NCBI GenBank assembly: GCA_017417585.1
Contig: JAFPYX010000099.1
Coordinates: 1-64,000 of the forward strand
Direction of reading: 5' to 3'
DNA: 64,000 bases
From: Victivallales bacterium
GTDB lineage: Bacteria > Verrucomicrobiota > Lentisphaeria > Oligosphaerales > Oligosphaeraceae
In this document: positions 1 through 64,000 of the stretch, in pieces
How the letters are laid out: the number at the start of each line of letters is the position of its first letter
Position numbering within the stretch: position 1 is the stretch's first letter
Notes under the pieces: generated by a model
Told to the model about the DNA's origin: nothing
Databases searched by the model: none
What the model saw: only the letters and a program-made list of their open reading frames with translations
Position numbers and translations under genes: made by a program

Positions 1-18
1 AATTGCTAATTGCTAATT
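1..18. repeat. Heptamer tandem repeat AATTGCT at window edge
   Basis: AATTGCT occurs twice in tandem, followed by a partial third copy (AATT). It starts at the first base of the window, so the array may extend upstream. Confidence 0.5.
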
Positions 19-35
19 TACCAGGAGGCTTGCCT

Positions 36-1322
36 ATGACCGAACCAAACAAGCAATACCGTTTCGACACCCTCGCCGTCCACGCCGGCTGGAAAGGCGA
101 TCCCGCCACTGACTCCACCGCTGTTCCCGTGTACCGCACCACCGCCTTCAATTTCCAAAATGCCAAGGACGGCGCGGACCGCTTCGGGCTTCGCAAGGCC
201 GCGAACATCTACGCACGCCTGATGAACCCCACTGAGGACGTGCTGGAACAGCGCCTGGCCGCGCTGGACGGCGGCGTCGCCGCGCTGGCGCTCTCCAGCG
301 GCACTGCCGCGATCTACTTCTCGGTGACCAACATCGTCGCAACCGGCCAGAACCTGGTCGCGGCTTCGAATCTCTACGGCGGCACCTACACGCAGTTCGA
401 CGTGATCCTGCCCCAGAGCAACAACATCCATGCCAAATTCGTGAAGGTCAATGACTTCGCCGCCACCGAGGCGGCCATCGACGACCAGACGCGCGCCATC
501 TTCGTCGAGGCCATTGGCAACCCCGGCCTGGATGTCGCGGACATCGAGGGCTACGCCAAGGTCGCCCGGAAACACCACCTCCCGCTGATTGTGGACGCCA
601 CCTTCGCCACGCCCGTGCTGCTGCAGCCCATCCGCTATGGCGCGAACGTGGTCATCCACTCGCTCTCAAAGTGGATCGGGGGCCACGGCGCAGGCATCGG
701 CGGCATCTCGATCGACGCTGGAAATTTCGATTGGACCGACCCGAAGTTCTCGCTCTTCAACGAACCCGACCGCGGCTACCATGGCATCGTCTGGTCCTCG
801 CTGGGAGCGGCGGCCTTCGCGACGCGCCTTCGCACCGTAGCCTTGCGCAACCAAGGCCCGACCCTCTCGCCGGACGCGGCATGGGTCTTCCTCCAGGGCG
901 TCGAGTCCCTCCCCCTGCGCATTGCGCGTCATTCGGAGAATGCGCGGAAGGTGGCGGAGTTCCTTGCCGCACACCCGAAAGTCGCATGGGTTCGCTACCC
1001 CGGGCTGCCCGGCGACCCCTCCTACTCACTGGCACAGAAGTACCTGCCCAACGGCAAGGGCGGCATGGTCGTCTTCGGTGTCAAGGGAGGAGCCAAGGAA
1101 GGCACCACGGTCGTGGACAACCTGAAGCTCTTCCTCCAGCTCGCCAACGTCGGCGATGCGCGAAGCCTCGCCATCCATCCGGCCTCCACTACCCATTCCC
1201 AACTCACCGAGGAACAGCAACGTGCCGCCGGCCTGGCTCCCGAACTCATCCGACTCTCCATCGGCATTGAGGATCCGCAGGACATTATCGAGGATCTTGC
1301 CCAAGCGCTGGACAAAATCTGA
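36..1322 (+). CDS. metY: O-acetylhomoserine aminocarboxypropyltransferase (sulfhydrylase)
   Basis: PLP enzyme of the Cys/Met metabolism family that makes homocysteine directly from O-acetylhomoserine and sulfide in the cytoplasm. The 428-residue product has the family's N-terminus (FDTLAVHAGW), the SSGTAA and SNLYGGTY cofactor-pocket segments, and the PLP-lysine region HSLSKWIGGHG. The C-terminal AIHPASTTHSQLTEEQ is typical of this subfamily, and the length matches full-length MetY. The frame is open further upstream to a TTG near base 3, but the ATG at 36 has an AGGAGG seven bases before it and was chosen. A strong terminator follows the stop, so the gene seems to be a single unit or the end of one. 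Upstream control lies outside the window. Confidence 0.95.
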   Translation: MTEPNKQYRFDTLAVHAGWKGDPATDSTAVPVYRTTAFNFQNAKDGADRFGLRKAANIYARLMNPTEDVLEQRLAALDGGVAALALSSGTAAIYFSVTNIVATGQNLVAASNLYGGTYTQFDVILPQSNNIHAKFVKVNDFAATEAAIDDQTRAIFVEAIGNPGLDVADIEGYAKVARKHHLPLIVDATFATPVLLQPIRYGANVVIHSLSKWIGGHGAGIGGISIDAGNFDWTDPKFSLFNEPDRGYHGIVWSSLGAAAFATRLRTVALRNQGPTLSPDAAWVFLQGVESLPLRIARHSENARKVAEFLAAHPKVAWVRYPGLPGDPSYSLAQKYLPNGKGGMVVFGVKGGAKEGTTVVDNLKLFLQLANVGDARSLAIHPASTTHSQLTEEQQRAAGLAPELIRLSIGIEDPQDIIEDLAQALDKI

Positions 1323-1345
1323 CAATTCTTGACAGCTTCCCTGCC

Positions 1346-1390
1346 AGGCGCAATATGGGAAATGCCTTCCACCCATATTGCGCCTTTTTT
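1346..1390 (+). terminator. Rho-independent terminator of metY
   Basis: A perfect 14-bp stem (1346-1359 with 1372-1385; arms AGGCGCAATATGGG and CCCATATTGCGCCT) has a 12-base loop and runs into six T residues. It begins about 24 bases after the metY stop. It also argues against the upstream TTG at 1378 as start of the next gene, because that codon lies in the terminator stem. Confidence 0.93.
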
Positions 1391-1431
1391 CTCACTCCTG
1401 CGATTTTTCAGTTCCTATCCCTACGCAGTAT

Positions 1432-2184
1432 ATGCACAATCACAACTTTTCCGATTTCAAGAAAATCGACGCCCATTCACATATCGGGCACTTCGGCGCT
1501 CCGTTCAATGTCAATTTCGATGTGAGACTGCTTTCCGCTCAGATGGCCGAGTTCAACATCGAGAAGACCATCCTGTGCCCGGCAGGCGCGACCTTGAACG
1601 GCGAGCTTCTGGAAGCATGGCACCAGTTGCCGAATGGCATTGTCCCGCTCTACTGGGTGAACGCCAACCTCGGGCAGAGTGCCTACGAAGACCTAGAACA
1701 CTACCTGCGCGACCTCCATTTCGCCGGCGTGAAAATGCAGCCGCTTTTCGATGCCTTCACCGCCGACTCGCCGCTAGTGGACCCCATCATGGAAATCGCC
1801 CGCCAATACGGCAAGCCTGTCTTCATCCACTGCGGTCATCCGCCCTTCTCCCTGCCGTGGCAGATTGGACTCCTGGCCGAACGCCATCCCGACGTCACCA
1901 CAGTGATGGTCCACATGGGCCATGGCCATGGCGTCTATATCGACGCGAGCATCACCATGGCGCGAAAATACCCCAATCTCTTCCTGGAAGTCTCCGGCAT
2001 GCCGATGGGATGCCAGATCAAGAACGCCTATGAGACGGTCGGCTTGGAGCGAGTGATGTTCGGCATCGACTCGCCTTTCCACCATCCCAGCGTCGAAATT
2101 CAGCGCGTCCTCTCCTGCGGTCTCAATGACGCCCAGCTGGAAGACGTTTTCTACAACAACGCACGCAAACTGATGCGGCTGTGA
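1432..2184 (+). CDS. Amidohydrolase-family (TIM-barrel) metal-dependent hydrolase
   Basis: A 250-residue protein of the amidohydrolase_2 type (decarboxylase/lactonase relatives). Metal-ligand motifs are visible in order: N-terminal DAHSHIG (H-x-H), FIHCGHP mid-protein, MVHMGHGHG, and a C-terminal FGIDSPF with the final Asp. The substrate cannot be told from sequence; such enzymes act on small carboxylated or lactone compounds. The ATG at 1432 was preferred to the TTG at 1378, which falls inside the metY terminator. It is convergent with ogt, with only 8 bases between the stops. Confidence 0.82.
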   Translation: MHNHNFSDFKKIDAHSHIGHFGAPFNVNFDVRLLSAQMAEFNIEKTILCPAGATLNGELLEAWHQLPNGIVPLYWVNANLGQSAYEDLEHYLRDLHFAGVKMQPLFDAFTADSPLVDPIMEIARQYGKPVFIHCGHPPFSLPWQIGLLAERHPDVTTVMVHMGHGHGVYIDASITMARKYPNLFLEVSGMPMGCQIKNAYETVGLERVMFGIDSPFHHPSVEIQRVLSCGLNDAQLEDVFYNNARKLMRL

Positions 2185-2192
2185 ACGCCTCG

Positions 2193-2699
2193 TCAATGCG
2201 GCCTTCGCGTCCACCGCATTTCGTGGTTCAGCAACGCGGCTTTGTTGGGCAGACCGCCGCCGTAGCCAGTCATGGAACCGTCGGCACCGATGACGCGATG
2301 GCAGGGGATGATGATGCACAGGGGATTCCAGCCGACCGCGCCGCCCACCGCCTGGGCAGACATCTTCGCCATGCCATGCCGCCTGGCCAGTTTTTCCGCC
2401 AGTGCCCCGTATGTGGTGGTCTGCCCGAAGGGAATCTCCAGCAACAGTTCCAGCACCTCGCGACGAAAGTCGGTCAGCCCATTGGCGATGCGGTAGTGTG
2501 GCAGGAAACCTGGCTCATGGCCACTGAAGTAGCAATCCAGCCACCGGCGCGTCTCGTGGAAGACCGGAAGGTCGGCCGTCATCACCTCGGCACACGGGTT
2601 GTTGCGAATGAAACGGACCTCCGTGAGGCATTCGCCATCACTGGTGATCCATAGATTGTCAATGCCGTCCGGAGTTTGATATGGGATATGAAAATTCAT
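2193..2699 (-). CDS. ogt: Methylated-DNA--protein-cysteine methyltransferase
   Basis: Suicide repair protein that moves the alkyl group from O6-alkylguanine (or O4-alkylthymine) to its own cysteine. The 168-residue product has the active-site motif IIPCHRVI and the following GYGGGLPNKAALL segment, plus the helix-turn-helix region FGQTTTYGALAEKLA. There is no Ada N-terminal domain, so it is the stand-alone Ogt type. It is the last gene of the leftward run umuC-yolD-tag-ogt, nine bases after the tag stop, which suggests it is induced together with lesion bypass and base excision. Confidence 0.95.
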   Translation of the reverse strand: MNFHIPYQTPDGIDNLWITSDGECLTEVRFIRNNPCAEVMTADLPVFHETRRWLDCYFSGHEPGFLPHYRIANGLTDFRREVLELLLEIPFGQTTTYGALAEKLARRHGMAKMSAQAVGGAVGWNPLCIIIPCHRVIGADGSMTGYGGGLPNKAALLNHEMRWTRRPH

Positions 2700-2708
2700 T
2701 GCAATTCC

Positions 2709-3332
2709 TTAGTCCCCAAAATATTGGACATCTACTTCTTCATCCCGGTGCCATCGCGCGGTCGGATTCGCCGCATTGATGCGGGCGTAGCACGGGCAGT
2801 TGCGGTCGTGGTCGTTGATGACTCCGCAGGCCTGGAGATGTGAATACACGGTGATGGGGCCAAGGTACTTGAAGCCGCGTTTCCGGAGGTCCTGGCTAAT
2901 CCGTGAAGAAAGACCGTTACTCACTGGAATCCACCCTTTTGCATGGCGGTCGTAGAGGATGGTCCGCCCACCGGAATACGACCAAAGGTATTCACAGAAC
3001 GAGCCGAATTCGGCACGGATGGCCTGAAAGCGGCGTGCGTTTGCGATGACCGCCTCGATTTTACGGCGCGACCGTATCATCCCCGGCGTCTCCAGAATGC
3101 GCACGACATCCGTTTCACCGTAAGCAGCAATCCGGTCGTAGTCGAAATCCTCAAAGCACTTGCGGAAGACTTCGCGCTTCAGCATCATCATGTTCCAGTT
3201 CAACCCGCACTGCATCACCTCCATCATCAGGAACTCGAATTGCCGACGGTCATCATGGAGGGGCACGCCCCACTCCGTGTCGTGATATCGGATGTTGATT
3301 TCCGAAGTGGTATCCCAGTCACAGTAACCCAT
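2709..3332 (-). CDS. tag: DNA-3-methyladenine glycosylase I
   Basis: Removes 3-methyladenine from alkylated DNA, starting base excision repair. The 207-residue product shows the Tag zinc ligands: Cys in MGYCDW, His in YHDTEWG, and the C-terminal pair in NDHDRNCPC. It also has the conserved MMEVMQCGLNW helix. Length is normal for the family. It sits between yolD (29 bases upstream) and ogt (9 bases downstream) in a leftward operon whose products all answer DNA damage, two of them specific for alkylation. Confidence 0.94.
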   Translation of the reverse strand: MGYCDWDTTSEINIRYHDTEWGVPLHDDRRQFEFLMMEVMQCGLNWNMMMLKREVFRKCFEDFDYDRIAAYGETDVVRILETPGMIRSRRKIEAVIANARRFQAIRAEFGSFCEYLWSYSGGRTILYDRHAKGWIPVSNGLSSRISQDLRKRGFKYLGPITVYSHLQACGVINDHDRNCPCYARINAANPTARWHRDEEVDVQYFGD

Positions 3333-3361
3333 GCTTCTTCCTCCCGGTTTTTCCGGATAAT

Positions 3362-3793
3362 CTACTTCATGGTATCGAGTTTGTCCAGGATTCTTCCTTC
3401 CAGCGCCACGATATCAGCGATGGGAATGGCAGTCCCGTCTTCCAGAAAGAGCCGCCGTCCGTCCGGCACTATTTTGGTCAACCGACCTGCCGTGCGCACA
3501 TAGTGTCCGCCGGACTTGACGGCATCCGACACAAAATGCTCGATTTCCACCTGGGGCAATTCATCCTGACATGCCTTCAGCAACGCCAGCCGGGCATCCA
3601 AGATAGACTGTGCATCTTCGGCCAATTCGCGGCGTGGCTCCGTAGCTCGTGCTGTCTCCTCAATGATTTCCTGGTAGCCGTCAAGTGCGGCGAAGGGCGC
3701 GAACTGTGCGGCGCGGTTGCCAGACGGCATCGGCGGATGTCGTTGCGAAACATGGTGCGACAACTCTAGCATGTCTTGATACGGAAACTCCAT
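3362..3793 (-). CDS. YolD-like protein, partner of a Y-family polymerase
   Basis: A 143-residue protein whose first half matches the YolD-like family (PMPSGNRAAQFAPFAALDGY). This family is usually found beside UvrX/UmuC-type polymerases of Firmicutes, and its role is thought to be UmuD-like. Two starts are possible: a GTG at 3853 that would overlap umuC by 38 bases, or the ATG at 3793, 22 bases after the umuC stop with a GAGG-type site nearby; the latter was chosen. Position directly after umuC supports the call. The family's usual host range suggests the umuC-yolD pair may have come by transfer. Confidence 0.78.
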   Translation of the reverse strand: MEFPYQDMLELSHHVSQRHPPMPSGNRAAQFAPFAALDGYQEIIEETARATEPRRELAEDAQSILDARLALLKACQDELPQVEIEHFVSDAVKSGGHYVRTAGRLTKIVPDGRRLFLEDGTAIPIADIVALEGRILDKLDTMK

Positions 3794-3815
3794 GTCCTCG
3801 CCTCTCGCCTCTATT

Positions 3816-5315
3816 CTACGCCTTGTGTCCCCCGATCTGAGCATTACGTTCACGCCCAGTAGCCCCTTTTTCCAAATTCATCCCCTTGAGCACTGCGTTC
3901 ATGCCGAGTCGTTTGCGGATGGCGATGACCGCCTCCTGTCGCCGCCGTTCGCGCTCCAGCGCCTCCTGCGCCATCGCCCGGTCATGTTCCTGCACCGCAT
4001 CGTCGCTGAACAGCTCCAATTGCTTGGGAATACAGCGCGCTGCGGCAAGTTCCTCATCAACCACCCGACCAGCGGTCACATTGATGCGCCGAACAAGCAG
4101 TAGCGGATTCACCAGCCGGTCGAAAAGCCGCGTCATCGCCTCCCGAATGACTTCGGCCGAGGAGGTTGCCTCGCGGAGATTGACGGAACCGTGCACGGGC
4201 TTAGGCACCGCCCGGCCATAGTAGTCAACATGCACTTCCCCCACATAGGCATGCCCATGGTCTGCATCGGTGAGACTGCTCCGGTCGTAACCAATGTACA
4301 CTGCAACCTGGGCGGCCACCAGATGTTTCTCCACCAGGTCAAGCGCCAGCTGGTCCGCCATCTCGTGTATCACCAGCCGCGCATGCGCAAAATCGTATGG
4401 TTCTTTAAGTACCTGCCCAGCGCTGAGGCTGTGATCTGTCGGCCGATACGCTTTGATTTCCGCGATGGTACAGGGTTCCCAGCCCCAGGCATGGTCGATG
4501 AGCAGTTCCGCATTGACCCCGAAGAGCCGATAGAGTAAATCCTCGTTGTCCAACGACACCCGCGCCACATCGCCCATCGTGCGCATGCCATGTGCCTCAA
4601 GCCGTCCGGCGATGCCATGCCCCACCCGCCAGAAATCCGTAAGTGGACGATGTGCCCAGAGCTGTCGGCGGAAGCCCGCCTCGTCCAGTTCGGCGATGCG
4701 CACGCCGTCCACATCCGCAGGAGAATGCTTGGCGACGATATCCATCGCGACCTTGGCGAGGAACAGATTCGTGCCGACACCGGCGGTCGCCGTGATGCCA
4801 GTCGCCTGGAGCACCTCACGGATGAGCCGAATGGCGAACTCCCGTGCGGTCAGCCGATAGAGCCGAAGGTACTGCGTGACTTCCAGAAACACCTCGTCAA
4901 TGGAATAGACATGGATGTCCTCCGGTGCCACATACTTCAGATAGACGGCGTAGATTTCGGAACTTATCTGGAGATACCGCGCCATCCGTGGCGTCGCAGT
5001 GATATATGCCAACTCCAGCGACGGATTGGCCGCCAATTCATTTGCATTGCAGGAACTCCCGACAAAACGATGCTGTGGCGCCTGGCAACGACGCTCCGCA
5101 TTGATTTCACGGACTTTTTCCACCACTTCGAAGAGCCGCGGCCGCCCCGGAATGCCCAGCGCCTTCAACGGCGGCGAGACCGCCAGGCAGATGGTCTTCG
5201 CAGTACGACTGACGTCCGCCACCACCAGATTGGTCGTCAACGGGTCAAGCTGTCGGTCCACGCATTCGGCCGAAGCATAAAAGGATTTGAGATCAATGGC
5301 AAGACAAACACGCAT
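3816..5315 (-). CDS. umuC: Y-family DNA polymerase, UmuC/UvrX type
   Basis: Error-prone translesion polymerase. The 499-residue product begins MRVCLAIDLKSFYASAEC, giving the first catalytic Asp and the steric-gate region, and carries the second acidic motif in YSIDEVFLEV. Helix-hairpin-helix and little-finger regions follow. The long form and the YolD partner downstream point to the Gram-positive UvrX/YqjW group rather than DinB (about 350-400 residues). It is the first gene of the damage operon. No convincing LexA palindrome was seen upstream, although a TTGACA hexamer on the coding strand at 5380-5375 could be part of its promoter. Confidence 0.88.
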   Translation of the reverse strand: MRVCLAIDLKSFYASAECVDRQLDPLTTNLVVADVSRTAKTICLAVSPPLKALGIPGRPRLFEVVEKVREINAERRCQAPQHRFVGSSCNANELAANPSLELAYITATPRMARYLQISSEIYAVYLKYVAPEDIHVYSIDEVFLEVTQYLRLYRLTAREFAIRLIREVLQATGITATAGVGTNLFLAKVAMDIVAKHSPADVDGVRIAELDEAGFRRQLWAHRPLTDFWRVGHGIAGRLEAHGMRTMGDVARVSLDNEDLLYRLFGVNAELLIDHAWGWEPCTIAEIKAYRPTDHSLSAGQVLKEPYDFAHARLVIHEMADQLALDLVEKHLVAAQVAVYIGYDRSSLTDADHGHAYVGEVHVDYYGRAVPKPVHGSVNLREATSSAEVIREAMTRLFDRLVNPLLLVRRINVTAGRVVDEELAAARCIPKQLELFSDDAVQEHDRAMAQEALERERRRQEAVIAIRKRLGMNAVLKGMNLEKGATGRERNAQIGGHKA

Positions 5316-5472
5316 GATTCGACAAACATACAGACTTTGAGAAATTATCTATAATTTATAAGTTAATTTTTATTTGTCAATATTTTTCGTGTATCTTTTT
5401 GCATACCGCATCATCCCTTGCCGTCACATCCTTCTTGGGATTTCCGTAAACCATGCGTTCTCACACAAAACC

Positions 5473-5501
5473 CCGACAATTCACGATTTCAGGTCTATAT
5501 T
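5473..5501 (+). promoter_or_regulatory. Candidate sigma70-type promoter of proA
   Basis: CCGACA (5473-5478) and TATATT (5496-5501) are separated by 17 bases and lie about 50 bases before the proA ATG. The rest of the 236-base gap between umuC and proA is AT-rich and holds no gene I can support. On the opposite strand TTGACA at 5380-5375 with TATA-rich sequence after it may serve umuC, but the spacing is poor. Confidence 0.45.
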
Positions 5502-5551
5502 ACATCTAAAGAATAGCAAAAATGCACCTCGGTATCAACTGTATCACGACA

Positions 5552-6811
5552 ATGGACTCACGCAGCAATATCCTAAGCATTCCGGCGATGGCCCAGGCCG
5601 CCAAGCAGTCCCTAAGCACCCTGGCAGCCGCCTCCGGAAAGGCGCGCCAGACGGCATTGAATCGCATGGCGGAGAAGTTGCTAGAGGTCAAGGCTGAACT
5701 CTTCGACGCCAATGCGGAGGACCTGGTCGCCGCGCCCGGACTCTCCCCCTCCTTCCAGAAACGGCTCCAGGTCACGGAGAAGATCTTCGATTATATGCTC
5801 AATCGGCTCCGTGAAGCGGCGGCTTTGCCGGATCCGGTCGGGCGGGTTCTGGAGGGCCGCACCATGCCCAGCGGACTGCAGGTCAGCCGGATCGCCGTTC
5901 CCATCGGCGTCATCGCCATCATCTACGAGGCCCGTCCCAATGTAACCACGGACGCGTCGGCCGTTGCCTTGAAGAGCGGCAATGCGGTCATCCTGAAGGG
6001 CGGCTCGGAGTCGATACGGACCAACCGCGTCCTCGCCCGAGCGATGCGCGAGGCCCTGACGGAGGCCGGCCTGCCCGCCGACGCCGTGCAGCTGATTGAG
6101 CGCACCGACCACGATGCTGTCCGCGAGCTACTTCAGCAGGACAAGTATGTGGATTTGGTGATTCCACGGGGCGGGAAACAGCTGATCCGGGCGGTGTCGG
6201 AAGGCACTCGCATCCCCGTCCTGAAACACTATGATGGCATCTGCCACCAGTATGTCGCGGCCGATGCGGACGTGGCGATGGCCGTCTCGGTCATCGTAAA
6301 TTCCAAATGCCAGCGCGTGGAGGTCTGCAATGCCCTGGAGACATTGCTGGTGGACGCCGATGGCGCCCCACGGCTTCTCCCGCCCATTGCGGCGGCGCTT
6401 CAGGAACGGGGCGTGGAACTGCGCGGCTGCGAGGAGACGCGTCAAATCGTGCCGGAGTGTCTCCCCGCCACCGAGACGGACTGGGATACGGAGTATCTGG
6501 CACCCATCCTCTCCATCAAAGTGGTTCATGGCATCGAGGAGGCCATCGCGCACATCGCCAAGCATGGCTCGGGACACACGGACGGCATCATCACCGGCAG
6601 CCTGGAACTGGCGCAACGTTTCATCCGTGCCGTGGACTCGGCCTCCGTGCTGGTCAATGCATCCACGCGACTTTCTGGCGGCGGAGACTACGGCATGGGC
6701 GCCGTCGTGGGCATCAGCACCGACCGCCTGCATGCGCGCGGTCCAGTCGGCCCGGCGGAATTGTGCACCTACAAGTGGATTGCCATTGGCAATGGAACCT
6801 TGCGGGAATAA
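5552..6811 (+). CDS. proA: Glutamate-5-semialdehyde dehydrogenase (gamma-glutamyl phosphate reductase)
   Basis: Second step of proline synthesis: NADPH-dependent reduction of gamma-glutamyl phosphate in the cytoplasm. The 419-residue product is full length, with the aldehyde-dehydrogenase fold and family motifs IAVPIGVIAIIYEARPNV, LKSGNAVILKGGSE, VIPRGGK and the catalytic-Cys segment VNSKCQRVEVCNALET. The C-terminus TRLSGGGDYGMGAVVGIST is the normal ProA ending. The ATG at 5552 was chosen over one at 5522 because the sequence conserved in ProA starts after it. No proB is in the window. Confidence 0.96.
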   Translation: MDSRSNILSIPAMAQAAKQSLSTLAAASGKARQTALNRMAEKLLEVKAELFDANAEDLVAAPGLSPSFQKRLQVTEKIFDYMLNRLREAAALPDPVGRVLEGRTMPSGLQVSRIAVPIGVIAIIYEARPNVTTDASAVALKSGNAVILKGGSESIRTNRVLARAMREALTEAGLPADAVQLIERTDHDAVRELLQQDKYVDLVIPRGGKQLIRAVSEGTRIPVLKHYDGICHQYVAADADVAMAVSVIVNSKCQRVEVCNALETLLVDADGAPRLLPPIAAALQERGVELRGCEETRQIVPECLPATETDWDTEYLAPILSIKVVHGIEEAIAHIAKHGSGHTDGIITGSLELAQRFIRAVDSASVLVNASTRLSGGGDYGMGAVVGISTDRLHARGPVGPAELCTYKWIAIGNGTLRE

Positions 6812-6888
6812 GGACTCGGGAACGACTGGCGATTCACCAGTTGCGGTTCAATCGAGATAAAAAACATCACAACCAACAGGAGCGACAG

Positions 6889-7209
6889 ATGGGACTCAAA
6901 GGTTTTTTCGTGAAGAAGGCCCTGGCAAAAATCATTGGCGGCGGCATTGGCTTTGCCGTCCTCCATGCCATCATCTTCTGGATTGCGTTTTTCCAGTGCG
7001 GAGGTTTTCATGACTCCGTCAAGGGAGTCTGGCAAGGCATCACAAGCAGCGGCGGCGCCTGGGCGACCATCTTGAAATGCACCGGTTTCCCGCTCTCCTG
7101 CATCAGCGCCTCGGGAGCGGCCTTCGTCTGCGTCATGATCCTGAATTCGCTCCTCTGGGGGGTGGTTCTCGGAATCGTCATTGGCCTCATCTTCGGCCGA
7201 AAAGCCTGA
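6889..7209 (+). CDS. Small membrane protein of unknown function
   Basis: A 106-residue protein preceded by CAGGAG. I do not recognise the family. A short basic N-terminus (MGLKGFFVKKALAK) is followed by a hydrophobic stretch (IGGGIGFAVLHAIIFWIAFF). A central loop with a Cys (HDSVKGVWQG...ILKCTG) comes next, and then a long C-terminal hydrophobic segment ending VVLGIVIGLIFGRKA. Three membrane passes are likely. It lies 77 bases after proA and 38 before the inhibitor lipoprotein, all on the same strand. Confidence 0.7.
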   Translation: MGLKGFFVKKALAKIIGGGIGFAVLHAIIFWIAFFQCGGFHDSVKGVWQGITSSGGAWATILKCTGFPLSCISASGAAFVCVMILNSLLWGVVLGIVIGLIFGRKA

Positions 7210-7247
7210 CACGCCAGGTTAGACAATCACCCCAAGCCCATGACCAA

Positions 7248-7706
7248 ATGAAGAGCCTTTTCCTTTCCTGCCTTATGTTCAGTTTCCTCCTTGGATGCAA
7301 TTGCACCACGCCACCTGCCCCCGACACACCCGCCACACCTGACACACCCACCACACCTGACACGCCCGCCACACCTGAAATATCCTCCTCACCAATACAC
7401 GTCGAGGGGAACCACATCACGGTCAAGGTGGGCCAGACTTTCACCATTGAAATCCCCGGGAACATCACCACCGGCTTCGTCTGGCGACAAGTCAAAGACA
7501 ACGCGAATCAGACCATCGTGTCCACCGTGGGCGAGGACTACCGGACGCCAAAATCCAAGATCCCGACCTCTGGTGCACCAGGCACGCACTATTTCACCTT
7601 CCGCGCGGAAGAGGCCGGGGAATGCACCTTGCGTTTTGAGAACCTCCGCCCCTGGGAGGAGGAGGAAGACCCACCAACGGAATCGTATCAAATCACCGTC
7701 CAATGA
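7248..7706 (+). CDS. Chagasin-type (I42) cysteine-protease inhibitor, lipoprotein
   Basis: A 152-residue secreted protein. Residues 1-17 are a lipoprotein signal with lipobox LLGC, so Cys17 would be lipidated. Residues about 22-44 form a Pro/Thr spacer made of near-perfect PDTPATPDTPTT repeats. The rest matches the chagasin/I42 fold: VGQTFTIEIP, the loop NITTGFVW (family NPTTGY-W), GAPGTHYFTF, and RPWE near residue 134. These are the three inhibitory loops that plug papain-like proteases in the family. Such inhibitors in bacteria are taken to protect the cell envelope from host or own proteases; the target here is unknown. Confidence 0.83.
   Translation: MKSLFLSCLMFSFLLGCNCTTPPAPDTPATPDTPTTPDTPATPEISSSPIHVEGNHITVKVGQTFTIEIPGNITTGFVWRQVKDNANQTIVSTVGEDYRTPKSKIPTSGAPGTHYFTFRAEEAGECTLRFENLRPWEEEEDPPTESYQITVQ
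7318..7377 (+). repeat. 18-bp tandem repeats encoding the Pro/Thr linker
   Basis: Three copies of an 18-bp unit of the type CCCGACACACCCGCCACA, all in frame, encode the spacer between lipid anchor and inhibitor domain. Copy-number change would alter linker length by six residues without breaking the frame. Confidence 0.7.
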
Positions 7707-7754
7707 CACGTTAGCCTATTTACTTGCAACCCATAACCGAAACGGAGTAGCAAC

Positions 7755-10331
7755 ATGGAAACCAGCGAGGCCTTGCGTGCGGTAGTCATCAATGAGACCT
7801 ATGATTTTCTGGTCAATGGCGAACCTTTGTCGGTGCAGACGGATTTTGCCGGGGGCGCGGCCTTCAATGTCGTCACGCTCACCGTGGAGCAGCTCAACTC
7901 CTTCGAGTGGGTCGGTGTGGACGCGGACATCGCCATCACGGTCAACGGCGTTGCGCTCGAAAACGGCAAATGCGAATTCGCCCTGGAGGAAATCAGCGAG
8001 GATGAAAAGATTCTGGTGCAAGTCACGCAAGGGGGCATCCCCCGCGAGTTCGCCATCAATACGCTGAACACCCATCTTCCTCCCATCACAGTCACCGGCA
8101 CTTCGCAGACCCCTGGCGACTTCTTCCTCTCCTTCATCAACACCCGCTCCATCGTCAAGACCGACAACGAGGGAAATATCCTTTACTATCGGAACGAGGA
8201 TTCGCCCGACACGCAATACGGGCTGTGGGACTTCAAAACCCATCAGTTCAATGGCAAGACCTACTACAGTTATCATTCGACCGAAAGTCATCCCGAGGCA
8301 ATCGTGTTCACCGGCCACAATCCAGGCGAGCGCGTGATCATGGATGAAAACTACAACGAAATCACCCGCATCAGAGCGATTGCCACGGAAAAGAACCAGG
8401 GCGACACCACGCTGGACGGCCACGAGTTCCTCATGCTCGGCGAAGACCATTACATCGTCATGTCGTACTTGCAGGTCGAGGCGGACAACATTCCCGACGT
8501 GAACATCTACACCGGCGAGCCGATTCAGCACGCGGACAAGGCGATACTGGTCGCCACTTACATCCAGGAAATCGACCACGGCGAGGTGGTGTTTGACTGG
8601 CTCAGCACCGACCACCCCGAACTGTACAGCATGACCGTCACGGATGAGACCGAGGGCGCGGCCGACTTCACCAACACCGACCCGGAAGTCTATGTGGATT
8701 ATGTCCATCTCAATGCCATCGCCGTGGATGACGACGGGAATCTGGTCGTCTCCTGCCGACACCTCAACAGCATGATCAAAATCGACCGGAACGGCGGCAC
8801 CGGGGACCTCCTCTGGACGTTGTCCGGCGTCGGCGACGAATTCGGCCTGACCGAAGACCAGAAGACCTCCGGTCAGCATTATCTGCATTATTACGGCAAT
8901 GGCTACTTCTCCGCGTTCAACAACAACAACGACAAAGGCACCACCAACCTCGTTCTCTATCATCTGAACGAGGACGAGACCGCATTGGTCAACGATGATG
9001 GCTTCCAGCATTGGGTCGTGCCTGGCACCACGGAGCTTGTACCCGGGCTTCCGTGCCTCCCGCACGAGACTTATGCGTGCGGCGCGTTCCAAATCATCGG
9101 CAAATACGGAGTCGTCGGATGGGGCTGGAACATCTCCGGCAACGAAGTGGCCACGGAGTTCAAACTCGATGACGCTTCGGATATCAATTTCCAGTTGACC
9201 TCGGGCTACAGCAAGGAAGGGGCCTATGCCACCTACCGCGTGGTGAAATGCCTCTCCGCCGCGCCGGAATTCGAGTTCACGAAAAACTCGGCGAGCTGGA
9301 GCGAAGTCGAACTCTCCACCGGCTATGTGCTGTCCATCGAACGCACCGACACGGGAGACACCGTGAGCGTCCGCTTCGACGGCAAAACAGCGTGCGACAT
9401 CTACAATCTACCGAACGGCGAATATGCGAGCACCATCACCGAAATCGACTTCGGCATCTCGTCGGCGGAGTCCACAGTGACCGTCGAGGACAATCAGGCC
9501 GCGTCCGTGGTCGTCGCGACGGAAAATGGGCTGGACGACCTCTTCTTCGTGAAGACGACCGGCAAAACGTGGAGTTCGCTCTATTCGGCGAAGCATGTCG
9601 GCTTGCTCGATGAATGGGCGGGCACCAACGAGAAAGTCTCCCTCGCCGGGAAAAACCAGTTCGGCGACATCTTCATCGGTTCCGCAGACGCCAGTGTCCT
9701 CCTGCTCACCGATGACGACCATGGCGACGCGTTCTTTTTGGATGACATCTACTCCGCATTCCCCGAAGGAGAAGACGTGCAGGCACGCATATCGAAGATC
9801 TACGAAATCTGCGCGGGCGCGGGCGACGACATCGTGGATTTGACCAGCCAGCGCTTCGAGTATGCCGGCATCGGCATGGCCGTCTGTGGCGGCGAAGGCG
9901 ATGACGTCATCTGGGCGAACAAAGGCAAGAACCTCCTCTTCGGCGACGCAGGCAACGACCGCATCGTCGGTGCCTCTGGCAACGAACTCATCGTGGGCGG
10001 TTCGGGCAATGACGCCCTCCACAGCGGCGGGGGCGAGGACTTCTTTACCTTCGGCGGGAATTGGGGCAACGACACCGTGGAGCAGCTCGCTGACGGAAAG
10101 ATCACGCTGTGGTTCAAGGATGGCGACGACTCCAAGTGGGACGAAGCCACGCTCACCTACACGGATGGTGAGAACTCGGTCAAAGTCATCGGCGACTGCA
10201 CGAACATCGACCTCAAGTTCGGCGTGGGCGACGATGCGGAACGTTTCGCATCATTCAGCGAAACCGGCGCCTTTAGTGACTTCGTCAACGATACCATCTT
10301 CCATAAGAAAGACCCGGGCATGCTGGCATAG
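7755..10331 (+). CDS. Arylsulfotransferase-like protein with C-terminal RTX repeats
   Basis: An 858-residue protein. The centre (residues about 110-500) matches bacterial arylsulfate sulfotransferase (ASST) proteins: TDNEGNILYYRNE, TTLDGHEFLMLGEDHYIVMSY, VDYVHLNAIAVDDDGNLVVSCRHLNSMIKID, and GQHYLHYYGNG. Conserved His residues in LDGHEF and the later HxN/RH segments are the usual catalytic candidates. Residues about 712-765 carry calcium-binding RTX nonapeptides (GGEGDDVIW, FGDAGNDRIVG, GGSGNDALH). No N-terminal signal peptide is seen, so type I secretion through a C-terminal signal is inferred; no exporter of that type is in the window. The start has a CGGAG site before ATG 7755. Confidence 0.8.
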   Translation: METSEALRAVVINETYDFLVNGEPLSVQTDFAGGAAFNVVTLTVEQLNSFEWVGVDADIAITVNGVALENGKCEFALEEISEDEKILVQVTQGGIPREFAINTLNTHLPPITVTGTSQTPGDFFLSFINTRSIVKTDNEGNILYYRNEDSPDTQYGLWDFKTHQFNGKTYYSYHSTESHPEAIVFTGHNPGERVIMDENYNEITRIRAIATEKNQGDTTLDGHEFLMLGEDHYIVMSYLQVEADNIPDVNIYTGEPIQHADKAILVATYIQEIDHGEVVFDWLSTDHPELYSMTVTDETEGAADFTNTDPEVYVDYVHLNAIAVDDDGNLVVSCRHLNSMIKIDRNGGTGDLLWTLSGVGDEFGLTEDQKTSGQHYLHYYGNGYFSAFNNNNDKGTTNLVLYHLNEDETALVNDDGFQHWVVPGTTELVPGLPCLPHETYACGAFQIIGKYGVVGWGWNISGNEVATEFKLDDASDINFQLTSGYSKEGAYATYRVVKCLSAAPEFEFTKNSASWSEVELSTGYVLSIERTDTGDTVSVRFDGKTACDIYNLPNGEYASTITEIDFGISSAESTVTVEDNQAASVVVATENGLDDLFFVKTTGKTWSSLYSAKHVGLLDEWAGTNEKVSLAGKNQFGDIFIGSADASVLLLTDDDHGDAFFLDDIYSAFPEGEDVQARISKIYEICAGAGDDIVDLTSQRFEYAGIGMAVCGGEGDDVIWANKGKNLLFGDAGNDRIVGASGNELIVGGSGNDALHSGGGEDFFTFGGNWGNDTVEQLADGKITLWFKDGDDSKWDEATLTYTDGENSVKVIGDCTNIDLKFGVGDDAERFASFSETGAFSDFVNDTIFHKKDPGMLA

Positions 10332-10757
10332 CTTACTTTCTGGTTCTTTCTCTGCATGGACACGGCTACTCCGTTTGTCCATTTGCGCGTTTCATGCGGA
10401 AATTCTCATCCCTTGCTGCGAACTTCGGGGCGGCAAAGTTCGCAGCAGGCGATGAAGCGTCAATTTATTAATAATAAATTATTCTATTTGTTTGACTTGC
10501 GAGTCATTCCTGCGTGTTTTCTCTGCTGCCCCGTCATGTTCCTGGCCCTGAGTTCAGGTATCTTCTCGAATTTCGGGCAGGAGTTCTGGCAAACATGCTG
10601 CTCCGCCTGGAGACTTTTCAGGGAACGGCTAGCAGAACTAGAAGAACTAGAAGGGCCTTTGCCCCCGCAGCGCGTAGCGCAACGCACAGCAATTTTACCG
10701 GACAGCATGAAGGGGAACTGCAGCGATGCGCAGCTCCCCTTCATGCCCCAGGCAGGC
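10332..10757. other. Intergenic region with two hairpins
   Basis: I see no gene here. One perfect 12-bp hairpin (10414-10425 with 10436-10447, arms TGCTGCGAACTT and AAGTTCGCAGCA) follows the RTX gene by about 80 bases. A second (10705-10721 with 10730-10746) is a 17-bp stem with one mismatch located just past the hisF stop. Neither has a T tract. A direct repeat GAACTAGAA occurs twice around 10635-10655. The two hairpins probably end the convergent transcripts. Confidence 0.6.
10705..10746 (-). terminator. Hairpin after hisF, terminator-like but lacking a T tract
   Basis: The stem pairs 10705-10721 with 10730-10746 (16 of 17 bp) around an 8-base loop. It begins 11 bases beyond the hisF stop. 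The absence of a T run leaves open whether it terminates or protects the mRNA 3' end. Confidence 0.5.
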
Positions 10758-11522
10758 TCAGAGGCGGACGTCGATATCGTTCGCCTTCAGATAGGCCTTG
10801 AGCTCGCCGATGTCGATCAGGTGGAAATGGAAGACGGACGCGGCGAGCAGAATCTCTGCGCCGGCCTGCGCCGCAGCAAGGAAATCCTCCATCTTGCCGG
10901 CTCCGCCGGAGGCCACGATGCTGGCCTGGCAGGCTTGGGCCATGGCACGGATGACCGGGAGGTCATAGCCCGTTCGCGCGCCGTCGCCGGCCTTGCTCGT
11001 CGGCAGGATTACCTTGACGCCATAGCCGTCCACGCGCTTCGCCCACTCCAATGCGTCCGCGCCCGTCGCCGTGCGCCCGCCATCCACATAGACCTCGTAG
11101 CCGGAAGGCAGGGCCGGGTTGACATCGACGTCAATCGCCACGGTCAGGACATCGGCTCCGAATTCCTTGATGATTTCGGGAATCACCTCGGGGTGCCGGA
11201 AGGCGGCGCTGCTGAGGGACACCTTGTTGGCACCCGCCGATAGCACCTCGCCGGCCGTCCTGACGTCGCGGATTCCGCCGCCCACCGTGAACGGCACGGT
11301 GCAGGCCTGGGCCGTGCGCCGGACCACATCCAGCAGCGTGCCCCGGTTTTCAACCGTGGCGTTGATGTCGAGCAACGCCAGCTCGTCGGCTCCGGCCGCG
11401 CAATAGGCACGAGCGCACTCCACCGGATCTCCGGCATCGGCGATATCGACAAAATGCACGCCCTTGACCACCCTGCCGTCGCGCATGTCCAGGCAAGGCA
11501 TGATCGTCACGTTCTTTGACAT
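10758..11522 (-). CDS. hisF: HisF-family imidazole glycerol phosphate synthase cyclase subunit, divergent
   Basis: A 254-residue (beta/alpha)8 barrel that normally uses ammonia from HisH to form IGP and AICAR in histidine synthesis. The two catalytic Asp are present (PCLDMRDG and TVAIDVD), as are the phosphate loops VGGGIRD and ASGGAGK. The usual LLTSMDRDGTK segment reads LPTSKAGDGARTGYD, and the conserved SINTAA reads SLSSAA, so this is a divergent copy. No hisH or other his gene is near. A good AAGGAG precedes the ATG by eight bases. It may be the genuine HisF of an unusual lineage or a paralogue recruited elsewhere. Confidence 0.82.
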   Translation of the reverse strand: MSKNVTIMPCLDMRDGRVVKGVHFVDIADAGDPVECARAYCAAGADELALLDINATVENRGTLLDVVRRTAQACTVPFTVGGGIRDVRTAGEVLSAGANKVSLSSAAFRHPEVIPEIIKEFGADVLTVAIDVDVNPALPSGYEVYVDGGRTATGADALEWAKRVDGYGVKVILPTSKAGDGARTGYDLPVIRAMAQACQASIVASGGAGKMEDFLAAAQAGAEILLAASVFHFHLIDIGELKAYLKANDIDVRL

Positions 11523-11716
11523 CCTTCTTACTCCTTATTCTTGTTTTGGAAATCGCTAGGACACATCGGCGGCCACAACGCCGCAGTTCATTGGAAGGCT
11601 TTATAATATACTTTTTCCATAGATGTATGATGTCCCCCCATAAAACTCTCGCATTTCCTCCTGGGACATTTTTGCGCAACTTCTCCCAAAAATCCTGAGA
11701 AACTCGAAATGGATTT

Positions 11717-12256
11717 CTAAGCCTGCACGTTCGTTGCAAAATGGCGCAAAAATCCATCGGGAACGCCCATCCGGGCGACAATGGACGCGCAGGCCGTGGC
11801 ATCCTCCAGGGCGTTATGATGGCGAAATGTGATGCCGAAGCGCTCCGCCATCATGTCCAGCGAATGGGATGGCATCTCAGGGAAAAGCCGTCGGCTGATC
11901 ATCAGGCTATCCACGTAGTCGAATTCCACGGATGGCAGTTCATAGAGCGCAAGGACGCTACGCAGATGCCCAAGGTCGAACGAGGCATTGTGGATGGCCA
12001 CGCAGTCGGCGGAAAGAAGCATCCGGCGCAAATCCGGCCAGATGCAGTCGAACTCCCCGCAGTTGCAGACATCCCAGTAGGTAATCCCGTGAATTTCCGT
12101 GAAGTCTTCGCGCATCCAGCGGTAGCCATGATGCGGGCAGACCAGCCACTCTTTGCGCTCCATCACGGCGCCAGTGTCAAGAATGGCACAGCCAACCGCA
12201 CAGATGCTCCCCAGTTTCCCGTTCGCCGTCTCAAAATCCAGTCCCGCCAATCTCAT
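11717..12256 (-). CDS. DEDDh 3'-5' exonuclease, DnaQ-like
   Basis: A 179-residue single-domain exonuclease with Exo I (GLDFETAN), Exo II (IHNASFDLGHL) and Exo III (HNALEDATACA), giving the DEDDh set of metal ligands. It resembles short DNA polymerase III epsilon-like proteins without a polymerase-binding tail, so a role in repair or RNA/DNA end trimming is as likely as proofreading. The ATG at 12256 was preferred to a TTG at 12280 because the Exo I strand starts right after it. The 195 bases between it and hisF hold nothing recognisable. Confidence 0.86.
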   Translation of the reverse strand: MRLAGLDFETANGKLGSICAVGCAILDTGAVMERKEWLVCPHHGYRWMREDFTEIHGITYWDVCNCGEFDCIWPDLRRMLLSADCVAIHNASFDLGHLRSVLALYELPSVEFDYVDSLMISRRLFPEMPSHSLDMMAERFGITFRHHNALEDATACASIVARMGVPDGFLRHFATNVQA

Positions 12257-12460
12257 CGTCGTTTCTTTTGCTTGGGTCAACTCATGAAGGTTATTCCGTC
12301 ATTGACTGACATCAAGCAATCGTCATGCCAGAATTATTTTCAACGGATTGCCATTTAATATATGGCATTCCTTGAGAATTCTCCCAAACTCATCGTTTAA
12401 CTTTTGAACAAGCTGTTACTTTTATATTCAATGCGCAACCCTCAATGGTGGCAATTCTCC

Positions 12461-12490
12461 TTGACTCGCCATTGGCACTGGATTTGCTAT
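12461..12490 (+). promoter_or_regulatory. Candidate promoter of the PLD-domain gene
   Basis: TTGACT (12461-12466) and TGCTAT (12485-12490) are separated by 18 bases, about 30 bases before the ATG at 12522. The match to sigma70 consensus is fair. The rest of the 265-base divergent spacer (12257-12521) is AT-rich and shows no gene. Confidence 0.4.
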
Positions 12491-12521
12491 TCCGTGACAG
12501 CACCATTATCGAGAAAACATC

Positions 12522-13049
12522 ATGAACCAATTCATCACGAACCGTGAAATCTACAGCAAGGTCATTTGCGGACTGGTACCACAGGCTCGAAGACGGCTTT
12601 GGATCGCCACGGCGGACATCAAGGACATGTATGTCGAGATCCCCGGCAAATGCGAGATGATGCCGTTTCTGGGTGTGCTGGATCTGCTATTGGGACGCGG
12701 AGTGGCAATCCGCCTCATCCATGCCAAGGAGCCCGGCCCCAATTTCCGACAGGATTTCGACCGCTATCCGCGCCTCTGGACGCAGCTGGAGCGCGTCCTT
12801 TGCCCGCGAGTTCACTTCAAGTGCATCATCGCCGACGGAACCAAGGCCTATTTCGGCAGCGCGAATCTGACTGGCGCGGGGCTGGGGACGAAAAGCGACA
12901 GCCGACGGAATTTCGAGAATGGGCTTTTAACCGATGAGCAATCCCTGGTCGAGCCACTTTGCGATCAGTTCGACGCCATCTGGCGCGGCGCCTGCTGCGG
13001 CAAGTGCGGGCGGAAGCAATTCTGCGGCGACGGTCCGGTCAATGCGTAA
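12522..13049 (+). CDS. Phospholipase D-like domain protein (single HKD)
   Basis: A 175-residue protein with one HKD motif, HFKCIIADGTKAYFGSANLTGAG (H-x-K-x4-D, then the GSANLT strand). The N-terminal half (LWIATADIKDM) matches the PLD fold. One HKD implies it works as a dimer, as in Nuc-type nucleases. The C-terminus has four Cys (CCGKCGRKQFC) that could bind a metal. Single-HKD proteins include nucleases and restriction subunits; the substrate is unknown. A tiny ORF follows four bases later. Confidence 0.78.
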   Translation: MNQFITNREIYSKVICGLVPQARRRLWIATADIKDMYVEIPGKCEMMPFLGVLDLLLGRGVAIRLIHAKEPGPNFRQDFDRYPRLWTQLERVLCPRVHFKCIIADGTKAYFGSANLTGAGLGTKSDSRRNFENGLLTDEQSLVEPLCDQFDAIWRGACCGKCGRKQFCGDGPVNA

Positions 13050-13052
13050 ACC

Positions 13053-13208
13053 ATGCAACACGCAATTATGACAGGGAAACAGTGTCTAGGATGCGGCGCA
13101 TCCATCACCGAAGAGGGTTATTATGAAGAGGCGCCGTTGCAGCTTGCCCGCAATGGCAATTTCGAGTTGCCACAGGGCATTTCCGGAACAACTCCGCGTG
13201 GAATTTGA
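13053..13208 (+). CDS. Possible small ORF with a CxxC motif
   Basis: A 51-codon ORF begins three bases after the PLD gene stop. It contains a CLGCGASITEEGYYEE segment that looks like the first half of a zinc ribbon. A second CxxC-like stretch (CHVCPLCGALYQ) lies in another frame about 130 bases downstream (ending 13393). Either this is a short real gene, or the two pieces are remnants of one Zn-binding protein broken by a frameshift. Confidence 0.3.
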   Translation: MQHAIMTGKQCLGCGASITEEGYYEEAPLQLARNGNFELPQGISGTTPRGI

Positions 13209-14347
13209 ACGCAGGGCGCTCCGCTGTTGAGAATGCAACTGTCGGACATAGCTTGAAAACGCGGGGGCTAATCTTGTGGCACTGGCAGGTTCGTGTGGTT
13301 TCATGTGCCGTGGGAGGTGTTCTATGTCATGTCTGCCCGTTATGCGGTGCCTTGTATCAGGAGAAGCTTCAGGGAAAACTTCTCGTGCGATAATTTACAG
13401 AATTGGACAAAGACCTCCAAGACTAAGCCATGATTTGTGACGAGCAGATTGGTGTCTCTCCTCAAGACCGCCATGCCGTCGGTAAAGAACGCGCTTTTCG
13501 TGGGGGCAGCCCTGCGATATCTGTCCGGCCTAATCTTCTGCGAGCACACGAAAAAAACGTACCCCGCACACCCTGCCTGCCCGTCCTGCACTTCCAAATT
13601 TACCGCGAGTGCGCGAAAAACACAGGCTTTCCTCTTTCCTGAATGACTTTCATGACTTTCCAGAAACGGACTTGCATCCCCCGACATCGTGCGTTAAATT
13701 TGAGGGGGGTGGTTGGGGGTAACCCCACCATCCCTCCAGCATTGCTATACTGCCGTCCGACAAAATTCTCTGTGCCTTGCGCTACGCGCGGCGAGGAAAG
13801 GACGAAGGAATTGGTTCCTTCCCCTTTCCCGCCCTGCTATCCCAATCCGCAGGGAAGTTGCGCGGCAAGTTGGCACAAAAAGGCATCCGGACCGGAATGC
13901 GATGCCGTAAAGTGCCGAAATATTGGCTTGACATGCCGGAAAGCGTAAATTCGCAGGAATGAACTGCATTGTCATCATGCGAAGTTTTTACCGACAGTAG
14001 TAGCACTGTTGTCCAGTAAATTTCCGGAAAGACCCTGATTGCCACAACACACGCATAAAACCATGATAGGTCGAGTTCAGTTTTTCCGGTTTTGCAGGAA
14101 ACCGCCACGGCCCCGTTCCCGCTTGTCGCACGGCGCCTCGCCTGTCATCGACTATAAACGAGCAGAAAAGCTTTCCGTTCCACCATCGGCCAAGACTCCA
14201 ATGACATGCATATCCTTCATCGCCTTATTGCCGATGAGACGCTATAGTATGTGGCCGAAATCGTAACGATTCACGGCTCCTTCATGCCGCCCGCATCATG
14301 GCCTTGAAGCTCCGCACGGCCGCAAACCGCTTTGAACCCAAGCAAAA
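13209..14347. other. Long apparently non-coding region
   Basis: No ORF in these 1.1 kb has convincing protein character. Visible items: a CHVCPLCG stretch on the plus strand ending 13393; a direct repeat ATGACTTTC twice around 13643-13660; a G-rich run near 13704-13720 followed by CCCC (local foldback or quadruplex potential); and a TATAGT at 14244-14249 that could be part of the GH35 promoter. It may be decayed coding DNA. I see no tRNA or known structured RNA. Confidence 0.5.
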
Positions 14348-16132
14348 ATGTCGAAAGTCAAATTTACCCAAGACGGCGTCCTCATCGACGGCAAGCCAGT
14401 CCAGCTGATTTCCGGTGCCATCCATTATTTCCGTGTTCCAGCGGAATACTGGCGCGACCGCCTGGAAAAGGCGTTGCGCTGCGGGGTGAATGCCGTGGAG
14501 ACCTACATGCCATGGAACCTCCACGAACCTCGCCAGGGCGAATTCCACTTCGAGGGAATGCTGGACTTTGTGAGATTCATCCGGAAGGCGGGAGAAGTAG
14601 GACTCTATGTGATCGTGCGGCCAGGCCCATACATCTGCGCGGAATGGGACAATGGCGGCCTGCCGGTCTGGCTGACCGCCCAGGAAGGCATTGAGCTGCG
14701 TCGAAGCAATACAAAATATCTTTCTGCGGTAGAAAGTTATCTGGCAAAAATCCTGCCGATGCTGGAGGAACTGCAGCTGGACCAGGACGGCCCCGTCATC
14801 GCTTTCCAGATTGAAAACGAATACGGCTCCTACGGGCATGACAAGAAGTATCTGGCCTGGCTACGCGATCTCTTCCGCAAGCACGGCCTGACCGTTCCGC
14901 TCTTCACCGCCGACGGTGGCGATGCGGATTTCTTCATCAACGGCGGAAATCTGGACGGCACGCCGATCGCCCTGACCTTCGGCAGCCATGGTCTGTCGGC
15001 CTTCGCACGTGGGAAAAAACTTCGCCCGGACTCGCCGTCCCTCTGCATGGAATTCTGGGACGGATGGTTTGACGCCTGGGGCTGCGGAAACCACCGCACA
15101 CGCAACGCACAGGAGGTCGCTGATGAACTGGACGACATGCTGAATTCTGGCGGCTCGGTCAATTTCTACATGTTCCACGGCGGCACGAACTTCGGCTTCA
15201 CCAACGGAGCCAACGCCACGCCGGGTCTGGCAGACTATGCCCCGCAGACCACCAGCTACGACTATGACGCACCGCTCTCCGAATGCGGCGACCCCACGGA
15301 GAAGTATTTCAAAATCCAGGAGGTAATCCGCAAATACCGTCCCGATGCACCGTTCGCAGACTGCAAGCCCTCCCCCAAGACCGCCTACGGAAAGATCCCG
15401 CTGACCGAAACTGCACCTTACTTCCCGAACCTGGACGCAATCGCCGACCAGCGTATTGCCATGCTGACGCCACCCACGATGGAGAAGCTCGGCCAAGCCT
15501 TTGGCTTCCTGCACTACCGAACCCGCCTCGCCGGTCCCGTCACGAACGCCCAGCTTGCTTTGCGCGAGGTCAATGACCGCGCCATCGTCTTCCTCGACGG
15601 CAAATACCGTGCCACCATCTTCCGCAATGACGCGCACGAAAAGAAGGAACTCCCCTCCTTCGATATCCCCACCGATGGCATGACGCTCGACCTCCTAGTA
15701 GAAAACATGGGCCGTACCAACTACGGTCCACTGCTGGGCAAAGACCACAAGGGCATTGTCGGCTCCGTGACCATCGCCCTCCAGCAACAGTTCGACTGGG
15801 ACGTCTGGTCCCTGCCACTCGAACCGGAACAGCTCAAAAAGCTTGCGTTCGGCGGCTTCGACTGGAACACCGACCAACTGCCCGCCTTCCACCGCGCCAC
15901 GCTAGAAATCGCCGACGTTACGCAGGACACCTTCCTCGTGCGCCCCGGCGTCAAAGGGCAGGTCTGGGTCAACGGCCACAACCTCGGACGCTACTGGAAT
16001 GTCGGTCCCACCCGTACCATGTATGTACCGGGTTGCTGGCTGAAACGCGGTGCCAACGAAGTCGTCGTCTTCGAGCTGGAACGCCTTGAACAGCCATATC
16101 TGCGCTTTGATGACCATCCCACCTTGGGATAA
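14348..16132 (+). CDS. Beta-galactosidase, glycoside hydrolase family 35
   Basis: Exo-acting retaining beta-galactosidase of 594 residues. The GH35 barrel starts at once (DGVLIDGKPVQLISGAIHYFR). The acid/base Glu is in FQIENEYGSYG (about residues 154-163) and the nucleophile Glu in CMEFWDGWFDAWG (about 232-244). The C-terminal part has the galactose-binding jelly roll ending VWVNGHNLGRYWNVGPTRTMYVP. No signal peptide is seen, so it acts in the cytoplasm on imported oligosaccharides. It is convergent with the ABC transporter with nine bases between stops. Relatives act on beta-1,3/1,4 galactosides of host glycans or plant polymers. Confidence 0.95.
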   Translation: MSKVKFTQDGVLIDGKPVQLISGAIHYFRVPAEYWRDRLEKALRCGVNAVETYMPWNLHEPRQGEFHFEGMLDFVRFIRKAGEVGLYVIVRPGPYICAEWDNGGLPVWLTAQEGIELRRSNTKYLSAVESYLAKILPMLEELQLDQDGPVIAFQIENEYGSYGHDKKYLAWLRDLFRKHGLTVPLFTADGGDADFFINGGNLDGTPIALTFGSHGLSAFARGKKLRPDSPSLCMEFWDGWFDAWGCGNHRTRNAQEVADELDDMLNSGGSVNFYMFHGGTNFGFTNGANATPGLADYAPQTTSYDYDAPLSECGDPTEKYFKIQEVIRKYRPDAPFADCKPSPKTAYGKIPLTETAPYFPNLDAIADQRIAMLTPPTMEKLGQAFGFLHYRTRLAGPVTNAQLALREVNDRAIVFLDGKYRATIFRNDAHEKKELPSFDIPTDGMTLDLLVENMGRTNYGPLLGKDHKGIVGSVTIALQQQFDWDVWSLPLEPEQLKKLAFGGFDWNTDQLPAFHRATLEIADVTQDTFLVRPGVKGQVWVNGHNLGRYWNVGPTRTMYVPGCWLKRGANEVVVFELERLEQPYLRFDDHPTLG

Positions 16133-16141
16133 CAACTTATA

Positions 16142-18205
16142 TCATTCACAGCGCTGCATCTGATGCAGTTTCGCATAGGCGCCGTCTGCGGCCAAGAGGC
16201 TTTCATGGGTGCCGCGCTCGATGATGCGCCCTTGCTCCATGACGATAATCTCGTTGGCCATCTGGATGGTGGAAAGACGATGCGCGATAGCAATCACGGT
16301 TCGCTCCTTCATCACGTTGTTCAACGCCTCCTGGACTTGGCGTTCGGTCACAGTGTCCAATGCGCTGGTCGCCTCGTCCAAAATGAGAATGGGGGGATTG
16401 CGGAGAATGGCGCGGGCGATGGCGATCCGCTGTTTCTGTCCGCCGGAAAGCAGATTTCCTCGTTCACCCACTTTATGCGCAAACCCATCGGGGAACTGCT
16501 CAATGAATTCCATGGCATTGGCCTGGATGGCAGCCTCCCGCACTTCCGCATCGGTGGCATCCGGTCTGCCATAGCGGATGTTCTCCGCGATGGTGGTATT
16601 GAAGAGGAAAGTGTCCTGGCTGACCATCCCGACCTGTCGGCGGAAATCCCCTACCTCGAAATCTCTTAGGTCCGTTCCGTCGATGGTGATGTTTCCTTCC
16701 GTGGGGTCGTAAAAACGCGCGAGCAAATTGGCCAAGGTGGATTTGCCGGAACCGGTCTGCCCGACCAACGCAACCATGCTTCCCTTGGGGATTACCAAGT
16801 CGATATCCGACAACACACAAGGACCGTCTTTGACGTAGCGGAACGACACGTCATGGTAGACGATCTTGTCGCGGAAGGCCTGGATGGGCTTGGGATTGGC
16901 GGTCTGCGGCAGGCTGGTGTCCATGTCAAGCACCTCGAAGACCCGTTCACCGGCGGCGGCGCCCCGGATGACATTGGAGTAAAGTTTGACCAAGTCCTTG
17001 ACTGGCTTGTAGGCCGTTTGCGCCGCGAAGCCGATAATGGCCAGCGCCCCTAACGTCACATCGAATTTATAGCAAAGCAGCACAAAAACCACGCAAAGTG
17101 CTATTGCCACGAACTGCAAGAGTGGGTGAACCATCACGCCCATCATAATGGCCTTGCGCTGCTTACGGAAATATCCTTCGTTCACAGCTTTGAAACGCCG
17201 GTGCTCGGCATCCTCCTGCCGGAATGCCTTGATGACCATCATGCCGGAGAAAGTCTCCTGCATCCGCCCTGTCACCGTCGCCAATTCACTCAATACCTGC
17301 TTTTGATAGGAACGCAGGAATCTCGTCAGCCAGTAGAAGGGAGCGATAAAAAACGGCAACATCACCACCACACCCAAGAACTCCCATCCCAGACCCTGCT
17401 GCAAAGCCTGTGCGATGACAAACTGAATCGAAACAACGATTAGCACCGGCGCCTGGCATAATTCCGGCAAGGCCTGGGAAATGACTTGCTCAATGGCGGC
17501 CACGTCGTTGGTACATCGGCTGATCAACGCGCCGGTCGAACCATTGGCGAAATACCCCATCGACTGCCTCATAAGATGATCAACCAACGCCTGTCGTAAA
17601 TCCACCACCACCCTGGCGCCAACATAGCGAAGACTATAGTGGTTGAGCCATTCGCCTAGGGCCTTCAAGCCAAAGAGCAACACGATGACTCCCAACAGAA
17701 TCCCGACGGTCTTGAGCGTCAGAACGCTTGTCTCGTCCACTGGCTCCGCATGGAAGAAGGCCAGAATCCGGTTCACCTGCTTCAGAAGCTTGCTGGACTT
17801 GGCCTTGTTGCGTTCTTCGCGAGTTTTCGGGGCATTGTTCACATTGGCCGAGCTATCGCCCTTCGGCAAAGATGGAACCGCCGAGGGGGTAGAAACCGCT
17901 ATTGTGGATGGTTCCAGTGGTTCCACCATCTCCATCTCCGCTGGCGGCACCCCATCCGGCAAGACGGATACAACAACACTCTGCGAACCAGGCGTCGGTG
18001 CCGTGCCCGCTTCAAAGAGATCCACGGAGACACTCATCATGCGGAAAACCGTCCCCAGCGCACCGCCCATGACTACTGCGGAAAACAGCCCCAGAAAAAG
18101 ATAGATGGGATAGTGTCTGGCATATTGCCACAAAAGTCGCCAGAAAATCTTGAAGGTGCCCTGGTTTGGCCGTTCAAGAGTTTTTTTTCGGGATTTGTGG
18201 CTCAT
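16142..18205 (-). CDS. ABC exporter, MsbA-like (fused membrane and ATPase domains)
   Basis: A 687-residue half-transporter working as a homodimer in the inner membrane. The six-helix membrane domain is followed by the ATPase with Walker A GQTGSGKST, Q-loop VSQDTF, signature LSGGQKQR, Walker B ILILDEATSALD and the H-loop AHRLST. An unusual 90-100-residue low-complexity insert, rich in Pro/Ser/Val/Glu and ending in a Lys-rich stretch, sits between the first two membrane helices (about residues 65-160), probably outside the membrane. It lies 30 bases after the DegT aminotransferase gene, suggesting export of a lipid-linked sugar or lipid A-like molecule. Confidence 0.9.
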   Translation of the reverse strand: MSHKSRKKTLERPNQGTFKIFWRLLWQYARHYPIYLFLGLFSAVVMGGALGTVFRMMSVSVDLFEAGTAPTPGSQSVVVSVLPDGVPPAEMEMVEPLEPSTIAVSTPSAVPSLPKGDSSANVNNAPKTREERNKAKSSKLLKQVNRILAFFHAEPVDETSVLTLKTVGILLGVIVLLFGLKALGEWLNHYSLRYVGARVVVDLRQALVDHLMRQSMGYFANGSTGALISRCTNDVAAIEQVISQALPELCQAPVLIVVSIQFVIAQALQQGLGWEFLGVVVMLPFFIAPFYWLTRFLRSYQKQVLSELATVTGRMQETFSGMMVIKAFRQEDAEHRRFKAVNEGYFRKQRKAIMMGVMVHPLLQFVAIALCVVFVLLCYKFDVTLGALAIIGFAAQTAYKPVKDLVKLYSNVIRGAAAGERVFEVLDMDTSLPQTANPKPIQAFRDKIVYHDVSFRYVKDGPCVLSDIDLVIPKGSMVALVGQTGSGKSTLANLLARFYDPTEGNITIDGTDLRDFEVGDFRRQVGMVSQDTFLFNTTIAENIRYGRPDATDAEVREAAIQANAMEFIEQFPDGFAHKVGERGNLLSGGQKQRIAIARAILRNPPILILDEATSALDTVTERQVQEALNNVMKERTVIAIAHRLSTIQMANEIIVMEQGRIIERGTHESLLAADGAYAKLHQMQRCE

Positions 18206-18235
18206 GCTACGCAGTCTCCATCCTTCGCGCCGCGA

Positions 18236-19351
18236 CTATCCCTGAAGCAAGCGAACCACGGTGGCTGCGACCTGTTCCTTCTGCTCCATGGTCAATTCCG
18301 GGAAGATTGGCAACGCAAGCGTCTCCTGGGCGGCGCGTTCGCTTTCGGGGAATTCGCCTTTTCGATAACCCAACGATGCAAAACACTCCTGAAGATGCAG
18401 CGGAACCGGATAATAGACCGCACAGCCAATCCCCGCCGCCTTCAGTCCATCCCAGACCTGGTCCCGCCGGCCGTCCAAGATACGGATCACATATTGGTTG
18501 CGGACATGGCGGGTTGACCAGCTGGCCTCCTGCGGCAATTCCAATCCCGCCGTGCCGGCAAAGAGCCGGCCGTAATCGTCGGCATTCTGCTGGCGCGCGA
18601 CCGTCCAGTCATCCAGATGCGGCAGTTTTTTCAGAAGGACATCGGCCTGGATGGCATCTAGCCGGAAATTGCTTCCGATCAAGTGGTGGTGGTACTGCGG
18701 TGCCATGCCGTGGTTGCGGAGGATCGCCAATGTCTTGGCGCGGCTTTCATCATTGCACAGCACCATCCCCCCATCGCCAAAGCATCCCAGATTTTTGCTG
18801 GGGAAGAATGAGAGGCAACCGTACTCTCCCAAGGCTCCGACACGGCGACCGCGGCACTCTGCCCCGATGGCCTGACAGGCATCCTCCACAACCACCAGAC
18901 CATGCTTTTTGGCAATGGCCAGAATTGCGTCCATATCCGCCGCCTGCCCATAGAGATGAACTGGAATGATGGCGCGGGTTTTTGACGTGATTGCCGCCTC
19001 GATTTGGGCGACGTCGATATTGTAGGTAACGGGATCAATATCCACAAAAACCGGCCGTGCGCCAGTCCGGCAGATCGCCCCAGCAGTGGCAAAGAAGGTA
19101 TAGGGCGAAGTGATGACTTCATCACCGGCGCCAATCTTCTCGGCCATAAGGGAAATCAACAGGGCGTCGGAACCGGAACTCACACCACAGCCATAGGCGG
19201 CCTGGCTATACTCGGCAAGCCGCCGTTCCAACTCCTCAACTTTCGGCCCCAGGATGAATCGCTGGCTGGCGCACAACTCCGCCAGACTGGGCATAACCTC
19301 ATCTTTGATGACTTCAAACTGCTGCTTCAGATCCAGTAACGGGATTTGCAT
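18236..19351 (-). CDS. DegT/DnrJ/EryC1/StrS-family sugar aminotransferase
   Basis: PLP-dependent aminotransferase acting on nucleotide-linked keto-sugars, 371 residues. Motifs: IPLLDLKQQF at the start, SGSDALLISL, SPYTFFATAGAI, VVEDACQAIGAE, and the PLP lysine in LSFFPSKNLGCFGDGG; the C-terminus has the family's VYYPVPLHLQECF. Several Met codons lie at the 5' end; ATG 19351 (MQIPLL) fits the family start. It is cotranscribed with the ABC exporter, which fits a role in making a cell-surface amino sugar. No other sugar-nucleotide genes are adjacent. Confidence 0.92.
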   Translation of the reverse strand: MQIPLLDLKQQFEVIKDEVMPSLAELCASQRFILGPKVEELERRLAEYSQAAYGCGVSSGSDALLISLMAEKIGAGDEVITSPYTFFATAGAICRTGARPVFVDIDPVTYNIDVAQIEAAITSKTRAIIPVHLYGQAADMDAILAIAKKHGLVVVEDACQAIGAECRGRRVGALGEYGCLSFFPSKNLGCFGDGGMVLCNDESRAKTLAILRNHGMAPQYHHHLIGSNFRLDAIQADVLLKKLPHLDDWTVARQQNADDYGRLFAGTAGLELPQEASWSTRHVRNQYVIRILDGRRDQVWDGLKAAGIGCAVYYPVPLHLQECFASLGYRKGEFPESERAAQETLALPIFPELTMEQKEQVAATVVRLLQG

Positions 19352-19549
19352 CATCATTGCCCTTGAAAAAAACAAACTGGCTACTTCCGGAACGGCGCCC
19401 TGCCGCCGGGACGTATGGTTTGCAATTGCCGTTTGAAATGGCGAAATGCCAAGACTATTCTAAAATATAATCCACGATGAAAGGATTTCCGTAGATTGCG
19501 TCAGTTTGCCTTTTTTTATGTTTCGGTGAAAATAACCACTCGTGCTGCC

Positions 19550-19577
19550 TTGATTTTATTGTAAAATGTCGTATAGT
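19550..19577 (+). promoter_or_regulatory. Candidate promoter of recJ
   Basis: TTGATT (19550-19555) and TATAGT (19572-19577) with a 16-base spacer lie about 35 bases before the recJ ATG. The position and AT-rich context fit a sigma70-type promoter. The rest of the 260-base divergent spacer (19352-19611) shows no gene. Confidence 0.55.
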
Positions 19578-19611
19578 TTGTGCGAACGCTTTTAAATAAC
19601 AAGGATACAAC

Positions 19612-21438
19612 ATGGATTCAAGCAGTCAGAAAAACCGCGACCAGGAAAATCGAGTTTGGGAATTCACCGCACCAGAACCGCAAGTCATCTCCGCATTGAT
19701 GGAAGAGGCCTCTGTCTCGCGGCCTATCGGCCTGGTATTGGCCGCACGTGGCATCACTCCCGAAAATGTCCAGACCTTCCTCCATCCTGACTTGGAAAAT
19801 CTGGGCGATCCCTATTTGCTGCCTGGCACCAAGGCGGCGGCCAAGCGGCTCTGGGAGGCTATCCAGCAAAACCAGCGCATCATGATCCATGGGGATTATG
19901 ACACCGATGGCATCACCGCCACTGCGCTGCTGGCGTGGGTTCTGCGTGAAAATGGCGCACAGGTCTCCTGCTACTTGCCACACCGCATCGACGATGGCTA
20001 TGGCCTGACCGCCGACTCCATCAACAAAAACGCAAAGGGTCATTGCGACCTGCTGGTGACCGTGGACTGCGGCATCACCAGCTATGATGCCGTTGATGCT
20101 GCACGGGCCATTCATCTTGACCTCATCATCACTGACCACCATACACCGGGACCGACCCCGCTTCACGACGGCATGAGGGGCGTGGGTTCCATCGGACTTG
20201 GCCTGCCTGCAGACGCGCCTACCCTGGACTCCATGGTGGTGGTGGACCCCAAGCTGCCCGGAGCCCCAAAGGAGACGGAGGACTTGGCCGGGGTTGGAGT
20301 AGCCTACAAGGTCGCATGCGCATTCCTCAAATATGGCAGGGAAAACGGCATTGGTGGCGATGAGACTGACCTGCACAGCGTGCTCGACCTGGTGGCTCTC
20401 GGGACTGTGGCGGACATTGTCCCGCTCCTCAATGAAAATCGTCTGCTGGTTCGCGAGGGCCTGAAGGTGCTCTCGATGCAGATGCGTCCCGGTGTGCACG
20501 AACTGTGCGACATCTCCAATGTCAGCGAACCCTTGACGACCTCTGATATCACCTATCGCCTCGCCCCTCGCATCAACGCGACCGGCCGTATGGGCGACCC
20601 CACCGACTCCCTCCGTCTACTGGAGGCCCATGACGTAGAGAGCGCCAAGGAGCTGGCCGGCATACTGGACCATCTCAACCACGAGCGCCAGACCATTGAG
20701 GAACAGGTGGTGGCAGAGGCGGAGGCCCAAATCGCCGAGCGCTATCGCCCTGGCACGCCGCGTGCCTTGGAGATTGCACGTTCCATCGTGGTATGGAACG
20801 AGTCCTGGCATCAGGGCGTGGTGGGAATCGTCGCCTCGCGCCTGACGCGACACTATCACCGCCCCAGCGTGGTTCTCACCCGTGACCCGTCCGGGCAATT
20901 CACCGGTTCGGCACGCTCCATTCGTTCCCTGAACCTGGTTGACGTGCTCGACGACTGCAAGGACACGCTCATCCGCTTTGGCGGACACGCCATGGCGGCC
21001 GGCCTGTCACTGGAAGAAGAGAACCTGGAGCAGTTCTGCCAGGAATTCGACCAGGCCATTCAGAAGGTGCTGGGCATCGAGTCCATGCGCCCCAACCTGA
21101 GCATTTGCGGAGAGGTCTCGTTTGACGAACTAGACGAGGTGTTCTTCCAGGAACTCAAGGAACTCGAGCCCTTCGGTCACGCCAACGCCGAACCGATATT
21201 CTTCTCGCACAACGTGACTCCAGAACGCAAAAATGCGGCCGGGCGGGCACATACGCGCGGCATCCTCCGGGATGCCAATGGCGCACGCATTCAGTTCATC
21301 GCATTCTCGCGGCTGCCGGATGAATTCCCGCCTGCGCCGTGGGACATCGTCTTTTCCCCACATATCAACCGTTTCAACGGCAATGAAATCCCGCAGTTGC
21401 GCATCCACGATGTGAAGACTGCTTCACTGGACGAATAG
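19612..21438 (+). CDS. recJ: Single-stranded-DNA-specific exonuclease RecJ
   Basis: 5'-3' single-strand exonuclease used in recombination, mismatch and base-excision repair. The 608-residue product has the DHH phosphoesterase motifs in order: IHGDYDTDGITAT, LLVTVDCGI, LIITDHHTPGP, GVGVAYK, and the DHHA1 region with FGGHAMAAGLSL. The OB-like C-terminal domain (HTRGILRDANGARIQFIAF) follows. Length is usual. An AAGGA ribosome site precedes the ATG. It heads a two-gene unit with the SNF2 helicase, 45 bases apart. Confidence 0.96.
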   Translation: MDSSSQKNRDQENRVWEFTAPEPQVISALMEEASVSRPIGLVLAARGITPENVQTFLHPDLENLGDPYLLPGTKAAAKRLWEAIQQNQRIMIHGDYDTDGITATALLAWVLRENGAQVSCYLPHRIDDGYGLTADSINKNAKGHCDLLVTVDCGITSYDAVDAARAIHLDLIITDHHTPGPTPLHDGMRGVGSIGLGLPADAPTLDSMVVVDPKLPGAPKETEDLAGVGVAYKVACAFLKYGRENGIGGDETDLHSVLDLVALGTVADIVPLLNENRLLVREGLKVLSMQMRPGVHELCDISNVSEPLTTSDITYRLAPRINATGRMGDPTDSLRLLEAHDVESAKELAGILDHLNHERQTIEEQVVAEAEAQIAERYRPGTPRALEIARSIVVWNESWHQGVVGIVASRLTRHYHRPSVVLTRDPSGQFTGSARSIRSLNLVDVLDDCKDTLIRFGGHAMAAGLSLEEENLEQFCQEFDQAIQKVLGIESMRPNLSICGEVSFDELDEVFFQELKELEPFGHANAEPIFFSHNVTPERKNAAGRAHTRGILRDANGARIQFIAFSRLPDEFPPAPWDIVFSPHINRFNGNEIPQLRIHDVKTASLDE

Positions 21439-21483
21439 CCTGCCAAATAACGATTTCCGTGTTCGCCCTCCTGACACGGAACG

Positions 21484-24400
21484 ATGCCCTCGCAATGCCC
21501 GGCTTCGGGATTCCAAATTCACAACTTGGAAGGCAATATCTACGAGCCCTATAAGAAACGCAAGCGCCGGCGCAATCCTGACCAGGCAGAGGATGCCACG
21601 GGGCAGATTGTCCTATATTCCCACGGGTACCTGAAAGCCCAGGCCAAGGCCGCCCGTGGAGTATTCCCCACCCGGAAGCGCAAATCGCCGCCATTTGTAC
21701 CGCCTGTCGTTCCGGACTGCGGCATCGAGCTGCTGTATGTCTTGGAACTAGGCAGACGCCCCGCACTGATTGCCGGGCACCTCATTGTGGACATCTGGTG
21801 GCGTCCGGTTGGCCAGGCGACAGCCTTGCGCCCGTTGGTCGTAAACCGGGAAACCACGGTTCCTACAACCGCCGACCAGCGGCTATTGCAACTCCTGGCC
21901 CCTTTTCAGGAGCGCCAGGCTGGCGCACGCGGCAATCGTTTCCAAGTTCCTTCCGAGGCGCAGCCCGCCCTCTGGGCTGCCCTCGCCGAAGCCCGCCAAG
22001 TCCGCTGGAGCGCCAGGGAGGAGACTCCAGAGTGGCAACTCCACCGGCTCACCGTCCAGGAGACGGCCGCGCCGTGGTTTGTCACCATGCGTCAACAGGA
22101 TGCCCTTGAACAGCCGCAAGTATTCATCGGAGGAACGGAGGAGGACATTCCCTTTGACCAATGGGAGGCCCTGGGCAGAAGCGGATGGGCAGTCGCAAAT
22201 GGCGTTCTCTATCCTATCAAATTCAAAAATGAGGGATATCAAATACTTCAGGAATGGTTCGGTCGTCCCTTGCCTTTGCTCACCGCTCATCAGGCGGACA
22301 ATATCCTTCAGTCGTTCACTGTCGATGGTGGCCCCGACCTTTCACGCCTGGACGAGGCACAGCAGGTCGAAATTGAGGACGTGGAACCAACCGGAAAACT
22401 CTTCATCACGACCGCCCGCTTCAAGCACCTTGGACAGGAACAGCTCCAATGCACGCTGTCATTCCAATATGACGGCGTGGCATGTGCAGATGGTGCCTCA
22501 GCACCACGTCTTTCCGCGCCTGGCGGGAGAGTCATCCGGCGTTCTCCCGAGGCCGAGGAACGCCTCCGTGACCAGCTCCGGCAACTCGGCTTCCGGCTGG
22601 TCACCCGGACGGGCGGCGACGAAGACCCGGGGTGGAAACTCCTCCCGGCACGCCTGGACGGTGCCGTCCAGACGCTCGTGCTGGCAGGATGGGAAATCAC
22701 CGCCGAGGGCAAGTCCTATCGCCGTCCGACCAGCAAATCCCTAGCGGTCTGCGCCTTTGGCATCGACTGGCTGGAGCTGAAGGCAGAGGTGGATTTCGAC
22801 GGACACAAACTCGCATTGCCGGAATTGCTGCGGATTTCACGCAGCGGACAGAAGACCGTCCGGCTTGATGACGGGACATACGGAATCCTGCCAATGGACT
22901 GGCTGGCGAATTTCACCGTGCTGACCGAAATCGGCTTGACGGATGACAGCCAGGTTCGCTTCCGGCAGGAACAGGCCGCGTTGCTTCATGCGCTGCTCGC
23001 GGAACAGCTCCAGGACCTTGATGGGCGATATTACGCGACTCTTCAGAAGCTCCAAAATGTCCCGGCAGCCATGCCAACGGACGCGCCACCAGGTTTTCTC
23101 GCCAACTTGCGTCCCTACCAAAAAGCCGGATTGGGGTGGCTTCTTTCGCTTCAACGGCTCCGGCTGGGGGGAATCCTCGCGGATGACATGGGACTGGGAA
23201 AAACCATTCAGGTACTCGCACTTTTGGCAGGGGCCAATATTCCCGCGCAAGAATGCGCGGGCACGGAACAGCCCGCGCAAGAATGCGCAGGCACGGAACC
23301 GCCCGATGCCCTGCCCGACCGCAATCACGGATACGCGGGCACGGAACAGCCCGCACAAGAATACGCAGGCACGGAACCGCCCGACGCCCGACCCGACCGC
23401 AATCACGGATACGCGGGCACGGAACAGCCCTCTCCTCTCTTACCTGTATCCTGTACCCTGTACCCTGTACCCTCTTTAGTGGTGATGCCCAGTTCGTTAC
23501 TCTTCAACTGGGCTTCCGAAGCCAAACGCTTTGCACCGCAGCTGCGGGTTGGCCAGTACTACGGCGCGTCACGCCAGGCCACGGCGGAATGGTTTGCACA
23601 ATATGATCTGGTGTTCACCACATATGGAACACTCCGGCAGGACTTCGCAAAACTGGCAAAGATTCACTTCCGTTATGTAGTTCTGGACGAATCACAGGCC
23701 ATCAAGAACGCCGAAAGCGCCACCGCCAAGGCAGCCCGCACCCTGAAGGCGGAATTCCGGCTCGCCATGACAGGCACGCCAATCGAAAATCACCTCGCCG
23801 AGCTTTTCAGCCAACTGGCCTTCCTCAACCCGGGACTCTTCTCGGAAAGATTTGTGGCGGCGCTGGGACGCGAATCCGCCTTGCTGGCGCCCGGCTCAGA
23901 CACCGCCCGGCGGCTCCGCCAATATGTCGCGCCTTTTCTGCTACGCCGCCGCAAGGAGCAAGTGGCAGCCGACCTTCCAGCCAAAACCGAACAAGTCCTC
24001 TGGTGTGAATTGGACACCCCGCAACGCTACTACTACGACGAGCTTCGGGATTACTACCGACAGGAATTCGGCAACGCCAGCGAGACACCCACCCAGGCAA
24101 ACATGCTCGGCGCACTCCTGCGCCTTAGGCAGGCTGCCTGCCATGCCGGACTGGTGAATCCAAGCTGCGAGGCCGTCTCCTCCGCCAAGATTACCCTTCT
24201 GCACGAGCACCTCGGAAGCCTTCTGGAGGCAGGCCACAAAGTGCTGGTGTTTTCACAATTCACACAACTGCTGAAGGCTGTCGAGAAGGACATCCAGGCC
24301 GCCCAATGGCAATATTGCTATCTGGACGGGCAGACGAAGAACCGCGGAGAGCTGGTCAAGAAGTTCCAGGAGGACGCCTCGGTCGGCATTTTCCTCATCA

Positions 24401-24702
24401 GCCTCAAGGCAGGCGGCGTAGGATTGAACCTCACCGCAGCAGACTACGTCTATATCTTGGACCCATGGTGGAATCCGGCCGCCGAGGCGCAGGCCATCGA
24501 CCGTGCATACCGCATTGGCCAGACCAGACCTGTCTTCGCCTACCGGATGATTGCGCGTGACACCGTGGAGGAAAAGGTGCTGGAAATGCAGAACCGCAAA
24601 CGGGCCATCGCCAACGCAGTGCTCTCGGCCGACACGGGCGGCCTGGATGCCATTCCGCCAGCCATCACCGCCGAACAGCTCCAGGAACTCTTCATAAGTT
24701 GA
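21484..24702 (+). CDS. SNF2-family DEAD/DEAH-box ATPase with inserted tandem repeats
   Basis: A 1072-residue SWI2/SNF2 translocase of the bacterial RapA/HepA-related type. The N-terminal 540 residues are a family-specific accessory region. The motor has motif I ADDMGLGKT (about 566-574), motif II VLDESQ (about 733), motif III AMTGTPIEN, motif V AGGVGLNLTAADYV and motif VI QAIDRAYRIGQT. Between motif I and motif Ia about 75 extra residues are inserted: five repeat units (about 587-648) followed by translation of a heptamer array. The frame is kept, so the protein may still work, but the insert lies in the core ATPase lobe. It follows recJ, suggesting a DNA repair or recombination role. Confidence 0.88.
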   Translation: MPSQCPASGFQIHNLEGNIYEPYKKRKRRRNPDQAEDATGQIVLYSHGYLKAQAKAARGVFPTRKRKSPPFVPPVVPDCGIELLYVLELGRRPALIAGHLIVDIWWRPVGQATALRPLVVNRETTVPTTADQRLLQLLAPFQERQAGARGNRFQVPSEAQPALWAALAEARQVRWSAREETPEWQLHRLTVQETAAPWFVTMRQQDALEQPQVFIGGTEEDIPFDQWEALGRSGWAVANGVLYPIKFKNEGYQILQEWFGRPLPLLTAHQADNILQSFTVDGGPDLSRLDEAQQVEIEDVEPTGKLFITTARFKHLGQEQLQCTLSFQYDGVACADGASAPRLSAPGGRVIRRSPEAEERLRDQLRQLGFRLVTRTGGDEDPGWKLLPARLDGAVQTLVLAGWEITAEGKSYRRPTSKSLAVCAFGIDWLELKAEVDFDGHKLALPELLRISRSGQKTVRLDDGTYGILPMDWLANFTVLTEIGLTDDSQVRFRQEQAALLHALLAEQLQDLDGRYYATLQKLQNVPAAMPTDAPPGFLANLRPYQKAGLGWLLSLQRLRLGGILADDMGLGKTIQVLALLAGANIPAQECAGTEQPAQECAGTEPPDALPDRNHGYAGTEQPAQEYAGTEPPDARPDRNHGYAGTEQPSPLLPVSCTLYPVPSLVVMPSSLLFNWASEAKRFAPQLRVGQYYGASRQATAEWFAQYDLVFTTYGTLRQDFAKLAKIHFRYVVLDESQAIKNAESATAKAARTLKAEFRLAMTGTPIENHLAELFSQLAFLNPGLFSERFVAALGRESALLAPGSDTARRLRQYVAPFLLRRRKEQVAADLPAKTEQVLWCELDTPQRYYYDELRDYYRQEFGNASETPTQANMLGALLRLRQAACHAGLVNPSCEAVSSAKITLLHEHLGSLLEAGHKVLVFSQFTQLLKAVEKDIQAAQWQYCYLDGQTKNRGELVKKFQEDASVGIFLISLKAGGVGLNLTAADYVYILDPWWNPAAEAQAIDRAYRIGQTRPVFAYRMIARDTVEEKVLEMQNRKRAIANAVLSADTGGLDAIPPAITAEQLQELFIS
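23242..23427 (+). repeat. In-frame hairpin-bearing tandem repeats inside SNF2 gene
   Basis: Units are U1 23242-23271, U2 23272-23301, V1 23302-23349, U3 23350-23379 and V2 23380-23427 (30 or 48 bp). All share the ending GGCACGGAAC plus two bases. U2+V1 and U3+V2 form a 78-bp duplication. U1 opens with a perfect hairpin, CCCGCGCA-AGAA-TGCGCGGG; U2 and U3 carry decayed versions. All unit lengths are multiples of three, so copy changes keep the frame (AGTEQP/AGTEPP peptides). Confidence 0.9.
23444..23471 (+). repeat. Heptamer array CTGTAYC x4
   Basis: CTGTATC followed by three CTGTACC units in tandem, directly after the 30/48-bp repeats and still inside the SNF2 reading frame (translated as TLYPVP-like peptide). 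Changes of one unit here would shift the frame. Confidence 0.9.
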
Positions 24703-24738
24703 AAAACGGGCCGCCGACCTAGGCAGTCGCCGGCCCGT
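24702..24738 (-). terminator. Rho-independent terminator of the beta-mannosidase transcript
   Basis: On the minus strand an 8-bp GC-rich stem (24731-24738 with 24706-24713; ACGGGCCG/CGGCCCGT) continues as an inner 4-bp helix after a 1x1 mismatch and runs into five T residues. It lies 30 bases beyond the beta-mannosidase stop and abuts the convergent SNF2 stop. Confidence 0.85.
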
Positions 24739-24767
24739 CGATTCCTGCTATTGCCGCCTATCCGCTA

Positions 24768-27251
24768 TTATAAATAGCTATTGCGCAAGTCAGAGATGGC
24801 AAGACGGCGCTTGAATTCCGCCGGAGTCATCTTGACGCCAGGAAGGTAGCTCAACGTCTTCTTGCCGGGAAGCATGGCAAATGCATTGTCTTCGAAGCGC
24901 CCGCAGGTATCATCGGCCACGGCGAGCCAGACATAGAAGGAGGGCGCGGTTGCATTCAAGGTAATCAGCAATTCGCCATCCTTCCCCGCAACGACCTTTT
25001 CCAGAGTGACCTTGGTGTCAGGAAGGTCGCAGTGTTTCCAGACATCGAGGTTGAACACCTCGGAGTGGCTGTACGCCCTGCCCTGCTTGTCCTTGGCGGA
25101 AGTTTCCAGCGTGATGTAAGTGGCCGCATCAATGGCCAGGTTCTCGATTTCCAGCGGGAAGTCCCCGGGCGCAGCCGCCTTGACGGCATATTTCCAAGTC
25201 TTGACCGCCTTGCCGTCCGCCAGTCTGCGCCTCACGACGGTGACATTCGCGACAAGCGCCTCCGGCACGTCGGAGATGAAGTGCAACTGCAGCGGTGCGT
25301 CGTCGGCCGTGCGGTACATCACAGTCTGGACTGGTGCGTAGAAACGCTTTGCCAGGTAGTGCAGCACCTTCCAGCGTCCGCCGTATTCCAAGGAGGCCCA
25401 GGAGGCCACCGGCCAGTTGTCGTTGAGCTGCCAGAAGATGGTACCCATGTTGCGGGGTTGCAACGAGTGCCAGTATTCCACGCCTGTCTTAATGGCAAGG
25501 CCCTGTTGCACCTGCGAGAGGTAGAGCGTCTGCGCAAAGTCCTTGGGCATTCGGAAGTAATTGCCGAACATGCCGAGGATCTTGGCATTGCCGGCACCAT
25601 TCTTCTGGTGGCGGTCCATCACCGGGCTGAACAGGTTGAAGTCGCCCTTCGTCTCGTCGGCAAATGTCCGCACGGTTTCCAGCGAGGGGAAGGACTGGAA
25701 GCCGAATTCCGAGCAGAAACGCGGCTTTACCTTGTAGAATTCGTTGAAGGTGGCTCCGCCATGCCAGACCTGCCAGTAGTGCATGTCGCCATCGGCATCG
25801 GCCTTCCAGTTGTCCGCAAAGTTGTCGGGACCCGCACAGGGCGAACTGGGCCAGAAGGTGCGTTCGGGGTCGCAGGCCTTCACCACGTGGGCGATGGCCT
25901 GGTTGGTGCGGTCGTAGCCCACCAGCCAGGCATCGCGCTGGCGCGGTGTCTTGGCGCCGTTGATATTGCCGATGAGTTCGTTGTCGCCGCACCAGAGCGC
26001 GATGCACGCATGGTGGCGCAAGCGCTTGACCTGGTATTCGACCTCCGCACGAATCTGGTCGATGAACCAGTCCGCCGATGGATAGATGGCGCAGGCGAAC
26101 ATGCAGTCATGCCAGACCAGAATGCCCAGGCGGTCGCATTCCTCGTAGAAGGCATCCTCCTCGAATTTGCCGCCGCCCCAGACACGCACGATGTTCATGT
26201 TCGCGTCGTGCGCGGACTGCAGCAGGTCGTGGTAACGCTCCGGCGCATGCTCCTGCGGCCGTGCGTCGCACGGAATCCAGTCACCACCTTTGGCGAAGAC
26301 GCGTACGCCATTCACCTGGAAGACCAGCGAGAAGCCGATTTCGTCCTTCTCGTTGACCACCTTGAGGTCGCGCAGGCCGATCTGACGTGCGATGGCCTGG
26401 CCATCTGCCTCGACCGCCAGGTCGTAGAGCGGCTGGTCGCCATAGCCATTTGGCCACCAGAGCTTTGGATTCTTGACGGTGAAGACGGCTTCGACCTTCA
26501 GGTTGCCTTGGCGCGGGATTTTGCCAATGGCGGTCTTGGTCTGACCGGCGAAGGTGAAGTTGACCGGGACTTTTGCGCCAATGGGTGCATCATCAAAAGC
26601 CATCAGCTCCGCAGTGACCGTGACCTTGCATGCATTTTTCGTATGCTCCTGGGCAGTATAGACATGCTCCAGTCGTACCAACTCGGCTCCCTGGAGGTAG
26701 TTCTGGCCCATCAGACCGGAACTAGGCACTGAAACACCCCAGTCCCAGCCGGCCGAACACTGGCTCTTGCGAATCAGATTCAGGTGGGCGATGGAGCTCA
26801 GACCATCCCAGAAGCTGGGAATGGTGTGGTTCAATCGCTCGTCATTCGCATTGCCGGCCGTCACCGGCGAGGTGATATCCACGACGATGGTGTTCTTGCC
26901 CTTCTTCAATGCCGGCTTGGCATCAAAGCGCCAGCGGCGGAACTGATTGTCTGGCGCCCCGATTGGCTGACCATTGATTTTCACGGTGGCGACGGTATCC
27001 ACGGAGTCCAGATTCAAGAAGACATGCCTGGCCTGAAGCAATTCGGCGGGAACCTGGAAATCGCGTTCGTAAGTCCAGTCCAACTTCGCGACCCACTGCA
27101 CGTCCTTCTCGTTTTCGCGCCAGTAGGGGTCGGGAATGATTCCAGCCGCTTTCAAGGCGGAGTAGTTGTCCCCAGGTACAATGGCGGGGATGGATTTCTT
27201 TTCGGATGTTTGGCGAAGGCGCCAGGCGCCGTTGAGATTGAGTTTGGTCAT
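24768..27251 (-). CDS. Beta-mannosidase, glycoside hydrolase family 2
   Basis: Retaining exo-beta-mannosidase of 827 residues that removes terminal beta-linked mannose, such as the core mannose of N-glycans or manno-oligosaccharides. The N-terminal sugar-binding domain (LNGAWRLRQ, AIVPGDNYSAL) has the typical CSAGWDWG segment. The barrel has FAKGGDWIPCDA, the acid/base Glu in LWCGDNELIGN (about residue 420) and the nucleophile Glu in RFCSEFGFQSFP (about 513). No signal peptide is seen, so it is cytoplasmic. It is the last gene of the leftward queF-to-mannosidase run, 12 bases after the previous stop, and ends in a strong terminator. Confidence 0.94.
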   Translation of the reverse strand: MTKLNLNGAWRLRQTSEKKSIPAIVPGDNYSALKAAGIIPDPYWRENEKDVQWVAKLDWTYERDFQVPAELLQARHVFLNLDSVDTVATVKINGQPIGAPDNQFRRWRFDAKPALKKGKNTIVVDITSPVTAGNANDERLNHTIPSFWDGLSSIAHLNLIRKSQCSAGWDWGVSVPSSGLMGQNYLQGAELVRLEHVYTAQEHTKNACKVTVTAELMAFDDAPIGAKVPVNFTFAGQTKTAIGKIPRQGNLKVEAVFTVKNPKLWWPNGYGDQPLYDLAVEADGQAIARQIGLRDLKVVNEKDEIGFSLVFQVNGVRVFAKGGDWIPCDARPQEHAPERYHDLLQSAHDANMNIVRVWGGGKFEEDAFYEECDRLGILVWHDCMFACAIYPSADWFIDQIRAEVEYQVKRLRHHACIALWCGDNELIGNINGAKTPRQRDAWLVGYDRTNQAIAHVVKACDPERTFWPSSPCAGPDNFADNWKADADGDMHYWQVWHGGATFNEFYKVKPRFCSEFGFQSFPSLETVRTFADETKGDFNLFSPVMDRHQKNGAGNAKILGMFGNYFRMPKDFAQTLYLSQVQQGLAIKTGVEYWHSLQPRNMGTIFWQLNDNWPVASWASLEYGGRWKVLHYLAKRFYAPVQTVMYRTADDAPLQLHFISDVPEALVANVTVVRRRLADGKAVKTWKYAVKAAAPGDFPLEIENLAIDAATYITLETSAKDKQGRAYSHSEVFNLDVWKHCDLPDTKVTLEKVVAGKDGELLITLNATAPSFYVWLAVADDTCGRFEDNAFAMLPGKKTLSYLPGVKMTPAEFKRRLAISDLRNSYL

Positions 27252-27263
27252 GACATTAACCCT

Positions 27264-29456
27264 TTATGCGAGTTTCCAATTGTCTGGTAGATGGACTGGT
27301 AGTTGTGGTGGATTTTCCCAGGAGATGGTGACCTGGCCGTCCTGCGCCTCCAAATCCAGCCTTCCATATTGGGTATGGAGTCCGTGGATGGCAAAACGGC
27401 GATGCGGAATTTCAAGTTCAAAGGGCGCGAAGCCGCCCAGCAGGATGATCTCGTCCGGCGTCTCGAAGTAGATTCGCGCCAGTTCGAGTTCCAGGAGGCG
27501 ACCATTGCTGGAGGCGTTGGGCTGCCAGGAGGTGTGGTTCGGGTCATCCAGGTCATAGCGTTCTTGTGTGATGTAGGTGTCCGGCGTGCAGCCGTAGTTC
27601 TCGTAGGTCTGGATGGCACACCACGCCTTCTTCCACTGGTGCGTGGCAAGGTAAATCAGCGCGGCGACCTGCTCCGCGAAGCCGATATACATTAATTTTT
27701 CGGACATCGGCCCCAGGAAGAAGCCATTCACCGCGTTCTTCTCCGCCCACTTCAGATAGCCCTGTTGCAAGGAGTGTTTCATCGGCATCAGCCCGGAATA
27801 TGCCAGGTGCATGATGGAATCGCAGTACTCGAAGCCCAGGCAGAGCGTCCCTGCGCGGTCCAGCGAACGTGGAATGAAGCCGTCCGGCTGGCGCAGTTGC
27901 GTCATTGCGGCCTCAATGTCCTTGTAGTACTGTTCCCCGACGGTCGCGATGCGCTCCGCCTCGGGATGCCCGAAGCGCTTGAGGATGGGCGCGACGAGCC
28001 GGATGCCCAGGCACGACCAGTTGTCCGTGACGGCCAGCACCCGCCCGACATCGCCGTCGGAGGCGGTGCAGAAAGGCATCAGTCCTGGGAACGGGTAGTC
28101 CGGTGGATGCGGCGCGGTGACCTGACGGACAATCCAGAGTGCGGCACGCGCCATCGGATCCAGGTATTTGCGCACGAAGTCCTCGTCCTTTGACGCCTCG
28201 AAATAGTGCGCGGCCATGGTCAGCGCGGAGCCGGTCACGCAGGCCCATTTGGGTCCTGTGGTACCCAGCGAGCCATCAAGGTCGGTGAACTGCCCTTCGG
28301 AGGGGAACCCGCCGTCCTGCAACGAGAAGATGAACTCGAGGATTTCGCGCATCGGCTTGAAATATCCCAGTTTCGCCATCGGCGCCATTTCGCACATGAC
28401 CTCCCATACCCACATGAAGAAGCGCTCGCTGGTGCCGCCCTGACTGGGAAAGAGTATGGGACCATGCCCCGGCCAGTCCATCGTGTACCAGAGCTGGCGG
28501 GTGACCCGCTGGAGACTCATGAAGCGGTCGTTGAGAGTCTGATCGCCGAAATCCACCGAGGCGATGCCCTGCTCCTCTTCGGCGGTGTGTGCCGCATTCC
28601 ATGCAGATGCCGCAGCGAAATCCGGAACGCACTCCGGAACGCCATGCACGAGACTCGTGTCCATCGTCAGCTCGAAGGAACGGCTTTCCCCCGCGTCCAA
28701 CTCCGCGCTCATCGTCAGGAGATTCCGGGCGTGTTTCACGCGGAACTCCGGCTGTGGGTAATACGGACTGTCCCAGATGAAGCGATTGTCCGTGAATTGC
28801 GCATCCGTGGCGGAGAACTCCTCGCGCCATTCGGGGGTGAAACCGGCGGGGCGCAGGCGCGCGACCACCGTGCCGGCATTGTCCACGAAGTCGTTGCCGC
28901 GCAGAGTGACAGAGGTATCCTCCAGCACGATGGGCTTGGCATACCAGTGGAAGGAGACATAGTGGTAGTCGTAGGTCTGGAACTCGACAGGATGGCTGAG
29001 TTTCACGGAAATCGAGCATTTCTGGCGCTTCACCGAGGTGTTGGTGACAGTCACCTTCGCGCACAACTGGTCGTCGCCCCCCATCGCATAATCGATGTCG
29101 TAGCGGATGTAGTAGGCATAGTAGCTCTGGCAGATTTGCGGAAGGCAGCCCCCCAGGCGCTCCAGCTTGGCATGGGTGTATTCCGCCACGAACGGCGGCT
29201 CGTCCGGCAGGAAACTCAGGAAGCGCATCGCAAGCGCACGGATGACCTTCCCCCCCTCGGCGTCGTTATTCAGGCCGGGGGGCATCTGCAACACCGCCGC
29301 GTTCAAGGCGTGGTCTGCAATCACGCTGTGGCGGGAACGCGAGAGATTCAGCGGATTGTGAACCGAATACGGCGGGGGAAGCCGCAGGTCGCGCGTCGCG
29401 GCGAGCAGCTCAAACCAGCCGCGGCCCTCGGCATTTGAGTAGGTGATCTTGTCCAT
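27264..29456 (-). CDS. Six-hairpin (alpha/alpha)6-type glycosidase-like protein
   Basis: A 730-residue protein without signal peptide. An N-terminal beta-rich domain (about 1-290) precedes a helical domain whose repeated aromatic/acidic motifs (RQLWYTMDWPGHGPI, GTSERFFMWVWEV, DGGFPSEGQFTDLDGS, TTGPKWACVTGSAL, DNWSCLGIRL) fit an alpha/alpha toroid glycosidase. Acidic residues in FPSEGQFTDLDG and WEVMCEM are candidates for catalysis. I do not recognise the exact family. Its place 12 bases before the beta-mannosidase and after a secreted glycosidase suggests it cleaves a related oligosaccharide. Confidence 0.65.
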   Translation of the reverse strand: MDKITYSNAEGRGWFELLAATRDLRLPPPYSVHNPLNLSRSRHSVIADHALNAAVLQMPPGLNNDAEGGKVIRALAMRFLSFLPDEPPFVAEYTHAKLERLGGCLPQICQSYYAYYIRYDIDYAMGGDDQLCAKVTVTNTSVKRQKCSISVKLSHPVEFQTYDYHYVSFHWYAKPIVLEDTSVTLRGNDFVDNAGTVVARLRPAGFTPEWREEFSATDAQFTDNRFIWDSPYYPQPEFRVKHARNLLTMSAELDAGESRSFELTMDTSLVHGVPECVPDFAAASAWNAAHTAEEEQGIASVDFGDQTLNDRFMSLQRVTRQLWYTMDWPGHGPILFPSQGGTSERFFMWVWEVMCEMAPMAKLGYFKPMREILEFIFSLQDGGFPSEGQFTDLDGSLGTTGPKWACVTGSALTMAAHYFEASKDEDFVRKYLDPMARAALWIVRQVTAPHPPDYPFPGLMPFCTASDGDVGRVLAVTDNWSCLGIRLVAPILKRFGHPEAERIATVGEQYYKDIEAAMTQLRQPDGFIPRSLDRAGTLCLGFEYCDSIMHLAYSGLMPMKHSLQQGYLKWAEKNAVNGFFLGPMSEKLMYIGFAEQVAALIYLATHQWKKAWCAIQTYENYGCTPDTYITQERYDLDDPNHTSWQPNASSNGRLLELELARIYFETPDEIILLGGFAPFELEIPHRRFAIHGLHTQYGRLDLEAQDGQVTISWENPPQLPVHLPDNWKLA

Positions 29457-29569
29457 GTTGAAATTTCATTGAGAAAACCAAAACAAGGCCGGCGGCAGTT
29501 CACCTGGCACATGAAAACAAGCAACTATGGTAATTTAGGACAGAATCGCCGGCACGGCGCACATCGGAG

Positions 29570-32434
29570 TCAGAATTTCTGGATTTTCCGATGTTCGAAG
29601 AGCGTCCAGTTCCAGGTGCGGGCAATGCCGACCTTGCCGAAAGACTGCGCCTTCACGGCATTTGAGCCATTGGAAATCTCCCAGGTGTTGTCGGTGGCGA
29701 TGGTTTCCTGAGTGCCATCGACATAGGTCACATTTATCAGAGCCATCAATGCGGCGGGGCCGCCGTGGTTCTTCGCCTCGAGGCGCAGGACGCTTCCCTC
29801 GGGCTTCAGGCGGCCGGTCACATCCAGTGTGTCCATCACGAACCAATCGGTGGACTCCAGCAGGAGTTCGCCGTCCAGGGACAGCCACAGGATGTTGTCG
29901 GCGGTGGCGGTGATGACGACCGACTCGACCGGCTTCTCAAACTTGAGTTCGCGGTCCAGGCTGACCTGCGGATTGTCGACAACGTCTCCTGGATACCAAA
30001 TCCACTCCGCCGCCGTGAGCCTCTCCGGGAATTTCTCTCTGAGGTAGGTCTCCAGGAAGTCGCCTTGCGCCGCCTCGAATTCATCATTGTTTTCGACAAG
30101 CGGCTCCACCGCCGGTTCATTCCCCTGCCGGCTGAAACTGGCGAAGCCCCAGGGACGGAGCGTCAGCACCGTGCTGTTGTCGTCAAGGGCGGAATCCTCT
30201 GTGAAGATGGGCGTCACATCTCCCAGCGCCGCAATGTCCACCGTCACTTCATGCGAGGTCTCGTTGAGCAGGAGGTGGAAGAGGTCGTCTCCGAAAACCT
30301 CGAACGAGCGGGCCGTCAGGCCGTCCGCCTGCACGGGGCAAGGCACCTCACGCCCTGTCGCGATGATTGTTTCGTAAGTAGAAGCCAAGTTGGAAACCGC
30401 GAACAAGTCCGCATAGTAGCTCTGCTTCACCGTCTTGTCGTTGTAGATCAGAATCGCCTTGGTGTCGTGCATAAGCGCGTCCAGCAGCATGAACTGGAGT
30501 TCGTGGGCGTCCGGCAGTGCGGCGAGCGGGCTAGCGTCCTCATGCCACTGGTAGCCCTGGAGCCACATCAGCACCGGCTTATCGGCGGCCGCGGCATTGT
30601 AGAGGTCGGAGTATTTTCCAACGGCGGCCATGCTCTTGTCCGCGATGGCGGAGTGGCGGACGGCGGCGGGAATCGGGTAGAGGTCCACCCCGTAGATGTC
30701 GGAGTGTTTGGCATAGTCGGCAAGATATTCGGAAACCACTCCGCGCGGCGACTCGTTGATGAAGAGCGGGTGGTACGGGTCGATTTCGCGGAAAATCCGC
30801 TCTGCCGCATCGAACTTGTACGCAGGGATTTCTCGGGCCCACGGCTCGTCGCAGTAGTTGTAGGCGAAGAGCGCCGGATGGTGGAGAATTTCCGGGGTGA
30901 GGATTTTTGCAATCTGTTGGCGCAATTGTTCCTCGTAGTCAGCGGTTTCCGCGAAGTCCCCGCCAACCGCGAGCATGACCTTGAGGCCGAAGTGCTGTGC
31001 CTGGTCCAGTTCACGCAGGATCTTCGACGGCACGCCCATGCCGCTGGTGAAGCAGCCGGTCATTCCGCGCGTGGCGCACAGGTAGCTCATCACGGGCTTT
31101 TCGGGGTCCTCGTAGATGAACCCCATGAAGAAGGGGAAGAAACGCGAACCGTTGCAGTAGAAGTTTCGGTCCTTCCCGATGGTGACTTCATTCGACTGGT
31201 GAGGATACTTGTGGATGACCTTGCGGGCAACCATCGTGCGTTTGCCGGCGATTTCGGCTGACACTACAAGTTCATAGTCGCCTGGCATTAACTCACTGGC
31301 GGAGAACTCGAATTGCGGATGTTCCGCAGTGACAGGGTGGATGTCGCCGTTAAAAGAGACCTCCGCCGACGTAGCACTGTCGGTGAACTCCACCGTTCCG
31401 CGAATGGCATCGCAGGGCATGGTGGCGTAGATTGCGTCGCGGTAATGCGGTTCGGCAAGACGGATTCGGAGCGGAGCGGTTTCCTCTTCCGAGAACTCCT
31501 TGAGGTAGAACTGGGCGAGCAGCAGCGGCTGACCGGCCTCGTTCTTGAGGATGAGGTCCATGACGGGGTCCGTCTCGTCCGGAGTCGTGAACTCGACCTC
31601 GAATCGCCGATACTCGCCGGGTTCCTGGGGATACTCCTGGTCATGGAAGAGTTCCTTGCGGGGCATGTAGCGCAAGGCGACACGTAGCACTCCGGCGGAA
31701 TTTTCGGGCTTCGCATACCAGGTGAGACGATATTTCCGTCTGGGGAGCAAATGGATGGACTGCTGGACTGCAAAGCCGTGTTCGCCGAGGCGCAAGGCGG
31801 TGTTTCCGAAGTCGTCGTCGCTTCGCACCACCCGTGCGTCCGAAAAGAGATTCCAGTATTTTTCAAACCACTCGAAGCTTCCGTTATGGATGAAACGGTT
31901 GGTCGGCGCGGAGGCCGGGAAGCTGTCCGTCACGCCGTGGTTGTGGTTTTCCTCGGCGATGCGCAGGTTGCGGACCTCCAGCCGAGAGTTGTTCATCAAA
32001 CGGAGGATGACTCGCTCCGCAGGCGTCGCTTCGACCGACTTTGCGAAGCGGAGGGAGAAACTCTCCCATTCTCCTGTTCCCTGGGAACGCCAGATATGCG
32101 ACTCGTATTTGTCGTTTACCCAATATTCATAGTAGATCATGTAGTCGCCTCCGGGCTGGCATTTCGCCTCGCCCTGCAAGGTGTAGGTCACATCTTTCTC
32201 AAGCGTAACCGGATGATGGAGATACAGGTCGCCGGTCGATTCCCCTTCCAGGGACACCGCGCCGTTCTGCACTGCGCACTGCCCGTTCGGCTTGCTCAGA
32301 AGCCACCCTTCTGGCACGCCATTGTCGGAGTCGTGAAACGGGAAGGCGAACTCCGCCTGACCTGGGCAGATCAATCCGAAACATAGAATTGATAATAAGA
32401 ATAACTTATTTACGATTAAACACTTAATGTTCAT
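29570..32434 (-). CDS. Secreted multi-domain glycosidase-like protein
   Basis: A 954-residue exported protein. Residues 1-27 form a signal peptide (hydrophobic LFLLSILCFGLI, cleavage after GQA). A CBM4/9-like jelly roll (about 28-175) and a second beta-domain (about 180-330) precede a TIM-barrel region (about 430-700: FYCNGSRFFPFFMGFIYED, HPALFAYNYCDEPWA, PLFINESPRG). The acid/base Glu would be in CDEPW. No obvious nucleophile Glu is seen where expected (VLMWLQGYQW). The C-terminus is a rhamnosidase-N-like sandwich (AAEWIWYPGD, ITATADNILWLSLDG). Its ATG overlaps the yhhQ stop by four bases (ATGA), so it is translationally coupled. A 113-base gap follows. Confidence 0.68.
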   Translation of the reverse strand: MNIKCLIVNKLFLLSILCFGLICPGQAEFAFPFHDSDNGVPEGWLLSKPNGQCAVQNGAVSLEGESTGDLYLHHPVTLEKDVTYTLQGEAKCQPGGDYMIYYEYWVNDKYESHIWRSQGTGEWESFSLRFAKSVEATPAERVILRLMNNSRLEVRNLRIAEENHNHGVTDSFPASAPTNRFIHNGSFEWFEKYWNLFSDARVVRSDDDFGNTALRLGEHGFAVQQSIHLLPRRKYRLTWYAKPENSAGVLRVALRYMPRKELFHDQEYPQEPGEYRRFEVEFTTPDETDPVMDLILKNEAGQPLLLAQFYLKEFSEEETAPLRIRLAEPHYRDAIYATMPCDAIRGTVEFTDSATSAEVSFNGDIHPVTAEHPQFEFSASELMPGDYELVVSAEIAGKRTMVARKVIHKYPHQSNEVTIGKDRNFYCNGSRFFPFFMGFIYEDPEKPVMSYLCATRGMTGCFTSGMGVPSKILRELDQAQHFGLKVMLAVGGDFAETADYEEQLRQQIAKILTPEILHHPALFAYNYCDEPWAREIPAYKFDAAERIFREIDPYHPLFINESPRGVVSEYLADYAKHSDIYGVDLYPIPAAVRHSAIADKSMAAVGKYSDLYNAAAADKPVLMWLQGYQWHEDASPLAALPDAHELQFMLLDALMHDTKAILIYNDKTVKQSYYADLFAVSNLASTYETIIATGREVPCPVQADGLTARSFEVFGDDLFHLLLNETSHEVTVDIAALGDVTPIFTEDSALDDNSTVLTLRPWGFASFSRQGNEPAVEPLVENNDEFEAAQGDFLETYLREKFPERLTAAEWIWYPGDVVDNPQVSLDRELKFEKPVESVVITATADNILWLSLDGELLLESTDWFVMDTLDVTGRLKPEGSVLRLEAKNHGGPAALMALINVTYVDGTQETIATDNTWEISNGSNAVKAQSFGKVGIARTWNWTLFEHRKIQKF

Positions 32435-33147
32435 TTTTCTACAGTCTCCTTGGGATTGGTGTTTGAAGCTTTGTCCGATTGTGTGCCATTTCCTCGTGTC
32501 ATCAGGTAGAAGAACGGCGTGTCAAGCACGGCAAGCAGCAGTTTGAAGAGATACTGTCCGATGATGACACCCGCCAGCGTGGACCACATTTCGGGCTGCC
32601 ATAGCCAGCGGAAACCGACGCCGAAGACGAGTCCGATGAAGATCACGGTGTCGAGGATCTGACTGGTCATCGTGCTCGCGTTGTTCCAGATCCACCGAGC
32701 GGCGGTGGTGCCTCCATGTTTGTGCAGATACCAGTCGCGGATCTTGTGGAAGAACCAGATGTCCCAATACTGGGACACAAAGTAGGCGAGGAGACTAGCA
32801 CATACGATAAACAGGTTCTGCCCCAGCAACTTCGTGTAGGCCTCCTGCATAGTGGGGTCGGCTGCCGGAAGATGCTGCGTGAAGAGAATCAACGCGGAGG
32901 CGAAGAGCTGTGAGACGAAGCCATAGAGGATGCTCTTGGAGGCCTCGGCACGCCCCCAGATTTCTCCAATGACATCCGTGAAGAGGAAGGTGCAGGCGTA
33001 GCAGACCGCCGCGCCAGGCAGTGCCAGCTCCGTCCCGAAGAGCGTGATGCCTGTGCGAAGCAATTTCACCGTGACCACGTTGGAGATGATCAGCGCCGTC
33101 GCGAAGAGCGTGTTTAACAGGACGAGGTTTTCATTTGTCTTGCGCAT
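32431..33147 (-). CDS. yhhQ: Queuosine precursor transporter (VUT family)
   Basis: A 238-residue inner-membrane protein of the YhhQ/DUF165 family, which imports 7-deazaguanine precursors such as preQ0/preQ1. Family features: N-terminal NTLFATALIISNVVTVKL, the motif FTDVIGEIWGRAEASK, the central SQYWDIWFFHKIRDW, and NNASTMTSQILDTVIFI. The ATG at 33147 was chosen; the longer frame runs back into queC with low-complexity sequence. It starts four bases after queC and overlaps the next gene by ATGA. Having synthesis and uptake genes together suggests both routes feed tRNA queuosine. Confidence 0.92.
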   Translation of the reverse strand: MRKTNENLVLLNTLFATALIISNVVTVKLLRTGITLFGTELALPGAAVCYACTFLFTDVIGEIWGRAEASKSILYGFVSQLFASALILFTQHLPAADPTMQEAYTKLLGQNLFIVCASLLAYFVSQYWDIWFFHKIRDWYLHKHGGTTAARWIWNNASTMTSQILDTVIFIGLVFGVGFRWLWQPEMWSTLAGVIIGQYLFKLLLAVLDTPFFYLMTRGNGTQSDKASNTNPKETVEK

Positions 33148-33151
33148 GGAA

Positions 33152-33859
33152 TTACTCCAGGTGGTCAGCGGGAAAGGCCGGGTCGGGGACGCCGTTGGCG
33201 GCGAAGGCGGCCGCGCGGTCGCGGCAGGTGGCACATTCTCCGCAGGGGCGTTCGCCGCCCTCGTAGCAGCTCCAGGTCAGATGATACGGCGCGCCTAGTT
33301 CCAGCCCCTTGGCGACGACGCCCGCTTTGTTGAGATGCGCGAATGGCGCGGACAGATGAACCAGCCCGTAGGTTCCGATGGAGATCGCCTGGCCGATGTG
33401 CTCCAGGAAGGGCACGCTGCAGTCCGCGTAGGCGTTACCCGCCGCATCGTCCGCGTGGGCACCGAGATAGAGGTCGCATTCATCTTTGTCAAAGAGGCTC
33501 TGGGCAAGGCTGGCGGCGGTGGATAGCATCAGGCCGTTGCGGAAAGGCACGTAGGTCGCGACTTTGCAGCCGTTCTCTGCCACCTGTTCGCCGTAGGTCG
33601 TGTGGCTGATCTCCTGCGTCGAACCGTCCAGCAATGCGCAATTGGAGAACTGCATGACCGGCGAGAGGTCGAACTCGAACTGCCGGATGCCGTAGCACTC
33701 CGCTATGGCGTGGGCGGCCTTCAGTTCCACCCGATGACGCTGGCCATAGAAAATCGAGACGGAGGCGACGTTCGCGCGTCCGAGTTCCGCGACCGCCAAC
33801 GCTAGGCAGGTCGTGGAGTCGATGCCTCCGCTGGACAACACCAGTGCTTTCTTCCCCAT
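33152..33859 (-). CDS. queC: 7-cyano-7-deazaguanine synthase
   Basis: ATP-dependent enzyme converting 7-carboxy-7-deazaguanine to preQ0 in queuosine synthesis. The 235-residue product has the PP-loop LSSGGIDSTTC, the FYGQRH segment, VPFRNGLML, and the C-terminal zinc site (CYEGGERPCGECATCRDR). It lies three bases after queF with a GAGG site inside the queF end. The operon order is queF-queC-yhhQ; queD and queE are not in the window. Confidence 0.96.
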   Translation of the reverse strand: MGKKALVLSSGGIDSTTCLALAVAELGRANVASVSIFYGQRHRVELKAAHAIAECYGIRQFEFDLSPVMQFSNCALLDGSTQEISHTTYGEQVAENGCKVATYVPFRNGLMLSTAASLAQSLFDKDECDLYLGAHADDAAGNAYADCSVPFLEHIGQAISIGTYGLVHLSAPFAHLNKAGVVAKGLELGAPYHLTWSCYEGGERPCGECATCRDRAAAFAANGVPDPAFPADHLE

Positions 33860-33862
33860 GTC

Positions 33863-34348
33863 CTACCTCCACTCGCGGCGGTCGATGGCGGAGAAGAGGC
33901 GCGTCTTTGCGTAGTCCTCGTAGCCGCTGCCGGGTTTGGCGTAGTTCGCGAAGGGGTAGATGGAGATTCCGCCGCGCGGGGTGAAGATGCCCTGGACCTC
34001 GATGTAGCGGGGTTCCAGCAGTGCGGTCAGGTCCTTTCGGATGATGTTGCAGCAGTCCTCATGGAAGTCGCCGTGGTTGCGGAAGCTGAACAGGTACAAC
34101 TTCAACGACTTGGATTCCACCAGATAGCGGTCGGGGATATATGCGATGCGGATTTCCGCGAAGTCCGGCTGGCCGGTCTTTGGGCAGAGCGAGGTGAACT
34201 CCGGGCAGTTAAGCATTACCAGATAGTCCTGGCCGGGATGCTTGTTCTCAAAACGCTCCAGCAGCCCCGGATCGTAGTCATAGACATAGTGCGTGGACTG
34301 GCTGCCCAACTGGCCGAGTTGCGCCAGTTCCTTTTTGCTTCGGCTCAT
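33863..34348 (-). CDS. queF: NADPH-dependent 7-cyano-7-deazaguanine reductase
   Basis: Reduces the nitrile of preQ0 to the aminomethyl group of preQ1. The 161-residue product is the short single-domain QueF, with the catalytic Cys in [14 protein letters not shown], the QueF motif [15 protein letters not shown], and the DFHEDCCN segment. It starts the leftward run ending in beta-mannosidase. The ATG is preceded by AGGGAA, part of a possible preQ1-like leader fold. Confidence 0.96.
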
Positions 34349-34356
34349 AATGATGG

Positions 34357-34419
34357 TTCCCTAGTTTTGTTTATGCAGACGGACATGCCGCCAAGACAGG
34401 ATGGATTTCGAACTGTCTG
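34357..34419 (-). promoter_or_regulatory. Candidate preQ1-riboswitch-like leader of queF
   Basis: On the minus strand CAGAC (34419-34415) can pair with GUCUG (34380-34376). This is followed at once by the A-rich tract AUAAACAAAACU and then AGGG, which can pair with CCU in the loop (34400-34398) as an H-type pseudoknot hiding the ribosome site. The tail resembles the class I preQ1 tail (UUAACAAAACAAGG type), but the loop is much longer than that class. Candidate only. Confidence 0.3.
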
Positions 34420-34791
34420 ACTTGTATAATATAATGCCACCCACTTCTGCCCGGTGAGGTATTATTTCCAATTAACACACAAAAAGGAGCTACAACAATT
34501 TCCCGCACCCATTCCCCAAAACGGTCTTTTGGGTACGTCATTTCCCCATACCGTAATCCTGTCCTTTGAGGGACTTCACTTGCAACAGTCCAAGTTATCG
34601 ATATAAATCCCTAAAAAACAAAGAATTCCATTGTTCACGCCCCTAGTGCTCCTGGCGCATGTCACGTGGCACTTCGCACCGTTCAAGGATTGCTCAGGTG
34701 GCTTCATGCAAAATAGCGGAAACAGGCATCGGTATTCCACTGCTTTCTCGTGTGTTGTGAATCAGACAATTGTCGGTATCATCTCTGAAAT
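34420..34791. other. Intergenic region without recognised gene
   Basis: It contains a TATTATAC-type AT-rich box around 34425-34435 on the minus strand, possibly the queF -10 region, and a perfect 7-bp hairpin CCCAAAA-CGGTC-TTTTGGG at 34517-34535. No coding sequence is supported. Confidence 0.45.
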
Positions 34792-35160
34792 TTACCGGGC
34801 AGCAGTGTTTGGAGGTTGCAATTTCTTATTCATCTTCAGATTTTCCATGGCATTCGGATTGTTCGCAATTATCCTGCCGAGTTTATCACACCGCTCCATC
34901 TCACTGCAGTTGCCGCAGGTTGAGTAATTGTGCTCCCGCGCACACTTCCGGATTGGACAAAGTGATTCGCAGTATGGTGTCTTCACGCCAGGGACACGGC
35001 ACCCTGTGCAATGGATCATCTCTGGCGTAATTTCTACGCCGTTCAACTCCGACCAGAGTTTCGCAACCTTCCTCCGCAGGGCATCGTCATTGTTTGTCGT
35101 CGCGACACGGGCTTCGCAAACCTCGCAATCCAACCCACAGTAGGCAATGAAATCTTTCAT
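34792..35160 (-). CDS. DUF3795 cysteine-rich protein
   Basis: A 122-residue protein with ten or more Cys arranged as in DUF3795: IAYCGLDCEVCEARVAT near the N-terminus, then IHCTGCRVPG, YCESLCPIRKCA and CGNCSEMERC. The spacing suggests one or two metal or Fe-S sites. Biochemical role is unknown; such genes are common in anaerobes. It lies 18 bases after the YheT-like hydrolase stop and is probably cotranscribed. Confidence 0.82.
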   Translation of the reverse strand: MKDFIAYCGLDCEVCEARVATTNNDDALRRKVAKLWSELNGVEITPEMIHCTGCRVPGVKTPYCESLCPIRKCAREHNYSTCGNCSEMERCDKLGRIIANNPNAMENLKMNKKLQPPNTAAR

Positions 35161-35178
35161 TTTGTCCTAGATTACGCT

Positions 35179-36153
35179 TTATCTTTTGAAACATTTCTGA
35201 AGGAATTCCACGGCTCGGCGCGCCGGCCACCACTCGCCGTGCAAAGTGATGAAGCCGCAGTGTCCACCGCTGGTGGGCATTTCAAGAAACAGGTTCGGAT
35301 TCCTGCGCGCATCTTCTTCCGGATAGCAGTCTCCTGCCAAGAATGGGTCGTTCCTGGGGGCGACCATGAGCAACGGGACAGTCAGACGCGGAAAATAGTA
35401 ACAGGATGAGGCAAGGCGATAGAACTCCTCCCTGCCGGCAAGACCAAGATAGGGTGCGGTGAAATGGTCGTCGAACTCCTCGAAGGTCGTAAACTTCTCG
35501 AAACCATCCACTTCGATTTCTCCCGGAAATTCCGCCGATTTTCTCCGCAGCATAGCGACCAAGTCCTTCAGGAAACTTTTGACATAGAGTCTGCCCATCC
35601 CATGAAGGAAGGTCAGGTTGCTCGCACGGATATCCGTCACAGCGCAGAAGACCACAGCGCCGCAGACCTCAGGTGGCAGCCGATCTGCCTCGCGGGTAAG
35701 GTAGAGTGCCGAAAGATTGCCACCCATGCTGAAGCCCGAAAAAGCGACTTTGCGGTAGCTGCCCACGGCAAGCGCATGGCGCGTTACCCAGTCCAGTTCT
35801 TCCGTCGAATTGTGCGTCGTGAACTTCAGTTTCTTCCCTGGCGAGCCACCGGTTCCGCGGAAATTCCATGCGAGGCAGTCCCATCCCGCTTGATTGAACG
35901 CATGGACGAGTGACAACACATAATGCCGCGTCGAACTGCCACAAAGACCATGGCTGATGACAAGCAGGCGGTCGGATCCGACGCGCGCCCAGTCCAGCAG
36001 CAACTCATCGTCGTCGGGCGTATGAAAGACCTCACGTTCCCAATGTTCTGGAAGACCAACGTGCCGTAGATAAGATGGTAGGATAGTCTGTATATGGCTG
36101 CAGCACAATGGAAATGGCGGAGAATTGTAACTGGACTGCTCGATGACGGGCAT
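35179..36153 (-). CDS. YheT-family alpha/beta hydrolase
   Basis: A 324-residue serine hydrolase of the YheT/ABHD1-3 group. The N-terminal PPFPLCCSHIQTILPSYLR and DDELLLDWAR match the family's HxQTI and D-x-D regions. The nucleophile Ser is in FSGFSMGGNLS and the oxyanion region in VISHGLCGSS. Late Asp (PRNDPFL) and His (SGGHCGF) complete the triad. Substrates are unknown but probably short esters or lipids. It reads leftward into the DUF3795 gene. Confidence 0.88.
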   Translation of the reverse strand: MPVIEQSSYNSPPFPLCCSHIQTILPSYLRHVGLPEHWEREVFHTPDDDELLLDWARVGSDRLLVISHGLCGSSTRHYVLSLVHAFNQAGWDCLAWNFRGTGGSPGKKLKFTTHNSTEELDWVTRHALAVGSYRKVAFSGFSMGGNLSALYLTREADRLPPEVCGAVVFCAVTDIRASNLTFLHGMGRLYVKSFLKDLVAMLRRKSAEFPGEIEVDGFEKFTTFEEFDDHFTAPYLGLAGREEFYRLASSCYYFPRLTVPLLMVAPRNDPFLAGDCYPEEDARRNPNLFLEMPTSGGHCGFITLHGEWWPARRAVEFLQKCFKR

Positions 36154-36614
36154 TGTTGCGGCTGAAAAGGCTATTTATTGTGACAATTACGACTGCTATC
36201 TGCAAACAACGGTTTGTCCAACTGTTGTTCATGTCCGAGTTAAAATGGTGCCACCGATTCATGCCTTGGTTTGAAAGCTTTGCGCCCCCTCCCCAAAGAG
36301 AAGATTTGCCACGGGTTCCGCCCGACAGGAAGATACGCAACGTCCTCCCGCAGTTATGTGATAGGAAAAAGAAGCTTTGGACGGATTCTACTTTAAACGC
36401 TATCGCTTTTATCGCTTTTATTCCTTAACCTGCTGCCCTCTACATCCCTGAAATCAAAATCCCCGAGGTCTTCCGGGGCAAGCTTTCCCTCAAAAAGTGC
36501 CAAACACACTCAGTCAGAAACTAGAATGGATTTGCCGTTTTGCCTATTACCTGCACAGGTCCAGTTTGATTTCTGTGTGTTTTCAATTCTCGTTGCATTG
36601 CAACAGACTACAGC
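36154..36614. other. Intergenic region between GH38 and YheT genes
   Basis: No gene is supported. A 5-bp CCCCG/CGGGG hairpin at 36461-36478, followed on the minus strand by ATTTTGATTT, could be a weak terminator for the GH38 transcript. The words TATCGCTTT/TATCGCTTT repeat near 36400-36420. A short segment near 36524 (GAATGGATTTGCCGTTTTGCC) resembles one near 60361. Confidence 0.4.
36451..36478 (-). terminator. Weak terminator candidate for GH38 transcript
   Basis: Minus-strand CCCCG-GAAGACCT-CGGGG is followed by a T-rich but broken tract. It lies about 140 bases after the alpha-mannosidase stop. Confidence 0.3.
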
Positions 36615-38906
36615 CTACTCGTGTTCGATGACAAGCAGTCCCTCCGCCGGCATCTGCACTGGCGGGGTGCCATCCGTCCACTGGAGTTCTTCAGCAGGAC
36701 CGTAGTTTTTCAAGGTGAGTTTCCAGTGCCTGTTCATCTGGAGCCTCGCGCTGGTCATCATCGTGGTCTTGGCCTTAAACGCAGGAAGTTGGGGAATGGA
36801 CAATTCCGTTTCATCGGCGTCGTGAGCCGTGACCTCGTTTACCTCGCCATTTTCCAGCCGGCTCTGTGCTTGAAGGGGCAGTTCTTCAAACGGTGCCGCG
36901 TCGCCTTCAAAAAACCAGAGCTGTCGCCAGGACAGACCGAGGTCCGCCCAACCGTATTCCTCATTCTGTTCAAAGGGATAGTGGTCGGCATAAAGCACCG
37001 GTCGTATCAAGGTAATCCGAAGCAGGTTCGCTGCATGGTCGCAGCTATGGAGATCCGGCGCGAAGACCGCCGCAAGCCTACGTGCATCCCGTGCGGCGCA
37101 CCAGTCCACAAAGACAGATTCCGCGCTTTGTGGCCAGAGCGTCTCCAGGTGTCCGTGATTCCAAGTGCAAAGCCGGTTGTCGGCATCCGCATAGTCTGCC
37201 GAAACGAGTTTCCTGACAACGGCTCCTGCCTCGCCGACCGCGAAATCCGGATGGTCGAGTCCATGCGCAAAGGCGAGCTTCAGCGCGCATCGCGGCTCAT
37301 GCCAGTCCAGACGAACCCGTATGCCGATCTCCGGCAATCCGGCATATTCGGTCAGGTCCATGACCACCGTGGAGGAACGCCAGCGCCACCGGCTTCGCAA
37401 GATGGCGCATACGGGGCCATTCTGGTATTCCTCCACTGCCATGCAGTCGGCCTCGCCTTGCAGGTCATCAAAGCACTGGAGTCCGAATCCCCACGTACGG
37501 CTATTGTCATAATAGACTGGCAGAGAAAGCTTTTTTTGAAGCGCATGGAGACGCCGGAAACCTACTGGAGGATAATTCCTTCCCGTATGAGCCAGCGCCA
37601 GATAGCGCTCGGCGCAGGCGGCAACGGGGATTGCAGCGGTGAAACGCTGCCAGGGATGGCCGCATGGCCCAAAGGAGGTCGGCGGCGGAAGATATTGGAT
37701 GGGATACTCCTCGCCATCCTCCGAAACGTAGGCATCGAAATCCACCCCTGTGGCGTTGGGGTCTGAAAAATTGTCCACGGCCACCAATGTCAGGTGTTCA
37801 TGCGGATGCGGATTCCAGATCTGGATGCCACCCTGTTCCATGAACCGCGTGTCCTGATGGCTAGCGCGTTGCGCCAACGCACGATCGATCAGCGTATCCG
37901 CCGTATGGCTGACCGAACCCAGGCCGGGGAAGACATCTTTTTCATAGGCGGCACGCACCGAGGTGCCAGGAAGGATGTCATGGAAATGCTGGAAGAGGAG
38001 TTCCCGCCAAGCCATCGCAAGGTCGTTTTCGGGCACCCCGAGCTTTTCGGCGGTCAGCATCCTTCGCGTGGCACGTGCAACCAAGGCCTTGACAGTATGA
38101 TTTGCACTATAGCACCCCCGGAAAAATGGGCCTAATTCGCCCTCAACCACTGGAAGTTCCTTCCCTTCGAAAAGCTGGAAATACTCGCCAAGCGTGCTAA
38201 AGCGTAGCGGATAGCCCTTGGACATCGCCGACCGGAACCATTCCAGGTGTCGGCGGTAGATGCCGCCGCCATGGTCGCCCACGCCAAAAAAGAGAGCCTG
38301 TTCGCCCTCTCCCGTGGACAGGAAGGAGTCCAAGTAGCGGTAGAAGCCGGCCTCGTCCATCGCGTAGTCGATGCCATAACCGGTTTTGATGTTCAAGGCA
38401 GTCACCTCGCTTCCGCCAGGACCTTTCCAAGTGAACACCGGAGAGGACGGCATCTGCGGACGCATGAAACAATAGTGCGTGAAGCCAGTGGCATTCAAGA
38501 GCTGCGGCAGGCCAGCCGTATGGCCAAAGGCATCCACGTTGTAGCCAATCTTGACGTCCACTCCAAATCGATCCTGGAAATACTCCTTGCCGACCTGCCC
38601 CTGGCGCAACAGTGGCTCCAGCCGCGCCAGAATGGCATCCGACTGCACTTCCCATCCACCCACCAGTTCCCAACGGCCGACGGCCACCAGCGCCTGGATC
38701 TCCCGGAACAAAGCGGGTGCACACTCCTCTACCCAACGATACAATGCCGAGGCTGAACAGACAAATTTCAACTCCGGCGCTTCACGCAGAATGGCCAGAT
38801 TGGAGGCGACGGAATTCAGCCACGCATTGCGCCCGGAACGACGACTCCAGATCCAGACCGGGTCAATATGCGTGTTGACAATGACATGAAGTTGTTTGGC
38901 TGGCAT
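36615..38906 (-). CDS. Alpha-mannosidase, glycoside hydrolase family 38
   Basis: Zinc-dependent retaining alpha-mannosidase of 763 residues. The N-terminal catalytic domain has NTHIDPVWIW (Zn His/Asp), GGWEVQSDA, the nucleophile Asp in YNVDAFGHTAGLPQ, and FGVGDHGGG. The helical LLFQHFHDILPGTS supplies the later His-Asp metal ligands. Beta-sandwich domains follow. The ATG at 38906 has GGAGG four bases upstream and precedes the conserved start; a longer frame to 38945 is less likely. No signal peptide is seen. Together with the beta-mannosidase at 24768-27251 it could strip mannose from imported N-glycans or mannan. Confidence 0.94.
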   Translation of the reverse strand: MPAKQLHVIVNTHIDPVWIWSRRSGRNAWLNSVASNLAILREAPELKFVCSASALYRWVEECAPALFREIQALVAVGRWELVGGWEVQSDAILARLEPLLRQGQVGKEYFQDRFGVDVKIGYNVDAFGHTAGLPQLLNATGFTHYCFMRPQMPSSPVFTWKGPGGSEVTALNIKTGYGIDYAMDEAGFYRYLDSFLSTGEGEQALFFGVGDHGGGIYRRHLEWFRSAMSKGYPLRFSTLGEYFQLFEGKELPVVEGELGPFFRGCYSANHTVKALVARATRRMLTAEKLGVPENDLAMAWRELLFQHFHDILPGTSVRAAYEKDVFPGLGSVSHTADTLIDRALAQRASHQDTRFMEQGGIQIWNPHPHEHLTLVAVDNFSDPNATGVDFDAYVSEDGEEYPIQYLPPPTSFGPCGHPWQRFTAAIPVAACAERYLALAHTGRNYPPVGFRRLHALQKKLSLPVYYDNSRTWGFGLQCFDDLQGEADCMAVEEYQNGPVCAILRSRWRWRSSTVVMDLTEYAGLPEIGIRVRLDWHEPRCALKLAFAHGLDHPDFAVGEAGAVVRKLVSADYADADNRLCTWNHGHLETLWPQSAESVFVDWCAARDARRLAAVFAPDLHSCDHAANLLRITLIRPVLYADHYPFEQNEEYGWADLGLSWRQLWFFEGDAAPFEELPLQAQSRLENGEVNEVTAHDADETELSIPQLPAFKAKTTMMTSARLQMNRHWKLTLKNYGPAEELQWTDGTPPVQMPAEGLLVIEHE

Positions 38907-38991
38907 GACTCCTCCGATGAATCCCGATGATGAGGTTGTTTTCACCCGTTACTTGCGGATGGCGTTTTCCAAGAACGGCTGGAAAGACTTC

Positions 38992-39783
38992 TCAAGCATT
39001 TGGCGCCCCGCCTTGTTTAGACAGCTTTGCATGCTTCGTGCGACCAAACCATTTCTTGATGCCATGACGATAGAAGGTCCGCCGAAGATAGCGTCCCAGT
39101 CGCAACAGCCAATTCGGACGGGAAGCCCGGCGTTCTTCTTCCGTAATCAGTTCCGGATAGTAGTCGTCAATGATCTTCACCAGGGAATATAGGTCCGACA
39201 ACTGTTGCTGGCGATTGATGGCACGACGCAGAAAATGCCACTTGGAGGTTCCCGGAGGACAATAGGTTGCAGTCGCCCAGTCAATGACCCAAGGCCGGCC
39301 GTCCTCGCTGACCAGGATGTTCGCACGCCGAAAATCGCCATGTGCGAAACCCGCCAGATGGCACTTTTTCATTAACATCATTAATTCTTTAAAAAAAGAT
39401 ATTTTTATATTATTTTTTATCGGATCGGACAATTTTCCGCCCAATTGCATCCCTCCAATGAACTCCATTATCAGCGTGTTGTCTTCAAGCAATGCAAATC
39501 CCTGGGGGACACACGGAATCTCGGCCTCTTTCAATGCCTTGAGAACGCGCCATTCATTGCCGATTGTGCTTCGCCCGAAGATCCATCGCATGAAGAAATT
39601 ATGTTTGGCGAAAGATTTCACCAGATACTTTCTTCCGTTCTTTTCATAGACATAGACATTCGCTGTGCCGCCTGAGGTCGCAGCGCGAAGCAATTGGCTT
39701 TTCGCCAAGAGCTCAGACACCCTCGGCCAAATGGCCGATTCGGGGCTTTCAGCGTCATTCGGTTGTCCTGGGAGGTCACTCAT
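38992..39783 (-). CDS. Kinase-fold protein, lipopolysaccharide-kinase/RIO-like
   Basis: A 263-residue protein with the small protein-kinase fold: a Gly-rich start (SGGTANVYVYEKNGRKYLVKSF, Lys for ATP), hinge LIMEFIGG, catalytic loop AGFAHGDFRRANILV (HGD-x4-N) and metal loop VIDWATATY (IDW instead of DFG). This pattern fits WaaP/KdkA-type lipopolysaccharide core kinases and other RIO-like kinases. The basic C-terminal tail (LRRTFYRHGIKKW) may bind membrane lipids. It is 85 bases upstream of GH38 on the same strand. ATG 39783 was chosen over a longer frame at 39813. Confidence 0.72.
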   Translation of the reverse strand: MSDLPGQPNDAESPESAIWPRVSELLAKSQLLRAATSGGTANVYVYEKNGRKYLVKSFAKHNFFMRWIFGRSTIGNEWRVLKALKEAEIPCVPQGFALLEDNTLIMEFIGGMQLGGKLSDPIKNNIKISFFKELMMLMKKCHLAGFAHGDFRRANILVSEDGRPWVIDWATATYCPPGTSKWHFLRRAINRQQQLSDLYSLVKIIDDYYPELITEEERRASRPNWLLRLGRYLRRTFYRHGIKKWFGRTKHAKLSKQGGAPNA

Positions 39784-40086
39784 ACAACGGATTGTTGCCA
39801 TGGAAAATGCCATAAATATAAGAGGTCATTTCACTGTTGTCCGGCAAATGTCCTATTTCCACAAAATACAAAAAGGAGCACGATTTGCATTCTTCCCCGC
39901 TCCACTGACGGGTCTCGCGACAAGCCCCAGCAGCCGGGCGGAACGCCATCCGTTCTCCTCCGTTGCTTTTCCGCAGGAAGGCGGTGCATTTCAAAAATAC
40001 CTCTCCTCCACATTTAAAATATCCCAATATAACCGTCCCCATTTCCGGTATTATATTTGCATCATTGCCAACCCAAACACACCGTC
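39784..40086. promoter_or_regulatory. Divergent spacer between kinase-like gene and GNAT gene
   Basis: About 300 bases between divergent genes; promoters for both are expected here. I see AT-rich stretches (AATATCCCAATATAACC and GGTATTATATTTGC near 40017-40060) but no clear -35/-10 pair and no gene. Confidence 0.35.
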
Positions 40087-40602
40087 ATGACTCACGTATT
40101 CCGAATGCTCTTGAGCCACGCCGAACTTCAGGCAGTGCGAGACATCGCCGATTCGGTCTGGCCGCCGACCTTCCGCGAAATCCTTTCGCCGGAGCAAATC
40201 GTTTACATGATGAAGATGATGTACGCACCGGAAGTGATGGAGCGCGAACTCGACGAGGGGATCTACTTCGAGGTTCTCTCCCTGGACGGCGAGGACGCCG
40301 GCTTCATCTCCTACGGCAGGCACGCCACTCTTCCCGACACTGTGAAACTCCACAAGTGCTATCTGCTGGAGAAGTTCCAGGGCCAAGGCCATGGCTCGGC
40401 AATGCTTCGCCATGCCGCGCTGGCGGCCCGCCAGATGGGCGCCAACTACCTTCGGCTAAATGTCAACAAGCACAATGAAAAGGCCATCCGCGCCTACCAG
40501 CGGAATGGCTTCGTCACAGTGGAAGACATCAAAAAGGACATCGGAAACGGCTTCTTCATGGATGACTATGTAATGCAGAAGACGCTGACGACATCGGGCT
40601 GA
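40087..40602 (+). CDS. GNAT-family N-acetyltransferase
   Basis: A 171-residue acetyl-CoA-dependent acetyltransferase. The central strand LHKCYLLEKFQGQGHGSAMLRHA holds the acetyl-CoA loop Q-G-Q-G-H-G (family Q/RxxGxG/A). The C-terminal LRLNVNKHNEKAIRAYQRNGF is the usual GNAT ending. The acceptor is unknown. ATG 40087 fits the family start. The following MarC gene starts 27 bases downstream. Confidence 0.88.
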   Translation: MTHVFRMLLSHAELQAVRDIADSVWPPTFREILSPEQIVYMMKMMYAPEVMERELDEGIYFEVLSLDGEDAGFISYGRHATLPDTVKLHKCYLLEKFQGQGHGSAMLRHAALAARQMGANYLRLNVNKHNEKAIRAYQRNGFVTVEDIKKDIGNGFFMDDYVMQKTLTTSG

Positions 40603-40629
40603 ATTGACAATTGCAATTCCACCTTCCCC

Positions 40630-41277
40630 ATGAAGCTTTTCATCAAATTCTTCTTTCTTCTGACGCCGTTCTTCGTCACATCGATGATGTTGACTGCGAC
40701 GCCGGACTGGCCTGACAAATCCCGCCGCAAGCTGGCTCTGCTGATTGGCTTCAGCGGCCTTTTGATCTGCACAACGCTGCTTTTCTTCGGGCACTTCATC
40801 TTCGACGCCTTCGGCATCACGGTGGACGCCTTCCGCATCGGCGGCGGACTGCTGCTGCTGCTCTCCGGCATCACGCTGGTCAACGGGAAGTCTACTTCTA
40901 CGCCCCAAAGCGCCTCCTCCCCTACCACCGAATTTTCCGACGACAAAATTTCGAACATTGCCGTGGTTCCTCTGGCGATGCCTGTGATGATCGGCCCCGG
41001 CACCAGCGCGGCAATCCTCATCCAGGGTTCCCAGATGGAGTCCACGCTGGACTATCTCCACACGCTTGCCGCAGTCAGCGGCGCCATCCTGGTGGTGACC
41101 GTCATCCTCTATGTGGCCACCTGGCTGGAAAAGAAGCTGGGGCACCAGGGACTCGCAATCTTGAGCAAGCTTACGGGGCTGATCCTCTCCGCTCTGGGCG
41201 CACAGCTGATGGTGGAGGGAATCAACAACCTCATCGTAACGCCGGCGCTGCTGCAACTGGCCGGAGCTGGAGCATAA
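40630..41277 (+). CDS. MarC-family integral membrane protein
   Basis: A 215-residue protein with about six membrane helices and the MarC signatures: FFFLLTPFFVTSMML at the start, the IGGGLLLLLSGITLV segment, and the AVVPLAMPVMIGPGTSAAIL motif. The family is widespread; its transport substrate is not known, and the old antibiotic-resistance link is doubtful. It is probably cotranscribed with the GNAT gene. Confidence 0.9.
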   Translation: MKLFIKFFFLLTPFFVTSMMLTATPDWPDKSRRKLALLIGFSGLLICTTLLFFGHFIFDAFGITVDAFRIGGGLLLLLSGITLVNGKSTSTPQSASSPTTEFSDDKISNIAVVPLAMPVMIGPGTSAAILIQGSQMESTLDYLHTLAAVSGAILVVTVILYVATWLEKKLGHQGLAILSKLTGLILSALGAQLMVEGINNLIVTPALLQLAGAGA

Positions 41278-41358
41278 CCACATCTTTCCGCAGTGCAGAA
41301 GTTTACGAACGAACATCCAATAAATTCTTCATGCATAACCATTTGAAAACAGTCCACC

Positions 41359-42723
41359 ATGTCAACCCAAGAAATCCCCTATAAGATCTTCCTCACGGAA
41401 GACGAAATGCCGAAGGCATGGTTCAACGTCCGCGCGGAAATGAAGCAAAAGCCCGCGCCGTTGCTGAATCCCGCCACCCGCCAGCCAGTCACGCTGGACG
41501 AACTCAGTCAGGTTTTCTGTCGGGAACTGGCGATGCAGGAACTGGATGACGCGACGCCGTTCATCCCCATCCCCCAGCCCATCCTGGATTTCTACAAAAT
41601 GTACCGCCCTTCCCCGCTCACCCGGGCGTATTTCCTGGAGAAGGCGCTGGGGACCCCTGCGCACATCTATTACAAGTTCGAGGGAAACAACACCTCCGGA
41701 AGCCATAAGCTCAATTCCGCCATCGCCCAGGCGTACTACGCCAAACAGCAAGGTCTGGCCAGCATCACCACGGAAACCGGTGCCGGCCAGTGGGGAACTG
41801 CTCTCTCCATGGCATGCTCCTTCTTCGGTCTGAAATGCCATGTCTTCATGGTGAAATGCTCCTACGAGCAGAAGCCGCAACGCCGCGAGGTCATGCGTAC
41901 GTATGGTGCGCAAGTTACCCCCTCGCCATCCAATACGACCGATGTCGGACGGGCCATCCTGGCCGCGCATCCCGATACCAACGGAAGCCTGGGCTGCGCA
42001 ATCTCCGAGGCGGTGGAGACAGCCATCAAGACCCCGAATTGCCGCTATACGCTGGGGTCCGTACTTGCCCAAGTGCTGCTCCACCAGAGTATCATCGGTC
42101 TGGAGACCCAGCAGGCACTCAAGAAATACAATATCAAGCCCGACATCATCATCGGTTGCGCCGGCGGCGGCTCCAACCTCGGCGGGCTGATCTCGCCCTT
42201 CGTGGCAGAGAAGCTACGCGGCGAGTCCGACTGCAAGATCATCGCCGTGGAACCGGCTTCCTGCCCCAGCCTCACCCGTGGCCGCTACGCATACGATTTC
42301 TGCGACACTGGAAGGGTATGCCCGCTCGCAAAAATGTACACCCTCGGCTGCGACTACATACCATCCCCCAGCCATGCCGGAGGCCTGCGCTACCACGGCA
42401 TGAGCTCCGTCGTCTCCGAACTCTATGACCAGGGCCTTTTGGAGGCACGTTCCGTCACGCAGGTTGAGGTCTTTGCGGCCGCCAGGCAGTTCGCACGTGT
42501 GGAAGGCACGCTTCCCGCGCCCGAAAGTTCCCATGCCATCAAGGTCGCCATCGACGAAGCGCTCAAGTGTAAGGAAACCGGCGAGGCAAAGAACATCGTC
42601 TTCGGACTGACCGGAACCGGATACTTCGACATGTACGCATACCAGCGCTTCAACGACGGCGAGATGACAGACTACATCCCCACGGACGAAGAGCTGGAGG
42701 CAGCAGCAGCCAACTTGCCCTGA
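41359..42723 (+). CDS. trpB2: TrpB2-type tryptophan synthase beta chain
   Basis: PLP enzyme joining indole and serine into tryptophan. The 454-residue product is the long TrpB2 form: an N-terminal extension with FIPIPQPILDFYKMYRPSPL, the PLP Lys in NNTSGSHKLNSAIAQ, catalytic Glu in TETGAGQWGTALS, the phosphate loop CAGGGSNLGG and the C-terminal GLTGTGYFDM. TrpB2 usually does not pair with TrpA, and no trpA is nearby, so indole salvage is likely. The next gene encodes a kinase that makes its cofactor PLP. Confidence 0.94.
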   Translation: MSTQEIPYKIFLTEDEMPKAWFNVRAEMKQKPAPLLNPATRQPVTLDELSQVFCRELAMQELDDATPFIPIPQPILDFYKMYRPSPLTRAYFLEKALGTPAHIYYKFEGNNTSGSHKLNSAIAQAYYAKQQGLASITTETGAGQWGTALSMACSFFGLKCHVFMVKCSYEQKPQRREVMRTYGAQVTPSPSNTTDVGRAILAAHPDTNGSLGCAISEAVETAIKTPNCRYTLGSVLAQVLLHQSIIGLETQQALKKYNIKPDIIIGCAGGGSNLGGLISPFVAEKLRGESDCKIIAVEPASCPSLTRGRYAYDFCDTGRVCPLAKMYTLGCDYIPSPSHAGGLRYHGMSSVVSELYDQGLLEARSVTQVEVFAAARQFARVEGTLPAPESSHAIKVAIDEALKCKETGEAKNIVFGLTGTGYFDMYAYQRFNDGEMTDYIPTDEELEAAAANLP

Positions 42724-42740
42724 CCACCCAGCAAAGCGAC

Positions 42741-43595
42741 ATGGATGCCCACTCTCCAACTGTTGACCACAATCGCCAGAAGAAAGCCGCCGTCATCAAT
42801 GACTTCACCAGCTTCGGGCGCTGTTCGCTTGCGGTCACGATTCCAATCCTCGCAGCGCTGAAAGTCCAGTGCTGCTCCGTCCCCACTGCATTCTTCACCA
42901 ACCATACCGGCTATCCAAGCTTCGCCTGGACAGACTACACCGAACACCTGGACGAATACATCCGCGAATGGCAGAAGCTCCATCTGCGATTCGACGCCAT
43001 CTCATCGGGCTTCCTGGGCTCCCGCCGACAAGTCGATTTTGTCCGTCGCTTCGTGGAGGCTTTCCGTGACGAGAACACCCTCGTGGTGGTGGATCCCGTG
43101 ATGGGCGACTACGGGCGGCTCTACGCGACCTACGACCTTGCTTTGGCGGAGTCCATGCGCGTCTTTCTCGAGCTGGCGGACATCCTCACGCCAAATCTCA
43201 CCGAGGCATGCGTCTTGGCGAATCGGCCGTATGACCCGGCCATCACGGACAGGGAATTGGAGGAACTCTGCGTCCAGCTCACTGCGAAACGCGTCGGCAA
43301 GGTCGTCATCTCCGGCATACCGCGTGGTGCCGAGCTGGTGAATTTCATCTACGAACGGGGGCGCTCCTTCCAGCTTTGCGCCGAGCCCAAAATCGGGAAC
43401 GACCGCAGCGGCACCGGCGATGTATTCGCGGCAGTCGTCTTGGCGGATGCCGTAAATGGCGTGCCCTTCGATGAATCGGTGCGGCGGGCCAGCGCATTCG
43501 TTGCAAAAGCCGTCGTGCGGACGCAGGAAATGGGCATTCCGGAACAAGATGGCCTCGCCATCGAGGAAGTCTTGGCCGAACTGGCAGGGAAATGA
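42741..43595 (+). CDS. pdxK: Pyridoxal/pyridoxamine kinase
   Basis: Phosphorylates B6 vitamers to supply PLP. The 284-residue ribokinase-fold product begins with VINDFTSFGRCSLAVTIPILAAL and has the substrate segment FTNHTGYPSF, VVDPVMGDYG (ATP/metal), and the catalytic GNDRSGTGDVFAA. The overall form fits the PdxK/PdxY group of anaerobes. The gene starts 17 bases after trpB2, so the PLP maker and the PLP user are likely coexpressed. Confidence 0.9.
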   Translation: MDAHSPTVDHNRQKKAAVINDFTSFGRCSLAVTIPILAALKVQCCSVPTAFFTNHTGYPSFAWTDYTEHLDEYIREWQKLHLRFDAISSGFLGSRRQVDFVRRFVEAFRDENTLVVVDPVMGDYGRLYATYDLALAESMRVFLELADILTPNLTEACVLANRPYDPAITDRELEELCVQLTAKRVGKVVISGIPRGAELVNFIYERGRSFQLCAEPKIGNDRSGTGDVFAAVVLADAVNGVPFDESVRRASAFVAKAVVRTQEMGIPEQDGLAIEEVLAELAGK

Positions 43596-43672
43596 GCTGC
43601 CGCTCACCGGCGATTCCCCTCCTTGGGGCGACTGTGACTTCTGGAACTTTAACCTTCGCCTTATAAATTTCC

Positions 43673-44284
43673 ATGACCATTACCTATCAAGTTAAAAGTG
43701 CAGTTTACGTGAACCTCACGAACCGCTGTCCATGTTCCTGCACCTTCTGTCTGCGGCAAAATGGCCCTAGCGTGTATGGCTCGAATTCGCTGTGGCTGGA
43801 GCGCGAACCCTCCATCGAGGAGGTCATCGCATCGTTGGGAAAGTGGGACTATTCTGTCTTCCACGAAGTGGTTTACTGTGGCTATGGCGAACCCACCGAG
43901 CGCCTGGACGTCCTGCTGGCCAGCGCCAAATGGCTCAAGGAACATCATCCGGATATCCATGTCCGTGTGAACACCAATGGCCTGGCCGACCTCATCGCGG
44001 GCGAACCCACCGAGGCTCGTTTCGCCGGGTTAGTGGATACCCTCTCGATCAGCCTGAACACCTCCGACCCCGAAGAATACCTTGCAGTATGCCGTCCCAA
44101 GTTTGGCGCCGCGGCCTATCCTGCGATGCTGCATTTCGCGGAAACCGCCAAACAATATGTGCCGGAAGTGGTCATGACCATCGTCAGCGAACCGGTGACC
44201 ACCCCGGAAGTGCAGGCCAAGTGCCGTGCCATCTGCGAGCGCCTCGGCGTCCGCTTGAGAATACGAAGATATGAATCCAAGTAA
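43673..44284 (+). CDS. Radical SAM protein, TatD-associated type
   Basis: A 203-residue short radical SAM protein. The Fe-S motif CPCSCTFC (C-x3-C-x2-C) lies near residue 20, followed by VVYCGYGEPTERLD (the GEP segment that binds SAM) and RVNTNGLAD. Short size and sequence fit the TatD-linked radical SAM group, in which it usually lies next to or is fused with a TatD nuclease; no tatD gene is present here. The substrate is unknown. Confidence 0.83.
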   Translation: MTITYQVKSAVYVNLTNRCPCSCTFCLRQNGPSVYGSNSLWLEREPSIEEVIASLGKWDYSVFHEVVYCGYGEPTERLDVLLASAKWLKEHHPDIHVRVNTNGLADLIAGEPTEARFAGLVDTLSISLNTSDPEEYLAVCRPKFGAAAYPAMLHFAETAKQYVPEVVMTIVSEPVTTPEVQAKCRAICERLGVRLRIRRYESK

Positions 44285-44353
44285 GGGCACCTAGCCTTTA
44301 CTTGTTTTTGTGCAGGGGATGGCCGAACTGGCCGAGCCAGCCAATCTACCTAC

Positions 44354-44851
44354 CTACATGCAATCGCCCTGGTACAGGGAATAGACCATCCCCAGCAATT
44401 CGCCCGGGCGCAATTCCTCGCTGAAAGTCAGCACGATATTCGACCAGCTTGTGCTGTCACCGCGATAGAGCTTTTTCCCCTGGATGGTGAAAACGATATT
44501 CGACCAGCTCGTGCTGTCGCGACGATAGACTTTTCCCTCACGGTAGGTCAGGAGGATATTCGACCAGCTTGTGCTGTCACCACGGTAGAGCTTTCCATCC
44601 TGGTAGGTATAGATGATATTTGACCAGCTCGTGCTGTCACCCCGGTACCACTTGCCCTTCTGATACGTATAGACGATATTCGACCAGCTCGTGCTGTCAC
44701 CGCGATACCACTTGCTACCCTTGACGGTGAAGATGACATTCGACCAGCTCGTGCTGTCGCCGCGGTAGATCTTGATCTCTTCTTCCCCTGCACACAGCTG
44801 CATGCCGAAAAGAACCATCAGGAAAATGACACCGAATTTTATGGATTTCAT
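44354..44851 (-). CDS. Secreted six-repeat YRGDSTSWSN protein
   Basis: A 165-residue protein with a signal peptide (residues 1-22, hydrophobic FGVIFLMVLFGMQL). Six tandem 20-residue units (about 27-146) of pattern K-x-Y-R-G-D-S-T-S-W-S-N-(I/V)-hydrophobic-x-T-x4-G follow, then a short tail ending CM. Alternating polar/hydrophobic residues suggest two short strands per unit and a beta-propeller, flower or solenoid. Five of the six units have RGD; unit five has RRD. I do not recognise a named family. It is flanked by the radical SAM gene (convergent) and the pseudopilin gene (same strand). Confidence 0.8.
   Translation of the reverse strand: MKSIKFGVIFLMVLFGMQLCAGEEEIKIYRGDSTSWSNVIFTVKGSKWYRGDSTSWSNIVYTYQKGKWYRGDSTSWSNIIYTYQDGKLYRGDSTSWSNILLTYREGKVYRRDSTSWSNIVFTIQGKKLYRGDSTSWSNIVLTFSEELRPGELLGMVYSLYQGDCM
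44414..44773 (-). repeat. Six 60-bp tandem repeats in the YRGDSTSWSN gene
   Basis: Period is exactly 60 bp. The core GATATTCGACCAGCT (plus-strand sense) is nearly identical in all copies, while the outer third of each unit varies, which indicates recent amplification or gene conversion with selection on the core. Confidence 0.92.
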
Positions 44852-44976
44852 TTTTGCCCCCGCGGAACGAAGTGATTGCTTTAACCGGTTATAACATAAT
44901 CACATTTGTGAAAAACAAGACAGGCTGAAATCCGTCGGAATCGGGCCTCAGCCTGGACGCGCTCTTATGCCACAGA

Positions 44977-45780
44977 CTAGATCGTCAGGTAGTTGACGTA
45001 GGTCTGGGTGCCACTGATGTTTTGGTAGCGCGGGTTGCAGCGCCACATATTCGGGTCTTCCCGGCTCCACAGCCAGAGAATGCCATAGGGGGTGACAGTC
45101 TCCACATGGCCGTCGAAGGACGTAAAATTGATTTTCCCGGAATGGCTGGCTGCATTGAGGGGATACCAGGTGCCGTTGGTGAGCTTACCAGGATAATACC
45201 AGTCAAAGTTGATGAAGCAGCTGTAGTCCGAGGCGACCTGGGCGGTGTCATACTTTATGGGCGTGGAGTCGGCCATCCAGACAGCATAGCTGGGCTTGCC
45301 GCCAAGACTCAGGAAAAGGCTTTCCTTGACAGGGACGCGCGGGTCAGTGCTGAAATTCGGTTGGATTAGCCCCGCGGTGGAATGATTCACACCATAAGAG
45401 AGATTCTGGCGGATTTCATCACGGTTAGCCGTAAACACGCTCATGTCCTGGGCATTGATTTTGCTCAAGGTCCCAGCCAAGTTGTATTTGCTGGAGGGGC
45501 ATTCCAGCGCCTTGCCGGCGATATTCTCATTGACACGCAGGGCGATCTGGAACGGCAGCCAAGTCACGTTGGCGGCCTGACCGAGCGCGGAGATGAAGTA
45601 GCCATCGTTGTCCTGTGTATACATCGCATGGTAGAGTCCCAACTGCTTCATGTTGTTGACGCAGCCAATGGTTCGGGCTTTCTCGCGGGCCTTGGAAAGA
45701 GCCGGAAGTAGCATGGACGCCAGAATGGCGATGATCGCAATGACAACCAGCAGTTCAATCAGGGTAAAGTTCTTTTTCAT
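44977..45780 (-). CDS. Pseudopilin-like secreted protein with H-X9-DG motif
   Basis: A 267-residue protein with a class III prepilin start: MKKN then [19 protein letters not shown], with Glu5 of the mature form present and Asn rather than Gly before the cleavage site. The C-terminal part has [15 protein letters not shown], the prepilin-processing-associated H-X9-DG motif. Hundreds of such genes occur per genome in Lentisphaerota, Verrucomicrobia and Planctomycetes. The reading frame extends upstream, but ATG 45780 gives the proper prepilin start. Role: probably an envelope or exported protein assembled by a type II/IV-like system; precise function is unknown. Confidence 0.88.
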
Positions 45781-45868
45781 GGATGTTGGCTTGATTGGTT
45801 GAAAATACAGGAAACCGCTATACATCACACCACTCAGAAATATGAGCCGTGGCAATTCCTTGTAAATA

Positions 45869-45897
45869 ATTATATTTCTTTTGCATTCAAAATGCAA
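45869..45897 (-). promoter_or_regulatory. Strong promoter of pseudopilin gene with palindrome over -35
   Basis: On the minus strand TTGCAT (45897-45892), a 17-base spacer, then TATAAT (45874-45869), about 90 bases before the ATG. A perfect inverted repeat TTGCATT-CAA-AATGCAA (45881-45897) covers the -35 box and could be an operator. Confidence 0.7.
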
Positions 45898-46011
45898 GAA
45901 AGAAAACCACTGTTCTCTTTCTAAAATTCTGCGGAAATATGAAAAAATCAGGATATAGTAAGCCTCAAACATTTGAACGAATCCTTCATTGATATCTCCC
46001 AGGGCATCTTC

Positions 46012-47088
46012 ATGAAACCTCTTTCCTTTCTTTTCCTTCTGACTCTGACCACGCTGGCCTCCCTTTTCGCCATCGGTTGCAGCCATACTCAAACCACCCC
46101 CAGGGGACTTAGCTCCATGAATACATTACCCGCATTGACACAGGATTGGGACAAGGTCTTCCCGCTGAGCAACGAGGTGGAACACAACAAGGTCACTTTC
46201 TCGAACCGCTTCGGAATCACCTTGGCAGCCGATGTCTACAAGCCGAAAGGCGCAACTGACAGCCTGGCGGCCATCGCGGTTAGCGGTCCGTTCGGAGCAG
46301 TCAAAGAACAGTCCTCCGGCCTCTATGCGCAGGAGCTGGCGAAACGCGGGTTCCTTGCCATCGCCTTTGATCCCTCTTTCACCGGCGAGAGCTCCGGCAC
46401 CCCGCGCTATGTTGCCTCCCCCGACATCAATACCGAGGACTTCCAGGCCGCAGTGGACTATCTCATCTCGCGAAACGATGTGGATGCGGAACGTATCGGC
46501 ATTCTGGGCATCTGCGGCTGGGGCGGCATCGCCATCAACGCCGCCGCCATCGATACACGGGTGAAAGCCACCGTGGCCTCCACGATGTATGACATGACAC
46601 GCGTCATCGCAAACGGTTACAATGATGTCGACGACAACATGGAGGCCCGCAGGAAATTGCGCCAGGCGCTCAATGCCCAGCGTAACGCGGACTTTGGCAA
46701 AATTCCTGCGCGGGCGGGTGGCGTCATTGATCCGTTGCCTGCGGATGCCCCGCAGTTCCTCAAAGACTACTACGCCTACTACAAGACCATCCGCGGCTAC
46801 CATCGGCGTTCCTTGAACTCCACCGGCGGCTGGAACAAGACAAGCGCGCTCTCATTCCTAAATGCGAAGCTTCTGGCATACGCAGGCGAAATTGAAAGCG
46901 CGGTGATGGTTCTGCATGGTGAAAAAGCGCACTCTCGCTACTTTGGCGAGAGTGCATTCGGGATGCTCAAGGGAGACAACAAGGAACTGGTCATCGTGCC
47001 TGAAGCCTCCCACTGCGACCTCTATGATCAGCTGGACATCATCCCTTTCGACCGACTCGCTGAATTCTATCGCAAATACCTGAAATAA
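46012..47088 (+). CDS. Alpha/beta-hydrolase lipoprotein
   Basis: A 358-residue exported hydrolase of the YcjY/dienelactone-hydrolase-like group. A lipoprotein signal ([18 protein letters not shown]) anchors it. The body has [18 protein letters not shown], the oxyanion loop [12 protein letters not shown], the nucleophile elbow [10 protein letters not shown] (Cys as in this group), and a late [11 protein letters not shown] His. The frame is open to 45973, but ATG 46012 starts the signal peptide. It may act on small esters in the periplasm. It lies 68 bases before the flavodoxin lipoprotein gene, on the same strand. Confidence 0.83.
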
Positions 47089-47156
47089 GCCCACGACATC
47101 CTGGTCAGAAGCCCCCGGGACTTGACATGTTTTCTAGCCTACTGCCAACTGCTACC

Positions 47157-47747
47157 ATGAGACTTTTTCTTGCAAGTTTAACCATCCTGCTTTTCGCCTC
47201 CTGCACGAAACCGCAGAATGACTCACCATCAACCACTCCAAACCAGTTGGATACCGCCATGAACACCACAGAAAAAGCCCTCGTCGTTGTTTTTTCCGCC
47301 ACTGGCAACACCAGAGGTGTCGCCCAACATCTGGCTTCCGCCATCGGAGCGGACTTCTTCGAACTCAAGCCCGCCCAGCCCTACACGACCGCCGACCTCG
47401 ACTGGACTGACAAAAAGAGCCGTAGTTCTGTCGAAATGAATGACCCCTCCTGCCGCCCTGCCATCGTGGAAATGCCCGCAAACCTGGATAGCTACAGCAT
47501 TGTCTATGTTGGTTTCCCCATCTGGTGGTATCGTGAACCAAGCATCATTGATACATTTGTCGAGAGCAATGCCGAAGCGCTCGACGGCAAAACCATTGTT
47601 CCCTTCGCCACCTCCGGCGGCAGTGGCATGGGGACTTCCTCAGAAAATCTTCAGGCACTTGCGCCCAAGGCCAAAGTCGTCGAGGGGCGGCGTTTCCGGG
47701 TGGGCGTCACTGCCGAAGAACTAGCCGACTGGGCAAAGCAGTTCTAG
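47157..47747 (+). CDS. Exported flavodoxin-like lipoprotein
   Basis: A 196-residue protein with lipoprotein signal (FLASLTILLFASC) followed by a flavodoxin_4-type domain: VVVFSATGNTRGVAQHLA (FMN phosphate loop), YVGFPIWWYREPS and FATSGGSGMGTS. A flavodoxin outside the cytoplasm is unusual but known in gut anaerobes, where such proteins may carry electrons to periplasmic reductases. It follows the hydrolase lipoprotein, so the two may act on the same compound. ATG 47157 was chosen at the signal-peptide start. Confidence 0.85.
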   Translation: MRLFLASLTILLFASCTKPQNDSPSTTPNQLDTAMNTTEKALVVVFSATGNTRGVAQHLASAIGADFFELKPAQPYTTADLDWTDKKSRSSVEMNDPSCRPAIVEMPANLDSYSIVYVGFPIWWYREPSIIDTFVESNAEALDGKTIVPFATSGGSGMGTSSENLQALAPKAKVVEGRRFRVGVTAEELADWAKQF

Positions 47748-47783
47748 TGGTCTGGAAACCACTAGTTTAGTGCAACAGATTTA

Positions 47784-47813
47784 CCCTCCCGCCTAGCTCA
47801 CACTGCGGGAGGG
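47784..47813. terminator. Hairpin between convergent flavodoxin and PHP genes
   Basis: A 9-bp perfect stem (CCCTCCCGC with GCGGGAGGG) around a 12-base loop, 37 bases after the flavodoxin stop. No T tract is present on either strand, so termination activity is uncertain. Confidence 0.5.
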
Positions 47814-47963
47814 AAATTCCCCTGCCGCGTCTTAGAACAGCCGAAATACATATTAAAACAACGTGTTTATGACAAACATCATACAATCAATAGCTGTCGC
47901 GTGCGCCTCTCTTCAAGTCTCTTCTATTCCTGTCTTTATTTGATACCTGGTAGAATAATATGC

Positions 47964-48785
47964 CTATAACAGAATCTGGCGACATTTTCGTTGCGAAAAC
48001 TCGCAGACATGGGCAACCCCCAGTTTGCGCATAGCCTCACGAGCCTCGGTGAAATACCTTGTCACCTGACTGGTCGCATGCGCATCAGCATTCACCAGCA
48101 GCGGAATGCCCAGGTCAACCGTCTGCCGGAGGATATCCTCCGAGGGATACCATTCCCTACACGGCTTGTCGAATCCGGCCGTATTGATCTCCATCGCAAC
48201 CCCTGCCTGCGAAATTGCCTGCAGAATCTGTTCCATCCTTGACTTCAGGCTCTCCGGCAACCTCGCGCCGAATTTCTTGGGGAGATCGAGATGGGCGACA
48301 AAATCGCAATAATTCGACTGGCAAAGCCCACGAATTTTGTCCAGATAAATCTCCCAGACTCGTTTCCTGGCGGTTTCGTCCAGTGGCTCCCAGTCTTCGG
48401 CCGCGTGGTCGATCTCGAAGTCTCCGGCATAATGGCAGGCCCCGATGACATAGTCCAGCTGTGGATATTTTGCCAGCATCGCTTTCAGGGAATCGATGTT
48501 TTCTTCAAAGTAATCCGCCTCGACTCCGATGCGGAACTGGAATTCCGGGCCCTGCAGGTCGTTCTTCACCACCAGGGCCTCCTGGACATACTCGCCGAAT
48601 GCCTCCGGCTTCATGCTCCAGCTACTTGCCTTCTCCGCAACAACTGGATTGGGCGGCAACACCAGATGGTCGCTGATGCCGAACTCCGTGACACCCGCCG
48701 CCCGCGCGGCCAAGGCCATTTCGCGGATTGATGCCGTGCCGTCGCTCCAGGTACTGTGATTGTGGTAGGAAGTGAGCACAAACAA
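47964..48785 (-). CDS. PHP-domain histidinol-phosphatase family protein
   Basis: A 273-residue PHP phosphoesterase of the HisK/HisJ type: YHNHSTWSDG (metal His pair and Asp), FGISDHLV, GVEADYF, CHYAGDF, FVAHLD and NADAHAT place all metal ligands. The family hydrolyses histidinol phosphate in histidine synthesis, but paralogues act on other phosphates; no his genes adjoin it. The start is unclear: TTG 48785 or GTG 48779, neither with a good ribosome site; both come just before the conserved strand. Confidence 0.85.
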   Translation of the reverse strand: MFVLTSYHNHSTWSDGTASIREMALAARAAGVTEFGISDHLVLPPNPVVAEKASSWSMKPEAFGEYVQEALVVKNDLQGPEFQFRIGVEADYFEENIDSLKAMLAKYPQLDYVIGACHYAGDFEIDHAAEDWEPLDETARKRVWEIYLDKIRGLCQSNYCDFVAHLDLPKKFGARLPESLKSRMEQILQAISQAGVAMEINTAGFDKPCREWYPSEDILRQTVDLGIPLLVNADAHATSQVTRYFTEAREAMRKLGVAHVCEFSQRKCRQILL

Positions 48786-48912
48786 AAAAAGACTGTTCGA
48801 CAGGTCTGAGGCTTCAGGTCTCAGGCTGGCCGCCCCTCTTGGGGTCGTCGAGACCTGGGGACCGGTACTTCCTGAGCGGAAGTACCTTTCGCAATCCGCA
48901 ATTAATTACGCA
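48786..48912. repeat. Structured spacer with heptad repeats and nested hairpins
   Basis: Four 7-base units (AGGTCTG, AGGCTTC, AGGTCTC, AGGCTGG) fill 48802-48829. CAGGTCTC (48815-48822) pairs with GAGACCTG (48850-48857) around an inner CCCC-TCTT-GGGG hairpin. A perfect 9-bp hairpin GGTACTTCC-TGAGC-GGAAGTACC follows at 48864-48886, just past the stop of the leftward oxidoreductase gene, and may be its terminator. Confidence 0.75.
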
Positions 48913-50178
48913 TTATTCCAGCGCCCCAGGGCGGCAGACCTCTTCCAGGCAATAGGTGCCTTTCACGTAAGGACGCGGATCAATCCACTTGCCGTTGGTG
49001 AAATCTGGAACGGGCACGGGCATGGAGCCCATTGCGATGGATTCTTCGGAGAGTGGCGTGATAGCCATCCAGGTCGCGGTGTCATAGACATCGATGGGCG
49101 TTTGGGTACGATTCTGCACCGCCTCAAAGAAGGCACGCAGCACCAGGAAGTCCATGCCGCCATGACCGCCCTTGACCCCAGAAACCTGGAATTTCTTCCA
49201 GAGCGGGTGGTCATACTTCTTCCAGAAGTCACTGAGGTCCTGCCAGCAGTCCGGATCCCAGTGGCCTTTGCGGAACTTGGTGACTCCCTCGATGGAGATG
49301 GAATGCTTGTCCTCCATCCAGATGCCCTTGGTCCCCTGGAGCATGTTCCGGCGGGAATACGGACGGTGCAGGCTGCAGTCGTGGGTGAGGAAGATGGTCT
49401 CGCCGCGGGCGCACTTGATCATCGTGGTCACCACGTCGCCCTCGTTGAAGGCATAATCGCGCAGCGAATCGCCCTCAGGACGGTTCGCGCGCGCCCAGGC
49501 CCTGAGGCCGACCGCCTTGGAGGCCATGCTAGTCAAGGTGAGCAACCGGTTCCCGCGATTGATGTCCAGATATTTGGCAATGGGTCCCAGGTCGTGGGTG
49601 GGATACAACTCGCCATTTCTGTGCTTGAAATTCGCCAGACGGTAATGGCGGTTCTCCTTGCCATTGTCGATTTCGGAACGCAGGTCGTGGCAATAACCGC
49701 CCTCCGCGTGAACCAGTTCGCCGAAGAGTCCTTTCTTGACCATGTTGAGGATGGCCATCTCCTCACGGCCGTAGCAGCAATTCTCCAGGAGCATGCATGG
49801 CATGCCCGTGCGTTCGGAAGTGCGAACCAGATCCCAGCAGGCCTGCACCGAGTAAGCGCCGCCGACCTCGGTGGCGACATACAGACCGGCCTCCATCGCG
49901 TAGAGGCAGATCTCCACGTGCGACTGCCACGAACTCGGGCAGAAGACCGCCTCGAGACCTTCCTTCACGCCCGTGTCGATCATCTTGCGGTAGTCCGTGT
50001 AGCCTTTGGGCTCCGAGCGGTTTGCCTTCACAAAAATCTCCTGTGCCGCCTTCACGCGATCCGGATAGAGGTCGCAGACGCTGATGACTTCCACATCCGC
50101 CATCTCTGCGATGAGCCCCATCATTCCCCGGCCACGGCCGGAACATCCAACGACTGCGATTTTGATTGACTTCTTCAT
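48913..50178 (-). CDS. Gfo/Idh/MocA-family protein, GH109 alpha-N-acetylgalactosaminidase-like
   Basis: A 421-residue NAD-dependent protein. The Rossmann start IAVVGCSGRGRGMMG, VCDLYPDRVKAAQ, and especially ENCCYGREEMAILNMVKKGLFGELVH, the GELYPTHDLGPIAKYLDINRG and HRPYSRRNMLQGTKGIW segments closely follow GH109 enzymes. Those remove alpha-linked N-acetylgalactosamine by a redox mechanism. No signal peptide or Tat motif is seen, unlike many GH109 proteins, so it would act inside the cell. ATG 50178 begins the Rossmann fold. Activity on mucin O-glycans or blood-group A sugar is possible, not shown. Confidence 0.8.
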   Translation of the reverse strand: MKKSIKIAVVGCSGRGRGMMGLIAEMADVEVISVCDLYPDRVKAAQEIFVKANRSEPKGYTDYRKMIDTGVKEGLEAVFCPSSWQSHVEICLYAMEAGLYVATEVGGAYSVQACWDLVRTSERTGMPCMLLENCCYGREEMAILNMVKKGLFGELVHAEGGYCHDLRSEIDNGKENRHYRLANFKHRNGELYPTHDLGPIAKYLDINRGNRLLTLTSMASKAVGLRAWARANRPEGDSLRDYAFNEGDVVTTMIKCARGETIFLTHDCSLHRPYSRRNMLQGTKGIWMEDKHSISIEGVTKFRKGHWDPDCWQDLSDFWKKYDHPLWKKFQVSGVKGGHGGMDFLVLRAFFEAVQNRTQTPIDVYDTATWMAITPLSEESIAMGSMPVPVPDFTNGKWIDPRPYVKGTYCLEEVCRPGALE

Positions 50179-50320
50179 GGTATTTAAATTCAGGTCATCA
50201 AGAAAATCGGAATCAGAAAACGACTCCGGGAAGAACGCTACGCGAAAAGGGAAAACCGACATAATATAAACCGAACATACCGCATCAACGCCCGAATGCG
50301 ACGTATTTTGACACCATATC

Positions 50321-50881
50321 TCAGGGTTTATATAGCTGCATCGTCTCACCGTCCGGCGAATCCTTGAGCCTGGGCAGAAAGAGTTTCTTGTCCGTCCCCC
50401 AGACCGCCAGGCAATCCATGCAGAAAAACAGCGCCGGCCCCGCCGCCACAGCCGCTAGAACCGTACCCAGCAACAGTTCCCGCAGCAGGAACCGTCCCAT
50501 GGCATCACTCCTGAACGCAAAAAGCATCATGAACGCCTCAAACACCATGGCCAGAAAATACCCGCAACCGCTTGCCACAGCGCCCTTTGACCAGCCTCCC
50601 ATCCGCTCCCAGGCAGCTTTTCTGCCCAACATAAACGCAAAACCTGCCACCAATACCATCTGGAACGCATACCATCCTGGCAGCATCCCATTTCCGGCAT
50701 CCAGCAGAAAGCCACCGCACAATGCCACCAGCAACCCTCCCCCCATTGGCAAATGGCAAGCCAGATAGACCGTCAGAAGAGTCAGTGGACGAAGCGGGAC
50801 CTCCGCATAATACCTTGGCATCGCCAGCTCCGCCCCCAGGGCCAGCAGAGACACCAGAAACAGCATTGCAAGGCGAATCAT
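50321..50881 (-). CDS. mreD: Rod shape-determining protein MreD-like
   Basis: A 186-residue very hydrophobic protein with about five to six membrane helices (AMLFLVSLLALGAEL, LTLLTVYLACHLP, GGGLLVALCGGFLLDAG, FQMVLVAGFAFMLG, and a C-terminal pair). Sequence alone is weak; the position right after mreC makes MreD the best call. The ATG at 50881 gives the usual size; an upstream TTG at 51007 would add 42 unconserved residues. It works with MreC in the elongation complex that guides wall or shape proteins. Confidence 0.72.
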   Translation of the reverse strand: MIRLAMLFLVSLLALGAELAMPRYYAEVPLRPLTLLTVYLACHLPMGGGLLVALCGGFLLDAGNGMLPGWYAFQMVLVAGFAFMLGRKAAWERMGGWSKGAVASGCGYFLAMVFEAFMMLFAFRSDAMGRFLLRELLLGTVLAAVAAGPALFFCMDCLAVWGTDKKLFLPRLKDSPDGETMQLYKP

Positions 50882-51047
50882 CTTCCATAGACATCCTTCG
50901 CGCCCCACCAGCGCCTCATGGATCGCGGCAGGATGGAGCGTGACCTCCACTTCGATCAGCGAATGCTTATCTGAATTGGTGAGATTCGTACGCAACTCTT
51001 TTTTCAACCAGTTACGTTATAGAGTTTTTCATTCGAAAGCGAATCCT

Positions 51048-51863
51048 TCATTGCCGTTTCGCCAGAACAACCATCAGGTATTTCAGGGTATCCGGCGAAG
51101 CCACCGGCGTTACCGCATACAGCGGGGCGCCATTTTCATCACGGCTCTTTTCGGCGATGGTCCCCAGAAGCAGTCCCGGCTGCATGGCATCCTCCCCCAA
51201 ATCGGTCGTAAGGACCTGGTCGCCAATCTCCGCGGCATCGTAGTCCGCCCCCAGGGCCGAATCAAGAACAAGTTGCCCGGAATGGTTTTCCAGCACCGCA
51301 CTCAAGCGCCGCCCGGCCACCTCGCAGGGCAGGGAAAACGTCTGGGAAGAATACAACTCAACCACCGCCTGTCGCGTGGTAGCCTCGGAGACCACCCCGA
51401 CCACCCCATCTAGGCTCATCACCGCCTGACCAGGCTGAACACCGGAAGAACTGCCACAATCAATCACTACGACCTGCTCGGACTGCTTTCCGCGGGGGCA
51501 CCGGATTACCTCGCATACAACCAACGCATACGAGCGTTGAATTCCGACATGCTGCAGGAGTTTGTTCAAGGCCTGATTTTGCGACTCCAGCTCGCGAATC
51601 CGCGCCGCAGAGACCTGGCTGTCAGCCTCGAGACGGGTCTTCGTGGCCAGAAGTTCGTCGCGTTCCGCAACCGTCATGTTCGGCGGCAGACCACCAAGAG
51701 CCTCGCGACTCATGCGCAGCGAAAGCGAGGCCATCTCCTCGGAGGGTTGCGTGAAAAAACGCCCGAAATGACGCAGGCGCTTTCGGGTGCCATGCGGCAA
51801 AAGAAACAACGCCAACGCCAAGACGATGAAAGAAAGTAAAACAAATATACGAGAATAACGCAT
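51048..51863 (-). CDS. mreC: Rod shape-determining protein MreC
   Basis: A 271-residue inner-membrane protein with one N-terminal membrane helix (FVLLSFIVLALALFLL), a coiled-coil region (ERDELLATKTRLEADSQVSAARIRELESQNQALNKLL), and the periplasmic beta-domain (VVVIDCGSSSGVQPGQAVM, GVVGVVSE, QVLTTDLGEDAMQPGLLLGTI). This is the standard MreC plan. mreD follows; mreB, mrdA and rodA are not in the window, so the locus is split from the usual mreBCD order. Confidence 0.9.
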   Translation of the reverse strand: MRYSRIFVLLSFIVLALALFLLPHGTRKRLRHFGRFFTQPSEEMASLSLRMSREALGGLPPNMTVAERDELLATKTRLEADSQVSAARIRELESQNQALNKLLQHVGIQRSYALVVCEVIRCPRGKQSEQVVVIDCGSSSGVQPGQAVMSLDGVVGVVSEATTRQAVVELYSSQTFSLPCEVAGRRLSAVLENHSGQLVLDSALGADYDAAEIGDQVLTTDLGEDAMQPGLLLGTIAEKSRDENGAPLYAVTPVASPDTLKYLMVVLAKRQ

Positions 51864-52206
51864 GTCGGTAAATGTAATACGTCCAGTATAATCTGTTCAG
51901 CACAGGCCAGAGTTTCTCATGGACAATTATAGCACAGGAATTCACTTTCAGGCCTCCAGGTCCAAGCGTCTGCAAGACCGAGGAATGAGACTGTTTCAAA
52001 ACCTACCGTTTCGCGGCAGTCCTTTTCCAAGTCACAATAAATTACGCCTCTTGGCAACCCCGTCGGCAAATCAAATTTGCCTTCCCCTTTCCATATTGAT
52101 AATATTGAGGAAGCAACATTTGATGGCGGTGATGGATTTTTGCTCTATAGTATTGATATTCGCAAATGACATTCCACTCTAGCGGAGTCTTCTCCTTCCT
52201 ATTGCC
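51864..52206. promoter_or_regulatory. Divergent spacer between mreC and rnfA
   Basis: About 340 bases between divergent units, so promoters of both mreCD and rnf should lie here. AT-rich words near 52098-52110 and 52144-52160 are possible -10 sites, but I cannot define a convincing pair. No gene is seen. Confidence 0.4.
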
Positions 52207-52785
52207 ATGGGCACTTATATCAGCCTGATTATCGGTTGTATCCTGGTCAACAATTTCGTGTTGACCCAAATTCTCGGCATCTGTCCGTTTCTGGGCGTTT
52301 CCAAATCCACCAAGACCGCCTTGGGCATGGGCGGTGCGGTCATCTTCGTGATGACCATCGCGGGACTGGTGACGGCGTGTATCAACCACTTCCTCCTGAT
52401 TCCTTACGAGGTAAGCTATTTAAGCACCATCGTGTTTATCCTGGTCATCGCCGGGCTGGTGCAGATTCTGGAAATTCTCCTTCAGGTGTTCTCAAAGTCG
52501 TTGTATGAGGCGCTAGGCATCTACCTTCCGCTGATTACTACCAACTGTGCAGTGCTGGGCGCCGCGCTAATCTGCTCGCAAGGCGAGTTCAGCCTGCTGA
52601 AAAGCACTGTCTATTGCTTTGCGTCAGCCGTGTGATTTGCCTTCGCACTGGTGCTGTTCGCCAGCCTCCGCGAACGGCTGGAACTGGCACGGCCACCAAA
52701 GATTCTCAAGGGACTGCCACTGACATTGATCACTGCTGGACTTTTGGCCATGGCTTTCATGGGCTTTGCAGGACTTGGTAAATAA
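52207..52785 (+). pseudogene. rnfA: RnfA, electron transport complex subunit A, interrupted by in-frame TGA
   Basis: Integral membrane subunit of the Rnf ferredoxin:NAD+ oxidoreductase. The frame matches RnfA/RsxA from start (LIIGCILVNNFVLTQILGICPF) through LGIYLPLITTNCAVLGAAL, then meets TGA at 52633-52635 and continues with FAFALVLFASLRERLE and LITAGLLAMAFMGFAGLGK to a TAA at 52783-52785. Read through, it is 192 residues, the normal size. In E. coli RsxA the matching segment is SAAVGFSLVMVLFA, so TGA replaces a conserved Gly (GGA to TGA, one base). Other genes here use TGA as stop. Nonsense mutation or sequence error are the likely causes. Confidence 0.88.
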
Positions 52786-52810
52786 ATTCTCTATAATAAA
52801 TAAGTTATAA

Positions 52811-53590
52811 ATGATTATCATCTTTTCCATTATCGTCGGTGTCGGGCTCTTGACCGGCGTGGCAATCGCGATGGTCTCAAAATTCTTCGGCACCCAGCCA
52901 GACCCGCTGGTCAATGAACTTCTGGCATTGCTGCCAGGCGCCAATTGCGGTGGCTGCGGTTATCCAGGCTGTGCCGGCTATGCAGCAGCACTAGCCGCCA
53001 AGAAAGCCAAGCCCGGCTCCTGCGCCGCCCAAAAACCGGAGGCGCTAGAAGCCATGAGCAAACGGTTGGGCACTGCCGCCGAAGCACGCGACCCCCGTGT
53101 GGCGGTGGTAATGTGCTCCGGAGATGACATCCACGCAACCCGCCAGGCGCAATACAATGGCATCAACAACTGCCGGGACGCGATGCTGGTGGCCGGCGGC
53201 GCCAAGACCTGCACCTTCGGATGCCTCGGGCTCGGCGCCTGCGCCCGGGCCTGTCCGTTTGGCGCCATCGAAATCAACGGACATCACATTGCCGTGGTTC
53301 ACAAAGAGTTGTGCAAGGGATGTGGCAAATGCGTCCAGACTTGTCCGAAGAAGCTCATCCGGCTGGTGCCGAAATCTGCTCCCATCCATGTCCATTGTTC
53401 CAATCCACAAAAAGGCGCTCTGAAAATCAAGGCATGCAAAGCCGCCTGCATCGGCTGCGGGAAATGCGTGAAGGCCGCCCCGGAAAACATGCGCATGGAC
53501 TCCGGCGTCTCGCTTGCCAAGATCAACTACGCAAACCCGCCCGCCGAGGAATTGGCGACCGTCTGTCCCACCCATGCGCTTAGGGAGTAA
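52811..53590 (+). CDS. rnfB: Rnf complex subunit B (ferredoxin-like)
   Basis: Peripheral electron-carrying subunit, 259 residues. An N-terminal membrane helix is followed by the Fe-S motif GANCGGCGYPGCAGYA. Two ferredoxin clusters follow (CLGLGACARACPFGAI and CKGCGKCVQTCPKKLI). A further CIGCGKCVKAAP near residue 215 keeps three Cys, while the position of the fourth is Ala. Electrons from ferredoxin are thought to enter through this subunit. It follows rnfA by 25 bases. Confidence 0.94.
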   Translation: MIIIFSIIVGVGLLTGVAIAMVSKFFGTQPDPLVNELLALLPGANCGGCGYPGCAGYAAALAAKKAKPGSCAAQKPEALEAMSKRLGTAAEARDPRVAVVMCSGDDIHATRQAQYNGINNCRDAMLVAGGAKTCTFGCLGLGACARACPFGAIEINGHHIAVVHKELCKGCGKCVQTCPKKLIRLVPKSAPIHVHCSNPQKGALKIKACKAACIGCGKCVKAAPENMRMDSGVSLAKINYANPPAEELATVCPTHALRE

Positions 53591-53601
53591 AGGTGAGAGG
53601 T

Positions 53602-53649
53602 TCTGGTCTCAGGCCTCAGGCCTACCCGTCAGGTCTCAGATCTCTGGTC
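53602..53649 (+). repeat. Heptad tandem repeats between rnfB and rnfC
   Basis: Units in order are TCTGGTC, TCAGGCC, TCAGGCC, a 6-base TACCCG, TCAGGTC, TCAGATC and TCTGGTC. The same unit type (TCAGGTC, TCAGGCT) occurs at 48807-48827. The array lies inside the rnf operon spacer, ending about 40 bases before the rnfC start. Confidence 0.85.
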
Positions 53650-53691
53650 CTGCATCATAAAAGCCGTTGGCTTTCAGCAGAAACAATTCAA

Positions 53692-55083
53692 ATGACACTT
53701 AATCATATCTTCCATTTCTACGGCGGTGTCCATCCGCGCGAGGCGAAAGTCTCCAGCAAGGCGGCAATTGTCGCGGCGCCGTTGCTGGAGCAGTACACCG
53801 TCCCGCTGGCCATGCACATCGGCGCGCCTGCGACCCCAGTCGTTAAGGCGGGTGACATGGTCAAGCGCGGGCAGCTGATCGGACAGGCCTCCGGCTTCGT
53901 CTCCGCGAACATCCATTCCCCGACCTCCGGCAAAGTCAAAGCGGTGGACTTCTGCCTGGGGGCCGTAGGCACCCAGCTGCCTTGTGTGGTCATTGAGTCG
54001 GACGGCGAGGACACGCCAGCCGACCCGCTTCCTCCTATGGCAGACTGGCAGGACACCGACCCCAACCAGCTCCTCAAGCGCGTTGGCGAAGCGGGGATTG
54101 TCGGCATGGGCGGCGCGGCCTTCCCGACGCAGGTGAAGCTCTCCATTCCGCCGGGCAAATCCATTGACACTCTCATCATCAACGGGGTGGAATGCGAACC
54201 ATGCCTGACTGCGGACCACCGGCTGATGCTGGAAGCCCCGCAAAAGGTCCTCCAGGGAGTCGCCATCGCCGCGCGTATCTTGAACGTGACCAACATCGTC
54301 ATCGCCATTGAAAACAACAAGGCCGACGCCATCAAGCAACTGTCCAAGTCGGCTCCGACGGTGGATTCCAATATCCGCGTTGCGGCGCTCCAGGTGTGCT
54401 ACCCACAGGGTTCGGAGAAGCAGCTCATCTATACGGCCACGAAACGCCAGGTGCCCAGCGGGGGGCTGCCGGCCGACGTCCATTGCGTCGTGATGAACGT
54501 CGGCTCCGCTTTTGCGCTGTCAGAAGCAGTCATTGATGGCAAGCCGCTCTACGAACGCGTGACCACCGTCACGGGGACGCCAATCGCCTCTCCTGGGAAC
54601 TGGCGTTTCCGAGTGGGGACACCATTCGCCGAGGCCATCAAGCTGGCCGGTGGAATCCAAGGTAAAGTCGGAAAACTCATCTCTGGCGGTCCGATGATGG
54701 GCATGACAGTCTATTCCCAGGCCGTCCCGATTGTCAAGTCCACCTCCGGCATCCTGCTGCTTGCCCCTGAAGAGGTCTTCCAATACACCTCCAAGGCATG
54801 TCTTCGCTGCGGGCGCTGCAATGACGCCTGCCCGATGCAGCTCATGCCCGGAATCCTCTCCACGCAAATCGAAAACGAACGCTTTGACGACGCCCAGAAC
54901 TGGAATGTGATGGACTGCATCGAGTGCGGCTGCTGCGCCTTCATCTGTCCTGCCGGCCGGCCGCTCGTCCAGCACATGCGCCGTGCAAAGGCCGAGGTCG
55001 GGGCGAAGCTCCGTGCCCAGAAGGCCGCCGCTCAGAAAGCCGCGGAGGCCAAGTCCTCCGAAGCGAAGCAGGAGACCAAATAG
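53692..55083 (+). CDS. rnfC: Rnf complex subunit C
   Basis: Peripheral NADH/FMN-binding subunit, 463 residues. GVHPREAKVSSK at the start, the nucleotide loop GIVGMGGAAFPTQVKLS, NGVECEPCLTADHRLML, and two C-terminal [4Fe-4S] motifs (CLRCGRCNDACPMQ and CIECGCCAFICPAG). A short Ala/Lys/Gln-rich tail follows. The frame is open back to 53593, but that stretch is the heptad repeat; ATG 53692 fits the family start. Confidence 0.95.
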   Translation: MTLNHIFHFYGGVHPREAKVSSKAAIVAAPLLEQYTVPLAMHIGAPATPVVKAGDMVKRGQLIGQASGFVSANIHSPTSGKVKAVDFCLGAVGTQLPCVVIESDGEDTPADPLPPMADWQDTDPNQLLKRVGEAGIVGMGGAAFPTQVKLSIPPGKSIDTLIINGVECEPCLTADHRLMLEAPQKVLQGVAIAARILNVTNIVIAIENNKADAIKQLSKSAPTVDSNIRVAALQVCYPQGSEKQLIYTATKRQVPSGGLPADVHCVVMNVGSAFALSEAVIDGKPLYERVTTVTGTPIASPGNWRFRVGTPFAEAIKLAGGIQGKVGKLISGGPMMGMTVYSQAVPIVKSTSGILLLAPEEVFQYTSKACLRCGRCNDACPMQLMPGILSTQIENERFDDAQNWNVMDCIECGCCAFICPAGRPLVQHMRRAKAEVGAKLRAQKAAAQKAAEAKSSEAKQETK

Positions 55084-55097
55084 GAAAGAATCACACC

Positions 55098-56297
55098 ATG
55101 CCGGAAGACAAGCAATCCACCGTCACCACCGCTCCTGCGCAAGCACCCACGACGCCTGCCTCCCAGACCGCCGTCGCGCGGAATCCCCCGAAAGCGCCGG
55201 CCATCCCCGCCGAGCCCTCGATGGTGGTTTCCAGCTCGCCGCATTTCCACACCGCCTTCACGGTGAACAAGATAATGTTCTGGGTGATCATCGCGCTGTT
55301 GCCCGGCTGTCTGGCAGGCATCTATTTCTTCGGGCTGGATGCCTTGCGGGTACTTCTGCTCACCACAGTCTCCTGTGTTGTATTCGAATATCTCGCCGCA
55401 CGCCTGATGAAGAAAAGCATCGACGTGACAGATGGATCGGCTGCCGTGACCGGGCTTCTCCTGGCAATGAACCTCCCAGCCTCGACGCCAATATGGATGT
55501 GCCTGCTGGGAGCCTTCATCGCTATCGTTCTGGGCAAAATGATCTACGGAGGTCTGGGATGCAATCCATTCAATCCCGCATTGGTCGGACGCATCGCACT
55601 GCTGGTGGGCTGCGCCGGCGCAATGAATACCTTCACCCAGCCACGCGTCCCTGAAAGCATGTTGAGAAAAGACGCGATTGTTTCCCAGTTGCAGGAGGAA
55701 GTGACGACACCCCTCGAGCCCGTCACCGGCCCCACCCCACTCGCGTTTTCCAAGCAGGCTCGCACAGACCAGAATGCCGAGGACATCATGACCAATTTGG
55801 CCTATTCACTGAACTACCAGGAGCCGCTATCATACGGCAAGCTCTTCCTGGGTATCGGAAAGGGCGGCTCGTTGGGCGAAACTTGCGGTCTGGCACTGCT
55901 TGTCGGAGTAATCCTGCTTATCGCATTGCACATCGTGCGCTGGCAAATCCCGCTTTGTTTCCTAGGCACCGTCGCAATCATCACCGGCGTCGCCTGGGCA
56001 GTGAATCCGCAAGCCTACGCAACACCGCTCTTCCATCTGCTAACCGGCGGACTTCTGCTGGGGGCGTTCTTCATGGCAACCGACCTGGTCACCACCCCGC
56101 TCTCCCGCACCGGTGCCATCATCTTCGCGGTAGGGTGCGGAATCCTGACCAGCTGCATCCGGCTGTGGGGCAGCTATCCGGACGGCACTTCTTTTGCCAT
56201 CCTGATCATGAATGCTTTCACTCCGCTTATCGACCGCTATACCAAAAGCCGGCCATTCGGAATGCCTAAGCAAAAAGGCCTGCATTTCGCGAAATAA
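55098..56297 (+). CDS. rnfD: Rnf complex subunit D
   Basis: Integral membrane flavoprotein, 399 residues. The N-terminal 45 residues form a Pro/Ala/Thr-rich extension before the conserved SSSPHFHTAFTVNKIMF start. Membrane helices follow with YGGLGCNPFNPALVGR; VTGPTPLAF holds the Thr that normally takes covalent FMN (family SGATPL). The C-terminal FFMATDLVTTPLSRTG is typical. It starts 14 bases after rnfC. Confidence 0.94.
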   Translation: MPEDKQSTVTTAPAQAPTTPASQTAVARNPPKAPAIPAEPSMVVSSSPHFHTAFTVNKIMFWVIIALLPGCLAGIYFFGLDALRVLLLTTVSCVVFEYLAARLMKKSIDVTDGSAAVTGLLLAMNLPASTPIWMCLLGAFIAIVLGKMIYGGLGCNPFNPALVGRIALLVGCAGAMNTFTQPRVPESMLRKDAIVSQLQEEVTTPLEPVTGPTPLAFSKQARTDQNAEDIMTNLAYSLNYQEPLSYGKLFLGIGKGGSLGETCGLALLVGVILLIALHIVRWQIPLCFLGTVAIITGVAWAVNPQAYATPLFHLLTGGLLLGAFFMATDLVTTPLSRTGAIIFAVGCGILTSCIRLWGSYPDGTSFAILIMNAFTPLIDRYTKSRPFGMPKQKGLHFAK

Positions 56298-56311
56298 GGA
56301 GAAGCTCACCG

Positions 56312-56965
56312 ATGAAAGAAAGCCTCAGACTCACCTTGAGCCTCACCTTCATCTGCGCCATCGCCGGTGCAGCGCTGGCCTTCGTCTCCCAGAAGACCGC
56401 CGGTCCGCGCGAAAAGGCACGCGTCGCTCAGCGCGACGCTAAGATGAAGCTGCTGCTGCCGGAAGAGACTGCCAAAATCCAGGAGTCGCCGGCAGGAAAT
56501 GGCGTGACTTTCTTCGAGGCTCGTGACAACACAGGCAAGATCATCGCCTACTGCGCGGAAGGCTCCGACCCGAATGGCTTTGGCGGAGAAGTCAAGGTGC
56601 TAGTTGGCTTTAATCTGAATGGCGCCATCCGCGGCGTTCTGGTCTCCGAGAACTCCGAGACACCTGGCATCGGGAGCCGCGCATGCAACCGTGAAACGCC
56701 AAAGTCCTTCTGGAGTCTGTTCCAAAAAACGGAAGACGATACGAACAGGGAAAATGTCCTCCCGCCAAACTCCTATCTGGATTCCTACAACAACTGCCGT
56801 TTGACAGGAGGCGAGTTCCAGTTTGGCCTTCCTTCTCCCGAACAGGACACCAACAACTATGTCATGCCCATCACTGGCGCCACCATCTCCTCCACCGCCA
56901 TCCGCAACGCCGTGAACCGGATTGCCTCTGAGGCCAAGAACCGCATCTCATTTACGCAGGAGTAA
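56312..56965 (+). CDS. rnfG: Rnf complex subunit G
   Basis: Periplasm-facing flavoprotein with one N-terminal membrane helix (LTLSLTFICAIAGAALAF), 217 residues. The C-terminal MPITGATISSTAIRNAV includes the FMN-binding motif (S/T-G-A-T-x-S/T) at which a Thr carries covalent FMN in this family. GFGGEVKVLVGF and ENSETPGIGSRA are also typical. AAGGAG precedes the ATG. Confidence 0.95.
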   Translation: MKESLRLTLSLTFICAIAGAALAFVSQKTAGPREKARVAQRDAKMKLLLPEETAKIQESPAGNGVTFFEARDNTGKIIAYCAEGSDPNGFGGEVKVLVGFNLNGAIRGVLVSENSETPGIGSRACNRETPKSFWSLFQKTEDDTNRENVLPPNSYLDSYNNCRLTGGEFQFGLPSPEQDTNNYVMPITGATISSTAIRNAVNRIASEAKNRISFTQE

Positions 56966-56972
56966 ATACTTC

Positions 56973-57656
56973 ATGTCTGCATTCAAGACTTTCACGAACG
57001 GCATCTGGAAAGAGAATCCAGTCTTCGTCTTGCTGTTGGGAATGTGCCCTACCCTGGCGACTTCTTCCAGCGCCAAAAACGCCATCTACATGGGCATAGC
57101 CACCACCTTTGTGCTGGCCTGCAGCAACTTCGTGGTCTCATGCTTCAAGCGCATCATTCCAGACAAGGTGCGCATCCCCTGCTTCATCGTGATCATCGCG
57201 ACCTTCGTGACCATCGTGCAGTTTCTGATGGAAGCATACGCCCCCGCCGCGCTGGTCAAGGCCTTGGGCATCTACCTCCCGCTTATCACGGTCAATTGCA
57301 TCGTTCTGGGACGCGCCGAGGCCTTTGCCTCCAAGCACAACCCGTTCCTCTCATTGCTTGACGGCATCGGGATGGGACTGGGCTTCACCCTCACCTTGAC
57401 TGCGCTCGGAGCGGTCCGCGAGTTCTTTGCCTCCGGGACCCTCTTCGAGCTGAGCATCATCCCCGCATGGAACGACGGTTTCAAACTGTTTTCCTATGCG
57501 CCCGGCGCCTTCATCGTGCTAGGCGTCTTCTTGGCTGGCATCAACTATTTGAAGATCCGTTCGGCGGCCAAGGAGGGCAAGACCTATGAGCCGCCCGCCG
57601 AACTGAACTGCGCCACCTGCAATATCTGCCACCTTGACAGCGGGAAAAAGGCTTGA
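56973..57656 (+). CDS. rnfE: Rnf complex subunit E
   Basis: Integral membrane subunit paired with RnfA, 227 residues: ENPVFVLLLGMCPTLATSSSAKNA, ALGIYLPLITVNCIVLGRAEAFAS, DGIGMGLGFTLTLTALGAVRE. The short C-terminal tail reads CATCNICH, three Cys plus His including a CxxCH pattern, an unexpected possible metal or heme site. It ends the rnfABCDGE order common in Proteobacteria and starts seven bases after rnfG. Confidence 0.94.
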   Translation: MSAFKTFTNGIWKENPVFVLLLGMCPTLATSSSAKNAIYMGIATTFVLACSNFVVSCFKRIIPDKVRIPCFIVIIATFVTIVQFLMEAYAPAALVKALGIYLPLITVNCIVLGRAEAFASKHNPFLSLLDGIGMGLGFTLTLTALGAVREFFASGTLFELSIIPAWNDGFKLFSYAPGAFIVLGVFLAGINYLKIRSAAKEGKTYEPPAELNCATCNICHLDSGKKA

Positions 57657-58747
57657 TACAACATAAAAAAGCACCTTTGCGAAGCTCTTCTCGCGTTTTT
57701 TGCCTTCCTGATGACTGGTTGTTCCCATCCCCTTCCGGATTGGCTTTCTCCGCGCCTGCCGACGGATCGACCGTCCCCGTGCTGACCGCACAGCAGAATG
57801 AGTTCCTTCTTCAGCCGCGAGAGGAGCGTGTGCGACGCTTTGTAGACGCCGATGAACGCCTTGCGCTGTCGAAAATCGGCGGCACGCCGGAGCCAGTCGT
57901 CCTGAAGTGGAATCCGATGGACAACACCCCGCCGGAAAACATGGAAGTCATTATCGAGGAATTGGATGAGCACAACCAGCCGCATCCCGCACCCTACCTG
58001 GACATCACGATGTTCCCCGTCAATTTCGGCTGCGAAATCCGCAACCTCAAGGTGGACACGACCTACCGCTGGGGAATTGGTCCCGCAACGGCGATGCATT
58101 CGCCGCCATTCTATACCTTCCGTGCCGCCGACACGCCACCTCGATTGATGAAAGTCGGAGACATCCCGAATTTCCGCGATGCGGGCGGCTGGAAAACCAT
58201 CGACGGCAAGTGCGTCCGCCAGGGGATCGTCTATCGAAGCGCGGCATACGTCCCAAACGGCGAGAACTGCGACTGGCTCGTCAAGCGCCTCGGCATCCAG
58301 ATGGAACTCGACCTGCGACTGCCTGAGGATGCCATACCCGACCCGCCGACTGGCTACCTCAATGTCTCAGGCGCGGACTATGAGCATATCGACGAAGAAT
58401 GGGGCCGCCAGCAATGCACTTCCGCCCTGCGAATCTTCTTCGATCGCGCCAACTATCCCATTCTCATCCACTGTTCCGCAGGGCAGGACCGCACTGGCAC
58501 CATCGTATTCATCATCAACGCATTGCTTGGCGTCTCAGAGGAAGACCTCTGTCGGGACTGGGAGGCTACCGCCTTCACCTTCCACCACCCGCAATACACC
58601 CACGAAACGCACCTCGACAAACTCATCAAGGTCTTCGACCAGTATCCAGGCGAGACCTTGCGGGAGCGCGTCGAGCAATATGTCTTTTCGCTTGGCTTCA
58701 CCCCCGAGGACCTCGCCACGCTCCGGAATATCCTTCTAGAGAAGTAA
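57653..58747 (+). CDS. Tyrosine/dual-specificity-type protein phosphatase, probably frameshifted at its 5' end
   Basis: The body (about residues 40-364) has a fibronectin-like N-terminal domain (VLKWNPMDNTPPENMEVIIEEL) and a phosphatase domain with FRDAGGWKT, the CX5R loop ILIHCSAGQDRTGTIVFI and an upstream GADYEHIDEEW region. It fits the tyrosine phosphatase family acting on phosphotyrosine or phosphoinositides. The 5' end is odd: the only in-frame starts are a TTG overlapping rnfE or later codons. A different frame at 57657-57760 encodes a lipoprotein-like signal (KKHLCEALLAFFAFLMTGC) without ATG. A frameshift near 57740-57770 would join the two. Confidence 0.78.
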   Translation: MIQHKKAPLRSSSRVFCLPDDWLFPSPSGLAFSAPADGSTVPVLTAQQNEFLLQPREERVRRFVDADERLALSKIGGTPEPVVLKWNPMDNTPPENMEVIIEELDEHNQPHPAPYLDITMFPVNFGCEIRNLKVDTTYRWGIGPATAMHSPPFYTFRAADTPPRLMKVGDIPNFRDAGGWKTIDGKCVRQGIVYRSAAYVPNGENCDWLVKRLGIQMELDLRLPEDAIPDPPTGYLNVSGADYEHIDEEWGRQQCTSALRIFFDRANYPILIHCSAGQDRTGTIVFIINALLGVSEEDLCRDWEATAFTFHHPQYTHETHLDKLIKVFDQYPGETLRERVEQYVFSLGFTPEDLATLRNILLEK

Positions 58748-58920
58748 CTCTGCTTATCGTTCAGGCGGATAACTCTGGGAATTATATCTTTAACTTGCCT
58801 TGAAACTTTTTCCCAATGACCATGACTGCTTGGGGCAGGGAATCATGACGGCAAGTTAACGATTATAGTTCCCAGCGACAATTCCCCACAGCGCCACCAC
58901 GTCGTGTAATTAGGATATTA

Positions 58921-60249
58921 CTAATTAAAACGCTTCGCCACTCGGTCGAGAATGGGGCTGACAACATTTAGTTCCGTCAGCACATCAAGGATGGTGTAGC
59001 GGTTGCGGATCATTCCGGCCGCCAACGTGGAATATTCCAGCCATTCGGGGACATTCAGGCCGATTTCCTCGAAACTCGTCGGGCAACCCAATAGCGCGAA
59101 ACGCCGTTTGAGTTCCTCAAAGGGCAGCAACTGCTTTCGCAGTTTCTCCGCCAGCTCATCATGCTTGGCGTAAAGGAGTTCCTGGCGTTCCCGCAACGCC
59201 TCGCCGGTAAGCAGCTTCGCCAACGCAACCTTCCTTGCGCCCTCCTCCATCGTGGTGCCCTTCAGACACTGGTCAATTTGCTCATGACGGCGCTCTGGCG
59301 TGAGTTCCGGAGCCTCAGCCGACCACCGGCGCAATTCCTCTACGCTACAATGGGAAAAGACCTCCTCCATCAGCGCGGTGGTAATCAGCGAGCCGACGGC
59401 AACCTTGAAGCCATGCGAGGGCTGGACTCCGTCCTTGCGGATGTCCCGCATCTCCCAGATGTGGCTATAGAGGTGTTCGGCACCGGAGGCGGGTCGCGAG
59501 TCCTTCATATATTGCATTGCGAAACCAGTTTGGCAGAGGCCGTTGAAAAGGTTCGCATAGCAGGTTTCGTCCCCTGCAAGCAACTTTTCGGGATTGTCGA
59601 GCCACTCCTGGAGATGCTCTTGAACCATCGGCCAGACGACGGGATGGATGGGCGTGGCACCCACGGCATCCGCAATCAGCCAGTCTCCGCCGGCCGGAAC
59701 CTTCGCGGCGAGGTCAGCGTAACCGGCGGCGGTCATCTCGACGGGCGCAGTGCGCACGACCGCGTTGTCCGCTACGATCACCAACGGTGCCGCACAGGGA
59801 AGCGTCTGCTTGAAGCCGTCCTTGGTAATGGCGGCTCCGGCGGAAGTGTATCCGTCCACGGAGCCCGCAGTCGCACAGGAGAGGTAGCCATCGATGCCCA
59901 CTTCCTCGGTCGTGCGCTTGACCAAGTCGTTCAAGGTGCCAGAACCCACCGAAATTGGACGGTGCCCCTTCAGGGGTTCTCGCAACAATTCCACATATTT
60001 GTACTCCGCATGGAAGAGCACGCTACCCGGAAAGATGACTGGCGTATCCACCTCGAATCCAGTATCCTGGAGCAACTCCTGCACGCGTTGTCCGGCGACT
60101 TTCCAGGTGTTGGTGTCTGCCACAATCCGCACCGGCCGGCCTTCATCTGGCCAGCACTCCCGCAATAACGCCGGAATCTCCGGCAGGACATCATTGCCAA
60201 TCACACATTTGTGCGTCTGCAAACCACTGGGAATCGGAATCGTCGCCAT
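58921..60249 (-). CDS. sn-glycerol-1-phosphate dehydrogenase (AraM/EgsA family)
   Basis: NAD(P)H-dependent reduction of dihydroxyacetone phosphate to glycerol-1-phosphate. The 442-residue iron/zinc alcohol dehydrogenase-like product has ISVGSGTLNDLVKR, YLSCATAGSVDGYTSAGAA, LIADAVGATP, the metal motif RPASGAEHLYSH and QPSHGFKVAVGSL. The length fits AraM of bacteria rather than the shorter archaeal enzyme. In bacteria such enzymes feed unusual glycerophospholipids or heptaprenylglyceryl phosphate; which one here is unknown. It is convergent with the phosphatase gene (173 bases between stops, no gene seen there). Confidence 0.87.
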   Translation of the reverse strand: MATIPIPSGLQTHKCVIGNDVLPEIPALLRECWPDEGRPVRIVADTNTWKVAGQRVQELLQDTGFEVDTPVIFPGSVLFHAEYKYVELLREPLKGHRPISVGSGTLNDLVKRTTEEVGIDGYLSCATAGSVDGYTSAGAAITKDGFKQTLPCAAPLVIVADNAVVRTAPVEMTAAGYADLAAKVPAGGDWLIADAVGATPIHPVVWPMVQEHLQEWLDNPEKLLAGDETCYANLFNGLCQTGFAMQYMKDSRPASGAEHLYSHIWEMRDIRKDGVQPSHGFKVAVGSLITTALMEEVFSHCSVEELRRWSAEAPELTPERRHEQIDQCLKGTTMEEGARKVALAKLLTGEALRERQELLYAKHDELAEKLRKQLLPFEELKRRFALLGCPTSFEEIGLNVPEWLEYSTLAAGMIRNRYTILDVLTELNVVSPILDRVAKRFN

Positions 60250-60448
60250 TTTACCAAAATCAAATTTGTTATTTATAGGTCTAACGACCAGAGCCTCTTT
60301 TTAAACCTATGAGGAACGACAGGTCCCCCATGAAAACAACCAAGTACAAAAATAAAATTAGCATGGATTTGCAGTTCTGCCTGTTTAAAACATTGTTTTC
60401 AGTTATATTTCACTGTCAAACGCAACCCGATTTTCCCTAGCTCGACTC

Positions 60449-61243
60449 ATGACAGTTAATTATTCTTCCCTTTCAACGGACTTCCAGTTCATCCGTGGAG
60501 AATACACCAGTGCCGTGGACGGCGCCACTGACTGGTATATACTCCATCCCGGCGCACGGCCGCTTTGCATCGTCGTCCTGCACGGTCACGGCTCCCACGG
60601 CGACCAACTCCTGACCCGAGGCGACCTGGAGGATTGGCGCCAATGCCTGAAGGAGCTGGACGCCACCGTCGTCAGCCCAAACCTCCGGGACAACGCGTGG
60701 ATGTCCCCCGCCGCCGTGGACGATCTGGCGGATCTTCTCAAGAACCTGAAGGCTGCGCATCCTTGGCGCCATCTGGTCATCGCCAGCGGCTCGATGGGTG
60801 CCACTGGCGCACTCATCTTCGCGATCCGCCACCCCGAACTAGTGGACGGCGTCGTCCCTCTGGGCGCGGCGACCTCCCTGCGCAGTTACATCGAGTGGTG
60901 CGACCAGCCAGACCGATTCCCCGTCATTCCAGAGATCCTCGCCGCCATCCGCCAAGCCTACCCCACGGAGGAGATGCTTGCGATGCACGATGTGCGCAAG
61001 CATTGCGACCGACTGACCATGCCCGTCTTCTTCTACCACGGCGAAGGCGACGCGATCATTCCGGTCTCCGAGGCTCTCGACCTGGCGGAGCAGATGAAAG
61101 GCAAAGAGAATTTCCACCTCACGCTCATCCCCTGTGGCGGCCACGACTCCCCCCTGCCCTACTTCCGCGAAGGCATGGCAAAGGTCCTAACCGCCCTGGG
61201 CGAACCCCTCCCGGATGGCTCCGTCAAAGCCGATAGAGCCTGA
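60449..61243 (+). CDS. Alpha/beta hydrolase, esterase-like
   Basis: A 264-residue hydrolase. The N-terminal strand IVVLHGHGSHGDQL gives the oxyanion HG motif, the nucleophile is in IASGSMGATGALI (G-S-M-G), Asp in HGEGDAIIPVSEA, and His in PCGGHDSPL. No signal peptide. The substrate is unknown. It begins a rightward set with the small membrane protein and the glycyl radical enzyme, but gaps are 86 and 42 bases and cotranscription is not certain. The 199-base divergent spacer before it should hold promoters; none is clear. Confidence 0.8.
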   Translation: MTVNYSSLSTDFQFIRGEYTSAVDGATDWYILHPGARPLCIVVLHGHGSHGDQLLTRGDLEDWRQCLKELDATVVSPNLRDNAWMSPAAVDDLADLLKNLKAAHPWRHLVIASGSMGATGALIFAIRHPELVDGVVPLGAATSLRSYIEWCDQPDRFPVIPEILAAIRQAYPTEEMLAMHDVRKHCDRLTMPVFFYHGEGDAIIPVSEALDLAEQMKGKENFHLTLIPCGGHDSPLPYFREGMAKVLTALGEPLPDGSVKADRA

Positions 61244-61329
61244 ATCCACAATGGACTTCCTCATCGCCCCGCTTTTACACTCTTTCTTGCTCATTCTCAG
61301 GTATTTGAATTCACAGAATTCGCTTTCCT

Positions 61330-61746
61330 ATGTATTATTATAGTCCATTGGTAAATAGTCCATTGGTAAATTTTGCCATCCTGTTCTTGGTATTGTGGCT
61401 GACAAGTGGCATAGTTCTTCTGGTTTTCACCATAAAGTCGCCTCGCACCAAATACGATTGGTTGATCTTCTTCCCAATTCTCTGGTTGCTTTTCAATTGG
61501 TGTGTCCTGTTGCCGATATTGGGCCGGAACCTCAATCCCGACCATCTTGTCTTGGCGTGGAAAATCAGTCCATCTCTATTATATTTGGTATTGGGAGGCT
61601 GGCTCTGGGCAGATTTCAAAGCCCACCGTCATGCCCCCGACGAAATCAAATATCGCGTCCGCCCTTTTGCGCTTGTTGTGAATTACCTTAGCCTGACTTA
61701 CATTTGGTATTTTTGGATTGTGGTATTCAAAGCCGCCGACTGTTAA
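61330..61746 (+). CDS. Small multi-pass membrane protein
   Basis: A 138-residue protein of unknown family with four likely membrane helices (FAILFLVLWLTSGIVLLVF, WLIFFPILWLLFNWCVLLP, SLLYLVLGGWLWADF, LSLTYIWYFWIVVF). The N-terminus contains SPLVN twice, from a 15-bp tandem duplication at 61341-61370. GC content is lower than in neighbouring genes, hinting at a different origin. Confidence 0.6.
   Translation: MYYYSPLVNSPLVNFAILFLVLWLTSGIVLLVFTIKSPRTKYDWLIFFPILWLLFNWCVLLPILGRNLNPDHLVLAWKISPSLLYLVLGGWLWADFKAHRHAPDEIKYRVRPFALVVNYLSLTYIWYFWIVVFKAADC
61341..61370 (+). repeat. 15-bp tandem duplication in coding sequence
   Basis: TAGTCCATTGGTAAA occurs twice in a row, in frame, duplicating SPLVN at the N-terminus of the small membrane protein. 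Confidence 0.9.
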
Positions 61747-61779
61747 ACCAGTCAAAACATGACAATTCTTGATAATTTC

Positions 61780-61794
61780 TGACATTCGATGTCA
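61780..61794. promoter_or_regulatory. Palindrome over the glycyl radical enzyme start
   Basis: TGACAT-TCG-ATGTCA is a perfect inverted repeat that includes the ATG at 61789. It could be an operator or an mRNA hairpin covering the start codon. A second in-frame ATG follows at 61795. Confidence 0.4.
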
Positions 61795-63966
61795 ATGCCG
61801 TTGAACTATCCATTTGAGTTCGAGCCATTTGGGCGGGCATTCGCGGAACATGCGGAGGCCTCGGTCGCCGTACGTCTAGGCTATGCCCTGCGGGAGTCGG
61901 CAAAAAACCGTCCCGTCGAGTGGCCGGAGTGCTGCATGCTGCCGACCATCGGCCCCGTGGCTTCCAACGGCGCCTCGTTCTTCACCTCGGGCAGCGGAAT
62001 CGCCTACGACGAGAAACTCTACTCCCGCCTAAAGGAAGAACACCCCGAACAACGCGTGGAACTGGAGGAAATCCGCCAGACCATTATCGAGGCATCGACC
62101 TGGAAGCACATCCACGAGAGCATCAGCCCGGTGGAGTGGCGGCTCGTTCAGTCCCACGCCTGCTGGGGCGGAACCTGGATCGGCCACGGCAATCCCGACT
62201 ACGGACGTCTTCTCCGCCTGGGCACGAACGGCCTGCGAAACTACCTTGAGGAATGTCAGGCGAAGAATCCAGGCCACGACGACTTCTATCTCGCTTCACG
62301 GCTCACGCTCGACGCCCTAGACATCCTCGGCAACCGCATCCTCGCCGAAGCAGAGAAGAAGGCCCAGGTTGCCGGACCACGGCAAAAGGAGTGGTCACGC
62401 ATTCGCGACGACTTCCGACGCATCCCCCGTGAGGGCGCTTTCGACATGCACTCCGCATCGATGCTCTTCTGGCTCCTCTTCACCTTCGACGCCATCGACT
62501 CGCCTGGCCGCCTCGATCAGTTTATGTACGAATTCTACCGTGTCAGCTCGCCGGAGGAGAGCGAGGAGATGGTCACGCGACTGCTGGAGGCAATGCATTA
62601 CGTGCGAGCTTGGAACCTCTGCCTCTCTGGCTCCAATGCACAGTGGCAGGATGAAACGAACGATTTATCCTACCTCATTCTGCGGAAAGTCAAGGAGTTG
62701 CGCTATCAGACGCCGAACCTGACTGTGCGCGTCCACCGCAATACCCCCGAACGCCTTTGGGAACTCTCCGCCGAATCGCTCGCCACCGGCAACGGCCTGC
62801 CTGCACTCTACAATGACGAGGTGGTCTGCCCTGCCCTCGAAAAACTCGGCATCTCGCCCGCCGACAGCCACGAATACTGCATGAACGGCTGCAACCAAAT
62901 CGATATCTTCGGCAAGTCACACATGGGCCTTTAGGACGGCGAGGTCAATCTCGCCAAAGTCCTGGAACTCACTCTGCACGATGGCTACGACTATGCGGTT
63001 TCCCCAGCAGAGGCCATCGCGCCATCGTTCGGTTCAGCTCGGAAGACGCGCTCCTTCCAGGAGTTCCTGTCGCTCTACTACCAGATGCTCGACCACATCA
63101 TCGATTTCACCTGCAACCTCGCCAACCGCTGCCAGGAAATCTATGCGAAAGTCGCCCCAAATCCCCTGCGATCCTGCTTGATTCAGGATTGCCTCGAGAC
63201 TGCACGCGACTACAAGAACGGCGGTCCACGCTACGGTCATGGTCAGATTCTCGCCGAGGGCATCGCCGATGCCGCAGACTCTCTTTGGGCCATCAAGACA
63301 CTCGTCTTCGACCAAGGCAAATACTCGATGGACGAGCTGGTTACGGCATTGGCGGACGATTTCGTCGGCCACGAGCGACTCTGGCGCGACTTCAAATCCT
63401 GCGAGAAATTCGGCAACGACCGCCCAGAACTGGATGAACTCTGTGCCGAAGTCGTGAACCACTTCATGCTGGAACTCAAAAAACACCGTACCTTCCGCAG
63501 TGGCATCTACACTGGCGGTTGCAGCCCATTCTCACGAGCCGCCGAAAACGGCCTTGCCACCGCCGCCCTCCCCAACGGCAAACGCAAAGGCGAGGCGAAC
63601 TTCGCAGACGCCATCGGTGCCACCCCCGGAACCGACACCCATGGTCCCACCGCTCTGCTCAAGTCGCTGATGCACTACCGCCAGACCGAGGCGGGAAGCG
63701 GCTTCGTCACCCAGCTCAAATTCGCCAAGTCGCTCTTCTGCACCGAGGACGGCATGGACGCTTTCATCGCCTTGGCAAAGACCTACTTCGACAACGGCGG
63801 GCAGCAGCTCTCCGTCAATGTCCTTGACCGCCAGGTGCTTCTGGATGCCCAGAAACACCCCGAACTCCACCGCGACCTCATCGTGCGTGTCGGCGGCTAC
63901 AGCGAGTACTTCGGCAACCTCACCCCTGAACTCCAGCAGAACGTCATCGACCGTAGTGAATTTTAA
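61789..63966 (+). pseudogene. Glycyl radical enzyme (pyruvate formate-lyase-like), interrupted by in-frame TAG
   Basis: Read through, a 725-residue glycyl radical enzyme. The start PLNYPFEFEPFGRAFAEHA and barrel segments are normal; the thiyl-radical Cys is in YCMNGCNQIDIFG. The C-terminus has the radical Gly in VRVGGYSEYFGNLTPELQ. TAG at 62932-62934 falls just after SHMGL and before DGEVNLAKVLELTLHDG, where relatives have an acidic residue, so GAG to TAG is the simplest change. Gln after GC (GCNQ) in place of the Glu of GCVE-type diol dehydratases suggests an uncharacterised subclass. No activase is in the window, but only 34 bases remain downstream. Confidence 0.85.
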
Positions 63967-64000
63967 TCTAACTATTTAAAATACAATATATTATAATATA

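Follow-up and report, generated by a model that had tools for sequence, protein, structure and literature searches.

The 64,000-nucleotide stretch of a Victivallales bacterium genome analysed here, referred to below as the window, carries a gene for a protein built almost entirely of six 20-residue units and belonging to the six-fold beta-flowers (PF21786). This protein is an ordinary addition to a fold family that is known but functionally dark, and what it contributes is a set of petal loops that change in concert. The account that we favour, and consider rather probable, is that of a secreted six-fold beta-flower whose equal rim loops are kept so by the copying of short tracts inside the gene, with selection for petals that match acting alongside. 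The positions of the gene and its parts are given in Table 1.

Table 1. Location of the beta-flower gene and its features in the window.
Feature	Residues	Positions	Strand	Basis
Putatively secreted six-fold beta-flower gene (PF21786)	165 aa	44354..44851	-	ORF, Pfam E 4.4e-32
Likely signal peptide	1-22	44786..44851	-	by-eye cleavage site; residues 1-20 low-confidence in model
Unit (petal) 1, RGD	27-46	44714..44773	-	unit pattern
Unit 2, RGD	47-66	44654..44713	-	unit pattern
Unit 3, RGD	67-86	44594..44653	-	unit pattern
Unit 4, RGD	87-106	44534..44593	-	unit pattern
Unit 5, RRD	107-126	44474..44533	-	unit pattern
Unit 6, RGD	127-146	44414..44473	-	unit pattern
Unit 1 loop core, DSTSWSNV; homogenised 24-base block that recurs every 60 bases	32-39	44735..44758	-	
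Predicted C-terminal helix	149-160	44372..44407	-	DSSP H149-160 of model

The open reading frame starts with ATG and encodes a hydrophobic N-terminus, six units in perfect 20-residue register and a C-terminal tail; at an offset of 20, 70 of the 123 mature positions match, whereas 2000 shuffles gave 8.7 on average and never more than 19. An earlier, sequence-only reading had described six near-identical 20-residue repeats, five of them bearing RGD, and both statements hold, five units reading YRGDSTSWSN and the fifth YRRDSTSWSN. In this fifth unit the Gly of the triplet has given way to a basic residue both in the window protein and in its relative L014 (KKN), from a Lentisphaeria metagenome-assembled genome of sheep colon, a place-specific feature in two proteins that are 46% identical. 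Export may be inferred from the hydrophobic N-terminus and a plausible signal-peptidase I site, both judged by eye. Lipoprotein attachment, seen in some beta-flowers, has no counterpart here in the form of a lipobox: a small residue is expected before the Cys, and the sole early Cys, C20, is preceded by Gln-Leu (by eye, from the translation). One copy of the gene was found in the 3.26 Mb genome assembly.

Although the sequence-only reading could place the protein in no named family, hmmscan against Pfam assigns it to PF21786.3 (Bflower_3, “6-fold beta flower protein”) with an E-value of 4.4e-32 and 111.1 bits, past the curated cut-off of 34 bits, the match spanning residues 28-146 and profile positions 1-119 of 125; the same cut-off is passed by all ten relatives scanned (10/10). 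NCBIfam gave no meaningful match, and neither did a sequence search of the PDB (best E 0.94). Beta-flowers are barrels with four-, five- or six-fold symmetry, made of short hairpins whose long loops all lie on one side of the barrel, frequently with a C-terminal hydrophobic helix and in some cases with lipoprotein attachment motifs; they have been compared with Tubby and scramblase-like proteins, including 1zxu, and the description of the fold shows no function for them (Durairaj et al., 2023, PMC10584680). In clan CL0395, which holds the beta-flowers and Tubby, a motif [DNEQ]XXG is semiconserved at the hairpin tip (PMC10584680). None of the six units of the window protein contains a literal match, units 2 and 3 showing a shorter QXG there, and because 9 of 11 relatives likewise have no match in any unit, with those of L010 and L039 sitting in the loop and not at the tip, the motif is not defining for PF21786 and the filing of the window protein therefore rests on its Pfam score.

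Structure prediction, which had been suggested as a check, supports a regular repeat fold. Modelling with AlphaFold2 from two sequences, the window protein and L014, gave a best model with pLDDT 85.4 and block means of 91-96 over residues 31-150, two of the five models from this pair having a pLDDT near 33, while a model built on the window protein by itself came out poor (64.6). In the best model, DSSP assigns twelve short strands, from E25-30 to E139-143, that make up six equal hairpins and are followed by the C-terminal helix, and the modelled repeat runs six times through a strand, a loop of five residues, a single turn of helix at Trp-Ser-Asn, a second strand and a tight turn. The hairpin fold is thus supported by the model. 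Foldseek with both models returned no PDB match at E<=0.001, a lack of significant matches that PMC10584680 likewise reports for its flowers. A second structural comparison placed 1zxu first, as the only PDB entry with Z>5 (Z 5.7, rmsd 5.9, 98 residues, a weak match; the next scored 2.8), and at so low a Z it is taken as corroboration and no more. The barrel may be closed and six-fold symmetric, the modelled hairpins being regularly spaced and the Z to 1zxu low, and the helix at residues 149-160 may fill it, as in other beta-flowers (PMC10584680). Were the repeats to form an open solenoid like those of choline-binding or toxin repeat domains, and not a closed flower, the weak Foldseek matches of the single-sequence model (E at least 0.06), some with choline-binding domains and others with repeats of clostridial toxins, would find a place; we judge this arrangement very unlikely, since with the two-sequence model the choline-binding matches are gone among the matches listed and the toxin matches stand at E 0.36 and worse, the best match of that model in the second comparison is 1zxu, and the Pfam family is named as a six-fold flower.

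The likeness of the units is concentrated in the loop. With the loop core taken as unit positions 6-13 (24 bases) and the scaffold as the other 36 bases of the 60-base unit, nucleotide identity between the window units is 0.950 in the core, 0.598 in the rest and 0.739 overall; unit pairs are not independent, and these and the following uniformity statistics are therefore descriptive. The earlier description of the DNA copies as highly uniform accordingly fits the loop core and fails for the rest of the unit. A 12-protein comparison was made of the window protein and 11 relatives with regular units (64 relative units), L010 contributing three units by a first pattern and all five by a wider one; left out of the counts were L016 (the same protein as L014), L040 (0 units by pattern) and, for want of a regular unit set, the longer or distant members of the group L012, L013 and L020-L037. 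In each relative a loop of its own recurs in five or six copies. Identity of loop residues is 0.91 within a protein versus 0.49 between proteins, and that of scaffold (strand) residues 0.51 versus 0.42. Between species, strand residues agree better at the same unit index (0.473) than at another (0.410), a difference that 0 of 500 shuffles reach and that is weaker with interior units alone (16 of 500); loop residues have no such effect of place (0.524 at the same index, 0.526 at others).

Synonymous codons follow the same division. For unit pairs in the window that encode the same residue, with expected agreement taken from usage in neighbouring genes, 87 of 100 loop pairs share the codon against 0.40 expected (0 of 1000 simulations), and 43 of 89 scaffold pairs do so against 0.42 expected (195 of 1000 simulations). 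When codons are shuffled within each protein, the loop excess has P<=0.026 in 11 of the 12 proteins (0.056 in L019), and a scaffold excess at P<0.05 appears in L010 only, where the scaffold has been homogenised too. The loop-minus-scaffold difference in synonymous identity runs from 0.40 in L011 down to -0.03 in L015, where it is absent, being strong in the window and L011 and small in L017, L018, L009, L019 and L010. On the average of all 12 proteins, the synonymous excess peaks exactly at positions 6-13 when an 8-codon block is placed at each of 20 circular shifts.

These data bear on two other explanations of the uniformity. A gene recently re-grown from one 60-base unit, whose loops are alike only through protein-level selection stronger than that on the strands, would agree with strands that are also closer within a protein than between proteins (the 0.51 and 0.42 above) and with the existence of five- and six-unit members, both in one genus (G024 with five, G018 with six). 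It would also lead one to expect equal synonymous divergence, however, and the window shows 0.87 agreement in the loop against 0.48 in the strands, while strand features hold their place between species; because it leaves scaffold codons at background unexplained, we do not favour such regrowth and consider it rather doubtful. Of the recent expansion or conversion put forward in the sequence-only reading, conversion is supported in part, for the loop core only, and recent expansion of whole units is not supported by the identities and codons of loop and scaffold. Selection at the DNA or mRNA level, and not copying, might keep the loop codons, and a uniform block so sharply bounded is what it could produce; yet the preferred codons differ among relatives at the same residue, Ser-11 being AGC in all six units of L011 and TCG or TCA in all six of the window, and such selection appears unlikely.

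On the favoured account the six hairpins would form a shallow barrel, a fold supported by profile and model, with each long loop, or petal, placed on the same rim should the barrel close and with the C-terminal helix presumably in or at it. Six copies of the loop would then present a six-fold ring of Arg, Asp, Ser/Thr and Trp, a candidate working surface that would lend itself to weak contact, at many points, with a membrane or a polymer. Copying of short tracts within the gene, by gene conversion or by slippage between the 60-base repeats, would keep the loop alike, as the codon data suggest, selection for matching petals would act together with it, and the strands would retain their own place-specific sequences while the loops homogenise. 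More tentatively, and with the chances rather against it, short-tract conversion might spread a new loop round the ring and so replace the loop in all petals of the six-fold display at once, in which case binding specificity could shift in one step between species with the barrel keeping its place-specific residues. A petal rim loop under concerted change offers a testable clue for a functionally dark family, and a ligand should therefore be sought there.

The RGD triplets, from which integrin binding had been proposed, call for a different explanation. In the model, Arg ends a strand and Gly-Asp begins a loop, and the triplet is probably exposed. Six RGD loops acting as a multivalent adhesin for host integrins would be in keeping with this position of Gly-Asp, with five exact RGD in one secreted protein and with the single RGD, as RGD-S-T, seen by eye in each of six longer, distant PF21786 proteins (L012, L020, L022, L023, L027 and L037). 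The sequence-only reading had itself made the idea hinge on homologues that keep the unit also keeping the RGD, and they do not: at the unit triplet, RGD is found in 0 of the 64 units of the 11 close relatives, which read RGN (9), KGN (8), KGD (8), KGW (6), KGS (5), RGT (5), RGW (5), KGY (4) and others, L011 from the genus of the window having KGT, RGT and TGT. With such readings neither Arg nor Asp is kept, and apart from the triplet the loops remain of the same kind; on these homologues integrin adhesion is rejected, and we attach hardly any probability to it. The single RGD of the six longer distant proteins suggests that the triplet is one of several readings of a family [RK]G[DN]ST-like consensus, and judged from these sequences RGD in the loops has the look of a chance trait and not of a device for binding integrin. 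Under the favoured account, RGD would be this species' reading of a consensus [RK]-G-[D/N/S/T/W...], multiplied by copying; five successive RGD triplets can come from repeat homogenisation and are not in themselves evidence of host binding.

At E<=0.001, PF21786 is present in 6 of 59 relatives; among 29 genomes of the family 5 have it, among 197 of the class 23 do (16 of them above the cut-off), and among 387 taken from the phylum 17 do (12 above the cut-off), these sets overlapping. Its distribution is patchy: in the genus of the window, one of the three other genomes has it. One bacterial family holds both five-petal (L008, L010) and six-petal (L009) members, all of which match the six-fold Pfam model. 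A second architecture, in which proteins some 190-240 residues long have flower-like units of [YF][RK]G[DNS]S type at both ends and a less regular middle, is seen in L012, L020, L021, L022, L023, L026 and L027. No relative of the flower protein was found in viral contigs or plasmids. A phage search yielded one unannotated faecal record with a 28% match (MT837148.1, L041, “Bacteriophage sp.”), which looks like a bacterial fragment, with ferritin-like, DsbD-like and cysteine-synthase-like frames, and was set aside as a phage.

The neighbouring genes in the window (MarC-like, PLP enzyme, pyridoxal-type kinase, radical SAM, DUF1559 pilin-like, alpha/beta hydrolase, flavodoxin and PHP) give no hint of function. 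A tblastn search of window ORFs of at least 100 aa against nine relative stretches at 1e-8 found no conserved neighbour beside the gene, its only match besides the repeat (on both strands) being one of 27% in L049; in L042, a stretch from the same genus, the flower gene lies at the very end. A DUF1559 pilin-like gene adjoins the flower gene in the window (44977-45780, minus strand), and one recognised by its N-terminus only adjoins it in L044 (4910-5641, minus strand), where window ORFs have no tblastn match at 1e-8. DUF1559 pilin-like genes are common in this group, and the adjacency in the two stretches is probably due to chance. A promoter scan found no promoter-like site upstream of the flower gene, its four minus-strand matches falling inside the repeats.

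Among known systems, the window protein stands closest to Bflower_3 (PF21786; PMC10584680), with which it shares a near full-length profile match, six units, a C-terminal helix and an export signal (by eye), and from which it is set apart by a loop that reads RGDSTSWSN and by near-identical petals with homogenised codons; the terms “concerted”, “gene conversion” and “RGD” are absent from the main text of PMC10584680. The Tubby C-terminal domain and phospholipid scramblase-like proteins (clan CL0395, 1zxu), which form a 12-stranded barrel around a helix (PMC10584680), supply the best match in the second structural comparison, and compared with them the window protein is bacterial and putatively secreted, with shorter strands and loops and a near-perfect internal repeat. 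As for the manner of change, the repeats within one gene are homogenised and evolve in concert in spider silk genes as well (PMC3933166), but here homogenisation mainly affects 24 bases out of every 60-base unit, in a protein that is predicted to be a closed six-fold barrel.

Follow-up and report, generated by a model that had tools for sequence, protein, structure and literature searches.

Among the described systems, the glycyl radical enzyme (GRE) eliminases, that is, the B12-independent glycerol dehydratase (1r8w), the 1,2-propanediol dehydratase (5i2a, 5i2g, and 9rco), HypD (6vxc), and CutC (5fau), have in common with the gene analyzed here the fold, the thiyl cysteine, the glycyl motif, and an activase of the TIGR02494 type. 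They differ from it in identity (about 23–26% in structural alignments), in length (about 780–850 aa vs. about 725 aa), and in the Cys loop, which carries CXE in these enzymes and CNQ in the clade of our gene. Pyruvate formate-lyase (PflB) resembles it in having PFL-like and Gly_radical domains and in being also devoid of CXE, but the adjacent Cys-Cys of its ACCVSP is replaced by the single Cys of GCNQ, and the protein of the window scored 82.9 bits against the TIGR01255 cut-off of 994. Isethionate sulfite-lyase (IslA) belongs to the same superfamily; its E470Q variant (CXQ) can still be loaded with the glycyl radical but has no detectable activity (PMC8473560). In IslA, CXQ is a laboratory variant, whereas in the GCNQ clade it is the invariant natural state.

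The window, that is, the whole 64,000-nucleotide stretch that was analyzed, is located on contig C68 of the assembly (G000) of a rumen bacterium, with 3.26 Mb in 103 contigs, 95% complete and with 8.5% estimated contamination. The closest named relatives of this genome are MAGs assigned to Victivallales that come from buffalo rumen and abomasum.

Translation of positions 61789–63966 (plus strand) gives 381 codons, a TAG (62932–62934), 343 sense codons, and a TAA, or 725 residues when read as one chain. This confirms the description in the earlier note of a frame that meets TAG after 381 codons and continues to a glycyl radical motif; the thiyl loop GCNQ and the glycyl motif are also present as described there. 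When the halves were searched separately against Pfam, the N-terminal part (61789–62934, through the TAG), which includes the thiyl Cys368 of the barrel, matched the PFL-like domain with 135.8 bits, and the C-terminal part (62935–63966, free of any further lesion) matched the remaining PFL-like domain with 185.7 bits and Gly_radical with 82.2 bits. The joined chain scored 334.6 bits for PF02901 and 81 bits for PF01228. Since both halves match the PFL-like domain on their own, and the second carries Gly_radical as well, this is one interrupted gene and not a chance arrangement. Its membership in the GRE superfamily of oxygen-sensitive radical enzymes is supported by the PFL-like barrel together with the Gly_radical domain, by the R-V-x-G-Y motif (RVGGY at 63886–63900, with Gly703 at 63895–63897), and by Cys368, which is invariant in the clade and aligns with the catalytic Cys of the reference GREs. 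Dedicated radical SAM activases are also found, namely a TIGR02494 protein on contig C52 of the same genome and a linked activase in the clade locus L037.

The motif Gly-Cys368-Asn-Gln370 (62887–62898) occupies the place of the CXE of GRE eliminases. In the alignment of the intact clade members with reference enzymes, CXE is found in YbiW, PflD, HypD, CutC, and the plasmid GREs, CCVS in PflB, CWD in a second GRE of the genus (GRE-B, see below), and CNQ in the clade. The CXE that marks the eliminases (PMC8473560) is absent, GCNQ being found in all clade members with a readable loop, and so is the adjacent Cys-Cys that marks pyruvate formate-lyases. In the maximum-likelihood tree, all GCNQ members are set apart from the rest by a branch supported at 100/100. 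No equivalog for HypD, CutC, HpsG/HpfG, IAD, HPAD, or PFL reached its NCBIfam cut-off; the best of them, HypD, gave 322.7 bits against 1100, and the PFL2-3 subfamily gave 358.8 against 678.2. The tree, the clade-wide GCNQ, and these scores far below the cut-offs bear out the suggestion of the earlier note of a possibly new subclass, in the sense of an uncharacterized one.

Intact orthologs are present in the same-genus genomes G003 (89% identity), G002 (88%), and G015 (64%). Remoter members, with 44–51% identity where measured, were found in G011, G013, G020, G057 (copy cut by the contig end), G058, and G059 of the same family and in Clostridia MAGs, mostly from ruminant gut. In total, 10 of the 198 genomes of the class have a clade member, and the stop occurs in one of the ten, namely the window genome. 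Across 15 aligned members, hardly any variation is seen in the loop YCMNGCNQxDxxGKSHMGLEDGEV, and the Met of SHMG is replaced by Ser in one further member. The TAG lies within this loop at residue 382, 14 residues past the thiyl Cys, in a column that is Glu in all 20 intact members and is encoded by GAG or GAA wherever the codon could be read, in agreement with the proposal that TAG had replaced a GAG. The site exists in one copy only in G000, and no viral contig contains it. GCNQ and TAG are independent features, the former being ancestral to the clade and the latter private to G000.

The selection acting on the gene does not change at the stop. In the comparison with the ortholog of G003, dN/dS amounts to 0.110 up to the stop, 0.111 beyond it, and 0.111 for the gene as a whole. 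On the window branch, as polarized by G015, there are 7 nonsynonymous (stop excluded) and 45 synonymous changes, of which 3 and 20, respectively, are located after the stop. Neutrality over the whole branch would predict about 150 changes against the 7 amino-acid changes seen, so any period free of selection would occupy less than approximately 9% of the branch, even without background constraint. The gene has a single disabling TAG in an otherwise conserved sequence with intact relatives, as a pseudogene would, while the relaxation of selection that should follow a lesion is not seen. Equal dN/dS on both sides is an indication that the stop is young, or not real, or read through; the missing relaxation means a lesion too young to show any, or a base error.

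The window gene encodes the sole Gly_radical protein of G000. The only GRE activase of this genome (TIGR02494, 325.7 bits) is intact and is located on C52 (L094, 3781–4878, minus strand). The activating radical SAM gene for which the earlier note suggested looking just beyond 64000 is absent up to the contig end at 66,990; a minus-strand gene of unassigned family and a heparinase II/III-like gene are found there instead. An 18-bp array of 6.2 copies lies near the end of C68 (L002:6798–6909). In G003, the orthologous activase follows directly behind GRE-B (L126:3335–5596, G003:C92), whose thiyl motif is GCWD. GRE-B, which is uncharacterized and without CXE, forms a very long branch in the tree. 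In G000, it is reduced to a short 3′ remnant before the activase, of roughly 60 nt or roughly 27 C-terminal residues, at about 4653–4736, and this shows that a deletion has already cost the lineage one GRE. The only GRE of G015 is the intact ortholog; its one activase is encoded on a separate contig and shares 61% identity with the activase of G000. G005 has neither a GRE match nor such an activase above cut-off. This pattern fits trans activation by the C52 activase, although it is no proof of it. Two further features were noticed in the activase genes of the genus. One of them (L115, G001:C57:9693–10499) is interrupted by a single in-frame TAG at a position that is Tyr in its G003 ortholog (L116). 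Within L116 (1116–1158), a 9-bp repeat present in almost five perfect copies adds Leu-Gly-Thr repeats to the protein.

These data are probably best explained by a single-copy, activase-dependent gene of the GCNQ clade that was inactivated in G000 by one very recent nonsense substitution. In its intact form, as in other GREs, a radical SAM activase would place the radical on Gly703, and from there it would move to Cys368 of the barrel, which would abstract hydrogen from the buried substrate. In G000, translation would end 14 residues past the thiyl Cys and leave a fragment with no glycyl domain and no radical, and the enzyme would be inactive, except in the case of a base error at the stop. With the companion GRE beside the activase deleted, the lineage appears to be giving up GRE metabolism, which would leave the activase with no intact client. 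The stop, its intact flanks, the clade-wide Glu, the ordinary use of TAG, the single GRE and activase, and the GRE-B remnant are observed; the reality of the mutation, a service of the activase to the window GRE in trans, and any function of the enzyme are what we infer. Among the alternatives left by the earlier note (recent pseudogene, error, or read-through), the recent pseudogene is favored because the companion GRE was lost next to the activase and because no other lesion is present. The deletion in G000 together with the single-TAG activase of G001 makes an ongoing loss of the GRE system in the genus the simplest account.

Several observations speak against a recent loss. The TAG is known from the consensus of an assembly with many contigs and some contamination, there is neither a second lesion nor relaxed selection, so that the stop is the one sign of decay, and the activase is still intact. 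Moreover, G015 also keeps one unlinked activase with its sole intact GRE, so a retained activase could be a sign of a GRE still in use. The lack of other lesions, the intact activase, and the state of the assembly, together with the equal purifying selection on both flanks and the integrity of all relatives, would suit an error of sequencing, assembly, or strain mixing, in which case the real genome has a sense codon and an intact enzyme. This explanation is unlikely but has an appreciable share of the probability. A priori, a single-base consensus error that happens to create a stop is less common than a true null allele of recent origin, and the deletion of the companion GRE and the TAG in the G001 activase suit an ongoing loss.

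Much less probable, and disfavored here among the three alternatives of the earlier note, is a functional UAG read-through or recoding that gives a full-length enzyme with another residue at 382. Purifying selection on both flanks and a hairpin that starts at the TAG could be cited for it. As a recoding signal, the hairpin was rejected: its z-score against shuffles is weak (−1.58), and the GAG-bearing orthologs of G003 and G002 fold alike, so that it follows from the coding sequence. TAG is not depleted as a terminal stop, since in the 467 kb of G000 sampled it is the stop of 87 (27%) among 319 ORFs with 150 codons or more, and it separates distinct genes by Pfam, for instance queF/queC-like and brxC/D-like/helicase pairs. 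No tRNA with a CUA anticodon is found among the 43 tRNA genes of G000, a list that is incomplete, as the assembly lacks tRNA-Tyr and some further tRNAs; this leaves some room, against a recent pseudogene, for a suppressor tRNA outside the assembly. The best PylS_Cterm match in G000 is 29.2 bits (hits of 27–29) against a cut-off of 178.15. Residue 382, being an invariant Glu in an invariant loop, is also a bad spot for a random residue. A coding-score survey for other interrupted genes, which was not exhaustive, gave 156 raw candidates and no second clear case among the nine high-scoring ones taken to Pfam; most of the nine have unrelated domains on the two sides, as ordinary tandem genes do, and L148 has too few domains for a judgment. 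Finally, a split enzyme whose halves are made separately and then assemble is hardly credible, for although GrcA is an example of a spare-part glycyl domain that complements damaged pyruvate formate-lyase (PMC8683613), the cut here falls within the Cys loop of the barrel and not at the boundary of the glycyl domain, the next in-frame start (63085) is about 50 residues downstream, and the relatives in the class are all free of a stop at this site.

Apart from the probable recent loss in G000, the intact GCNQ enzymes are of interest in themselves, as a residue thought indispensable to eliminase chemistry is naturally Gln in a coherent branch of GREs. Since IslA loses detectable activity with the same change (PMC8473560), the chemistry of the GCNQ enzymes should differ, or the base should have moved within the loop. 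They may be a chemically distinct GRE class of gut and rumen without the Cys-loop Glu, which would employ other acidic residues of GKSHMGLEDGE, including the one hit by the TAG, or catalyze a reaction that does without a general base. The G003 ortholog was modeled by AlphaFold with a mean pLDDT of 82, with low values in the Cys loop, and the structures closest to the model are the 1,2-propanediol dehydratase (TM 0.83) and the glycerol dehydratase (0.82, both by query), with about 26% identity. In a gapless alignment of the loop, the TAG position (Cys+14) corresponds to Asp in the diol dehydratases, which we take to be Asp447 of the glycerol dehydratase, a residue in contact with the substrate. 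A catalytic role of Glu382 may only be hypothesized, because the model has no confidence in that loop.

Members of the clade are mostly lone genes, with no linked activase within the stretches read except in L037. In this locus (L037:610–8145), from a Clostridia MAG of goat rectum, a radical SAM activase is followed by three tandem, diverged GCNQ GREs. The neighbors are often carbohydrate related (heparinase-like genes, PF06439, and glycosidases) but they are not conserved. Heparinase-like genes are close to the window GRE and to the G058 member, and a PF06439 (3-keto-disaccharide hydrolase) protein is close to L043 and to the G011 and G020 members; apart from these, no neighbor is conserved across phyla in the 6-kb flanks of 12 loci and the eight class-level loci. 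Assigning a substrate from these neighborhoods was attempted and dropped, as the signal is too weak; that the enzyme acts like a dehydratase or a lyase on a substrate derived from a sugar would be a guess of low confidence. In the window, a 138-aa membrane-like ORF lies just upstream of the GRE (61330–61746, plus strand), with no Pfam match and no proven link to it. A gene similar to Fe-ADH_2 and glycerol-1-phosphate dehydrogenase (58921–60249, minus strand) may be linked to the GRE, and a 94% identical copy is also found near the ortholog in G003. Its protein is closest to the archaeal-type glycerol-1-phosphate dehydrogenase, with 137.9 bits, which is below the cut-off. Elsewhere in the window (44433–44773), there is an array of 60-bp repeats with 5.7 copies and 77% matches.

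Radical formation and substrate are testable, since there are intact genes and, in L037, an activase in clear linkage. G000 also represents a lineage caught with one GRE deleted, the last one apparently going by point mutation and the activase left over. In comparison with known systems, the closest sister group of the GCNQ enzymes is an uncharacterized GCTE clade of the same order (L011–L014), with a support of 100/99 for the joint group; it differs in keeping CXE, and identity to it is about 31–36%. The pyrrolysine type of UAG recoding is similar in that an anaerobe carries an in-frame UAG within a gene for an enzyme, but here neither PylS nor a CUA tRNA was found, TAG is a common stop, and the relatives have Glu. 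In conclusion, the GCNQ subclass adds a variant to an already known superfamily, and the TAG itself is probably ordinary gene decay.
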